Below are positions 1 through 48,126 of a DNA stretch of 48,126 bases, piece by piece; within the stretch, counting starts at the first letter, position 1, and every line of letters starts with the position of its first letter. The position numbers and the translations under genes were made by a program. Below the pieces are notes generated by a model. That model did no database searches and was not told the DNA's origin. It saw only the letters and a list, made by a program, of their open reading frames with translations. Source of the stretch: Candidatus Krumholzibacteriota bacterium (GTDB lineage Bacteria > Krumholzibacteriota > Krumholzibacteriia > JAJRXK01); NCBI GenBank assembly GCA_024276305.1, contig JAJRXK010000014.1:1-48126 (forward strand), read 5' to 3'.

Positions 1-139
1 ACTGAGCCCCTGTGCATATCTGGGTGTCGCCCAAGAAGGGAGGTGGAAGCTAAAACCCTGTCAGATCGTCAGATCTACGGAAGACGGGTGCGCGAATCTG
101 GATGTCGCCTTAGTGCGAGAATCTGGGTGTCGCTGGACA
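1..139 (-). mobile_element. Probable end of an IS21-like element (partial)
   Basis: Read on the minus strand, the stretch starts TGTCCA at 139 and carries three copies of a 13-base motif, GCGACAYCCAGAT, at 121-133, 96-108 and 18-30. Repeated copies of a short motif just inside a TG..CA end are typical of IS21-family termini. The join with IS1380 sequence falls at about 139/140, right after the transposase codons for RGYNP, so this element appears to have inserted into the IS1380 transposase gene. No istA or istB reading frame is visible because the window ends. The family call is inferred from end structure only. Confidence 0.4.
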
Positions 140-637
140 GGGATTGTATCCTCGGAAGGCACGTTCGGCCGTGAGCCCCGTCGAAACGACCGTGCCGTCC
201 ACATCGATGGTCAAGGTACGCAAGGGCATCGAGGCCACCTGCTCCGCCACGAGCTCGGCATTCAATTCGGCGATTCGCTCGACAGTGCTGGCACGAAAGC
301 GAGTCATCCAGCGCCCCACGGTGCGGGCAGTCGGCAGCTCTCGTAGGCCGCAGAATCGATGGACGAGGGGATCGCCCTCGAGGAATTGGAGGTGACGCAC
401 GCGCCGACCACCGAGAAGGATCAGGACGAGCAGGACCCGGATCATGGTGACCACGCCGAAATCGGTGGCCAATCGGGGTCCGCGCAGCTTGCGACGGAGC
501 CGCCGATTGAAATCGATGCGCTGAAGATAGCGGGTGAAGAGCTCGAGACCGGCGAAGGAGGTCAGGCCTTCGGCGGTGAATTCGAGGGCGAGAGGACCAT
601 TGACACGGAGGGGCAAATCGGCTTTTCTTCGTCTCAC
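140..637 (-). pseudogene. IS1380-family transposase, 5' part, interrupted
   Basis: The frame starts at GTG 637 and gives about 166 residues of an IS1380-type DDE transposase. It includes TLTIDVDGTVVSTG, where the Asp of the DVDG motif is the likely first catalytic acid, followed by ERAFRGYNP. Homology stops after RGYNP, and the frame runs into the repeated ends at 1-139 and terminates. The C-terminal half of the protein (full-length members are about 450 residues) is missing here. A C-terminal piece of a same-family transposase, also on the minus strand, sits at the opposite edge of the window (48008-48126). The copy should be inactive as it stands. Confidence 0.75.
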
Positions 638-716
638 TGAGAGTGGCCTTACGGTTCGTGGGATGTTGAAGCTTCAGTAACTCCTTTATGCCGCGAACTG
701 GCCTACATCTCAACGG

Positions 717-749
717 AAAAGGCGGCTCTCCTTCGAGGGCCGCCTTTTT
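717..749. terminator. Bidirectional hairpin inside the IS1380 left end
   Basis: AAAAGGCGGC and GCCGCCTTTTT flank a short loop, giving a perfect G+C-rich stem with an A tract on one side and a T tract on the other. It can therefore terminate in either direction. It lies between the terminal repeat (763-780) and the transposase start (637), where it would block read-through into the transposase from outside. The same hairpin also ends any transcript coming from the gene at 792-1511. Confidence 0.7.
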
Positions 750-762
750 CATGCGCGCGTTT

Positions 763-780
763 TTGTCACATCAGGGCTAA
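763..780 (-). repeat. IS1380-type terminal inverted repeat (transposase 5' side)
   Basis: TTGTCACATCAGGGCTAA here is the exact reverse complement of 47986-48003. It lies about 125 bases upstream of the IS1380 transposase start, with the element's interior to the left, so position 780 is the outer edge of the IS. The opposite copy lies four bases beyond an IS1380 transposase stop codon, which supports reading both as the two ends of the same IS type. Confidence 0.8.
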
Positions 781-791
781 CTCGCCACGGC

Positions 792-1511
792 TCATTCCTG
801 GTAGAGCGATTTCAAGCGGCTCCAACTCTCTGCTTCAACCGCCACCGGGCGCGCGGGGGTCACTTCCACGCCAAGAATCGGATCGGCGTGGGCAAAGGCG
901 GAGCCCGTGAAGAGCAATGTGGTCCCGACTCCAGCGATCTCCACCACCAGGCGGTCGACGAAGCCGGCCAAGAAATCCTCGTTGTAGGCGGGAAAGCGTT
1001 GACCGTGCAGCCAGGACCTGCGGTAGATCGCCTCCGCGCCGGGGAGTTCCTCACTGCGGACCCGGAGCCGGAGTCGACCATCGCCCACGCTCACCCAGAA
1101 TGCGGTCGCCCCAGGAGCCGACGGAAAGGAGCCGAAGATGACATGCGACCAGCGCCAGGGCGGATCGAAGCTCGTCGAATTCGACCCCCTCCAGGTCCTT
1201 CCGCCGACCCGCAGTTCATATCCCATGGTCCCCGCGGCGTAGGTCCAGAAATCTGCGAAACGTCCGTCGCGGCTGAGATGCTCGGCCTCCCAGCCGAAGG
1301 CTCGGAATCGCAACCTCACTTCGGCCACCGATGCGGTCGCGAAGGCACTACGAAAGGGCTCCTCCAAGAAGAAGAGATCGAGACTCGAGAGATCGAGGCG
1401 AACGAGAATCTCCGACTCCACATCGGGAATTCCCGCCTGGCCGGCTCCAGGCGCGATCGAAGAGACCCCCACCACGAGTAGGAGGCAAGTCCGAAGGGCG
1501 ATCATGGGCAC
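792..1511 (-). CDS. Secreted protein of unknown function
   Basis: A 239-residue protein that I do not recognise. The first ~25 residues form a hydrophobic signal peptide (RTCLLLVVGVSS...) with an Ala/Gly-rich cleavage zone, so it is probably exported. The mature part is rich in beta-type alternation and aromatic residues, with no cysteine pair, no haem motif and no obvious catalytic motif. The start is GTG 1511, preceded by GGAAG; an ATG at 1505 is an alternative. It is divergent from the beta-propeller gene across 124 bases and ends just inside the IS boundary at 780. Coding is supported by codon pattern and signal peptide only. Confidence 0.6.
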   Translation of the reverse strand: MPMIALRTCLLLVVGVSSIAPGAGQAGIPDVESEILVRLDLSSLDLFFLEEPFRSAFATASVAEVRLRFRAFGWEAEHLSRDGRFADFWTYAAGTMGYELRVGGRTWRGSNSTSFDPPWRWSHVIFGSFPSAPGATAFWVSVGDGRLRLRVRSEELPGAEAIYRRSWLHGQRFPAYNEDFLAGFVDRLVVEIAGVGTTLLFTGSAFAHADPILGVEVTPARPVAVEAESWSRLKSLYQE

Positions 1512-1635
1512 TCTGCTTCCCAGGGGTCGATGTCCACTCTAGCACAGGGAGAACGATCCCAACCACCCCGCCCATTCCCCTTTGGCCCCGAATGCATTAG
1601 GATTTCTCTCTTCCCCCTCCATCGGAGAACATCCC

Positions 1636-2883
1636 ATGCTCTTGCGCTCCCCCTCCCGGCGGACCACCGCCGGATGCCTCGCCCTGATCGCCCTCCTTTT
1701 CGCCGTCCCATCGCAGGCGGAAGAATGGACCGGGCACCAGGAATCCGTGGAGGGCGTTCTTCATGTCTACAACCCCGAGACTCCCCGCGACGGGGTGCGG
1801 CGCATCGAGCTGAAGGAGCTCTGGCGCCGTGGGGGGCTGGACGACGAAGTGCTCTTCGGCGTCATCAGTCGGGTGTGTGTGGGCGAAAGCGGCGAAATCT
1901 ACGCCCTCGACAGTCAACTCCGAGAAGTCCAGGTCTATTCCGCCGACGGCGAGTACCTGAGGAGCATTGGTGGCCCGGGTGAGGGCCCGGGCGAGTTTTC
2001 CAACAGTGGCGACATGTTCTACGGAATCGGCGGAAGGATTGGGGTCCTCCAAGCCTTTCCCGGCAAGATCATTCAGCTCCAACCCGACGGCACCCCTCTC
2101 GACAACTTTCGCCTTCCACGCTCTGAGGCCGGAGGGTTTCAGCTGGTTTTCTATTCCCAGGCAAACGCAGATCGCCTGGTATTGGCCGGATCCGAACCCA
2201 GTCGCAAAGGCGGACTCGGCGTCCAGACTTCTTACTTACGATCCTTCGATTCCGACGGACAGTTCCTGGCGGAGTTCCATACCGAAGAGGTCTACACCAA
2301 GTACGGTGGAATGAAGTACGAGGAAGAGACCTACACCAACTTCCGACGTCGATGGACCGCCTTCGAGGATGGACGGGTGGCGGCGGCTCTGAGCTTCGGT
2401 GACTACACCATTCGAGTGTGGAGCGAAGACGGAACCCTACAACGTGTGGTGCATCGCCCGGAGTACCCAGACCTGAAACGGAGCCGGGAAGAAAAGAAGG
2501 CCTACCAGCAGTTCTTCAATGGAGTGATCAGTTGGAATCCGCGGTCGAGCTTTGCGGTCAGTGACCGTCACATCGCGGTCAGTAGCCTCGTTGCCCGCCC
2601 CGATGGCAGACTCTGGGTGCTCACCGGCCGGGGAATGTTCGCCACCGACGAAGGAGTGGCCCTCTCCTACGATGTCTACGATCAGAGCGGCCGATTCATC
2701 GAGCGGATTGAACTCGTGGGAGAGATCGACGCTCTCCAGGACCGAGTCTACATCTTGGGTGACCGGATCTATGTGGTCACCGATTCCCTCAACTCCTTCT
2801 TGAACATGACCTCGAGCGGCGACGAGGAAGAAGTCGATCTCGATGCCGACCCCTCGATGCTCGTCTGCTACGAAATGAACTAG
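1636..2883 (+). CDS. Secreted 6-bladed beta-propeller protein
   Basis: A 415-residue exported protein. Residues 1-30 are a signal peptide (basic RRTT, hydrophobic core, then SQA). The remainder resembles NHL/6-bladed beta-propeller proteins, with repeated blades of the kind VGESGEIYALD, VQVYSADGEYLRSIGG and YDVYDQSGRFIERI, and the glycine-rich GGPGEGPGEF loop. Such proteins are usually periplasmic or surface scaffolds; the ligand is unknown. I chose ATG 1636 over the in-frame TTG at 1582 because CGGAG lies at the right spacing and the signal peptide begins there. No operon partner is evident: the next gene starts 101 bases downstream with its own ribosome site. Confidence 0.7.
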   Translation: MLLRSPSRRTTAGCLALIALLFAVPSQAEEWTGHQESVEGVLHVYNPETPRDGVRRIELKELWRRGGLDDEVLFGVISRVCVGESGEIYALDSQLREVQVYSADGEYLRSIGGPGEGPGEFSNSGDMFYGIGGRIGVLQAFPGKIIQLQPDGTPLDNFRLPRSEAGGFQLVFYSQANADRLVLAGSEPSRKGGLGVQTSYLRSFDSDGQFLAEFHTEEVYTKYGGMKYEEETYTNFRRRWTAFEDGRVAAALSFGDYTIRVWSEDGTLQRVVHRPEYPDLKRSREEKKAYQQFFNGVISWNPRSSFAVSDRHIAVSSLVARPDGRLWVLTGRGMFATDEGVALSYDVYDQSGRFIERIELVGEIDALQDRVYILGDRIYVVTDSLNSFLNMTSSGDEEEVDLDADPSMLVCYEMN

Positions 2884-2984
2884 TTTCGAGGCGTGGACCG
2901 GCCCCGATTGGCTTCTCCGGCCCAACATTCGTATTCTGGATCCGCTCTTGGCCCCATCCTGGCCTGTGATTCGAGGAACGACTC

Positions 2985-4334
2985 ATGACCCCTCATTCTG
3001 ATCCCCCCGCCCGCTCGAAATCACCCCGGATCTCTGACCATTTCGAGCGGCGCAGACCCTCCGCGATCCGAGTGGCCGGAATCCGTTTCGCCCAGCGGTC
3101 CGACGATACTCGAGCCCTGAACGTCGCCATCGGGAACGTCTCGCTGCCCATGCACCCCGCCATGATCCGTCGCGCTCACGACTTGGGCGGCCCCGAGAGC
3201 CCCTTCGCAGAGGGAGTCGTGCGCTACACCTCCACCGTCGGTCTCGACGAGACTCGAGATGCCTTTCGAAACATCCTCGCCTCTGGAGGAATCGACACTG
3301 CCAATCTCCACATCCAGATCACCGACGGAGGCAGTCAGGCCATGGAGCTGGTGATCACGGGGTGTTGTGGTCCCGCGGGCTCCACCATCCGCCCTCTGCT
3401 GCTCATCGACGCCGCCTATACCAACTACACCGCCTTCGCCGAACGACTCGGACGGGCGACGGTCTCGGTTCAGCGCAGCCTCGAGCCGGACGGCCACTTC
3501 GCTCTGCCGAGCATGGAGGCCATCGCCGCGACTCTCGAAAGGGAGAATCCCGGCGCAATGCTGGTCATCCCCTATGACAATCCCACGGGCCAACTCTATT
3601 CGCAGGAGAGCCTCGTCGACCTCGCCCGGCTATGCGTCGAACACAATGTCTGGCTCATCACCGACGAGGCCTATCGGGAACTCCACTACTCCACCGACGA
3701 AACCGTCAGCGTGTGGAAGATCTCCGAGGACGAGGTCCCCGGCATCACCGGCCGGCGTCTGGGCATCGAGACCTCGAGCAAAGTGTGGAATGCCTGCGGC
3801 TTGCGCATCGGAGCCCTGGTCACGGACAACCCCGAGTTCCACCAACGAGCCGTGGCCGAGAACACCGCCGGTCTCTGCAGCAATCACATCGGCCAGTGGA
3901 TCTTCGGAGCCCTGGCCCATGAATCCATCGCCGACCTGCAGCAGTGGTACGCCGATCAGCGACGCTACTACAGCGCCATGATGACGCGACTGAGCACGAA
4001 TCTACAGGAACTCCTGCCCGGAGTGATCGTCAGTCGACCCGACGCCGCCCTGTACTCCGTCGTCGACGTACGAGACATCGCGCCTCCCGACTTCGATGCC
4101 CTGGCCTTCGTGCTCTGGTGTGCGGAAGAGGGCGCCGCCGAAATGGACGGTGATCCATGGACCTTGCTCACCGCCCCCATGGCCGGATTTTACCACGTGC
4201 CGCCCGGTGCGCCCAATCCTGGGCGCACTCAGATGAGGATCGCGTTCGTCGAAGAACCAGACCGGATGGCCAAGGTCGCTCCTCTCTTCGCACAACTCTT
4301 CGGCGACTACTGCCGCCGGATCAAGGATTCTTGA
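2985..4334 (+). CDS. PLP-dependent aminotransferase, class I/II fold
   Basis: A 449-residue fold-type I aminotransferase. Visible landmarks are DGGSQAMELV (phosphate-binding helix region), YDNPTGQLYS (the NPTG loop), TDEAYRELHY (the D-x-A-Y pair that contacts the cofactor ring) and ETSSKVWNACGLRIG, whose Lys is the probable Schiff-base residue. A C-terminal RMRIAF-like segment (TQMRIAFVEEP) supplies the carboxylate-binding Arg. The substrate cannot be told from sequence. ATG 2985 is preceded by GAGGA. The last 14 bases overlap the convergent narK gene (stop at 4321), so the two genes share their 3' ends. No functional link to nitrate respiration is apparent. Confidence 0.8.
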   Translation: MTPHSDPPARSKSPRISDHFERRRPSAIRVAGIRFAQRSDDTRALNVAIGNVSLPMHPAMIRRAHDLGGPESPFAEGVVRYTSTVGLDETRDAFRNILASGGIDTANLHIQITDGGSQAMELVITGCCGPAGSTIRPLLLIDAAYTNYTAFAERLGRATVSVQRSLEPDGHFALPSMEAIAATLERENPGAMLVIPYDNPTGQLYSQESLVDLARLCVEHNVWLITDEAYRELHYSTDETVSVWKISEDEVPGITGRRLGIETSSKVWNACGLRIGALVTDNPEFHQRAVAENTAGLCSNHIGQWIFGALAHESIADLQQWYADQRRYYSAMMTRLSTNLQELLPGVIVSRPDAALYSVVDVRDIAPPDFDALAFVLWCAEEGAAEMDGDPWTLLTAPMAGFYHVPPGAPNPGRTQMRIAFVEEPDRMAKVAPLFAQLFGDYCRRIKDS

Positions 4335-5928
4335 TGTAGGCTCCCGGGCGCATGTAGAACCACCAGTTCAACAACAGACAGACGGCATAGAAGATCGCGA
4401 AGCCGTAGAGAGCGAGCTCCGGAGTCGTGGCCTTGATTTGCTCCCCGAAGACTTTGGGAATGATGAAGGCTCCGTAGGCCGCCACCGCCGAAGTCCATCC
4501 CAGCACCGGTCCCGCCTGCTCTTCGTTGAAGATCATGGCGATGGAACGGAAGGTGGATCCGTTCCCCACCCCGGTCGCGGTGAACAGCACGATGAAGAGT
4601 CCGAAGAACGGCCAGAAGTACTCTTCGGGGGTTGCCGACTGGTAGGCTGCTTTCATGTAGTAGGCAACGCCGAGCGCAGAGGCGATCATCACCACCGACA
4701 CCACCTGCGTCACTCGCGCTCCTCCCAGGCGGTCCGAAATCCATCCTCCCACCGGACGAATCAACGCACCGATGAATGGCCCCATCCACGCGAAGGTGAG
4801 GGCCCCCGGTCCGTCCGGATTGAGCATGTCGTGGGTCATCACGCCATCGGGCCCAACCACATGCTTGAATCCGAAAATCACTTTGATCGCGAGGGGGAAG
4901 GCGGCGGAGTATCCGATGAAGGATCCAAAGGTCATCGTATAGATGATCGTCATCGCCCAGGTGTGGCGATTGTTGAAGATCTTGTACTGCCGTTTGAGAT
5001 TCTCCTGGAGCTCTCCCCGGGTCAGATACCGCATCAGAAGTACCGTTGCCGTAATCACCATGGGAAGCACGATCCATTTGCTCAGCAGACCCGATCCGGT
5101 GGGAGGAGGAAGCAACAGATACAGCCCGATCCCGGCGGTGACGAAACCGATGAGCAACAGACCCGAGATCTTCGCGAAGGCGCCGAGCGGCGATCCCGGA
5201 TTGGGCGTGACCTTTTCCGTCACGATGTTGTTCATCCCGAACCAACCAGCGAAGGCCAGAGGAATGAGAAACACCAACCAGATGTACCCGGCATTCTGGA
5301 TATAGGTCTCAGTACCCGCAGCGATCTTTCCGATCAACGTTCCACTGCTGTTGACCAGCGTCATCGAGTGACCACCGAAGATTCCCATGGTCATGACCAA
5401 TGGCACGAGAATCTGCATCGTCGTGACCCCGAAGTTCCCGAGACCCGCGTTCAATCCCAACGACGCGCCCTGCACTCGCTTCGGATAGAAGAAGGAGATG
5501 TTCGACATGGACGAGGCGAAGTTCCCTCCGCCGAATCCAGAAAGCATCGCCAGAATCTGATATATCCACAGGGGCGTGTTCTTGTCCTGCAGGGCCAATC
5601 CGGTGCCTATGGCTGGAATCATCAGCAGAGCGGTTGTGAAAAAGATCGTATTGCGGCCACCGGCAATGCGAATGAAGAAGGTACTCGGAATCCGCAATGT
5701 CGCACCGGTCAGACCTGCAATCGCCGACAGGGTGAACAACTCCGATTTCGCAAAGGGATAGCCAAGATTGAGCATTTGCACGGTGACAATGCCCCAGTAC
5801 AGCCACACCGCGAATCCACAAAGGAGGCTGGGGATCGAGATCCACAGGTTTCGGTTGGCAACGCGTTTCCCCGTCGCTTCCCAGAATACATCGTCTTCGA
5901 CATCCCACTTGTGAAGGTTTACTGGCAT
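4321..5928 (-). CDS. narK: Nitrate/nitrite transporter, NarK family (MFS)
   Basis: A 535-residue inner-membrane major facilitator protein of the nitrate/nitrite porter family. The family signature is clear: GFGGGNFASSMSNISFFYPK (first nitrate signature) and LNAGLGNFGVTTMQ (glycine-rich helix). A central insertion of about 100 residues holds extra hydrophobic segments, making the protein longer than the 12-helix forms. It would exchange nitrate for nitrite or import nitrate with protons; which mode cannot be read from sequence. The start ATG follows GGGGGAG. It is the last gene of the nar-act run, 19 bases below the NarK-DoxX fusion. Two unlike NarKs in tandem recall proton-symport and antiport pairs in other nitrate respirers. 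Confidence 0.9.
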   Translation of the reverse strand: MPVNLHKWDVEDDVFWEATGKRVANRNLWISIPSLLCGFAVWLYWGIVTVQMLNLGYPFAKSELFTLSAIAGLTGATLRIPSTFFIRIAGGRNTIFFTTALLMIPAIGTGLALQDKNTPLWIYQILAMLSGFGGGNFASSMSNISFFYPKRVQGASLGLNAGLGNFGVTTMQILVPLVMTMGIFGGHSMTLVNSSGTLIGKIAAGTETYIQNAGYIWLVFLIPLAFAGWFGMNNIVTEKVTPNPGSPLGAFAKISGLLLIGFVTAGIGLYLLLPPPTGSGLLSKWIVLPMVITATVLLMRYLTRGELQENLKRQYKIFNNRHTWAMTIIYTMTFGSFIGYSAAFPLAIKVIFGFKHVVGPDGVMTHDMLNPDGPGALTFAWMGPFIGALIRPVGGWISDRLGGARVTQVVSVVMIASALGVAYYMKAAYQSATPEEYFWPFFGLFIVLFTATGVGNGSTFRSIAMIFNEEQAGPVLGWTSAVAAYGAFIIPKVFGEQIKATTPELALYGFAIFYAVCLLLNWWFYMRPGAYIKNP

Positions 5929-5947
5929 TCGCTACTCCCCCTAGTTA

Positions 5948-7723
5948 TCAGGCTTCTGATTGGTCCATCATCCGATCGAAGGAAAGGCGACCAGCACCCC
6001 GCCAGAAGAAGACGATCAGCGTCACCAACACCAACATTGCGAATTGGAAATCATGGTCCGCACCGAACATGGCCGCACCACGCGATCCCATGATCTGAAT
6101 CCCCACCGCGCCTGCCAGAACCACGATATTGATACCTGCCGCCCACCGCGTCACGAAGCCCAAGGCCAGGCTCACCCCTCCCACTGCGTGGGCAAAGACC
6201 ACGAACCAGGCCAGTAGGGTGTCGAGCTGGCCAAATGCCCCACCCATCTGATTCTCGAGCACATCCATGTTCATGATGAAGTAGATGCCCTTCACTGCGA
6301 GTGCGAGACCCAAGTAGCATCGGAGGGCAGTGAGAGGTGTCGCCCATCCACCCCCGGAGGAGTATGCCGGTGCGAGCAAGCGCCGCTTGCCCTTGGGTTG
6401 AGAGGCACGCCGCCGGTCCAACGCGGCCTCATGCGCCACGGCGGCGGCTTTCTCATCCGCTTCACTGAAGCGTACGATGTGAGCCAAGAAGGAGATCACC
6501 AGGACGGTTGCACCAAGGACGAACAAGGCCTGAGGCCAGGTGAGCGCCTCTGACCGGAAGAGGAAGCCCGCGGCAACCGCTCCCATGTTCCCCCCCGCTC
6601 CCACGATGCCGGCAATCGACCCCAGAGCCTTCCGGTTCACGAAGGGAACCACCGAGTAGGTAGCCCCCTCGGACATTTGCACGAAGAGGCTGAAGACGAT
6701 CATCGAACCGATGGCGACGGGCAGGACACGCATCTGCGAAAAGAGCATCAATGCAATTCCCTCTATGAAGAGGGCAATGAAGAGCCACCTCACTCGTCCC
6801 TTGAGACCACCGCGCAAACCAAAACGGTCACCGATGAGACCGCCGGTCGTGCGCGCGAAGATGTTCATCAGGCCGAAGAGTCCTGCGACCAACCCTGCGG
6901 TCTTCAGACCCAGGCCGAAATAGTCGATGTAGTAGAGTGCGGCGATGTTGTTGATCGTGAGTTCGACGCCGAAACACGCCCCGTAGATCACGAAGAGTGC
7001 CCACACCCGATAGTCCTTGGCGGCGACCAGGAAGGTTCCGCGGGTCTTTTCCCTGCCCTCGACCTCACCCCGGGCTCGAAGCTCCTTGAAGTTGCCGTCC
7101 GGAAGATCTTGAGTCAGAAAGTAGTAGGCGATACCGGTCAGGAAACATACGGCCCCGGCCACCACCATGGACAGTCGCCATGACATGAACGGGGTGTAGC
7201 CAAGTCCCACGAATGCCGCAAATACCAGTGGCATCACCATTTGCGTAACGCCACCGCCGAGGTTTCCCCATCCTGCGCTGGTAGCATTGGCTGTCCCCAC
7301 GCAATTCGGCGCAAACATGACCGAGGTGTGGTACTGCGTGATGACGAAAGAAGCGCCGATGACTCCGATCCCGAGCCGGAACAGCAGGAACGACTCGTAA
7401 CTATGCGCGAGCCCAATTCCCATCACCGGAATCGAACCCACGATCAGGAGGATGGTGTAGGAAATCCGTGGGCCAATGTGATCGCACAGCCATCCGATCA
7501 GGAATCTCGCGAGAATGGTGATGGCCACCGACGCGATGATCGTGTTGCCGACCTGCGACTTGGAGAGTCCGAGTTCGTCGCGCACTACCGCCATCAGGGG
7601 TGCGATCCCGAACCATGCGAAGAAACACAGGAAGAAGGCGAACCACGTCATGTGAAACGCCCGCATCTGTGGAGTCTTCAGAGAGAACAGATCGATGCTC
7701 GTGGCCTGATTCTTGACGTTCAC
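5948..7723 (-). CDS. NarK-type nitrate/nitrite transporter fused to a DoxX domain
   Basis: A 591-residue membrane protein. Residues 21-420 are an NNP-family MFS transporter (FGIAPLMAVVRDELGLS, the glycine-rich SAGWGNLGGGVTQ and the second VGAGGNMGAVAAG). Residues 421-460 are a charged linker. Residues 461-585 form a four-helix DoxX-like domain ending WRGAGRLSFDRMM, which matches the usual DoxX terminus. The frame is continuous with no internal stop. The start is GTG 7723 behind AGGAGC. It follows actF by 8 bases and precedes narK by 19. The MFS part should move nitrate or nitrite. DoxX domains accompany membrane redox systems, so a quinone- or redox-linked role is possible but inferred. Confidence 0.85.
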   Translation of the reverse strand: MNVKNQATSIDLFSLKTPQMRAFHMTWFAFFLCFFAWFGIAPLMAVVRDELGLSKSQVGNTIIASVAITILARFLIGWLCDHIGPRISYTILLIVGSIPVMGIGLAHSYESFLLFRLGIGVIGASFVITQYHTSVMFAPNCVGTANATSAGWGNLGGGVTQMVMPLVFAAFVGLGYTPFMSWRLSMVVAGAVCFLTGIAYYFLTQDLPDGNFKELRARGEVEGREKTRGTFLVAAKDYRVWALFVIYGACFGVELTINNIAALYYIDYFGLGLKTAGLVAGLFGLMNIFARTTGGLIGDRFGLRGGLKGRVRWLFIALFIEGIALMLFSQMRVLPVAIGSMIVFSLFVQMSEGATYSVVPFVNRKALGSIAGIVGAGGNMGAVAAGFLFRSEALTWPQALFVLGATVLVISFLAHIVRFSEADEKAAAVAHEAALDRRRASQPKGKRRLLAPAYSSGGGWATPLTALRCYLGLALAVKGIYFIMNMDVLENQMGGAFGQLDTLLAWFVVFAHAVGGVSLALGFVTRWAAGINIVVLAGAVGIQIMGSRGAAMFGADHDFQFAMLVLVTLIVFFWRGAGRLSFDRMMDQSEA

Positions 7724-7731
7724 AGCCGCTC

Positions 7732-8910
7732 CTAGGAATGGTAGTGGAGGCTCTGTTGCAGCCTGAGATCGATCTGCGGAACGATCGCCGCTCCTCGCAG
7801 ACCCCGAATCATGAGGAGGGCGATGAGCCCGATGGCCCCGGCAAGCATGCCGACCTCATAGATCCCGAACTTCGGGCCACCCACTCCCTCGATCGAGGGC
7901 ACGATCATCAGATAGAGGTCGACCACTCGCCCGAGGAGAAGCAGGGTCGCGATCTTGGCCATCGCACTCGAGCTCCGCTTCACCGAAGCGGGCAGGAGGA
8001 TCAGGAAGGGCAGAATCCAGTTGATCGCCAGATTCAAGAAGAACACTGAGTTCCAAGCCCCCTCCCGTCGGATGAGGTAGTAGCCCGTCTCCTCGGGAAA
8101 GTTCGAGTACCAGATCAACATGTACTGGCAGAACCACAGATAGGCCCACACCGTGCAGAAACCCATGAGCAACTTGCCGAGATCGTGAAGGTGCTCTCCA
8201 CTCAGAACTCCCCGAAACTCTCCTCGTCGCCTCAGCCACACGGACATCAAGGTCATCATGGCTAGCACCGCCACGAACATCCCGGCCAGGTTGTAGAATC
8301 CGAATACGGTGCTGTACCACTCGGGCTCGAGCGACATGATCCAATCGAAAGAAGCCAGACAGTAAGTCAGACCGAATGTCGCAGCCAAGAGAGCCGCATA
8401 GCGTCCGCTCTCGCGATAGCCCTTGCGGTGCGGATCGAGGTCCTGGAGTCTCGACACCCGTACCAGGCTCCATCCCAACCACGACCACAGAGCCAGGTAG
8501 AAGACCGCTCTCGCCAGGAAGAAGGGCCGATTCAACCATAGCCCCTTGAAGCCGACCATGAGGTGCTCCAGCTCCGCACTGGGATTCACCCAGGCGTAGA
8601 GGTTTGGCCGAAACACCAACACCGCCAATAGTCCCACACTACCGACGGGCAGCAATGAGACCATGGCCTCGGGGACGCGGCGGAGAGCAGTGGCCCACCC
8701 TGCGCCGGACAGGCGATGCACGGCGATGAACACCGCGCCACCGACCCCCAATCCCACCGTTCCAATGCTGAGAACCAGCAGATTGGCCCAGGCCCGATCC
8801 GGTGCCAAGACCAACCCCGCCGCCAAGGACAGCGCTCCAATCGCAGCCATCGCCGAGAACAACCGCTGTGCGGTGGGCTGGTACCGAATATCCGTGACCG
8901 TTGCGCTCAT
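7732..8910 (-). CDS. actF: Alternative complex III membrane subunit ActF
   Basis: A 392-residue polytopic protein of the NrfD-like superfamily, with about ten hydrophobic segments. Recognised landmarks include LASFDWIMSLEPEWYSTVFG and WFCQYMLIWYSNFPEETGYY, both typical of the second quinone-type membrane subunit of quinol:cytochrome c/electron acceptor oxidoreductase. It pairs with ActC and is thought to contribute to proton translocation or quinol chemistry. Its ATG overlaps the actE stop by four bases (ATGA), implying coupled translation. It is the last act gene; terminal oxidase genes often follow here in other genomes, but nitrate transporters follow in this one. Confidence 0.9.
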   Translation of the reverse strand: MSATVTDIRYQPTAQRLFSAMAAIGALSLAAGLVLAPDRAWANLLVLSIGTVGLGVGGAVFIAVHRLSGAGWATALRRVPEAMVSLLPVGSVGLLAVLVFRPNLYAWVNPSAELEHLMVGFKGLWLNRPFFLARAVFYLALWSWLGWSLVRVSRLQDLDPHRKGYRESGRYAALLAATFGLTYCLASFDWIMSLEPEWYSTVFGFYNLAGMFVAVLAMMTLMSVWLRRRGEFRGVLSGEHLHDLGKLLMGFCTVWAYLWFCQYMLIWYSNFPEETGYYLIRREGAWNSVFFLNLAINWILPFLILLPASVKRSSSAMAKIATLLLLGRVVDLYLMIVPSIEGVGGPKFGIYEVGMLAGAIGLIALLMIRGLRGAAIVPQIDLRLQQSLHYHS

Positions 8911-9530
8911 GGGCCAACCTCATTCCCCGGTGCATCGCCTGGCTCCGTTCGAGCCGCGATCGACTTTTCCTGCAGTTCCCGAACATGGGCCACCAGACAC
9001 CAGCGATCCCCTGGAGCGATCTGACCTGCATGAGCAGGCATGTTGCCCTGACCGAAGCTGATGATGTGGAAGATCTGACCCTCGGGCAGCATGGCCGCGT
9101 GGGCTGCAGTGAGGGAAGGCGGAGGAGGAAAGCCCCGCTGCGCCACGAGGCCGTCGCCGGCTCCGGTTGGTCCGTGGCAGGGCTGACAGAATTTCGCAAA
9201 CTCCTTGGCTCCACGTCTCCGAAGCTCGGGATCCTGCAGGTCGACCGGACTCTGGAGTTCCGTTCCGGCCCGCAACGCGTCCTTGGGTCCTGGACCGAAT
9301 CCCAACGGCATCTTTCCCCGAGCCACCGTGCCCTCGGGCGGCGCCTGGAGGGTCTGACCCGAGCCCAGGACCGGATTGACCTGGAAGGCCTGATAGCTGA
9401 TGGAATAGGCCATGTCCGGCATGTACTCGACATTGGTCTTGGAGAGATCTCGACCACCACTGAGGACCAACAGGATGGACCCCGCGATGACGACAATCAG
9501 AAATGCGTTCAACTGCGCAAGCCGGCTCAT
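8907..9530 (-). CDS. actE: Alternative complex III monohaem cytochrome c, ActE
   Basis: A 207-residue periplasmic monohaem cytochrome c, anchored by an N-terminal hydrophobic segment at about residues 9-25. The single haem motif is CQPCHG at about residue 115, with a distal Met likely in QGNMPAHA. N-terminal residues 34-60 (NVEYMPDMAYSISYQAF) match the stretch usual in ActE proteins ahead of the cytochrome fold. It should carry electrons from the ActA/ActB side of the complex to the periplasmic acceptor. ATGA overlaps occur at both ends, with actD upstream and actF downstream. Confidence 0.9.
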   Translation of the reverse strand: MSRLAQLNAFLIVVIAGSILLVLSGGRDLSKTNVEYMPDMAYSISYQAFQVNPVLGSGQTLQAPPEGTVARGKMPLGFGPGPKDALRAGTELQSPVDLQDPELRRRGAKEFAKFCQPCHGPTGAGDGLVAQRGFPPPPSLTAAHAAMLPEGQIFHIISFGQGNMPAHAGQIAPGDRWCLVAHVRELQEKSIAARTEPGDAPGNEVGP

Positions 9531-10069
9531 TGAATGGGCTCCTGTTCTACTCGCTCCACAACCTCGAGCACGTGGAACTCCTCGAACATCTTTTGAGTCG
9601 ACTCCTTGTCAAAGGAAGCATCCGTCTCTTCGAGCACCAATGCGAACTTGTCGTCGGTCACGCCATGCACCGGCAGTTTCGCCTTCCTCCCCGGAATGAG
9701 GCGCTGACCGATGAAGAATGCGGTTACCGTTCCCAGGCCGGCAAAGAGAACCATCACCTCGAAGGTAACTGGAATGAAAGCCGGAAGGGAGTTCCAGGGC
9801 TTGCCACCAACATTCACCGGCCATGACACTGCGGTAGTCCAGAACTCGAACCAGATCTTCAGTCCCGCGCCGAGAATCCCCATTGCCAGAGTGAAGAGCG
9901 GAAGCCTTGTGTACCGCAGGCCCATGGCCTTCTCCAATCCATGAACGGCATAGGGAGCGTACACGTCGACGATGGTCAGTCCTCGTTGCCTCGCTTCATT
10001 GGTGGCACCGAGGATGTCTTCCTCCGTCCCGAATACCCCCAGATAGAACCGGCGATTCTCACGCTGCAT
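9527..10069 (-). CDS. actD: Alternative complex III subunit ActD (DUF3341)
   Basis: A 180-residue membrane subunit of the DUF3341 type. An N-terminal soluble region (YLGVFGTEEDIL, VYAPYAVHGLEKAMGL) is followed by two membrane helices around residues 55-75 and 95-120 and a cytoplasmic tail. The start is ATG 10069, behind GGAGG at good spacing; the frame also extends to 10087, where there is no better site. The gene overlaps actC by 11 bases and actE by four. It is a structural subunit with no cofactor motif visible. Confidence 0.9.
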   Translation of the reverse strand: MQRENRRFYLGVFGTEEDILGATNEARQRGLTIVDVYAPYAVHGLEKAMGLRYTRLPLFTLAMGILGAGLKIWFEFWTTAVSWPVNVGGKPWNSLPAFIPVTFEVMVLFAGLGTVTAFFIGQRLIPGRKAKLPVHGVTDDKFALVLEETDASFDKESTQKMFEEFHVLEVVERVEQEPIQ

Positions 10070-11429
10070 TCTTGCGCCTCCTCCCAATGCTCAGCACACC
10101 CTTCACTTCAGCCATTGCGATGACCGGAACAAAACGAATGAAGATCAGGAACAGGGTGAAGAAGAGACCGAAGCTCCCCAGAAGAGTCGCAAGCTCGACG
10201 AGCGACGGCGAGTACCCTGCCCAGCTGGCGGGCAGGTAATCACGATGGAGAGACGTTACGATGAGAACATATCTCTCGAACCACATCCCGACGTTCACGA
10301 AGAGCGTGAGAATGAAGACAAAGACGAAGTTCTCTCGGACTCGCCGAATCCAGAAGAGCTGCGGCGTGATCACGTTACAGGCAACCATGGTCCAATACGC
10401 CCACGCGAATGGCCCCATCGCACGATTGAGAAAGACGAATTGCTCGAACTCGTTGCCCGAGTACGCTGCCACGAAGAACTCCGTGGCATAGGAGAGACCG
10501 ACGATGGACCCCGTGAGCAGAATGAGTTTGGTCATCGCCCCTACGTGAGTTTTCGTGATGTAGTCCTCGAGGTGCATCGTCTTGCGCGCAATGAGCATGA
10601 GAGTCAGCACCATTGCCATACCCGAGAACACCGCTCCTGCGACGAAGTAGGGAGGGAAGATCGTGGTATGCCATCCTGGAATCACCGAGGTGGCAAAATC
10701 CCAACTCACGATGGTATGCACGGAGATGACCAGTGGAGTAGCCAGACCGGCCAGGAGGAGATACAGAGTCTCGTAACGCATCCACGTCCGGTAGGATCCG
10801 TTCCACCCGAGACTCACGAAGCCCATGATGCGTTTCTTCCAGATCCCCTTGGCCCGATCCCTCACCGCGGCCAGATCCGGAACCATGCCCAGATACCAAA
10901 ACGCGAGAGAGATGGAAAAGTAGGTCGCGATGGCGAAGAAGTCCCAGACCAGGGGAGAGCGGAAGTTGACCCAGAGAGGGCCCCGACCATTCGGATAAGG
11001 GAACATCCAATAGGCGAACCACGGACGACCCATGTGAATCAGAGGGAACAGTCCCGCACACATCACCGCGAAGATCGTCATGGCTTCCGCGGCCCGATTC
11101 ACCGACGTTCGCCACCGTTGCCGGAACAAGAACAAGACCGCTGAGATCAGAGTGCCGGCATGACCGATTCCGATCCAGAACACGAAGTTGGTGATATCGA
11201 AAGCCCAACCCACCGTATTGTTCAGACCCCACACCCCAATCCCGGTGGCGATCTGGTAGGTGACTGCGACCGCGCCCAACCCCAGCAAGGACAACGCCGC
11301 CAGGAACGCCATCCACCAGAGTGCGGTAGGCCGACCCTCGAGAAGTCTCGAAATGTCGTTGGTCACATCACCGGGAGTTTTGTCCCCGAGGATCAACGGA
11401 GTCTGGTCCATGGCCACCTCATCCGTCAT
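10059..11429 (-). CDS. actC: Alternative complex III quinol-site membrane subunit ActC
   Basis: A 456-residue NrfD/PsrC-family integral membrane protein with about ten helices. Landmarks are NNTVGWAFDITNFVFWIGIG near residue 70, FPLIHMGRPWFAYWMFPYP near 130 and TIVSWDFATSVIPGWHTTIF near 230, all typical of ActC. It is the expected quinol-binding subunit, handing electrons to the iron-sulfur clusters of ActB. Its start overlaps the actB end by 11 bases; ATG 11411 is an alternative start. Its 3' end overlaps actD. Confidence 0.92.
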   Translation of the reverse strand: MTDEVAMDQTPLILGDKTPGDVTNDISRLLEGRPTALWWMAFLAALSLLGLGAVAVTYQIATGIGVWGLNNTVGWAFDITNFVFWIGIGHAGTLISAVLFLFRQRWRTSVNRAAEAMTIFAVMCAGLFPLIHMGRPWFAYWMFPYPNGRGPLWVNFRSPLVWDFFAIATYFSISLAFWYLGMVPDLAAVRDRAKGIWKKRIMGFVSLGWNGSYRTWMRYETLYLLLAGLATPLVISVHTIVSWDFATSVIPGWHTTIFPPYFVAGAVFSGMAMVLTLMLIARKTMHLEDYITKTHVGAMTKLILLTGSIVGLSYATEFFVAAYSGNEFEQFVFLNRAMGPFAWAYWTMVACNVITPQLFWIRRVRENFVFVFILTLFVNVGMWFERYVLIVTSLHRDYLPASWAGYSPSLVELATLLGSFGLFFTLFLIFIRFVPVIAMAEVKGVLSIGRRRKNAA

Positions 11430-14382
11430 GATGATCGCGCCCTTCCCCGTCTTCTCGATTCCGCACCAGCTGCAGATACCCTACCGACGGTTTCACGTTG
11501 ATTTCCTCCAGCACGCGGTAGTGCCGCCGACTACTGATCGATGCCGCCACCTCGCTCTGGGCATCGTTCATGTCACCGAACACGATGGCTTGCGCCGGAC
11601 AGCTCTGCTGACATGCAGTGCGAATGTCACCATCTGCGAGAGGTCGGCCGCCACGACGCGCCTCCGCCTTGGCCTCATGGATACGCTGGGCGCAGAAGGA
11701 GCACTTCTCCATCACTCCCCGTGACCGTACGGTCACATCGGGATTCAGAGTCAGGTTCTCGTAGGCATCGTCCCGCGAGTACTCGAACCAATTGAACCTT
11801 CGTACCTTGTAGGGACAGTTGTTCATGCAATATCGCGTTCCCACGCAGCGGTTGTAGATCTGCTCATTCAGACCTTCTTCACTGTGCACCGTGGCCAGAA
11901 CCGGACACACGGTCTCGCAGGGCGCGTTGTCGCACTGGTGACACATCATCGGTTGATGCGCCACCGTGAGATCATCTCCCGATCCCGAGAAGTAGCGATC
12001 GATGCGAATCCAATGCATCTCCCGATTGCGTCGGACTTCGTCCTTGCCCACCACAGGTACGTTGTTCTCGACCTGACACGCGACCACACAACCTCCACAC
12101 CCCGTACACGCGGTCAGGTCGATCGTCATTCCCCAATGATGTCCCGTGTACTCGTGATCTTCGGGCCAGAGATCGCCCTTGTGATGCGGGGCGGAGTGAC
12201 TGCTCTCCGACACGGCCAGTGCAGCGACCGTGGACTCCTGAATGTTCGGGCGACGCGCGCCACTGGCAGGAGCCAGATGAGCCGGCACGTCGATGCTCTG
12301 ATAGTCCTGAGTGAGGGCCAACTCGGACTTGCGGCCGGTGGCATGCAATCTCACCTGAGTTCCCGAGAACCGTCGACCCGAGGACCCGCGAACCACCAGC
12401 GGAGTGGCCGAGACGCCGACCAGTCCGTTGTCGCCAACGGTGGGCTTCTTCTCGATCCACGAGGGACCCATGGACTCGAATCGACGAGAAGCCTCCGCTC
12501 CGTAGCCCATGGCGACGGCGACCACGTTGTCGTGCTGACCCGCTTGGACCAACACCGGCAATTCGACGGATTCTCCCGTCGGCAGCGATATCGACACTAC
12601 GTCACCCTGACTCAGGCCGATCCGCTCGGCGGCCGCCGGAGACAGGCGAGCATAGTTGTCCCAAACCGCCTTGGTGATGGGATCGGGAAGTTCGTGCAAC
12701 CACGGGTTGAAAGCGTGGCCGGCGTTCGGCATCCCCGCTTTGGTATAGAGAACCAACTCGAATCCGTCGCCTCGCGAGAATTTCTCGGCCCGAGCTGCGA
12801 AAACCGGAGCAGTTCGAAATCCACCGACTCGAAAGGACGCGGCGGATTTCTTCACGAAACCGTTGTGCAGTCGCTGTTCCCACTGCCGACCGGTTCCCCA
12901 GCGTTCCTGCAACTGCGCCCGTGCGGATCTCTCCTTCCCACTCCAAGCGGCCAGCGTTTCGACCACCTGTCGAGTATCTCCCAGGGGACGAATGAGAGGT
13001 TGGGTGAATCCCACGACTCCCTGCACCATCTCTGTATCGCTCCAAGACTCCAGATAGTGATGGTCGGGACAGATGTAATGAGCCAACGCCGAGCTTTCGT
13101 CAGGACGCTGTGCGAAAGAGATGATCAGGCGAATCTTGGCCAATTCCGCCGCCCCCGCGCCCTTTCCTGGTAGATCCAGCAGCGGGTTCACGCCGTCGAC
13201 GATCAGCAGGTCGACTTTCCCAGCCGCGATCTCCCCGAGCACTTCCTCCAGCTGCGCCTCACTGCCCTGAACCTGGAAGCTCGGGCGATCCAGATCCAGT
13301 GTGCGGCCGTAGTTCCCCAGGGCATCGTTGATGAAGTTGCAGATCAGCTGGGCGGTGAGGTCGTCGGCCCCACAGAGGACCACGCTCTCCCCGCGATGGA
13401 CCCAGAGCTCGTCGGCCACTTCTTCGATCAGACCCTGGGGCAGCGAGTCCGTCGCGTTTTCGGAACGTCGGTAGGGCCGTCCCGCCTTGCGAGCCACTGC
13501 CGCGGCGAGTTGCGAGAGAACCGCGACTCGGGAGCTCGGCGCTACTCGGTATCGCTGGTCGGCCTTGGCGCCCGTAATCGACAGGGTTGACTCGAACTGA
13601 AGGTGACGCGAGAAGGTCGTACCGTCCCGGTCCGCCCGACGAGCAGCTGTGTAGTCCCGCGTGAACTCCACGGGAGAGATCCAGGTGCCCAGGAAGTCCG
13701 CATCGAATCCGACGATGATTCGGGCACGATCCAGGTGGATATGGGGAACCACCCGCGCCCCGTGGGTCTCTTCGTAGGCGTCGAGAATCGCGGTGCCCCT
13801 CGCAGGATCGTACATCACGTGACGCGCGTCGCGGAATCGGGACAGGAAGTCGTCAATGGCCCGTTGCTTGGTCGGGCTGTTCACCACCGCACTCAAATAG
13901 CGCACCTTGGCGCCGGACCGAGCGAAGCGGTCCAAGTGCTCGCGAATCTCAGCATCGACGCGGGCCCAATCCGACTCTTCGCCATCGCGCACCGGCGCGC
14001 GGTAGCGGTGAGAGTCGTAGAGGCCGAGCAACGACGCTTGCCCCACCGCACAGAGACCACCCTTGGAGATCGGATGCTCTGGATTCCCCTCCAATTTGAT
14101 CGGACGGCCATCACGGCTCTTCGCCAGGATGCCGCACCCTGCGGCACAACCACCGCACGTCGTCGCATAGTAGTCTGCTCTTCCCGGGACCATTCCCTCG
14201 GGTTGCTCGAGCAGAGGAAGGAGTTCCTCCTCTGGCGCGCGTGCGCAACCGTAGACCATCGCTCCCACGAAGGTGAACCCGGCAGCCTGAAGGAACCGCC
14301 GGCGAGAAAGGCTGGTGTAGGCCGAATCCAGCAGTCCATCATCGATGACTTCGGGAGGATTCGTGGGCCTGGGTTCCGACAT
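11419..14382 (-). CDS. actB: Alternative complex III iron-sulfur/molybdopterin-like subunit ActB
   Basis: A 987-residue two-domain protein. Residues 26-45 carry a Tat-like signal (SRRRFLQAAGF) ending near a Cys. Residues ~55-720 resemble a molybdopterin oxidoreductase; in characterised ActB this part carries no molybdenum. The motif TTCGGCAAGCGI with a later GGLCAVGQA keeps the positions of a proximal cluster. Residues ~755-935 are a four-motif ferredoxin domain: CTGCGGCVVAC, CHQCDNAPCETVCP, CVGTRYCMNNCP, and CSFC with TACQQSCP. It relays electrons from ActC to ActA. The gene follows actA by 12 bases behind AGGAG and overlaps actC. The length is slightly short for the family but complete. Confidence 0.92.
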   Translation of the reverse strand: MSEPRPTNPPEVIDDGLLDSAYTSLSRRRFLQAAGFTFVGAMVYGCARAPEEELLPLLEQPEGMVPGRADYYATTCGGCAAGCGILAKSRDGRPIKLEGNPEHPISKGGLCAVGQASLLGLYDSHRYRAPVRDGEESDWARVDAEIREHLDRFARSGAKVRYLSAVVNSPTKQRAIDDFLSRFRDARHVMYDPARGTAILDAYEETHGARVVPHIHLDRARIIVGFDADFLGTWISPVEFTRDYTAARRADRDGTTFSRHLQFESTLSITGAKADQRYRVAPSSRVAVLSQLAAAVARKAGRPYRRSENATDSLPQGLIEEVADELWVHRGESVVLCGADDLTAQLICNFINDALGNYGRTLDLDRPSFQVQGSEAQLEEVLGEIAAGKVDLLIVDGVNPLLDLPGKGAGAAELAKIRLIISFAQRPDESSALAHYICPDHHYLESWSDTEMVQGVVGFTQPLIRPLGDTRQVVETLAAWSGKERSARAQLQERWGTGRQWEQRLHNGFVKKSAASFRVGGFRTAPVFAARAEKFSRGDGFELVLYTKAGMPNAGHAFNPWLHELPDPITKAVWDNYARLSPAAAERIGLSQGDVVSISLPTGESVELPVLVQAGQHDNVVAVAMGYGAEASRRFESMGPSWIEKKPTVGDNGLVGVSATPLVVRGSSGRRFSGTQVRLHATGRKSELALTQDYQSIDVPAHLAPASGARRPNIQESTVAALAVSESSHSAPHHKGDLWPEDHEYTGHHWGMTIDLTACTGCGGCVVACQVENNVPVVGKDEVRRNREMHWIRIDRYFSGSGDDLTVAHQPMMCHQCDNAPCETVCPVLATVHSEEGLNEQIYNRCVGTRYCMNNCPYKVRRFNWFEYSRDDAYENLTLNPDVTVRSRGVMEKCSFCAQRIHEAKAEARRGGRPLADGDIRTACQQSCPAQAIVFGDMNDAQSEVAASISSRRHYRVLEEINVKPSVGYLQLVRNREDGEGRDHHDG

Positions 14383-14394
14383 GGTTCGGATCTC

Positions 14395-15048
14395 CTAGTA
14401 GTGACAGGCGACGCAGTCCAGCGACGCTCGAACGGGTCGACCAGCCAGTCCGGAAGCATTCAGCCGCCGGTGACAATTCACGCACCAACCCATGCTGAGA
14501 CTCTCCACCTGGCGAACTCGCTCCATCGTTTCCACTGCTCCATGACAGCTGGCGCAAGAAACTCCAACCGAGACATGTGAACGATGGTCGAATCGGACAT
14601 AGGCCGGCACTCGGTGGATCTTCACCCACCGAATAGGCTTCTTCTCTCGGTGAGGATCGACATTCAGCGACGCATCGAGCCCAAGCGCGTCGTAGATCTT
14701 CTGAATCTCCGGTGACACCACCGGCTGGGGCTTGCGTCCTGCTTCGGTCGCCGCCGCGTCCTCGGCCCGCACCGCTCCGAGGGGAGCGGAGACGAATCGA
14801 TGACAGTTCATACAGACGCTCGTGGCCGGGACTCCAGCGTGACGGCTCTTCTCCGCGGCCCAGTGGCAGTACTGACAATCCACTTGCAACTCACCCGCGT
14901 GAAGACGATGGGAAAAGGCGATCGGTTGTTCCGGCGCGTAGCCCTGCCGGTTCCACAGAATGTGCGCACCCTCTCCCTGGGCCAGTAGAATTGCCACAGA
15001 GAAGAAGGCGGCCACCGCCAGAACCAGGGTAAGGATGCTGTGTTTCAT
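14395..15048 (-). CDS. actA: Alternative complex III pentahaem cytochrome c, ActA
   Basis: A 217-residue periplasmic multihaem cytochrome with an N-terminal membrane anchor at about residues 5-24. Five CXXCH motifs are visible in order: CQYCH, CMNCH, CASCH, CVNCH and CVACH. Five is the number known for ActA. The spacing of the first pair (YCHWAAEKSRHAGVP..CMNCH) is characteristic. It should receive electrons from ActB and deliver them to ActE or another soluble carrier. It is the first act gene and starts 19 bases after narI, so the nar and act genes form one transcription unit. Confidence 0.93.
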   Translation of the reverse strand: MKHSILTLVLAVAAFFSVAILLAQGEGAHILWNRQGYAPEQPIAFSHRLHAGELQVDCQYCHWAAEKSRHAGVPATSVCMNCHRFVSAPLGAVRAEDAAATEAGRKPQPVVSPEIQKIYDALGLDASLNVDPHREKKPIRWVKIHRVPAYVRFDHRSHVSVGVSCASCHGAVETMERVRQVESLSMGWCVNCHRRLNASGLAGRPVRASLDCVACHY

Positions 15049-15067
15049 GGCCCTTCTCGCCCCAACG

Positions 15068-15775
15068 TCAGCGCGGCAGGCGACGCGAATGAGGTGACCA
15101 GTTCCAGCGCACGACCTGAGTGCGCCGCCAGAGATACTGATTCGGAATCACCAGGATGTGCACCAATCGGGTGAACGGGAAGAATCCGATCACCACGAAG
15201 GCATTCACGATGTGCAATTGCACCGCCCACGGAAGAGCAACCACGTAGTTGATCTCGGGATTCAGTCGTGCAATGGACCAGAGGTAGGGCGAGGCTGCGG
15301 CCGCGAACCACGATGAACCCCAGGGATGGATCACTGCGATGTAGACTCCGGAAACCGCCTGCACCAAGAGCAGTCCGTAGAGAACCCAATCCGACGGGCT
15401 CGTGACCGTCCGCGCCTTCACGAACACCCATCTCCGGACCAAGATCGCCACCAGACCCACCACGGTGAGCAGGCCGAAGACCAACGCCGTCCCTTCCAGA
15501 ATGTAGAGCCTCAGCGGGACGCCATTGAAAGCCAGAACCTGTCGAGGAATCAGCAGCCCGATGACGTGGCCCGTGAGCACGGTGAGAATCCCGTAATGGA
15601 ATGGCACCAGCGCCCAGAAGTGCCGCTGGTTCTCCAGGAATTGCGATGAAAGGCTCGAGTAGGTGAACCTCTGCGCCCGGTAGCGCTGGATCGACACCAA
15701 GAAGAAGAGCGCCAGCGCGATATACGGCAGCACGGCGAAGAGCATCTCGTCCAAGTACGTCTGTCCGGCTTCCAT
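15068..15775 (-). CDS. narI: Respiratory nitrate reductase gamma subunit (cytochrome b) NarI
   Basis: A 235-residue membrane dihaem cytochrome b that oxidises quinol and passes electrons to NarH. Five hydrophobic helices are visible. Histidines suited to haem ligation occur in helix regions around VPFHYGILTVLTGH and VQLHIVNAFVVIGF. The C-terminal FTRLVHILVIP is a family hallmark. I chose ATG 15775, with GGAG five bases upstream; the frame extends upstream to 15847 but that part lies inside narJ. Two bases separate it from the narJ stop. Confidence 0.93.
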   Translation of the reverse strand: MEAGQTYLDEMLFAVLPYIALALFFLVSIQRYRAQRFTYSSLSSQFLENQRHFWALVPFHYGILTVLTGHVIGLLIPRQVLAFNGVPLRLYILEGTALVFGLLTVVGLVAILVRRWVFVKARTVTSPSDWVLYGLLLVQAVSGVYIAVIHPWGSSWFAAAASPYLWSIARLNPEINYVVALPWAVQLHIVNAFVVIGFFPFTRLVHILVIPNQYLWRRTQVVRWNWSPHSRRLPR

Positions 15776-15777
15776 GG

Positions 15778-16368
15778 TCACTCCTTGCTTCCGACGGGGA
15801 GTTGGAACCCCTCGTGGTTCTGCATCTGGGTCTCGTCGATCTTCCATGCCGGCTCGCCATGAACCGAAATCAAGAAGTCCTGGGCGGCCTGGATCAGATG
15901 TCGGAACGGATTCGACTCTTCGGTGACCTTCGTGATCATCACCGCCAGAGCAGGCTCGACCGCCTGGGTGGCGAATCTCTGCTGCTCTTCTGCTTCCATC
16001 CTCCCGAGGACCGGCAACACGTGCACCAAGTGATCCGGGAGTTCATGGGTTTCGGTGACGCCCTGACGCCGGAGCTGCTCGCGCATCCACACCATGAACG
16101 ACCCACGATCGTAGCGTTCGCCGAAGAGGTGCCAACCCACTTCTGCGCAAGCGGCCGGGTTGAGATCGAAGGTTCGGGTGAAGGATTCTTCCAGATCGTG
16201 CAACTCCATGTCGCCGATCTCTTCCGAAAACTGGCGCAGTCTTGTGGCCGCAGTCGGGCACCGCTCGTCCATGAGGCTCGTCACCGTCATCAATGTCTCG
16301 CCATAGTCCCCGGTGGGATAGGCGAAGAGCTTCGCGAAGCGATCGTAGAGCGATACCATAGAGGTCAT
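15778..16368 (-). CDS. narJ: Nitrate reductase assembly chaperone NarJ
   Basis: A 196-residue all-helical cytoplasmic chaperone of the NarJ/TorD group that holds apo-NarG for molybdenum cofactor insertion. Typical features are YDRFAKLFAYPTGDYGETL at the start, LEESFTRTFDLNPAACAEVGWHLFG in the middle and the conserved LPDHLVHVLPVL. ATG 16368 overlaps the narH stop by one base (TGATG), with a GAGGGG site upstream. A longer upstream frame exists but lies inside narH and lacks similarity. It sits between narH and narI, the usual order. Confidence 0.92.
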   Translation of the reverse strand: MTSMVSLYDRFAKLFAYPTGDYGETLMTVTSLMDERCPTAATRLRQFSEEIGDMELHDLEESFTRTFDLNPAACAEVGWHLFGERYDRGSFMVWMREQLRRQGVTETHELPDHLVHVLPVLGRMEAEEQQRFATQAVEPALAVMITKVTEESNPFRHLIQAAQDFLISVHGEPAWKIDETQMQNHEGFQLPVGSKE

Positions 16369-17858
16369 CACAGTCCCCTCCTGGACCCGGACGAGAACCC
16401 GAAGCCCACGCTCTGCCGATGTTCGTGCGGATCCTTCATCATCTCGATGGCTTCCTCTCGCTGAGCCGGAGGAATGACGAATCGATCGTCGAAGGTACAC
16501 AGCGAGGTCAGACGGTAGAGCGCTTCCGCCTCTTCCACCGAACAGTCCGCCGCTTGCAGCATCTTGTGAGCGGTCGCCATATCGATGTCTCCGACCGTCA
16601 TTGCCCGTCGATACCAGCGCACTGCCTTCTGCTTCTTGAGTGCGTAGGCCACTTTCGATTCATGACCCGCACCGAAGAGGTTCGCCAGGAACTTCATCGG
16701 AACTCGCGAACTCTCGATGTCGTGGAAGAATCCATTGTTCAAGTGATCAACCGTATCTCCGTTCTGCTGCGACATCACCGGAGACATCGGTGGCACATAG
16801 AAAAGCATGGGGAGAGTCCGGTATTCGATGTGCGGAGGCAGAGCGACCTTCCACTCCTTCACGAACTTGTAGACGGGTGACTTCTGTGCGGAATCGATGA
16901 CCGCGTCGTGAATGCCGCACTTCTTCGCCGACTCGATGACCTCGGGATCGTTCGGGTCGAGAATCATCGACCGATGCCCCTCGACTAGCTCCGAATCCGG
17001 GAGCTTGGCGATGTGTTCGATCTTTTCCGCGTCGTAGAGCAGGACCCCGAGATAGCGAATGCGCCCGACGCAGGAGTGGAAACACGCCGGAGCCTGCCCG
17101 GTTTCCAGCCGCGGGAAACAGAGAATGCATTTCTCGGATTTTCCGGTGTGCCAGTTGTAGTAGGTCTTCTTGTAAGGACAGGCCGCCACACACGATCTCC
17201 ACGCTCGACAGCGCTTCTGATCGATGAGCACGATCCCGTCCTCTCCGCGCTTGTAGAGTGCCCCCGAAGGACAAGAGGCCACGCACGCAGGATTCAGACA
17301 GTGATTGCAGATTCTCGGGAAGTAGAAGAACACCAAGCGTTCGATCGCCGACAACTGTTGACGCTGGTCTGGACTCAGCCCCTTCAGGTTTGGATCGTTG
17401 GCGGCGTAGATCTTCGATCCACCCAGATCGTCATCCCAATTCGGGCCCGACTCGATGTCGATGTATTCTCCCGTCACTCGAGAGATGGGGCGCGCAGTGG
17501 GCTGATCGGGACCTTCCGGAGCATTGAACAGATTCTGATAGTCGTAGGTCCACGGCTCGTAGTAGTCGTCCATGCTCGGCATGTGCGGATTGTGGAAGAT
17601 ATTCGGGACAATGCGCTTCTTGTCCGTGGACCGGAGGCTGATCTCGTCTCCCTTCTTCTCCCATCCTCCCGCAAACTTGTCCTGATCCTCCCACTGGGCA
17701 GGATACCCGGTACCGGGCTTGGTCTCGACATTGTTCCACCACATGTATTCCGTGCCGGATCGGTCGGTCCAGATGTTCTTGCAGGCGATGCTGCAGGTGT
17801 GGCACCCGATGCACTTGTCGAGGTGAAACACCATTGAGATTTGCGAACGAACTTGCAT
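16368..17858 (-). CDS. narH: Respiratory nitrate reductase beta subunit NarH
   Basis: A 496-residue iron-sulfur subunit that relays electrons from NarI to NarG. Four Cys groups are visible: CIGCHTCSIAC near residue 15; CNHCLNPACVASCP; CRAWRSCVAACP, where Trp replaces the second Cys as in the [3Fe-4S] cluster of known NarH; and CILC with CFHSC. The VFHLDKCIGC start and the PRICNHCLNPACVASCPSGA stretch are diagnostic. ATG 17858 (or GTG 17861) follows GGGAG. The narG stop lies about ten bases upstream, and the 3' end overlaps narJ by one base. The length matches the family. Confidence 0.95.
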   Translation of the reverse strand: MQVRSQISMVFHLDKCIGCHTCSIACKNIWTDRSGTEYMWWNNVETKPGTGYPAQWEDQDKFAGGWEKKGDEISLRSTDKKRIVPNIFHNPHMPSMDDYYEPWTYDYQNLFNAPEGPDQPTARPISRVTGEYIDIESGPNWDDDLGGSKIYAANDPNLKGLSPDQRQQLSAIERLVFFYFPRICNHCLNPACVASCPSGALYKRGEDGIVLIDQKRCRAWRSCVAACPYKKTYYNWHTGKSEKCILCFPRLETGQAPACFHSCVGRIRYLGVLLYDAEKIEHIAKLPDSELVEGHRSMILDPNDPEVIESAKKCGIHDAVIDSAQKSPVYKFVKEWKVALPPHIEYRTLPMLFYVPPMSPVMSQQNGDTVDHLNNGFFHDIESSRVPMKFLANLFGAGHESKVAYALKKQKAVRWYRRAMTVGDIDMATAHKMLQAADCSVEEAEALYRLTSLCTFDDRFVIPPAQREEAIEMMKDPHEHRQSVGFGFSSGSRRGL

Positions 17859-17871
17859 CACAGCTCCCGTC

Positions 17872-20800
17872 TTACCACTTCAACTCGGGGCACTTGCGAA
17901 CCAGGATATGCGTATCCCGATTGACGCCGGTTGGGCCCCAGTAGTTGAAGTGGAAGGTGAATTGACCGTATCCGCCGACCATCAGGGTCGGTTTCAAGCG
18001 AGTGCGAGTGAGGCTGTTGTGGCCTCCGGCCCGGCGATTCCCCCGTAGGGGCGACTTCGGCACCGAGTAGGTTCGCTCCGGCGAGTGGTATTGAATGCAG
18101 ATCCCACGTGGAATCCGGGCACTCACCACAGATCGGGTGACCACGACTCCGTTGTCGTTGTGCACCTCCACCCAATCGTTGTCCTTGATCCCCAACTCCG
18201 TCGCATCCCGGTCGTTCATCCAGAGGGGTTCGACGCCACGAGACAGGGTGGTCATGCGTTCGTTGTCGCCGTAAGTGGAATGAATGTGCCACTTTCCGTG
18301 CGGAGTCAGATAGTTGAGCATCATGGTCTTCCCCACTTCTTTGCTCAAACGCAGATCCGCATACTCCGTGGGCATGGGCTTGGGCTTGTAAGTCGGCAAA
18401 TGCTCTCCGAACTGCAGGTAGCCCGGATGATCCAAGTAGAAGTGCTGACGTCCAGTGAGGGTGCGCCAAGGCACTTTGGCCTCCACGTTGTAGGTGAAGG
18501 GAGAATATGGGCGGCCCTTGCCGATGAGCCCGGACCACATCGGACTGTTCACGAAACGACGGGGCTGGGATTGCAGGTCCTTGTAAGTCACCTCGACTCC
18601 GCGATTCCGTTCGGCCAGGTGCACCAGGGGAACGCCGGTCTTCTTCTCCATATTCTGATAGGACCGGTAGGCCAGTTCTCCGTTGGTCACCGTCGCGAAG
18701 CGAAGAATCACATCACAAACGCTCTCGTCCTCTCGCAAGGAGATGTACTCGTCTCCTCCCCAGCTCTCGCTGGGCAGACGACGCATGGCCTCTGCATAGT
18801 GATCATCGATGGCATAGTGAGTTCCGTGCGCTCCGATGCCGTTGTCTCGAGCCAGTGGACCGAATGAACAGAACTGACGGTGGAGGTTCCGATAGTCGCG
18901 AGTGACGATCTTGATTCCCGGCATCGTCTTTCCTGGAATCGCTTCCACTTCTCCGTCGATCCAGTTGGCGATTTCGGTCTGCGCGATCTCGGCCGAAGTG
19001 TCGTGCGCGAGAGGGACGGCCACGACGTCCCGAACCGGCTCGGGAAAATGCTTCTCGGCCAGTTGCGAGAACTTCTCCCCGATCGCGCGGAAGATCTGCC
19101 AATCGCTCTTGGACTCCCAACACGGCGGCACCGCCTTTGACAGCGGATGAATGAAGCTGTGCATGTCGGTGGAGTTGAGATCCGCCTTCTCGTACCAGGT
19201 CGCTGCGGGGAGGATGATGTCGGAGTAGAGGGCCGAAGTATCCATACGGAAGTTGAGATCCACAACGAGATCCATCTTCCCGGTGGGGGCGATCTTGTGC
19301 CACTTGACTTCCTTGACCGAGTCCTCGGCCATGTCCTCGGCAATCGCATTGGTGTGCGTTCCCAAGTAGTGCTTCATGAAGAACTCGTGACCCTTGGCGC
19401 TCGACATCAGCGCATTTCCACGCCAGATGTACCAGATCCTCGGCCAATTCTCTTCCGCGTCCGGATCCTCTACCGAGAACTTCATCTCCCTCGACTTGAG
19501 CTTCTCGACCACCCACGCGACGATCTCCTCATCAGTGGTGGCGCCGTCAGCTTCGGCCTCCTCCACCAATTCGATCGAGTTGCGGTCGAATTGCGGGTAG
19601 AACGGCAGCCATCCGTTTCTGACCGCCTTCACCTGCACATCGATGGTATGACCCTCGGCGAGAGAGCCTTTCGGTTGACGCTTTGGAACGGTGTGATAGT
19701 CGGTAAACGACCGTTCGTAACGCCATTGATCGCAATTCACGTAATGCCAGCTCGGAGCGTTTTGGAGACGAGAGGCCGGATACCAATCCTTGGCCATGGC
19801 AATCGCGCCCCATGATTCTCCGGGGGCCAGCTTCTCCTGTCCGACGTAGTGGGCCAATCCGCCGCCGTTGACTCCCACACATCCGCAGAACATCAGGGCG
19901 TGGATTCCCGCTCGGTACATCAGGTTGTTGTGGTACCAGTGGTTGATCCCGGCTCCAATGATGATCGTGCACTTGCCATTGGTGTGCCGAGCAGTACTCG
20001 CCCATTCCCGTGCGAAACGAATGAGAGTCTCGCGTCCGAGTCCGGTATACTTTTCGGTCCACGCCGGCGTGTAGACCATGTCGTCGTCGTAGGACTTCGG
20101 GTAGGCGCCCGGCAATCCACGAGGGACTCCATATTGGGCCATCAGTACGTCGTAGATCGTGGCGACCAGTGCGGTCTGCCCATCGGTGGTCTTGATTCTC
20201 CGCACTGGGACACCCCGCTCCAGCGACGTGCCCTCGCCGAAGTCGTCGAACTCCCCCTGGACGACCTCATCCGATTCTCCGAGGAAGGTCAGTGTCGGAG
20301 CGATGGGGCTGCCGTCGAGCCCATCTTCCAGCTTGAGATTCCACTTTCCTTTCTCCGTTCCCCACCGATCTCCCGCAGATCCCATGGGCATCTTCGGTCG
20401 GGCCTCGGCTTCGTCCCACATCAGGAACTTCCAATCGCCGTTCTCCACCTCGGCGTAGGCGCCGATGCGATTGGCGCGGAGATTCTGACCCGGACGGTAG
20501 ACGCCATCGGTCTTCTGAATCTCCACTAGGAGTGGTGCATCCGTGTACTCCTTGGTGTACTCCAGGAAGTACGGGATCTTCTGCTCGTGGTGGAACTCCT
20601 TGAGAATGACGTGATTCACCGCCATCCACCATGCGCCATCCTGACCCGCGTTGATGGCGACCCATTCGTCGGCGTACTTGGCAACCTGATTGAAGTCTGG
20701 GGCGAACACCCACATCTTCGTGCCGTTGTGCCGTGACTCCGCTGCGAAGTGGCAGTCGGGAGTTCGAGTCATATTGAGGTTCGACCCCATGACTGCGAGC

Positions 20801-21513
20801 ATCTTGGCGTTGTACCAGTCCGCAGACTCGTTCACGTCGGTCTGCTCTCCCCAGGCCTCCGGAGAGGCGGGAGGAAGATCGCAGTACCAATCATAGAAGG
20901 ACAGGCCGAGTCCACCCAAGAGCTGCAGGTAACGGGACCCGGAGGCATAACTCACCATGGACATCGCAGGAATCGGAGAGAAGCCTGCGATGCGGTCGGG
21001 ACCGTGCTTCTTCACCGTGTTGACGTTCGATGCGGCCATGATCTCGAGGACCGTGTCCCAATCGGTCCTGCGTAGCCCGCCCTTGCCGCGAGCTCTCTGC
21101 CAGCGACTGCGTTTCACGTCGTCTTCGACCAGAGACTTCCAGGCCTCGACTGGATCGTCATAGGCTCCTCTCGCCTCTCTCCATAGATCGAGGAGCGCTC
21201 CGCGAATGTACGGATACTTGACTCTCAGCGGGCTGTAGAGATACCACGAGTAGGAGATCCCTCGCTGGCATCCGCGCGGTTCGTAGGGAGGAATTCCCTC
21301 TTCGAGCTGCGGATAGTCCAGCTGCTGCATCTCCCAGGTCACGATCCCGTCCTTCACGTGAATGCCCCAGCTACACCCACCGGTGCAGTTCACGCCGTGC
21401 GTGCTGCGAACGAGTTTGTCGTGCTGCCAACGGTTGCGATAGAACTCCTCCCAGCCTCTCGACTCGGGAGCGACCTCGTCCGCAATCCATGGAATCTTGA
21501 TCTTGCTGCTCAT
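17872..21513 (-). CDS. narG: Respiratory nitrate reductase catalytic subunit NarG
   Basis: A 1213-residue molybdenum bis-MGD enzyme reducing nitrate to nitrite. The FS0 cluster ligands H39, C43, C47 and C82 reproduce the H-x3-C-x3-C-x34-C spacing of E. coli Nar[18 protein letters not shown] contains the Asp expected to ligate Mo, and NESADWYN follows. The N-terminus ([14 protein letters not shown]) lacks a twin-arginine signal, so the active site should face the cytoplasm, unlike archaeal outward-facing enzymes. AGGA lies eight bases from the ATG. It is the third gene of the operon, 12 bases after a dihaem cytochrome. The presence of narJ and narI and the NorR context favour nitrate reductase over nitrite oxidoreductase, but sequence alone does not prove direction. 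Confidence 0.95.
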
Positions 21514-21525
21514 CGACTGATCCTC

Positions 21526-22398
21526 TCAGCTCGCATCCACAAGTGGGCGTCGCACGGCGCGGAAACGCCGTCTCCAGATCCCGTCCAGGATCGCCAAGGC
21601 CAACGCAGTGCCGAGCAATCCCATGAGAAAGAAGTTCAGGAGCGGAACGGTGCTGTCGTCGTCGGCAGCGCGAGCTGCGTTCTCGAAGAAAGCCACCAAC
21701 GACAGGATTTCGTCGTCGCTCAAGGGGTGCCCGGCGAATACCGGCCGCATCGTCGTCGTCGCCGGTCCCTGGAGCCAGGCCGCGAGGGCCGGACGGGAAC
21801 CGATGCGTTCGTAAACCTTGGTGAGATCGGGCCCGAGTCGTCCTCCACTCAGCCCTCCCAGTCCGTTCACAGTGTGACAAGAGGCGCAGGCCGGTCCGCC
21901 CGCTGCCAGTCGATTGCGGCCGATGAAGATCTCGCGGCCCATCCGCACATCGTCTTCGGTGAATGGACGGTCGGAAATCTTCGAACCGGCGAATTCGGAC
22001 CGCTCCATGGCGGACTGTTCGGCGATCATGGTGAGCAGTGCCTCGGCCCGCGCGCGGGAGATCCCGGGAACGGTCGGCATGACGACGCCGCGCGCCTCGT
22101 CCAGAAGCTGCTGCGCGTAGGGGTCACCGCTGTTGATGCGCGCCTGAGGATTGAGAATGAACCCGACGAGCCATTCGCCCTCCTGCCTCTGCCCGACATT
22201 CTTCAGATCCGGCCCCACCAGCCGACCACCCCCGATGGTGTGGCAACTAGCGCAATTCTGGCGAAAGAAGTCCTCGGGGCTCTCTGCCCGGGCCGGAGAG
22301 ACCCCCACTACCACGAGCAGAAGGGCGGCCAGGATCGCGGCCCATCCTTCGGACTCAACCCAGGACTGAATTCTCTCGAGACTTGTCACGTCATTCAC
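21526..22398 (-). CDS. Membrane-anchored dihaem cytochrome c preceding narG (NarC-like)
   Basis: A 290-residue protein with an N-terminal signal/anchor (residues ~18-38, ending PARAES). Two cytochrome c domains have haem motifs NCASCH near residue 50 and ACASCH near 175. A C-terminal helix (LLNFFLMGLLGTALALAIL) is followed by a basic tail. The position ahead of narGHJI parallels NarC of Thermus, which moves electrons from the Nar quinol oxidase to periplasmic nitrite and NO reductases. That role is inferred from order and haem number, not from recognised orthology. Its start overlaps the di-iron protein gene by eight bases, and narG follows after 12. Confidence 0.8.
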   Translation of the reverse strand: MNDVTSLERIQSWVESEGWAAILAALLLVVVGVSPARAESPEDFFRQNCASCHTIGGGRLVGPDLKNVGQRQEGEWLVGFILNPQARINSGDPYAQQLLDEARGVVMPTVPGISRARAEALLTMIAEQSAMERSEFAGSKISDRPFTEDDVRMGREIFIGRNRLAAGGPACASCHTVNGLGGLSGGRLGPDLTKVYERIGSRPALAAWLQGPATTTMRPVFAGHPLSDDEILSLVAFFENAARAADDDSTVPLLNFFLMGLLGTALALAILDGIWRRRFRAVRRPLVDAS

Positions 22399-22888
22399 CT
22401 GCCGACTCGTCTTCCTCGCAGAGCATGCGCGGGAAGAGCACGGAGTATTCGATCGCCGTGTGGCGCTTCATTCGGCGTTCGAAACGGATCATCGATTCCT
22501 GGAGGGCGACCCAATCGGGATCCCCTTGACCCTGACCGAGACGCTCATCCACGGCCTTTCGCGCCACCGTGATCTGCTCGGCGATATCGAGGTGTTCGTC
22601 CTCGAGGCCTCGCACCGATTCCCGCGCCTCTGATCCGCGACCGGCCAGAATGAGGGGAAAGACCACGAGCTCCTCACTGTTGATGTGGGCTCGCAGCTGC
22701 TCGAGAGCCTGATGGAGGCTCTGTTGCACGAGGGTCGAAGAATCGTCGACACCGGGATCCAATCCGGCGCTGCGCTCGATCTGCTCCTCCAACTCGGTGA
22801 GAAACCAGGCGTGGTCCGGGATGAGGTCCTCCTCGATGATGCTCGAGAGGCTTCGCTGACCAAGTTCCTGCAGGTCGATCGGATCCAA
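22391..22888 (-). CDS. Hemerythrin-like di-iron protein (RIC/YtfE type)
   Basis: A 165-residue four-helix hemerythrin-fold protein. Candidate metal ligands are H26, H68, E72, H99, H143 and E147. The spacings H68-x3-E72, 31 residues to H99, 44 to H143 and 4 to E147 equal those I recall for the di-iron site of E. coli YtfE. The ScdA-type N-terminal domain is absent. YtfE/RIC proteins repair iron-sulfur clusters damaged by NO and oxidants. The start is TTG 22888 behind GGAAAGG. It is the first gene after the sigma-54/NorR control region, which suits an NO-defence role. A simple oxygen- or NO-binding hemerythrin is the alternative. Confidence 0.8.
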   Translation of the reverse strand: MDPIDLQELGQRSLSSIIEEDLIPDHAWFLTELEEQIERSAGLDPGVDDSSTLVQQSLHQALEQLRAHINSEELVVFPLILAGRGSEARESVRGLEDEHLDIAEQITVARKAVDERLGQGQGDPDWVALQESMIRFERRMKRHTAIEYSVLFPRMLCEEDESAGE

Positions 22889-22930
22889 GGGAGGCCTTTC
22901 CGGGAAATGGAGGAGTCCACGCTCCCTACG

Positions 22931-22945
22931 GCAACCGCTGTGCCG
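22931..22945 (-). promoter_or_regulatory. Sigma-54 (-24/-12) promoter of the nar-act operon
   Basis: On the minus strand CGGCACAGCGGTTGC carries GG (22944-22943) and GC (22932-22931) separated by exactly ten bases, and matches most of TGGCACG-N4-TTGC. The predicted start of transcription is near 22919, about 30 bases before the TTG of the di-iron protein. The NorR-type sites lie 50-110 bases upstream, as expected for enhancer-dependent activation. Confidence 0.75.
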
Positions 22946-22983
22946 CTCACAGATTCGTATCTAGCCCTCGTTCCATGGAGAGT

Positions 22984-23040
22984 GTTATCGTAACGATGAC
23001 CAAAGGGTGTTATCCGGGAGGCACATACTGTTATCTGAAC
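22984..23040. promoter_or_regulatory. Three NorR-type enhancer sites
   Basis: The NorR consensus is GT-N7-AC. GTTATCGTAAC (22984-22994) and GTTATCTGAAC (23030-23040) fit exactly. GTTATCCGGGA (23009-23019) shares the GTTATC half and is degenerate on the other side. All three begin GTTATC, with start spacings of 25 and 21 bases. The first overlaps an 11-base dyad, ATCGT-A-ACGAT (22987-22997). Three tandem sites are the known arrangement for E. coli NorR. They sit between norR and the operon, so could serve activation of one and autorepression of the other. Confidence 0.75.
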
Positions 23041-24620
23041 GACAACCGACCCGAGACCTCCTGGCGGCGATCTCGGCCTGCTCTCGGTCATTGGCGGTCG
23101 CCATGAGCCCGGTGCAGCGCTTTCAGCAGATCCTCGACACCGCGAGCGGGGTCATCCCCCTCGATGCCGCCTGTGTCCTGCATCTCGACGGTGACGACCT
23201 CGTCCCCGTGGCTGCGATCGGCCTCGACTCGTCGATTCTCGACTGCCGTTTCGCGCGGGCAGAACACCCCCGTCTCGACATCATTCTGCGCAGCACCTCA
23301 CCGGTTCGATTTCGCCCCGATGCTCCCATCGCGGACCCTTTCGAGGAGTTCATCACTCAGCCTCCTGGGATTCCCTCCACCATTCACGCCTGCGTCGGCG
23401 CCCCCCTCATCGATTCGGGAGAGGTGATCGGAGCCCTGACCTTCGATGCGCTCGATGCGGGAGCATTCGCAACTGTGGACGACCGGCTCTTCTCCATCCT
23501 GGGATCGGTGTGTTCTGCTGCGATGAAGATCGACTCGCTGTCCGAATCTCTCGACGAAGTACGGCGGGAACGGCGGTCGGTGGTGACGGAGCTGCGAAAG
23601 CTCAATGAGGATGCAGTGGGCGGAGTCATGATCGGCCAGAGTCGGGCCATGCAAATCGTCACCGAGGACATTCGCGTGGTCTCACCCAGCTGTCTTCCGG
23701 TCCTGATCACCGGAGAAACCGGAGTGGGAAAGGAACTCGTGGCCCGACGAGTCCATGCCTATTCGAATCGCTCCGAGGGTCCGATGGTTCAGGTCAACTG
23801 CGCGGCATTGCCCCGATCGGTGGCCGAATCCGAGTTGTTCGGTCATGTGAAGGGGGCCTTCACCGGGGCCAGCGCGGATCGCCTCGGAAAGTTCGAGGTG
23901 GCCGATGGCGGCACTCTCTTCCTCGACGAGATCGGCGAGCTGGCCTTCGACTTACAGGCCCAGCTTCTTCGGGTGCTGCAGTGCGGCGAAATCCAACGGG
24001 TGGGCACGGATCGAGTTCTACGAGTGGATGTGCGGGTGGTCTCGGCCACCAACCGAGACCTTCAAGCCGAAGTGCGCGCAGGACGGTTCCGCGCCGATCT
24101 CTTCCACCGGCTGGCCGCATTTCCCATCGAGGTCCCCCCCTTGCGCGAGCGCAAGGACGACATTCCTCTCCTCGTATCGCACTTCCTCAAGCGGGCTCGT
24201 CGCCGTCTCGGACTCGGCCCGTTGCGGGTGTCCGAGACCGCCCTCCGTCAGCTCCAGGCGGAATCCTGGATGGGGAACATCCGGGAACTCGAGAATGTCA
24301 TCGACCGGGGAGTTCTCCGCGCCTCCCGAAGCGCCCCCGCGGGAGCGATCCTTGTCGTTCGACCCGAACACATGGATCTCGACCGCAGTCGAGGAAGCGC
24401 GGCCAAGACCTATGCCTTCACTGGAGCACCCGACCTTCCCGACGGTCTCGGCTTTCGAGAACGATGTGATGCCTGCAAGCAAGAGCGGATCAACGTGGCA
24501 CTCGAAAAGAATCGCGGAAACTGGGCGGCGGCAGCCCGAGACCTCGGAATGCATCGCAGCAATCTCCACCGACTCGCGGTGCGCCTGGGATTCAAGGAAA
24601 GAACGGATGCCGGAAGTTGA
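23007..24620 (+). CDS. norR: NO-responsive sigma-54-dependent activator NorR
   Basis: A 537-residue enhancer-binding protein. Residues ~20-175 are a GAF domain aligning with E. coli NorR: R95, R101, D110, C129 and D147 match the iron-ligand set there, while E113 stands where E. coli has a second Asp. Residues ~208-440 are the AAA+ domain, with Walker A GETGVGKE (236-243), GAFTGA (283-288) for sigma-54 contact and Walker B LFLDE. A Fis-type helix-turn-helix ends the protein ([22 protein letters not shown]). It is divergent from the nar-act operon. The start GTG 23007 overlaps two NorR sites. ATG 23103 would avoid this but would trim the first GAF helix, so GTG is preferred with modest certainty. 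Confidence 0.88.
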
Positions 24621-24624
24621 CCGC

Positions 24625-24669
24625 TCCGGGAGGAACCCGACTCTTATCGAGTCCACGGCTCCTCCCGGA
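24625..24669. terminator. Hairpin between convergent norR and DUF3179 gene
   Basis: TCCGGGAGGA (24625-24634) pairs perfectly with TCCTCCCGGA (24660-24669), and an inner GACTC/GAGTC stem lies within. It fills the gap between two converging genes and could act on both strands. There is no T tract, so intrinsic termination is plausible but not certain. Confidence 0.6.
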
Positions 24670-24677
24670 CGGATCCT

Positions 24678-25670
24678 TCAGGGCTTGCGAGTGAGCAACT
24701 CGGTCTGTGGATTCACAATGACCCAGTTGTACCAATAGGTGTCGAAGCCACCCAGGTCCCCTGCGGGATCGAGATCCCCTGAGTCGATCTTGGTCAGCAG
24801 TTCCTTGGCCGACCGCGTCTTGCCGACCTGCTCCTGCGTCAGCCGATAGGCGCGGCTCGATGCGAATACCGACGCCGACGGTTCTCGGAAGAACAGACCC
24901 CAGCTCTCGTCATCCAGCCGCACCAGTGCCCCACCTTCGATGTCCTGACTGGCAATCGCTTGGGGTCGATCGTGATACCAGAAGGAATAGATCGGGGCCT
25001 TGGGAGAAAGACGATCGTCGTCGACTTCAACCCCTCGGAAGGTGCGATCACTCCCGAAATAGTTGGTGTAGACGTTGGTCTCATCGTGTTCCACGCCTCC
25101 CACCGAGAGAACGAGGGTATCGGGATGTTTCTTCTTCCACTCCCCCCAGGGAAGCTTCTCGCTCACCGGAAGTTCCTTGAGTTCGGCACCTTCGAGAGCA
25201 CCTCCGATCCCGCGACTGCTCATGATCGACCACCAACTGTCCGTCTCTCGATCCCGCAGCACCAAGGAGGCCTTTTCCAAGGCTCCGGACGGTTCGAAAT
25301 TCAATTCTCGATCCTCGTAGCTTCGGTCGTACACGACGGCCGTATTCGCCAGAGGTCACCACACTGCGGCGATCGGATGCTCTCCCACTCGGTCGTTCAC
25401 GACCTCGTGGTGATTCAGTAGATTCAGGCTGTAGGCTCTGGCCTCTCCCCCCATCACCACTCCGAGCACCCATGCGTCGTCGGGGATCTCAGCCTCGTCC
25501 GCGGTCACGAACTGAGGATCGAATACCGCAGGGATCTTGCCTCGCTCCAGAATCTGCTCCACCCCCGGGGGCACGGACTCCGGCTCGACGTTCTCCGACG
25601 CGGCCACCACCACCGCCAGAAGGCCGAGACCAGCGCCCAACACCGCGCTCGTCACCCATCTTCGATTCAT
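24678..25670 (-). CDS. DUF3179 protein with in-frame TGA, probable selenoprotein
   Basis: A 330-residue secreted protein if the TGA at 25358-25356 (codon 105) is read as selenocysteine. The signal peptide covers residues 1-24, with ATG behind AGGAG. The frame continues unchanged across the TGA: HPIAAVW, then U, then PLANTAVVYDRS, exactly at the W-C-P-L-C redox motif of DUF3179 proteins. Here Sec would take the first Cys position and Ala the second. Coding quality is equally good on both sides and the C-terminal 225 residues are intact (SWWSIMSSRGIGG, GSDRTFRGVEVDDDRLSPK). As I recall, some family members are named (seleno)proteins. Its reaction is unknown. No selA, selB or selC lies in the window. 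Confidence 0.78.
25326..25358 (-). promoter_or_regulatory. TGA codon with short SECIS-like hairpin
   Basis: The TGA (25358-25356) is followed after 22 bases by a small stem-loop, GTCG-TGTA-CGAC (25337-25326), with GT in the loop. The distance falls within the range given for bacterial SECIS elements. The stem is only four perfect pairs with imperfect extension through CGG/CCG, so the structure alone is weak support. The case rests mainly on where the TGA lies in the protein. Confidence 0.45.
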
Positions 25671-25774
25671 ATCGACTCCTGAACTAGGGGGACGTGGGGG
25701 GGTGAACAGATCCTAACCGAAGCGGGCAGAACACTCTATGCCATTCGCAGGGCTCGGCCTGGACCACCGGGAGA

Positions 25775-26434
25775 TCAGAGCTCTCCGCGACGATCTTTCT
25801 CCGCTCCCCGTATACCCGGATGGATCTCGAAGCGATCCCGAGTTCGCGCGTATGCGAATCCGCCCATCCTTCCGATCGCATCCAGCTCGGAGGGATCGAC
25901 ATGAAGACGCTCTCCGAGCACGGTGTCCGCCAGGTGCACGTGAACCACTTCTGCCACCACCACATTGCCTCCGCCCGGCTCACCGGGGTTCAGTCTCAGG
26001 ATCCGAGAAGTCCGACACTCGTAGTGCACCTTCGAGTCGGCAACTCGCAGAGGCGCAACGACCGAGCTGGGGACCATCGCCACCCCGAAGCGCTCGGCTT
26101 CGCTTTCTTCGGGACCCAGAGCCTCGGCCGTCGCCGCCATGACTTCGGCCTGAGGATTCGAGACGATGTTGACCACGAACTCTCCCTGCCCTCCCTCCTC
26201 GACAGGCTTGGCGTTGCGAAGGGTGTCCTTTTCTTCGCCGTCCGCGGCATTCGCCGGACAGAAGAGCAGGCTCATTGGATCCGACCCCACCCCGGTGAAG
26301 AAGGAAAAGGGAGCCAGATTCGTGGTACCCTCCGAAGAAATCGTCGAAACCCATGCGATGGGCCGAGGTACGATGCCGCCGATGAGAAGTTTGTAGCGTT
26401 CGGCGACTCCCAATTGGGCAGGATCGAATTCCAT
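25775..26434 (-). CDS. Flavin reductase-like FMN-binding protein
   Basis: A 219-residue protein of the flavin reductase/flavoredoxin split-barrel family. It opens YKLLIGGIVPRPIAWVSTIS, then TTNLAPFSFFTGVGSDP and the FVVNIV segment, all family hallmarks for FMN binding. It probably moves electrons between NAD(P)H or a partner and FMN; the partner is unknown. ATG 26434 lies four bases after the YtxJ-like gene, so both are likely cotranscribed. The last ~25 residues (after YARTRDRFEI) are a basic tail. About 100 bases with no gene follow before the DUF3179 gene. Confidence 0.78.
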   Translation of the reverse strand: MEFDPAQLGVAERYKLLIGGIVPRPIAWVSTISSEGTTNLAPFSFFTGVGSDPMSLLFCPANAADGEEKDTLRNAKPVEEGGQGEFVVNIVSNPQAEVMAATAEALGPEESEAERFGVAMVPSSVVAPLRVADSKVHYECRTSRILRLNPGEPGGGNVVVAEVVHVHLADTVLGERLHVDPSELDAIGRMGGFAYARTRDRFEIHPGIRGAEKDRRGEL

Positions 26435-26438
26435 GCGC

Positions 26439-26789
26439 TCAGGATCCCGCGGGGTCGAGCACTCTGGTCAATGAGTCCTCGGTGATCGAGCCGTGGCTGC
26501 GGTGCCACACCGCTTTGCCGTCTCGCAGCAGAATGACCTGGGGAGATTCGTGCTCCACCTGGGTCTTCTCCGCCACGAGAGCAGACAACTCTCGTGTGCG
26601 CTGGATTTCGACCGCTGTATAGATGGCCGCGGCTGGATGGTCTGCGATGAAGTCCCCATATTCTTTCCAGGCCGCAGCGGAGATCGGGCAGGTCAGGCTG
26701 TGCTTGAACACGAAGACAGGCTTCTGGTGGGAATCCTCGATCGCAGACTCCAACGCCTCGGCGCCATCGAGGATGATCGGTAGGCTCAC
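26439..26789 (-). CDS. ytxJ: YtxJ-type monothiol bacilliredoxin-like protein
   Basis: A 116-residue thioredoxin-fold protein. Its single redox Cys lies in FKHSLTCPISAAAWKEY, the H-S-x-x-C-P-I-S motif of the YtxJ/BrxC (DUF2847) family. The later HESPQVILLRDGKAVWHRSH is equally diagnostic. YtxJ proteins are linked to bacillithiol and reduce mixed disulfides on proteins, which would imply a bacillithiol-type thiol in this organism (inferred). GTG 26789 is chosen because AGGAG sits five bases ahead; a TTG at 26816 is the upstream alternative. It lies between the thioredoxin and flavin reductase genes, same strand. Confidence 0.8.
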   Translation of the reverse strand: MSLPIILDGAEALESAIEDSHQKPVFVFKHSLTCPISAAAWKEYGDFIADHPAAAIYTAVEIQRTRELSALVAEKTQVEHESPQVILLRDGKAVWHRSHGSITEDSLTRVLDPAGS

Positions 26790-26812
26790 GTGAACTCCTG
26801 GGATTCGGGGGG

Positions 26813-27301
26813 TCAATGGAGTACCCGGCGCGCGCGCCTTTCGTCGGTGACTCCGCGGTGCAGGGTCTCGAGAAAACGCTCCGGGTCGAAGACTACTGGT
26901 AGTCGTCTCACGACCTGCCCCTCTCCGTCAAGTACGAGGAGAGCAGGGAATCCGCGGACTCCGTAGCGCTTGCGAAATCGCTTTCCCTCTTCGCTCTCGT
27001 ACTCGACTCGAGCAAAGACATAACTCTCGGAGATCGCATCCCGCACTCGCGGATCGGAGAGGACGTGCTGGTGCAATCGTCGACAGGTGGAACACCAGAT
27101 CGCCGACAAGTCGGCCAACACCAATCGATTCTCGTCACGAGCAGCCAGAATCGCATCGGGTAGCGAATGCTCCTCCAGTCCCATCGACGCCACCGCACGC
27201 CGCCCCATCCAGGACTGCACCTCCACATTCCCGAAGTAGATGGCGACGCCCACGACGACCCAGATCGCCACGCGTCTCGAGATCGAAAACTTTGATCGCA
27301 T
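26813..27301 (-). CDS. Membrane-anchored thioredoxin-fold protein
   Basis: A 162-residue protein with an N-terminal signal anchor (residues ~8-27: RRVAIWVVVGVAIYFG) and a thioredoxin fold facing the periplasm. The active site is AIWCSTCRRLHQHVL, a CXXC motif of the DsbD-gamma/thioredoxin_7 kind, with a cis-proline region GVRGFPALLVLDGEG. It likely reduces or relays disulfides, perhaps for cytochrome c maturation or for the nearby DUF3179 protein; both targets are inferred. ATG 27301 follows GGAGGAG. The frame extends to 27349 without a better site. It is the first gene of a minus-strand redox group and is divergent from the BrkB gene. Confidence 0.78.
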   Translation of the reverse strand: MRSKFSISRRVAIWVVVGVAIYFGNVEVQSWMGRRAVASMGLEEHSLPDAILAARDENRLVLADLSAIWCSTCRRLHQHVLSDPRVRDAISESYVFARVEYESEEGKRFRKRYGVRGFPALLVLDGEGQVVRRLPVVFDPERFLETLHRGVTDERRARRVLH

Positions 27302-27450
27302 GATGGAGTCGCTCCTCCCGACCCGAGCCTGCCCCCTGCAGACCGACATTCTGGACTACGCGAACCACGAATCCAGCGTGACCACCGGGCCGTGGACAGC
27401 AGTCCCCATCCGTGTTTGACTTCCGGCGACCCCACAGGAGGATCCCCGCC

Positions 27451-28827
27451 TTGACCCCCTTCATCCCGCGACTCCGAGAGTTCTTCGAAGCAGATCTCTG
27501 GCGCAGCGATCTCGACGCCCTGGGTTGGCCCCTGTCTCCAACCTATCGGGTGCTGCGGGTGATGCAACTCGCGGTGAGCGGGGTGCTCGCCAACCGCACC
27601 ACATTCACTGCCTCGGCCTTGACCTACACCACCGTCCTGTCGCTGGTGCCCCTGTTGGCCTTCGCCTTTTCCGTGGCGAAGGGAATCGGGGCCTTCGACC
27701 GCCTACGCACCGAAGTGATTCTGCCCTTCGTGGCCGCCAACCTCGGAGGCAACACCGCAGACCTGCCCCCCGCGGTCGAAACCCTGCGCAACACCATCAA
27801 CAGCATTCTGGACCTCGTGAGCCACACCGATGTCTCGAGCCTGGGACTGGTCGGTTTCTCCATCCTCGCCTTCGCGGTGATTCGCGTCCTGAGCAATGTG
27901 GAGGACGCCTTGAACCGGATATGGGGGGTGCGTCGGGCCCGCAGTCCGGTTCGACGAATCTCGGACTATCTCAGTCTCGCCGTGGTCACTCCCATCCTCC
28001 TTCTCATCGCGGTGAGCGTGACCACCGCGGCTCAGAACAGCACCTGGGTCGAATTCCTGCGAGCCCGACCCGCAGGGAGCGCGATGGTCGACGGATTCTT
28101 CGGGCTCACGCCCTTCCTGTCGGTCTGGATCGGCCTCACCCTGCTCTACCTTCTCCTCCCCAATACCCGCGTGAGCGTGCGTTCGGCCCTGATCGGGGGA
28201 TTGGTCGGAGGCACCCTCTGGCAACTGGCCCAAATCGGGCACGTTCGCTTTCAAGCGGGCATGGCCAGCTACAACGCGATCTATTCGAGCTTTGCGGCCT
28301 TCCCCATCTTTTTGGTGTGGATCTATGTATCCTGGGTGACGGTGATGCTCGGCGGAGAGGTGGCCCACGCGCACCAGATCGTCGGACTCCATCGTCGAGT
28401 GGTCCTCTTCCACCCCCATACTCATCGACAGCGGGAGGGTCTCGCCCTGCGGGCCATGTTGCGTATTGGAGCGCGATTCCAAGCGGGTGACGGCGCATGG
28501 GTGGTCGAGGATCTGGCCGACTCCCTCGGAGTTGCTCCGATCTCCCTCTACGAGATCCTCGATCAGCTCTCCGATGCCGGGCTCGTGGCCCTGGGCCGGG
28601 AGGGACGAGCCCATACCGTACTCCTGGCGAGGACCCCGGATTCGGTGAAGGTCAGTGACATCCTGACCGCGCTGCGGTCTGCGGGAGCGGATCTCCAAGG
28701 GGCGGGGGCGCGGGTCAGAGAGATTCTCGAGGGCATCGACCGGGCGATCTACGAGAGCCCCGCCGACCTCCCTCTGTCGCAGATTCTCGATCACCCTTCG
28801 AGGTCCACAGATTCTCCATCGCGCTGA
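27451..28827 (+). CDS. YihY/BrkB-family inner-membrane protein with C-terminal winged-helix-like domain
   Basis: A 458-residue protein. Residues ~35-310 form the six-helix YihY domain (ALTYTTVLSLVPLLAFAFSVAKG, SPVRRISDYLSLAV, SFAAFPIFLVWIYVSW), once misnamed ribonuclease BN. Residues ~330-450 are a soluble, helical tail resembling winged-helix DNA-binding folds (VEDLADSLGVAPISLYEIL, LSDAGLVALGREGRAH). The transported substrate, if any, is unknown. The start is TTG 27451, nine bases after AGGAGG; a GTG at 27412 lacks a ribosome site. The 3' end overlaps the convergent response regulator by 37 bases. Confidence 0.8.
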   Translation: MTPFIPRLREFFEADLWRSDLDALGWPLSPTYRVLRVMQLAVSGVLANRTTFTASALTYTTVLSLVPLLAFAFSVAKGIGAFDRLRTEVILPFVAANLGGNTADLPPAVETLRNTINSILDLVSHTDVSSLGLVGFSILAFAVIRVLSNVEDALNRIWGVRRARSPVRRISDYLSLAVVTPILLLIAVSVTTAAQNSTWVEFLRARPAGSAMVDGFFGLTPFLSVWIGLTLLYLLLPNTRVSVRSALIGGLVGGTLWQLAQIGHVRFQAGMASYNAIYSSFAAFPIFLVWIYVSWVTVMLGGEVAHAHQIVGLHRRVVLFHPHTHRQREGLALRAMLRIGARFQAGDGAWVVEDLADSLGVAPISLYEILDQLSDAGLVALGREGRAHTVLLARTPDSVKVSDILTALRSAGADLQGAGARVREILEGIDRAIYESPADLPLSQILDHPSRSTDSPSR

Positions 28828-29567
28828 GCTTCGATCCACTGCAGGAGCTGTTGTTGGTCGAAGGGTTTGGGATGAACTTCGTCGAATCCACTGGCGAGCA
28901 GTTCCCGCTTCGCCTCTTCGCTGTCGTGCCCGGTGAGGGCAAGGATGGGCGCCCGAGAACCTTCGGCACGCAGCTTGGCCACGGCTTCAGGACCCGTCAT
29001 GACGGGCATCTCCACATCGAAGATCATCGCCTCGAAGGTACCCCCACGCGCCTCGTCCAACGCCTCCTGGCCGTTCTCGGTGGCCACGACCTCGTAACCC
29101 GCCAAGTTGAGAACCCGAGAGAGCAACAACCGATTCATGTTGGTGTCCTCCGCCACCAACACGCGGTGGTTTCCCGCGGATCCGGATCCCGCCGAGCCCA
29201 CTCCGAGTTCCTCGAGACAGCGCTGAAGGTTCTGAAGCAAGTACTCGTTGCGAAGGAGCAGCGCATCCGGATGCTCGCGCGCGAAGGCCGAGCGGCATTG
29301 CAAATCCGAAGTCAATACGATCACCGGTATCGACCGCCACCGAGCATCCGCTCGCAGTGCTTCGAGCAAGGAGGTCGCCCGAAAGGATCCCAACTGGAAC
29401 GACGCCACAATGAGCTTGGGCCGATGGGACTCCAACTCGGCGAATGCCGCGCCGAGACTGGGCACCTGGCGGCATCCCAGTCCGAGCTCTTCGAGCTGAG
29501 CTTCGAGCATCCGGGTGCTCGCCTGGGTCGGATCGACGAGTAGAGCGGAGAATGGAGTCGAGCTCAT
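28791..29567 (-). CDS. Double-receiver response regulator without output domain
   Basis: A 258-residue cytoplasmic protein with two receiver domains. Domain 1 (residues ~5-120) opens ALLVDPTQAS but has VASFQLGS where the phospho-acceptor Asp should be, so it looks degenerate. Domain 2 (~135-250) is canonical: VLVAEDTNMNR, MIFDVEMPVMTG with the Asp, LALTGHD and HPKPFD with the Lys. No DNA-binding or enzymatic output is present. The start ATG overlaps the phenylalanine hydroxylase stop by four bases (ATGA), indicating coupled expression. No histidine kinase lies nearby. Confidence 0.8.
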   Translation of the reverse strand: MSSTPFSALLVDPTQASTRMLEAQLEELGLGCRQVPSLGAAFAELESHRPKLIVASFQLGSFRATSLLEALRADARWRSIPVIVLTSDLQCRSAFAREHPDALLLRNEYLLQNLQRCLEELGVGSAGSGSAGNHRVLVAEDTNMNRLLLSRVLNLAGYEVVATENGQEALDEARGGTFEAMIFDVEMPVMTGPEAVAKLRAEGSRAPILALTGHDSEEAKRELLASGFDEVHPKPFDQQQLLQWIEAQRDGESVDLEG

Positions 29568-31300
29568 GCCACTCCCAAATACCTCAAGCCGGTAGTGATG
29601 GGGAGACTCGCCGGATCGGCTTTCTCGATGGCCAACAATTCGTCTTTGAATCTCTCCGCCAACTTCGATCCCGTCCCTCGCTTGCGCAGGCATTCCAGAA
29701 GATTCCAACGCAGCAGCCATTCTTCGGGGTGCTCCTCCAAGGCCGAGGCCAGAGCCTCGAATTCTGCAACGAGATCCATCTCCTCCGGACGCTCCCATAC
29801 CCGCAGCGCGTCTCGGTAGAGGCCCAGGACCTCCGCCTCCTCGGCCGCGGTACCGGCATCCTTCGAACGCGGCACCCGGTGGTCCGGAAAGTCCGAGGGC
29901 GGCCAGTAGACGGGATCCGCCGCTCCAGCGAAACAAGCGGCGACCTCCTCCCCCACTGCCAAATCGAAGTCGCCCCAATCGGGATCGAAGAGAAGACGGT
30001 CTCCCCACCGCACCGTGCATCCGGTGAGAGTGACCACTCGGAGCCAACCATCGTCATTCCGAGAGTGGCCAATGACCTCTCCTTCGACCACCACTCCCGA
30101 TCGATAGACGAGGCGCAACCGACGGCTCTCGGAGGTGAGATCGAGGTCCTCCGGCCGGAGTCGAGAGAGGATGCCACCATTCTCCAGAGGTCCCACCGGC
30201 ATCCCAAAGCCTTCCGGATGGCGTTCCCTTCCCTGACCCTCGAGCGTGCGTCCATGCAGAGCGATCGCACACGGTCCCGAGAAGCGGAGGTAGGCGACGT
30301 CCTCTCCGTCCCCGAGAACCTCTTCGAGGATGCCCGTCACCTGCGTCCCGTTCGCGAACGCGACGGTCCCGACTTCTCGAGACCGAAGCATGATCTCCAG
30401 CGCCTCTCGTCCTCCTCGCCGTTGAGCGAGACCCTCCGCGAATTCCTCGAGGACCGCGTCGAGGTGGTCGAAGTCCTCGGCCACGAAGAGCTGGGGCTGC
30501 GGGCGTGTGATGTCATAGCTCTGCTCCGTGCACCCGATCGAGAGCGGAATCTTCTCCACTCGACGGTCATCGACGCAGGAATGCGACTCTCCCAGCGAGG
30601 AGAGGAGCCCCGCTCCGTAGATGCGATAGTCGGTCACCCTTCCCACGAGCCCGTATTCCACGGTCCACCAGTGGAGCCGCGTGAGCTTGGCCGCCTCCGA
30701 AGTGTGCCTCACCGCGGTGACGGCCGCGTCCAAGGCGCGCTGCGCGGCCGCAATGAGCTGGGGACTCGAGTCACGATCCTCCTTGATGTCGGAGAGAGCC
30801 CGCACCGCATCGTAGACCGCCCGATCCTCCGTCGATGCGAAGGTGCGCCGGCCAATGTCTCCGAATTTCTGGAGAAAGGCTCGGTACTTGGGATCCGGCA
30901 CGATGGGAGCATGTCCTGCGGATTCGTGAATGATGTCGGGGGCCGGAGTGTAGGCGATGTGACGACGACGACGTATGGCCGCCGCGATGGTCATGATCCC
31001 CAGGGCTTGGAATTCCTGGAACGCACGCGGTGGAATGAAGCCATCGACCGCCACCGCTCCCCAGCCGAAGTCCGACAATCCCGCGTCCATTTCCTTGATG
31101 CGCGGGATGCGCTCCACCGAAATCCCGGTCTGAGCCAGTCCGGCCACATAGGCCGGGTGAGCCAGACCTTTGAGGTGGTCGTAGGTTTGGAGGAGGACGA
31201 AACGCCACACCGCCTGATCGACTTCGTCGTAGGCGGAGTAATCCTGATCGACAACATAGCGACGCAGATGGGCGGGGATTCGATCGCGCGTTGAGGTCAT
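29564..31300 (-). CDS. phhA: Aromatic amino acid hydroxylase (phenylalanine 4-monooxygenase-like), long form
   Basis: A 578-residue protein. Residues ~20-250 hold the pterin-dependent catalytic core: PDIIHESAGHAPIV supplies the two iron His ligands and WWTVEYGL the Glu ligand. Residues ~290-578 form an extra C-terminal region of unknown function with beta-type stretches and helical repeats near the end, as in the long hydroxylases of several non-proteobacterial phyla. It would convert Phe to Tyr using a pterin and oxygen. It is coupled to a response regulator downstream and lies 82 bases below the CTP-transferase-like gene. No pterin recycling genes are seen. Confidence 0.82.
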   Translation of the reverse strand: MTSTRDRIPAHLRRYVVDQDYSAYDEVDQAVWRFVLLQTYDHLKGLAHPAYVAGLAQTGISVERIPRIKEMDAGLSDFGWGAVAVDGFIPPRAFQEFQALGIMTIAAAIRRRRHIAYTPAPDIIHESAGHAPIVPDPKYRAFLQKFGDIGRRTFASTEDRAVYDAVRALSDIKEDRDSSPQLIAAAQRALDAAVTAVRHTSEAAKLTRLHWWTVEYGLVGRVTDYRIYGAGLLSSLGESHSCVDDRRVEKIPLSIGCTEQSYDITRPQPQLFVAEDFDHLDAVLEEFAEGLAQRRGGREALEIMLRSREVGTVAFANGTQVTGILEEVLGDGEDVAYLRFSGPCAIALHGRTLEGQGRERHPEGFGMPVGPLENGGILSRLRPEDLDLTSESRRLRLVYRSGVVVEGEVIGHSRNDDGWLRVVTLTGCTVRWGDRLLFDPDWGDFDLAVGEEVAACFAGAADPVYWPPSDFPDHRVPRSKDAGTAAEEAEVLGLYRDALRVWERPEEMDLVAEFEALASALEEHPEEWLLRWNLLECLRKRGTGSKLAERFKDELLAIEKADPASLPITTGLRYLGVA

Positions 31301-31382
31301 TCACGACTCCCGGGCAAGAACGGCGATGGCACCAAGGACTCCCTGAATCTAGGCCAGTGACCGGGCTCTGCCAATCGGAGCT

Positions 31383-31964
31383 TCAGAGTCGGGCCAGAGA
31401 CATGGCCAAAGCGCTCGACAGGGGGACACGAAGGTTGTCGTCGAGAGGAATGGGCAGGAATTCCACCACCGTCGCGGTCAGCGCCCCCACCAGAAGCATT
31501 CGCGGATCGTCAATCCACCATCCCGCAGCCGCCAAACAGCTGAGGAAACAGGCGATGCTCCCCTCGAGGCTCTTGCCTCTCCAGCGCCAGCGCCCCCATC
31601 GACGCCCCACCAGCGCTGCTGCGGCATCGCCCACCACGACGAAGAGAAGAGCGGCAACCGCAATGTCCGGAGAGAACAGGGCCAGAGACAGGGTCGAAGC
31701 GACGAGAAACCAGGTCACGCCCAGCAGTCCGCGCCGCTCGTGGACGCGCGCGAAGCGACCCAGTAGGTGATCGAAGTGCCGTTGGAAAGTCGCATTGCGC
31801 AGCCGCAGGGCGTCGAGGACCAAGGCCACCGCGGTGCCTGAGTAGATGACCCCGGGCCACCGCGAAGGCAGAACGACGACTCCCAAGGGGACCACGATCA
31901 TGGCCAAATGCAATGACTTGCGACGAAGCTCCTGCCCTACGCCGAAGTCCGATTCAGTCGCCAT
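31383..31964 (-). CDS. CTP-transferase/dolichol kinase-like membrane enzyme
   Basis: A 193-residue integral membrane protein with about six hydrophobic segments. The core LFVVVGDAAAALVGRRWGRWRWRGKSLEGS matches the GD-x-A-A-x-x-G-R-x-G...K-S-x-E-G motif of dolichol kinase and phosphatidate cytidylyltransferase relatives, which use CTP to activate a lipid alcohol or phosphatidate. The exact lipid is unknown. ATG 31964 lies inside the end of meaB (11-base overlap); a TTG at 31985 is an alternative. The link to MeaB appears positional only. Confidence 0.7.
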   Translation of the reverse strand: MATESDFGVGQELRRKSLHLAMIVVPLGVVVLPSRWPGVIYSGTAVALVLDALRLRNATFQRHFDHLLGRFARVHERRGLLGVTWFLVASTLSLALFSPDIAVAALLFVVVGDAAAALVGRRWGRWRWRGKSLEGSIACFLSCLAAAGWWIDDPRMLLVGALTATVVEFLPIPLDDNLRVPLSSALAMSLARL

Positions 31965-33033
31965 TGCGATGCGCGGCAAAAGCATCGAGGAGCTTGCGAA
32001 CCGCCGCGTAGGGAGAGCGGCGTCCGCTTCGGACTTCCTCCTCGAGACGGTTCATTTCAGCCGCGGCCGAAGCATCCTCACGGAACATCAGAAGCAGACC
32101 CTCCTCCAGAAGAGCGTGCATCCACTGCAAGGACTGCTCGCGGCGACGACGCTCGAGTTCCCCGCTCCGGTGCCGCTGCTCGTGGAGATCGTCGAGAGTG
32201 GCCCACAGCTCGTGGACGCCGCGATTCTCGAGGGCGCTGCAGGTGAGCACCGGCACTTCGCCCTCCCCGCCGCGCACGATGTGCATGGCCGTCGAGATCT
32301 CTCGAGCGGCAATCTCGGCCCTCTCGCGATTCTCTCCGTCGGCCTTGTTCACCGCGATCACATCGACGAGTTCGAGGAGCCCGCGCTTGATACCCTGCAG
32401 CTCGTCCCCCGCTCCGGCCAACACCAAGGCCAGAAAGACGTCGGTCATCCCTGCCACCACCGTCTCCGACTGACCGACCCCCACCGTCTCCACCAGAATC
32501 ACATCGTAGCCGGCCGCTTCGCAGAGAAGCATGGTTTCGCGCGTCTTCTGCGCCACGCCGCCCAGCCTTCCCGCGCTCGGAGATGGTCGGATGAAGGCGC
32601 TCTCCGAGACGGCCAATCTCGTCATGCGAGTCTTGTCTCCGAGGATGCTGCCACCGCTCACGCCACTCGAAGGATCCACGGCCAGAACTGCAACCCGTCG
32701 TCCCCTCTGGACGAGGTCGCAACCCAGAGTCTCGATGAAGGAACTCTTCCCCGATCCGGGAACTCCGGTGATCCCCACGCGCACGGACTTCCCGGTCCGC
32801 GGCAGAAGAGTCTCGATCAGCTCTTGGGCCAGGGCCTGATGGTCGCCGCGATGCGATTCCACGAGAGTGATCGCGCGACCCAGAATCGCACGGTCCCCGG
32901 AGACGATCCCCTCGAGGTATTGGTCGAGACGAAGCGCCCGCCGGGCAGTCGAAGATCTCGCCGCAGCGTTTTCGACCGGCGAATCAGAGGGCGGATCCAC
33001 GCGCAGCGTGGGCTTCGGTTTGCGCGAATCCAT
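31954..33033 (-). CDS. meaB: Methylmalonyl-CoA mutase-associated GTPase MeaB
   Basis: A 359-residue G3E-family P-loop GTPase that guards cofactor B12 loading and protects methylmalonyl-CoA mutase. Visible motifs are Walker A GVPGSGKSSFIE near residue 95, AVDPSS, the ETVGVGQSE switch, and NKADG for guanine recognition. The C-terminal part forms the dimerisation arm. It starts 17 bases after mutB, on the same strand, so mutA-mutB-meaB form one unit. Length and motif order are normal. Confidence 0.93.
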   Translation of the reverse strand: MDSRKPKPTLRVDPPSDSPVENAAARSSTARRALRLDQYLEGIVSGDRAILGRAITLVESHRGDHQALAQELIETLLPRTGKSVRVGITGVPGSGKSSFIETLGCDLVQRGRRVAVLAVDPSSGVSGGSILGDKTRMTRLAVSESAFIRPSPSAGRLGGVAQKTRETMLLCEAAGYDVILVETVGVGQSETVVAGMTDVFLALVLAGAGDELQGIKRGLLELVDVIAVNKADGENRERAEIAAREISTAMHIVRGGEGEVPVLTCSALENRGVHELWATLDDLHEQRHRSGELERRRREQSLQWMHALLEEGLLLMFREDASAAAEMNRLEEEVRSGRRSPYAAVRKLLDAFAAHRNGD

Positions 33034-33050
33034 GGCCTGCCTCGCCCGGT

Positions 33051-35210
33051 TCAGGAAGGAGTGTCGAAGCCCAGCTGCCGCGAGAGTTCCTCGATCAAGC
33101 TCTGCGCGGCTTCGGCGACATTGGTGCCGGGACCGAAGATCGCGGTGGCCCCAGCTTCGTAGAGGGCATCGTAATCCTGGGGCGGAACCACTCCCCCCAC
33201 CACGATCATGATGTCCTCCCGGCCCAAGCTCTGCAAGGCATCCCTCAACGCGGGCACCAAGGTGAGATGTCCCGCGGCCAGTGAGCTCACCGCCACCACA
33301 TGGACGTCATTCTCGACGGCCTGACGCGCGCTCTCTTCGGGAGTCTGAAAGAGAGGTCCGATGTCGACGTCGAATCCGAAGTCGGCGAATGCGGTGGCCA
33401 CGACCTTCTGACCCCGGTCGTGCCCATCCTGTCCCATCTTCGCGATCAACAGTCGAGGACGACGCCCCTCGTGCTTCTCGAATCGCTGGACGGCCGTTCG
33501 AAGACGGGCCAGTTGCTCCTCGCTGCGCTCCTGCATGGTGCTGCGATACACCCCCTCGATGCTCCGCGTAGTGGCCTGGTGCCGGCCCCAGACCCGTTCG
33601 AGCGCGGCACTCATCTCTCCCACCGTGGCCTTGGCTCGTGCGGCGGTCACCGCCACCTCTACCAAGTTCTCCTTCCCACTCTCCGCGCAAGCGGTCATCG
33701 CGTCGAGAGCCGATTGCACCTGGGCCTCGTCTCGATCGGATCGAAGACGACGAAGCTTCTCGAGTTGAGCTTCCCGCACCGCACCATTGTCGACCTTCAA
33801 CACTTCCACCGGAGGGTCGTCGGAGTGGGTGAAGCAATTCACTCCGAACACCTTCTGCAGACCGGAGTCGATGCGCGCTTGAGTGCGTGCCGCCGACTCT
33901 TCGATCCGAAGCTTCGGAATTCCCTTCTCGATCGCCCGAGCCATTCCGCCGAGATCCTCGATCTCGCGGAGATGGGACCGAGCCCGCCCCGCGAGTTCGC
34001 GGGTGAGATACTCCACGTAGTAACTGCCCCCCCAGGGATCGACGGTGGCACAGCTATCGCTCTCCTGCTGCAGGAAGATCTGGGTATTGCGAGCGATCCG
34101 AGCCGAGAACTCCGTTGGCAGAGCCAAGGCCTCGTCGAAGCTATTGGTGTGCAGGCTCTGCGTGTGTCCCTGAGTGGCGGCCATCGCCTCGATGCAGGTG
34201 CGCACCACATTGTTGTAGACATCCTGCGCGGTCAGCGACCAGCCGCTGGTCTGACAGTGAGTCCGAAGCGACATACTCTTGGGATTCTGGGGCTCGAAGT
34301 CTCGGACCAGAGAGGACCACAACAGCCGCGCCGCGCGCAGCTTCGCCACCTCCATGAAGAAATCCATGCCGATGGCCCAGAAGAAACTCAGCCGTGGCGC
34401 GAAGGAGTCGATGTCCAGGCCCGCGGCGCGACCGGTGCGCAGATATTCGAGTCCGTCCGCAAGGGTGTAGCCCAACTCCAGATCCGCCGAGGCACCAGCT
34501 TCCTGCATGTGATAGCCCGAGATGCTGATCGAGTTGAAGCGGGGCATCTTCTCGCTGGTATAGCGAAAGATGTCCGCGATGATCCGCATGCTCGGCTGCG
34601 GCGGATAGATGTAGGTGTTGCGGACCATGAACTCTTTGAGAATATCGTTCTGGATGGTTCCCGAAAGCCGTTCGGAGGACACCCCCTGTTCCTCGGCCGC
34701 GACGATGAACAGAGCCATCACCGGGAGAACCGCACCGTTCATGGTCATGGACACGGACATGCGATCGAGGGGGATCCCCTCGAAGAGCTGGCGCATGTCA
34801 TAGATCGAGTCGATGGCCACCCCGGCCATTCCGACATCTCCGACCACGCGCGGGTGATCCGAATCGTAGCCCCGGTGGGTGGCCAGATCGAAGGCAATCG
34901 ACAGGCCGCGCTGCCCCGCCGCAAGGTTACGGCGATAGAAGGCATTGCTCTCTTCGGCGGTCGAGAATCCGGCGTATTGCCGGATGGTCCACGGCCGTTG
35001 GGTGTACATGGTGGGATAGGGACCGCGGACGAAGGGGGGCATCCCTGGCCACCCCGGAGGAGAGGGCCACTCATCGAGGTCGGCGGGACCGTAGAGGTCG
35101 GCCACTTCGATTCCCTCGGCCGTCGCGGTGGTGGTGGCCGCCCGCTCCGAAGAGAGCGGGCGCGGCAGATCCTCCCAAGCCCGGTCGCGAAAGTCCGGAA
35201 TCCGGCTCAT
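33051..35210 (-). CDS. mutB: Methylmalonyl-CoA mutase large (catalytic) subunit
   Basis: A 719-residue adenosylcobalamin enzyme interconverting methylmalonyl-CoA and succinyl-CoA. Residues ~60-550 are the substrate barrel ([59 protein letters not shown]). Residues ~590-715 are the B12-binding domain, with [12 protein letters not shown] giving the D-x-H-x-x-G lower-ligand motif, then [11 protein letters not shown]. It overlaps the mutA stop by four bases. It probably serves propionate or odd-chain carbon entry into the TCA cycle. The protein is full length. Confidence 0.95.
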
Positions 35211-36952
35211 TCTCCACCTCCCATCTCCATCAACAACCCCTCGAGCCAGTCCACCACATCGATGCCCACGTGGATCCAGGAGCGCACCCCGCGCTCCCGC
35301 CAGAGCACTTCATCGGCCGGAGGCCGGCCGGCCACGTGAACATCCTGCGAGCCCAGAGCGGCCACTGCGGCCAAGCCCTCCCTCTCGAGTCTTGCATCAC
35401 TGGTGCAGAAGACCACCGGTCCCTCCGGCAGAGCTTCGATCCGACTGACCTCCAGAGCTTCCGGAGAACGATCGGCGCCGATCCCCGCCGCCGCGAGGAG
35501 ATTCTCGGTCCAGATCAGGCGTGCGTTGAATTCGGAGCTGGGGCCCAGAGTGACGATCTTCACCCGGGGCCTCTGCCCTCTCCTACGCCGAAAGTCGAGG
35601 CTGCGCCGACGCAGGGCTTCGAAATCCGAATCGAGATGCCAGGAGCTCTCCTGCGGAATCTGCATCTCTGCGGGGTCGTCGACCAGGGCGAATTCACTCA
35701 CTCCCGTGCGTGCTTCCTTCCGAGTTCGGAGAGCCCGTCGGCGGGATTCGCGGACCGCTACGATGCGCTCGGCGACCCATCCCGATTCGAGAACTCCCGC
35801 GATCGAATCGAGGGATTCGATCTCCCGAAAAATCTCCCAGGCCCGCCGGGCCAGGTCCGCGGTCATTCCCTCGAGAGCATAGGAACCGCCGGCGGGATCT
35901 TTTACCCGGCCCAAATGGGACTCGTCTCTCAGAATCAGCGCGGTGTTGCGGGCCAGACGGGCCGCATGAGGACTCTTCTCTTCCAAACGCAGGTCGTAGC
36001 GAGAGACCGAGACCAGATCTGCGCCCCCCAAGGCGCCCGCAAAGGCCGCCGCAGTCCCCCGCAATACATTCACCCAGGGATCGAGGATGCTCAGCGAACG
36101 CTCCGCCTGTCGTGCGAAGACCGCGCACCCGGGCGCCTCGACTCCGCATTCCCGCTGCACCTGCGACCACAGCTGACGCAGGGCCCGCCCCTTGGCGATC
36201 GAGAGAAAGAATCGGGAGTCGACCCGAAGCCGGAACAGAATCCGACGAGCCGCAGTTTCGACTTCGATCCCCCGCTCCTCCATCGCACGGAGGTAGTGGA
36301 GAGCGGTGGCCAGGATCAGGGCCAGGTCCAATGCCTCATCGGCTCCCGCCGCGTGGTGGACGGAGGTGTCGACCGCGAAGGTGCGCAGTCGCGGCGCCGC
36401 CTCGCAACCACGCGCCGCGACCTTCACAGACTCCTCCATCGCAGAATCGAAGCCCTCTCGATCCAACGATCCATGGGCCCACCATCCCGCCGGATCCAGG
36501 CCCAGGCATCCCCCGACATCGGCTCCGCTCAGGTCGAGACGCAGGCTCGCATTCTCCACCTGCGGCGAAGTGGACTCTGCGTCGATCCAGGGATGGGCCT
36601 GCACTAGGACTCGCCATTCTTCGGGCCCGGGTGCATTGGTCTCATCGAGAGACAAGAGATGTCCGTCGACTCCGCCCGCCGCCGCCTCTTCCAGAGACGC
36701 GGCCCAGAGCGTCGGCCCCTCCACTCGGTGCTCCGCGACGACCTTCCACTTCGCCTCTCCGACCGCGGCGCCATCTCGGGCGCTCCCCTTGCGATCGAAG
36801 TAGAGCCCCTCGACGCAGATCCCTTCCCCCAGGGATCGCTGGAGCTTGGCGAGAGGGTCCTCGACCCCCAGAGCGTCGCCCGCGCGACGCAACCACTCCG
36901 ACCGGGTCGCAGGCGGGAAGAGAGATTCGACAGAGGACTCCAGAGCAGACAT
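35207..36952 (-). CDS. mutA: Methylmalonyl-CoA mutase small subunit
   Basis: A 581-residue non-catalytic partner of MutB. It shares the barrel plan ([61 protein letters not shown]) and a degenerate B12-type domain lacking D-x-H-x-x-G, as expected for this subunit. ATG 36952 is chosen because [12 protein letters not shown] resembles the usual N-terminus; the frame runs on to 37090 over napF sequence. It begins 97 bases below napF, the only visible break between the nap genes and the mutase group. Confidence 0.88.
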
Positions 36953-37049
36953 GTACACCCCACAGGACGGATTCACGACAGCCAATCCACAGCATAGATG
37001 GTCGGCGCGGGGGAAACCACATCGGAGCTGTGCTTCCCCTCGCCCTTCG

Positions 37050-37625
37050 TCAATCTCCCGGAAGGATCTCTCCCACCACGCGGAAGGCACTCACCGGACA
37101 CGGAGCGACGCACAGGCCGCAGCCATCGCAGCGCGCGCTCTCGACCTGCGGTCGCCCACGTTCGTCGAAGTGGATGGCTTGGTGGGGACAGACGTCGCGG
37201 CAGGACATGCAGACCACATCCTGCCAAGGCATGCAGGTATGGCGGTCGAGGAGCAGCATTCCGATGCGCTGGGGCAGGTCCTTCGGCGGAGGCACTCGAG
37301 GACAGACCTCGCGGCAGTCGCCACACCAAGTGCAACCTGCAGTCGAGAACTCGAGGTAGGCGCGGCCGGCGAGCCCGTGTCCCTCCGGATGGAGACCGAT
37401 CACCCGGGGCTCGCAGATCTTCACGCAGGGAGCATCACAACCCACGCAGGGATTCGCCTGGGCGGAGTCCAGGACCAGGCAGGGGGGAGGAGGTCCCTTG
37501 GGCAGCATCGGCAACTCCGGCCTCGGTGGACGGCTCCTGACCGGCTCGCCCCCGAAGGGGGACCAGATCCGGCGGAAGAACTCCCGCCGATCGAGCCCTG
37601 AATCCTCCCGACCGGCCACGGTCAA
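37050..37625 (-). CDS. napF: Nap-associated ferredoxin NapF
   Basis: A 191-residue cytoplasmic iron-sulfur protein. The Cys pattern matches E. coli NapF in order: CVGCDAPCVKICE, CTWCGDCREVCP, the unusual CMPWQDVVCMSCRDVC, and CDGCGLCVAPCP. It begins with a basic DRREFFRRIW stretch. NapF is thought to help mature NapA iron-sulfur centres in the cytoplasm. TTG 37625 overlaps the napB stop (TTGA); GTG 37619 is an alternative. It is the last nap gene here. Confidence 0.85.
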   Translation of the reverse strand: MTVAGREDSGLDRREFFRRIWSPFGGEPVRSRPPRPELPMLPKGPPPPCLVLDSAQANPCVGCDAPCVKICEPRVIGLHPEGHGLAGRAYLEFSTAGCTWCGDCREVCPRVPPPKDLPQRIGMLLLDRHTCMPWQDVVCMSCRDVCPHQAIHFDERGRPQVESARCDGCGLCVAPCPVSAFRVVGEILPGD

Positions 37626-38098
37626 CGAATCTCGTTTTCCACGAGAGGGGCCGTCTCCGCCTGCGGAACATGGCACTGCGAACAGTCGTAACGAGCGCCG
37701 ATGAGTTCGCGGGTGAGGGTCCCCGGCGCGCGGCGTAGATCCGTGAAATGACTGGCCGGAGCGGGAGTCGGCTCGCCCTCCTCCACGGACTGCCCCACCA
37801 GGTCGGGGTCGACATGACATTCGATGCAGGCATTCTCGTCGACGCGGATGGGAAGGTAGTCGTTGACCTCGTGGGGAATCGTGGGGGGAATCCCCTCTGC
37901 GTAGGGTTCCACGGTGGCGTTCTCCCCGGGCTCGAGACCCGCGGGAGGCGCCACGATCGGATCCGGCGTGTCGAAAACGCTGTTCTTGGCCAGACCCAGG
38001 TCCTGGTCCTTCACCGGCTTCTCTCCATCGGCCAGAGCCACTCCGGAGAGGAGCAGAGCTGCCGCCCCGAGAATCATCGGCTTCAAGGGTATCATCAT
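37622..38098 (-). CDS. napB: Periplasmic nitrate reductase dihaem cytochrome NapB
   Basis: A 158-residue exported dihaem cytochrome c, the electron donor to NapA. The signal peptide covers residues 1-~24 (LGAAALLLSGVALA). Haem motifs are CIECH and CSQCH, about 50 residues apart, with His-rich flanks (IPHEVNDY, SHFTDLRR). ATG 38098 or 38095 follows GGAG; a longer frame to 38275 runs over napH and has no signal. It overlaps napH by four bases and napF by four. Confidence 0.9.
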   Translation of the reverse strand: MMIPLKPMILGAAALLLSGVALADGEKPVKDQDLGLAKNSVFDTPDPIVAPPAGLEPGENATVEPYAEGIPPTIPHEVNDYLPIRVDENACIECHVDPDLVGQSVEEGEPTPAPASHFTDLRRAPGTLTRELIGARYDCSQCHVPQAETAPLVENEIR

Positions 38099-38922
38099 GA
38101 CTTCTCCTTGGATACGGCGGCCACCGACGGCGGCCGCCAAGCGTACATCAGACTTCCTTCGGGGCACAGCTCGGTGCACCGTCCACATTGAGTGCAGTCC
38201 GACGAATCCACCCGGCCGGTGAGGGCCGCCGCCCCCAAGTCCAGTACCTGAGGTTCGGGACAGACGACTTTGCATTCGCCACAGTGAGTACAGGAGAGGG
38301 GATCATAGCGGATCTTCCACGCGGCCCGACGACCGACCAGAGAATAGAATGCTCCCAGCGGACAGAGTCGCGAACACCACAGCCCCGGCAACTGCAGGAA
38401 CTCGGCCAGGAAGATCCCTCCCATCGCCACCGCCGCCGCTCTCCCGCCGAAAACGAGTCCCCGCTGGACCATCCCCACCGGACTGACGAATTCGAAGGCG
38501 CTCAGACCCATGACCGCCGAAATGACCAGACTCCCGCCCAGCACCCACCATCGTGTCGACCGCGGGATGGTCGCTCCCCTTCGCATTCCCAGGCGACGAT
38601 GCGCCCAGCCCGCAGCGTCCGAAACGATATTCACCGGGCAGACCCACGCGCAGAAGACGCGCCCGCCGATCACCGAATAGATCGCCATCACCAAGGCCGC
38701 TCCCCACAGCACATCCGGTCCCGGCAGTCGTCCGGTGGCGAAGATCTGCAAGGCCGCCAGGGGGTCGGCCAAGGGCACCATTCCCAGAATCCGTGACGCA
38801 CTGAGATCCCCTGCCAGCACCGCAGCGCCCCCCACCTTCCCACCGAAACGAGACGACACGATGAAGAGCGCGATCATCGTCATTTGGAGTCCTCTCCTCA
38901 TCCAGAGCGGACGCGCTTTCAT
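38095..38922 (-). CDS. napH: Quinol dehydrogenase membrane subunit NapH
   Basis: A 275-residue inner-membrane ferredoxin. It has about four helices, the twin Cys motifs FCAWVCPVNIVSD and CSRLCPLGAF on the cytoplasmic loops, and two C-terminal [4Fe-4S] motifs, CTHCGECKVVCPEP and CTQCGRCTELCPEG. With NapG it oxidises quinol and feeds NapB. This matters here because NapC is missing. It overlaps napG and napB by four bases each. Confidence 0.92.
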   Translation of the reverse strand: MKARPLWMRRGLQMTMIALFIVSSRFGGKVGGAAVLAGDLSASRILGMVPLADPLAALQIFATGRLPGPDVLWGAALVMAIYSVIGGRVFCAWVCPVNIVSDAAGWAHRRLGMRRGATIPRSTRWWVLGGSLVISAVMGLSAFEFVSPVGMVQRGLVFGGRAAAVAMGGIFLAEFLQLPGLWCSRLCPLGAFYSLVGRRAAWKIRYDPLSCTHCGECKVVCPEPQVLDLGAAALTGRVDSSDCTQCGRCTELCPEGSLMYAWRPPSVAAVSKEKS

Positions 38923-39680
38923 GGCTCCACCTCCGCTCCCGTCGAATTGAGGTAGTCCATGGCCGCACCGGGTCGCGACTCATCCGGCTCCGCGAAGCCC
39001 CCGCGCGGTCCGGGATTCTCGGTGCCGAGTTCGTAGTGACCGCCGATCTTGCCCTGTGCGAGTTCGGTCGGCAGGACTCGGATCGCGGCCTCGTCCAGAG
39101 GGCAGACTTTCTCGCACACCCCACATCCCGTGCAGGCCTCCGAGTGCACCTGAGGCAGAAAGAGAGCATGCCGGCTCCGTCCCCGAGCCTGGTTCTCGAT
39201 GGTGATCGCCGTGCCCGTCAGCGGGCACTGGCGGAAACAGATTTCGCATCGCAATCCGTTGTAGGAGAGGCAGGTCTCGTGATCGACGAGAACGGCCAAT
39301 CCCATCCGGCTCTCCGCCGGATCCTGGACCGAGGGACTCAACGCCCCCGAGGGACAGGCCCCGACACAAGGCAAATCTTCGCAGAGATAGCAGGGCACCT
39401 CCCGAGGTACGAAGAAGGGGGTGCCCAAGGGGATCTCGTCCCCGAGATCGGCGAGTCTCAGGGTGTCGAAGGGACAGGCCTGAACACACTGACCGCATTT
39501 GATGCACTGCGCGAGAAAGTCCGCTTCCGCGACCGCGCCCGGAGGACGGAGGGCGAAGGGAGCCGCTCGGCTTTCGCTCTGGAGCCATCGCGCCCAGACC
39601 GCACCGGCCAGAAGTGCCCCTCCCAGTCCCCGGAGACCACCCCGAAGGAATCCTCGGCGACTTTCGGATCGGGCCGCCAT
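38919..39680 (-). CDS. napG: Periplasmic ferredoxin-type protein NapG
   Basis: A 253-residue Tat-exported iron-sulfur protein (RRGFLRGGLRGLGGALLAG). Four cluster motifs are visible: CIKCGQCVQACPFD, CYLCEDLPCVGACPSGA, CEICFRQCP preceded by CLSYNGLRC, and CTGCGVCEKVCPLDE. ARFALR/PPGAVAEADF and MGLAVLVDHETCL align closely with E. coli NapG. It pairs with NapH in quinol oxidation. The napA stop lies four bases upstream. Its 3' end overlaps the napH start by four bases. Confidence 0.92.
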   Translation of the reverse strand: MAARSESRRGFLRGGLRGLGGALLAGAVWARWLQSESRAAPFALRPPGAVAEADFLAQCIKCGQCVQACPFDTLRLADLGDEIPLGTPFFVPREVPCYLCEDLPCVGACPSGALSPSVQDPAESRMGLAVLVDHETCLSYNGLRCEICFRQCPLTGTAITIENQARGRSRHALFLPQVHSEACTGCGVCEKVCPLDEAAIRVLPTELAQGKIGGHYELGTENPGPRGGFAEPDESRPGAAMDYLNSTGAEVEP

Positions 39681-39684
39681 CGGA

Positions 39685-42429
39685 TCAGGCCTTGTACACC
39701 TTCACCGCACACTTCTTGAAGTCGATCTCCTTCGACATCGGACAGGTCACGTCGAGGGTCACCTTGTTGATGAACACCGACTCGTCGAAGAAGGGGACGA
39801 AGGTATAACCCTGGGGCGGGCGATTCCGGCCCCGAGTCTCCACCACTGCCTTCACTCGACCCCGACGGGATTCGACGTAGACCAAGTCGTTGCGTCGGAG
39901 TCCCCGGGCCTTCGCATCCTCCGGATTCATGAAGATCTGAGCCGCCGGCACTGCGCGGTGCAGCTCGGGAACGCGTCGGGTCATGGTTCCGGTGTGCCAG
40001 TGTTCGAGGACCCGGCCGGTGGAGAGCCACAGATCGTAGTCCGCATCGGGAGCCTCGGGCGGCGCGGCGTAGGGACGGAAGAAAATCTTGGCCCGGCCGG
40101 GCAGGGGAGTCTTGGTCTTGTCGGTCACTCCATCGAGGTCACCCGAGGGAATGGCCTTCAAGGCGGGACCGTAGAACTCGAAGCCCGCCCCCTTGGTCAC
40201 ATAGGGATCGTAGTCCTCATTGAAGCGCCAGAGGGTCTCCTTGCCGTCGACCACCGGCCACCGAAGCCCCCGCACGTCTTCGTCGAAATAACGATCGAAG
40301 GGAGCCAGATCGTGATGGTGGCCACGTCCGAAAGTTGCGTACTCCTCGAAGAGTCCCTTCTCCACGAACCAATCCACCCCCAGATCCTCCACCGTACTAT
40401 TCGGAGCTCCAGCTCCCACCCGACCCGGCCACGCATAGCGGCGGCACTTCTCATTGGCGAAGAGGACGTCGAAGAGAGTGTCCTGCGGGGAGTAGCCCAT
40501 CTTGCGGGCTTCTGCGAGCACATCCGGCAACTGTCCGTCGGCGAATCCCTTGGCCTTCAGCCCAGGAACCGGCTTGGCTCCCCACACCTCCGCGAGACGG
40601 AAGCGCTTGGAGAACTCCAAGATCTGCCACACATCGGTGCGCGCCTCCCCCGGAGCCTTCACCTGCTGTCGCCACATCTGGGTCCGTCGCTCGGCGTTGC
40701 CGTAGGCGCCCCACTTCTCGAAGATCATGGCCGAAGGCAGAATCAGGTCGGCGACCTTTCCCGAGATGGTGGGATAGGCGTCCGAACACACGATGAAACT
40801 GTCCATTTCCCGCGCGGCCCGGATCCAGTGATTCGCATTCGCGGTGGCCTGGAAAGGATTGCTCACCTGCACCCACGCGAACTTGATCTTCCCGTCCTCG
40901 AGATCGCGCATGATCTTCGTGATGTGCGATCCGACCTTGGGATTCAGAGTCTTCGAAGGAAGACCCCAGATCTCTTCGGCGCGGGCCCGATGCTTGGGAT
41001 TGGTGACCACCATGTCCGCCGGCAGACGGTGGGCGAAAGTGCCGACCTCTCGCGCCGTTCCGCAGGCAGAAGGCTGCCCGGTGAGAGAGAAGGCTCCATT
41101 GCCCGGAGTGGCCTGTTTGCCCAGCAGCAGATGCACCATGTAGGCCTGCTCGTTCACCCAGCTGCCGCGGTAGTGCTGATTGAATCCCATGGTCCAATAG
41201 CTACAGACCTTGCGGCCACGCTCGATGTAGAGGTCGGCGAGTTGGCGGAGCTTGGCCTTGAAGGAATCGAGGCTTTCCTCCGAATCCCCCTTCGCCAGCG
41301 TCGCCACGAAATCGAGGTCGTAGGGCTCCAGTCCCCGTCGGAATTCCTCGAAGCTGATCTGCCAGTGGGCCACCGGCTTCGCGGTGTGCGACTGCTGGAC
41401 CCGCTCACCGGGCTGGCGCCGCTGCGCAATCGCCTCGGCCTCGTCCAGGACGACTTCCCGCTCCTTGGCCCGAGTGTCCTTCTCGGCGTCGAAGGCGTGA
41501 GTGTCGTCTCCTCTCATGCCATAGCCGATGTCGTAGGGCCCGGTCGCGAAAATGCAATGACGATCCACGAACTCTTGGTCCATGGCATCTCGACGAACGA
41601 TTTCTCTGGCGATGTAGTTCCAGATCGCCAGATCCGTCCCCGGCTTCATGATGATTTCGATGTCCGCCAGATTCGAGGTCTGATTGGATTGGGTGGTCAG
41701 ATTCACGACCTTCACCCGGTTGCGATCGGAGAGCTTCCGATCGGTCGCACGGGACCAGAGAATCGGATGCATCTCCGCCATATTGGCGCCCCAGGTGATG
41801 ATCGTGTCGGTGAGCTCGATGTCGTCATAGTTGCCCGACGGCTCGTCGATCCCGAAGGTCTGGATGAAGCCCACCACTGCCGACGCCATGCAGTGACGGG
41901 CGTTGGGATCGATGTTGTTCGAGCGGAACCCCGCCTTCATGAGCTTCGCGGCCGCATAGCCTTCCTGGATCGTGTACTGCCCCGAGCCGAAGATGGCCAC
42001 CCCGGCGGGCCCGAGCTCGCCGTAGGCCTTGCGAAAATGCTCCTCCATGACATCGAAGGCCTTCTCCCAACTCACTTCCCGAAAATCGCCCTTCTTGTCG
42101 AAGCGACCATTTTTCATCCGCAGCAGAGGCTTGGTGAGGCGGTCCTTCCCGTACATGATCTTGCCGTTGAAGTAGCCCTTGATGCAATTCAGTCCCTTGT
42201 TCACCGGAGCATCGGGATCTCCCTTGGTGGCCACGATCCGACCGTCCTTGGTGCCGATCTGGATTCCACAACCGGTGCCGCAGAAACGGCAGACGCCTTT
42301 CTCCCAGTGCACCCCCCGACGGGCCTCCACGGCGCTGGCCCGAGAGTCGGGGCCCACCGGAAGTCCTACCGCCATTGCGGCACTGGCCGCCACGCTGGCC
42401 TTCAGAAAATCACGACGTGACTTGGTCAT
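39685..42429 (-). CDS. napA: Periplasmic nitrate reductase catalytic subunit NapA
   Basis: A 914-residue molybdenum bis-MGD enzyme of the periplasm. The Tat signal is [17 protein letters not shown] at residues 4-20. The proximal [4Fe-4S] ligands are C47, C50, C54 and C82 (CRFCGTGC...NCIKGYF). C180 in [10 protein letters not shown] is the Mo ligand. The C-terminal [18 protein letters not shown] is typical. ATG 42429 overlaps the napD stop by four bases and has GGAGA upstream; the frame continues upstream to 43152 but this lies over napD and noncoding bases. At 914 residues it is somewhat longer than E. coli NapA (828). Confidence 0.94.
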
Positions 42430-42686
42430 GGTTCGTCTCCAACGATGGGGGATTCCGGAGCAAAGTGGTGCTCCACCATTTCTGCGAGAATGACGAAGGG
42501 GAGTTCCTGGATTCGGCCCAAGCCATCGACCTCGTCGTCGATGGTCTCCGCCTCCTGAGTGATGATGAGCCTTCCGGTCTCTCGGTGGACGTGGTGGACC
42601 TCCACGCCCGGTCGCTCCTCGAGGACTTCGCAGGCCCGATCGATCTCCTCGGGACGCGTTACCACCAGAATGGCCGATAGATTCAT
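42426..42686 (-). CDS. napD: NapA signal-peptide chaperone NapD
   Basis: An 86-residue cytoplasmic protein of the NapD/ferredoxin-like fold. It binds the NapA Tat signal and prevents export before the cofactor is inserted. [20 protein letters not shown] and [20 protein letters not shown] fit the family (CVVHA..P/ETIxx..LxxIxxLxGV). It overlaps napA by four bases, as is common. Upstream lie 177 bases without a gene, holding a G+C-rich hairpin. Confidence 0.85.
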
Positions 42687-42804
42687 GGAAGTCCCCGAAA
42701 TAGAGATGGATTCGATGCCGACGCCACCAGAATAGACCCGTCGGCGGACCGAGGCGACCCCGGATCACGCGATGAAAGAAACTCCGCCCCCGGCCATCCG
42801 AAAT

Positions 42805-42830
42805 CGCGCCCCCACGGATGTGAGGGCGCG
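42805..42830. other. Hairpin in the gap between nonahaem cytochrome and napD
   Basis: CGCGCCC (42805-42811) pairs with GGGCGCG (42824-42830) around an inner CAC/GTG. On the transcribed minus strand only a short ATTT follows, so it may be a leaky terminator or a processing/stabilising element that tunes the ratio of bc-complex to Nap transcripts. The rest of 42687-42863 shows no gene or clear promoter. Confidence 0.5.
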
Positions 42831-42863
42831 TCAGCGAACCGAGGAATCGACACCGAAGCCGGC

Positions 42864-44465
42864 TCAGGTCGGACGTTCGATCTCGCGGATCTTCAGAGCC
42901 AGAACGACCGCGAGAAAGACCAACACCAGGATCGCGATCACCAGCCCTCGGCGGCGGTAGTGGAACTCGCTCTCTCCCGCCGAGACCTTCTCGTGGCCCA
43001 CCTTGACTGCATCGAGGCCGGCCTTGGCCACCTCGTCGAAGTCGCTCTGGTCGAAGGCATGGACGGTCGATCTGGCAGTCCGCAGAGCATCGTGGAGGTC
43101 CGCTCGGACCCCCTCGAGATCCCCGGCGTCCAACCCGTGCTCCGCCATCCACTCTTCTTTCTCCGCGAAGTGCTCCTCGGCCTCGGCCAAGGTCTGAATG
43201 GTCTCGCGGAAGTGATCCGCGGTCGCGATGCAGTTCGGGTTGTGCTTGGCGTAGCGAGCGTGACAGTTGTAGCAGAGCTCACCGGGCTGGGTCCCCAGCA
43301 TCGCATCGAAGGTCTTGGTGATGTTGTGCTTTCCGTGGCAGGTTTCGCATTCGGGCCACTGGTTCTTCTCGAACGCCCGCTTGTGCTTGCTCCCATCGAA
43401 GAGCTTGGCGTTCATGGTGTGACAGGTCCGGCACACCTGCGACACGTGCGAGACCTCGGGCGGCATGGCGGCGTGGTTGCCATGGCAATCGTTGCAAGCG
43501 GGGGCCCCGAGATCTCCTCGCTCGAGCAACGCCTTGCCGTGCACGCTCTCCCGGTACTGGGCCAGCTGATCCGTGGGCATCGCAGTGCCATCCGGCTTGG
43601 TGCGTCCCTCCATCAGCTTGACATCGGAATGGCAGCGACCGCAGGTTTCGGGAATGGCCTGCGGATGAACCGGAGAATTGCGGCTCTGCGGGCCGAGAAT
43701 CCCGTGTACGCCGTGGCAACTCACGCACTGGGCCACGCCGGAGTCGCCCTCTTCGAGCAACTTCTTGCCGTGGCGGCTGGTCCGGTACTTCGCCACCTGA
43801 TCGGTGGCCAACGCGGGGTTGTAGCCTCGCATGAACGCCGGATCCGAATGGCAACGACCACAGAATTCGGGGATCCAGGTCCGATCTTCGCGGCGGGTGT
43901 CGAAATCGGGCCAGCGATCATAGATCTCGTCGACCATCTCCAGGACATCCGGGCTTCCCCCGTGGCAACCACTACAGGAGAGTCCCTTCCGGAAATGGGC
44001 TCCGCCCAGGAAGGCGGGAAGAGATAGGTGCGAAGGCCCCGCATCCGCCTCGGGATCCAGACGCATCCAGGTCTCCTCGGACTGCTGATCCTCGTCACTG
44101 TGGCAGAGAATGCAGTTGTCCGAGAACATCAGCTCGAACTTGTCCGGCCGCAGGTCGAGGTCGAGAAGACCCTTCAGGTGCTCCGGTCGGCTCACGAGGT
44201 CGTTCTCCACCGCCACCGCCACGAGCTTTCGTGCGTGCTCGGGAAGGCCCGCGTAGTAGGCCCGCTCTGACTCGGCGAGGATCGGCTCGCCGCCCTCCCC
44301 CGTGGCGGTGAAGAACTCCTCCACTGCGTCGGGAAGGTTCAAGGAGGAGAGGTCCGTCACCTCGGTATCCGGTGTGGCTTCGGTCTGGGCCTCGTTGGCG
44401 CGGGCAACGGTACCCCACGCGAAGGTCAGCAGGAGCGCCACCACCAAGCAAGAGAGATTCTTCAT
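42864..44465 (-). CDS. Nonahaem membrane-anchored cytochrome c
   Basis: A 533-residue periplasmic multihaem cytochrome with a signal peptide (residues 1-~23), nine CXXCH motifs (CILCH, CSGCH, CGRCH, CVSCH, CGRCH, CNDCH, CRTCH, CETCH, CYNCH) between residues ~115 and 405, a helical region with [12 protein letters not shown], and a C-terminal anchor ([20 protein letters not shown]). Repeats such as [19 protein letters not shown] and [19 protein letters not shown] show internal duplication. It stands where a bc complex would have cytochrome c1, overlapping the cytochrome b gene by four bases, so it is probably that complex's electron outlet. Confidence 0.85.
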
Positions 44466-45847
44466 GACTTCGCTCCTTCGAAGACCCTTTCGCGACCGCG
44501 GTAGCGAATGATGTAGACCCCCATGGCCAAGACGAACGAGATGGCCCCCGCGAGCAAGTAGCTCATGCCGAAGAAGCCATGGAGGATGATCTGCAATAGA
44601 ACGGCTCCGGTGGTCGTGAATCGCCAGTGGTGATAGACCAGGACTCGGATCGCGATCTGGACGGCCGCGACCCCCAAGATGATGATCGCGCAGGTCCGGG
44701 CGACGGCCGCGGGATCGGGGAGCACATCACCGCCCCCCCCGCCGCCAAGGTCCCAGGCCTTGAGGGTCAGATAGCCGATGAACAGGATCGACGCATTGCC
44801 GTAGTCGGTGAAGCCCGGGGTGGGCAAACCCTGCCGCGATTTGCGATCGAGCCAGGGGATGAGAGCCCAGATCCCCATGATCACCGAGACCAGACCCAGA
44901 GCGGCCTCGGGCCCCTCGACCCCGAAGAGATGGGCTGGGAACTCCTTCAAGAGTTGGTAGATCCACAGGAAATACCACTCCGGCTTGATCCCCGGATAGG
45001 CCGGTGCGAGGGGATTGGCCTTGAGTCCGAGTTCCCACTCCACCCCCGGCAGGCCCGGCCCGTAGGGCAGGAAGACCGCCAGGGTCATCAGGCCGATGAG
45101 ACACATGAGCCACAACAGCAAGTCGCGGAGCATGAAATTCGGAAAGAAGGGCATCCCCCGAGGGGAAGTCTCATGACCCCGGGGAGGAGCCATCCCCTGA
45201 CGTTGAATCATCACCAAGTGCATTCCGATCACCGCGAAGATCGTGATCGGCAACACCACGATGTGCAGAGCAAAGAAGCGATAGAGAGTGTTGATGGTGA
45301 CATCCGGGCCGCCACGCATCACCTCCAGAAGCCACTGGCCGATCACCGGCACACTCTTCACCGAATCGGTGCCCACCGAAGTGGCGAAGTAGGCCAATTC
45401 GTTCCACGGCAGCAGATAACCCGAGAATCCGAAGCCCAGAGAGATCGAGAACAGAAGAAAGCCCGTGACCCAGGTCATCTCTCTCGGAGGGCGGTAGGCC
45501 TTCAACAACATCGTGCTGAACATGTGCACGACGAGCGACAGAATCATCAGGTGCGCACTCCAGACGTGCACCGACCGAATCAGCCACCCGAAGGGAACCT
45601 TGGTCGTGATGTAGCGGATGGTCTCATAGGAGGTGTCCTGCCCCGGTTGGTAGTAGAGCAGGAGAAGCAACCCGCTGAGGATCTGAATGGTGAAGAAGAA
45701 CAGGGTGGTTCCGCCGAGGTAGTACCACACCATGGAGTGCCCACCGATCGGCACTTCCTTGTGCTTCAAGAACTCGATGAGACCTCGGATCTGGTAGCGC
45801 TGATCTGCCCAGTCGAGGAGGGAATTGGACTTCGTTGAGCTGCTCAT
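44462..45847 (-). CDS. Cytochrome b of a Rieske/cytochrome b complex
   Basis: A 461-residue membrane protein. Residues ~25-225 are the b6-like half with haem histidines in SVHVWSAHLM, LVVHMFST, FFALHIVV and IGMHLVMI. The second half is subunit IV-like with the Qo motif KPEWYFLW near residue 290. About 100 extra C-terminal residues add two or three helices (AIIILGVAAVQIAI, SYLLAGAISFVLAMGVYII). Its substrate should be quinol. ATG overlaps the Rieske stop and the 3' end overlaps the nonahaem cytochrome gene, so the three are translated as a set. Confidence 0.92.
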   Translation of the reverse strand: MSSSTKSNSLLDWADQRYQIRGLIEFLKHKEVPIGGHSMVWYYLGGTTLFFFTIQILSGLLLLLYYQPGQDTSYETIRYITTKVPFGWLIRSVHVWSAHLMILSLVVHMFSTMLLKAYRPPREMTWVTGFLLFSISLGFGFSGYLLPWNELAYFATSVGTDSVKSVPVIGQWLLEVMRGGPDVTINTLYRFFALHIVVLPITIFAVIGMHLVMIQRQGMAPPRGHETSPRGMPFFPNFMLRDLLLWLMCLIGLMTLAVFLPYGPGLPGVEWELGLKANPLAPAYPGIKPEWYFLWIYQLLKEFPAHLFGVEGPEAALGLVSVIMGIWALIPWLDRKSRQGLPTPGFTDYGNASILFIGYLTLKAWDLGGGGGGDVLPDPAAVARTCAIIILGVAAVQIAIRVLVYHHWRFTTTGAVLLQIILHGFFGMSYLLAGAISFVLAMGVYIIRYRGRERVFEGAKS

Positions 45848-46305
45848 GCGATCTCCATGTTCACGATGATGCCGCCGTCATCCGAGGTCTGCACTGCGTA
45901 TTCGGCGAGAGGTTTGGGCGGCGGACCAGATAGCACGCGCCCATCGATGTCGAAGCGACCGTTGTGACAGGCACACCAGACGATGGTTTCCTCGAAGGAG
46001 AACTGCACGGTGCAGCCTTCGTGGGTGCATTTGGCGGCGAGTGCGTGAACTTCTTCCGTCGAGTCCCGGAACACGATCACGCGCTTGGGCCCCACGCGAA
46101 CGATCACGAAGTGATCGCTCTCGATGGTCGCGAGGTCGTCATCGCTCAATTTCACCGGTCCCCCGGCAGCCTCCAGAGGCAGGGGCTTGAGATAGCGCAG
46201 GACAGGGAACAAAGCGCTCCCAGCCGCTCCCAGCACCCCGACTCCCAAGAGGATGTCGAGGAATGAGCGCCGGGGAACTTGCTTCTCGAGGGGTGTATTG
46301 GGCAT
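45844..46305 (-). CDS. Rieske iron-sulfur protein
   Basis: A 153-residue high-potential [2Fe-2S] protein. An N-terminal Tat-type sequence (PRRSFLDILLGVG) acts as membrane anchor. Cluster ligands are in CTHEGC and CACHNGRFD. ATG 46305 is chosen because GAGGT precedes it; the frame extends to 46323. It is the first gene of the bc-nap run, with 266 bases to the divergent ctaA that hold two overlapping dyads. Confidence 0.93.
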   Translation of the reverse strand: MPNTPLEKQVPRRSFLDILLGVGVLGAAGSALFPVLRYLKPLPLEAAGGPVKLSDDDLATIESDHFVIVRVGPKRVIVFRDSTEEVHALAAKCTHEGCTVQFSFEETIVWCACHNGRFDIDGRVLSGPPPKPLAEYAVQTSDDGGIIVNMEIA

Positions 46306-46339
46306 GGATCTACCTCGCACCATCTTCCAGGAGACCGGA

Positions 46340-46373
46340 CACGCTTCACGGCGAAGCGTGATGAATCGTCACG
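46340..46373. promoter_or_regulatory. Overlapping dyads upstream of the Rieske-nap run
   Basis: CACGCTTC-N5-GAAGCGTG (46340-46360) is a perfect 8-base dyad. Its right edge is shared with CGTGA-N7-TCACG (46357-46373). They lie 35-68 bases upstream of the Rieske start, between divergent genes, where an operator or leader switch would sit. The second dyad resembles a CRP/FNR-like half-site pair but with unusual spacing. No clear -35/-10 or sigma-54 element is visible nearby. Confidence 0.4.
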
Positions 46374-46571
46374 GGGTCAGGGCCAAACCGCCCTACCGAA
46401 GCACATTTTCGTGCAGCTCCAAGGATATGCCAGCCATGAGAACCATCAATGATGTGACTCGCCCAGAATCGGCCCACAGCGGCCGGAGTACGGCACGTCT
46501 CCGATTCCGAGAATCTGGAACACTCCCTGGGGTTGGCGATCCGACGGGTCCCAACCTACTCTGGGGTCCTC

Positions 46572-47504
46572 ATGAGTACAACTGTGGATCGAGGATTCGT
46601 ACGCCTGGCGGTGTGGACCACCATCGCCACCTATCTGTTGATCCTCGTGGGGGCCCTGGTGCGAGCCGCAGGCGCCGGCCTGGGTTGTCCCGATTGGCCA
46701 CATTGCTTCGGGCAGTGGATTCCGCCGACCCGCGCGGACCAGCTCCCGCCCCAATTCGATCACTCCCAGTTCAACGCGGCCCTCACCTGGACCGAGTACG
46801 TCAATCGTCTCCTCGGCGTGAGCATCGGGCTTCTGATTGCCGCCACCACCTTCCTCGCCCTTCGGCGCTTCCGGCACCAACCCGGAGTGCGATGGTCGAC
46901 GGTCGCCGCCTTCGTCCTCGTCGCCTTCGAAGGATGGCTCGGAGGGCAAGTGGTGCGCTCCGGACTGACCCCGTGGATGATCAGTGCGCACCTGCTGGTC
47001 GCTCTGTTGATCGTGACCCTCCTCCTATTGGCGACCTTCCGGGCGGTGCACCCTCACCCTGCACCGATCCGGACTGCGGCCGAGAAGCGGGTGCGGAACC
47101 TCTCCCTCGGGATCATCGCCCTGGTGCTGGGTCAGGTCGGTCTGGGGACTCAGATTCGTGCCGGCATCGAGCACGCCATCGCGGGCATGCCAGATCTGCC
47201 CCGCGAGCTCTGGCTCGAACAGGTGGTCGACCTCGACCATCTCCACCGCGCCTTCGCCGCGCTGGTCCTGCTCTCCATCATCGCTCTCTCTTCCTGGTGT
47301 CACGGAGCATGCCCCGACCATCACCGTCTCAACACCTGGTCGAGGGTCAGCTCCGGCCTCGCCGTAGCCCAGGCCGCCATCGGCGCCGTCCTCGCCGGAT
47401 GGCACCTGCCCCCCGCCGCTCAGGTCCTCCACGTCTCGGTGGCGAGTCTGCTCATCGGCGCGCTCACTCTCCAGGCACTGCACGCCAACCAGGGCCGAGG
47501 GTGA
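46572..47504 (+). CDS. ctaA: Heme A synthase CtaA/COX15-like
   Basis: A 310-residue inner-membrane enzyme converting heme O to heme A. It has eight predicted helices. Signatures include LVGALVRAAGAGLGCPDWPHCFGQW (with Cys pair C-x5-C), TEYVNRLLG, AFEGWLGGQVV, SAHLLVALLI, DLDHLHRAFA and LHVSVASLLIGAL, where the His residues are probable haem ligands. ATG 46572 is used; the frame continues to 46533. It implies an aa3-type oxidase elsewhere in the genome. It is divergent from the Rieske gene, with an IS remnant 10 bases downstream. Confidence 0.88.
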   Translation: MSTTVDRGFVRLAVWTTIATYLLILVGALVRAAGAGLGCPDWPHCFGQWIPPTRADQLPPQFDHSQFNAALTWTEYVNRLLGVSIGLLIAATTFLALRRFRHQPGVRWSTVAAFVLVAFEGWLGGQVVRSGLTPWMISAHLLVALLIVTLLLLATFRAVHPHPAPIRTAAEKRVRNLSLGIIALVLGQVGLGTQIRAGIEHAIAGMPDLPRELWLEQVVDLDHLHRAFAALVLLSIIALSSWCHGACPDHHRLNTWSRVSSGLAVAQAAIGAVLAGWHLPPAAQVLHVSVASLLIGALTLQALHANQGRG

Positions 47505-47514
47505 GCCGGAAGAG

Positions 47515-47960
47515 CTAGCAGGTTGCTGAACTTTGCTCCATGCGTGGGTTCATTTTCTTCCTTTGGGCCTGGTCATGGACGGGAATGGGTTGCCCGCGAT
47601 CCCTGGCATCCGGGGCGCGGCCCCGGTTGCCGGTCACCTTCTCCAAACCCCGGTGCGCAAAGCGTCGCAGATTCCCGATCGTCTTCATCCATCCGAAGGG
47701 CTCCTTCGATCGGTTTCCGCACTCGCTGGCTGACTCGATAACCCGCGTGGCGGAGAATCCGTCTGTGCTCGCAAGACCATCGATCCAGCATCTCCAGGGC
47801 TGCATCCCGTTCGGCCTTGGTTCCCGCATGGCTGACCGTTGCTTCCACGATCAACCCGTTGCGGTTCTCGGTCAGGATATGGCCCTCGTAGCACAACCGG
47901 GATGCCTGACCATTGCTCTTGCGGAACAATCAGCCATCTGATCCGTCATCGTCTTCCCTC
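47515..47960 (-). pseudogene. IS5-family transposase remnant, frameshifted
   Basis: Two overlapping minus-strand frames carry pieces of one IS5-type transposase. One runs upstream to downstream LFRKSNGQASRLCYEGHIL, then ENRNGLIVEATVSHAGTKAE and LDRWS. The other carries the C-terminal KEPFGWMKTIGNLRRFAHRG. An in-frame TGA precedes LFRKS, the frames shift near 47740, and the N-terminal half is missing. TTCAGCAACCTGCTA at the 3' edge resembles IS5-group ends. It is decayed and lies between ctaA and the IS1380 end. Confidence 0.75.
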
Positions 47961-47985
47961 CAATGAGGGGGAGGATGTGCCAAGT

Positions 47986-48003
47986 TTAGCCCTGATGTGA
48001 CAA
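47986..48003 (+). repeat. IS1380-type terminal inverted repeat (transposase 3' side)
   Basis: TTAGCCCTGATGTGACAA, the exact reverse complement of 763-780. The interior of this IS is to the right, since a transposase stop codon lies only four bases further in. Confidence 0.8.
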
Positions 48004-48007
48004 TAAT

Positions 48008-48126
48008 CTAGGCCGCATCGAGTCGTTGGAGGATGTTTTCGAAGAGGTGTTTCGTGCTTTGGTTTCCGGAGAGTCGGAGGGTGCATCTTCCGGCAGGTCT
48101 CAGGAGTTGACCGGCCCGATGGAGGA
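48008..48126 (-). pseudogene. IS1380-family transposase, C-terminal end (cut by window edge)
   Basis: A 38-codon open frame ending in TAG at 48010-48008. It contains LLRPAGRCTLRLSGNQSTKH and LFENILQRLDAA, matching IS1380 transposase C-termini. It runs off the window, so it may be a complete copy outside. Orientation is the same as the 5' piece at 140-637. Confidence 0.7.

Follow-up and report, generated by a model that had tools for sequence, protein, structure and literature searches.

Proteins with the domain of unknown function DUF3179 appear on the selenoprotein lists of two reviews (PMC9312934 and PMC13188914), where they are entered with the motif UxxC/T and credited to Zhang & Gladyshev 2007, so that a selenocysteine (Sec) reading is not new at the level of the family. 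Here, we analyzed a DUF3179 gene on a contig of 48,126 nt (JAJRXK010000014.1; hereafter, the window) from a Candidatus Krumholzibacteriota bacterium. The gene shares with the published DUF3179 selenoproteins the same Pfam domain and a Sec at the same family motif but differs from them in displaying UxxA (W-U-P-L-A-N), in a domain that is usually free of Cys and in its placement in a separate clade. The published UxxC/UxxT motif is replaced by UPLA here and throughout this clade (referred to as AVWUPLAN); the listed motif is descriptive and does not define the family. A full-text search returned no paper combining UxxA with selenoproteins, and UxxA is absent from the published motif entry; within the literature covered, including the two reviews, the UxxA, mostly cysteine-free branch of DUF3179 is not described. 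Two further groups are closely comparable. Cys-containing DUF3179 proteins (e.g., L073, L077 and L104) belong to the same family and carry Cys at the Sec position, with most of them keeping CPLC, but they have no SECIS potential, and the four genomes with Cys or Ser forms tested across phyla have no selA. The genome under study carries both types, having a Cys paralogue of its own (L043). Sec-type SelD and other bacterial SECIS-dependent genes use the same decoding system, but their proteins are unrelated to DUF3179.

Translation of the gene with TGA read as Sec (U) yielded 330 residues with a single internal TGA, at codon 105, followed by a TGA stop (Table 1). Under the standard code, the same stretch splits into two open reading frames, 25356-25670 (104 aa) and 24678-25334 (218 aa), the outcome that the original prediction had expected of an ordinary gene caller. 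The read-through protein is a member of DUF3179 (PF11376; E-value of 1.2e-54, residues 44-323), scoring 186.2 bits against a cut-off of 27 and spanning positions 2-292 of the 292-position profile. No model of the curated NCBIfam library matched. Among all in-frame TGAs of the window, that of codon 105 ranked first for two-sided coding quality (0.42/0.34 bits per codon), which bears out the earlier observation that coding quality continues past the TGA. The same ranking revealed no convincing second selenoprotein within the window: the next-ranked TGA (22631, plus strand) lies opposite a clear hemerythrin gene on the minus strand, and the third (21528, minus strand) is simply the stop codon that ends the cytochrome c gene preceding narG.

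Table 1. Coordinates of the DUF3179 selenoprotein gene, its elements and the genes upstream of it in the window
Feature	Position	Strand	Details
DUF3179 selenoprotein gene	24678..25670	(-)	330 residues; TGA stop at 24678-24680
UGA codon 105, read as Sec; motif W-U-P-L-A-N	25356..25358	(-)	TGA shared in this column by 72 distinct homologues
bSECIS upper hairpin	25324..25342	(-)	arms 25342-25336 and 25330-25324; apical loop CGUGU, 25335-25331
AGGAG ribosome-binding-like site	25676..25680	(-)	5 nt before the ATG; from sequence
Flavin-reductase-like protein	25775..26434	(-)	next gene upstream, 104-nt gap; PF01613, E 1.2e-18
BrxC (monothiol bacilliredoxin) family protein	26439..26816	(-)	PF11009, E 3.2e-32
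Thioredoxin-like protein (WCSTC)	26813..27349	(-)	PF13899/PF13098, about 3e-13

A lone genome with one TGA and good coding on both sides of it would look the same if the TGA were a nonsense change or a sequencing error and the downstream piece were dead. The codon was compared among homologues, which were collected by one pattern-based scan of 85k species, using search patterns that did not include the TGA codon, and by searches in two phyla. We found 72 distinct Sec homologues, from several phyla, that share the TGA at precisely this codon; the closer ones show full-length protein identities of 43-58%. At the equivalent of codon 105, TGA is present in all close relatives retrieved (34/34 of those in the PLAN/AVW context). 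A genome of the same family (G003) also carries this locus (L054). More distant relatives carry either TGA or Cys in this column, in agreement with the proposal that the single TGA occupies the position of the family's first Cys. This shared TGA, together with a downstream hairpin that is under selection (see below), already refutes the explanation by pseudogenization or sequencing error, which retains a practically negligible probability. Forms with Ser, His or Asn in place of Sec/Cys (e.g., TWSPLSGS and TWHPLCGS) were confined to separate branches without a SECIS (L034, L035, L036, L093, L080-L082, L039, L092 and L038), and these proteins are possibly non-redox versions of the domain.

The original prediction also pointed to a short hairpin with GT in its loop, 22 bases downstream of the TGA. 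The element was located as described, with the loop CGUGU beginning 20 nt, and its G lying 22 nt, downstream of the UGA. The bSECIS model given in a 2026 review (PMC13188914) specifies a loop of 3-9 nt with a G as its first or second base and an upper stem of 4-16 bp at 16-37 nt from the UGA, with a minimum free energy of at most -7.5. In the window, we found a loop of 5 nt with G in second place, a distance of 20 nt, a fold-compatible stem of 6 pairs with one C.A mismatch, and a fold of -14.9 kcal/mol for a 47-nt segment (-5.2 for the 26-nt core alone). Taken by itself, the hairpin of the window is no more stable than its shuffles (z of 0.03 for the short fold and -1.2 for the longer one), and its significance comes only from comparison of homologues. 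For this comparison, synonymous codons were shuffled gene by gene, with the element left out of the usage table, and pairing was scored between offsets 16-22 and 28-34 around the 5-nt loop. The 72 Sec sequences formed 469 of 504 pairs versus 357.1±6.7 expected under synonymous shuffling (z of 16.8, with shared ancestry not removed); in 23 representatives with less than 60% identity, which addresses shared ancestry in part, the z-score was 9.4. In the 27 non-Sec forms, pairing fell below expectation (68 of 189 pairs versus 79.1), i.e., no hairpin was detected. The pair between offsets 20 and 30 was never broken among the 72 Sec sequences (C-G in 58, U-A in 12, A-U in 1 and G-U in 1) and displayed compensatory C-G/U-A changes. 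The loop G24-U25 was present in 71 of the 72; however, these two bases are dictated by a conserved Val codon, and it is the pairs, not the loop, that carry the test.

A search of the same assembly for the Sec machinery, suggested as a check by the original prediction, recovered all four genes: selA (E-value of 2.8e-134), selB (350 bits over the cut-off), selD (E-value of 7.9e-98, with an in-frame TGA of its own, GUAAK) and selC, whose tRNA-Sec has the anticodon UCA and scores 72.1 bits over the gathering score. The selD gene (L010, G000:C42:67487-68416) is itself a selenoprotein gene, with its TGA in the context AAAAG-U-AAKIAPGD. We detected selA in 19 of the 21 genomes carrying a Sec form of DUF3179 versus none of four with Cys/Ser forms (Fisher p = 0.0012), a test that has force only across phyla because selA is nearly universal within the window's own class (57 of 58 genomes). 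No selA was detected in the two remaining Sec-form metagenome-assembled genomes (L069 and L060, in genomes G097 and G090, respectively), in which the DUF3179 hairpin is intact; these bins are likely incomplete or mixed. Reading through TGA here would also be expected if the code were reassigned (TGA as Trp or Gly) or if read-through were general, but narG (1213 aa) and other long genes contain no in-frame TGA, and TGA terminates the DUF3179 gene itself as well as others, e.g., the cytochrome c gene before narG. The presence of Sec machinery and a SECIS, and the frequent occurrence of Cys at the homologous residue in other branches, likewise speak against such a code, which we consider very improbable. 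Sec, by comparison, is very probably inserted at codon 105: the shared TGA, the conserved hairpin, the complete machinery and the co-occurrence with selA agree with the initial view of the gene as a likely selenoprotein. Given the complete machinery and the strong conservation, UGA105 would be decoded by SelB and tRNA-Sec(UCA), presumably directed by the hairpin just downstream with GU in its apical loop.

We then placed the UxxA proteins among other members of the family. In a tree of 72 domains, the 26 UxxA sequences formed one clade with 100/100 support, which adjoins a UxxC Sec clade (support of 91/80 for the pair) and contains members from the window's class, Acidobacteriota, Myxococcota and Planctomycetota as well as one gammaproteobacterial metagenome-assembled genome. 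UxxA was also found outside this clade, with L047 located elsewhere in the tree and a later search uncovering TWUPLA forms outside the AVWUPLAN group, which indicates that Ala at +3 probably has more than one origin. Among Sec forms, the residue at +3 was A (n = 38), C (n = 25), T (n = 4), V (n = 3), Q (n = 1) or S (n = 1). Replacement of the second Cys by Ala had been read as a frequent accompaniment of Sec at a catalytic position; the Ala is indeed there (UPLA), but the residue at +3 varies, and Ala marks particular branches. Cys was absent from the domain in 29 of 32 AVWUPLAN sequences, while the other three carried one or two Cys at sites that are not common to the branch. No orthologue with AVW-Cys-PLAN was found by the pattern-based scan of 85k species and the searches in two phyla.

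The AlphaFold model of the whole read-through protein (pLDDT of 92.2) places Sec105 at the turn between repeat-1 strands 98-105 and 110-115, preceded by the conserved segment HEVVND (His88, Glu89, Asn92 and Asp93). DUF3179 proved to be a tandem duplication, with residues 36-196 matching residues 215-329 (95.9% probability, E-value of 5.9e-9), and the Cys/Sec hairpin is carried by repeat 1 and is missing from repeat 2. The N-terminus of the product looks like an export signal, and the product may therefore be an exported two-repeat protein, as judged from its N-terminal residues. Searches of the PDB returned no match by sequence and no usable match by fold for the whole protein (leading hits with E-values of at least 0.013 and TM below 0.2). 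In BFVD, the model fold matched uncharacterized giant-virus proteins (A0A1V0SD44 of Indivirus ILV1, E-value of 8.5e-10, and A0A1V0SF28 of Hokovirus HKV1, E-value of 2.5e-4).

When repeat 1 was modeled alone (pLDDT of 93.8), the top Foldseek match and all matches with a probability above 0.1, among the best 50 listed, were Rieske-fold proteins (NirD 3c0d, 0.82; 3dqy, 0.57; 4aiv, 0.54). These matches are weak, with E-values of 0.075 or worse and TM of 0.43-0.50 at best. The spacing N86-x-H88-x16-U105-x2-A108 equals the CxH-x16-CxxH of the Rieske proteins of relatives, and the ligand positions of the Rieske [2Fe-2S] domain (PF00355; CxH...CxxH) are thus occupied by N86, H88, U105 and A108. Both observations, along with the lack of a resolving Cys, are consistent with a Sec site that is not redox-active but binds a metal or ligand, or that belongs to a cluster-less Rieske-like domain with Sec at an old cluster-ligand position. 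NirD is itself cluster-less. Homology to Rieske proteins was, however, not supported by profile comparison (hhalign), in which the probability was 0.7% and shuffles scored as well; two of the four ligand positions are kept, and no more. The non-redox alternative is somewhat unlikely. With regard to Rieske-fold NirD (3c0d, 4aiv and 2jo6), the Sec-bearing repeat shows a weak structural likeness and the same ligand spacing, but there is no sequence signal with DUF3179 and the ligands are not kept, and we do not claim membership. A still more doubtful extension would make AVWUPLAN a Sec-obligate, Cys-free exported subfamily with a degenerate Rieske-like fold, in which Sec takes the place of a former Fe-S ligand and acts as a single selenol next to a conserved His.

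The gene order around the locus is not conserved: loci of the same genus and family match the window in the DUF3179 gene alone, and the neighbors that recur in acidobacterial loci have no counterpart in it. The flavin reductase, BrxC and thioredoxin genes upstream (Table 1) and the nitrate-reductase island thus constitute context, not evidence. The respiratory island (9527-21513, minus strand) encodes the nitrate reductase NarG/H/I and, downstream, a set of NrfD, molybdopterin/Fe-S and multihaem cytochrome proteins, which we take to resemble alternative complex III; genes for cytochrome c and hemerythrin lie just upstream of narG. Convergent with the selenoprotein gene is a regulator with GAF, sigma-54 activator and Fis-type HTH parts (23007-24620, plus strand), an architecture similar to that of NorR.

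Returning to the site itself, Sec105 would usually be the sole Se/S nucleophile in the mature domain of the branch, in which case no internal selenenylsulfide could form. Among the possible mechanisms, the most likely choice, which we favor tentatively, is a redox or peroxidase-type cycle that runs on one selenol and is reset by an external reductant, with binding of a metal or substrate by the selenolate as the next choice. Two considerations lead to this reading of the product as an exported redox protein with one selenol, namely the lack of a second Cys and the chemistry that Sec generally displays, and the redox role itself is suggested by the family motif and by the presence of Sec.

The two fragments that ordinary annotation would report here are one selenoprotein gene. 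The Rieske-like repeat provides a first, albeit weak, structural lead for DUF3179, a domain of unknown function. If Sec is the sole reactive Se/S atom, the branch would offer a clean system for a lone, apparently irreplaceable selenol outside the cytoplasm.
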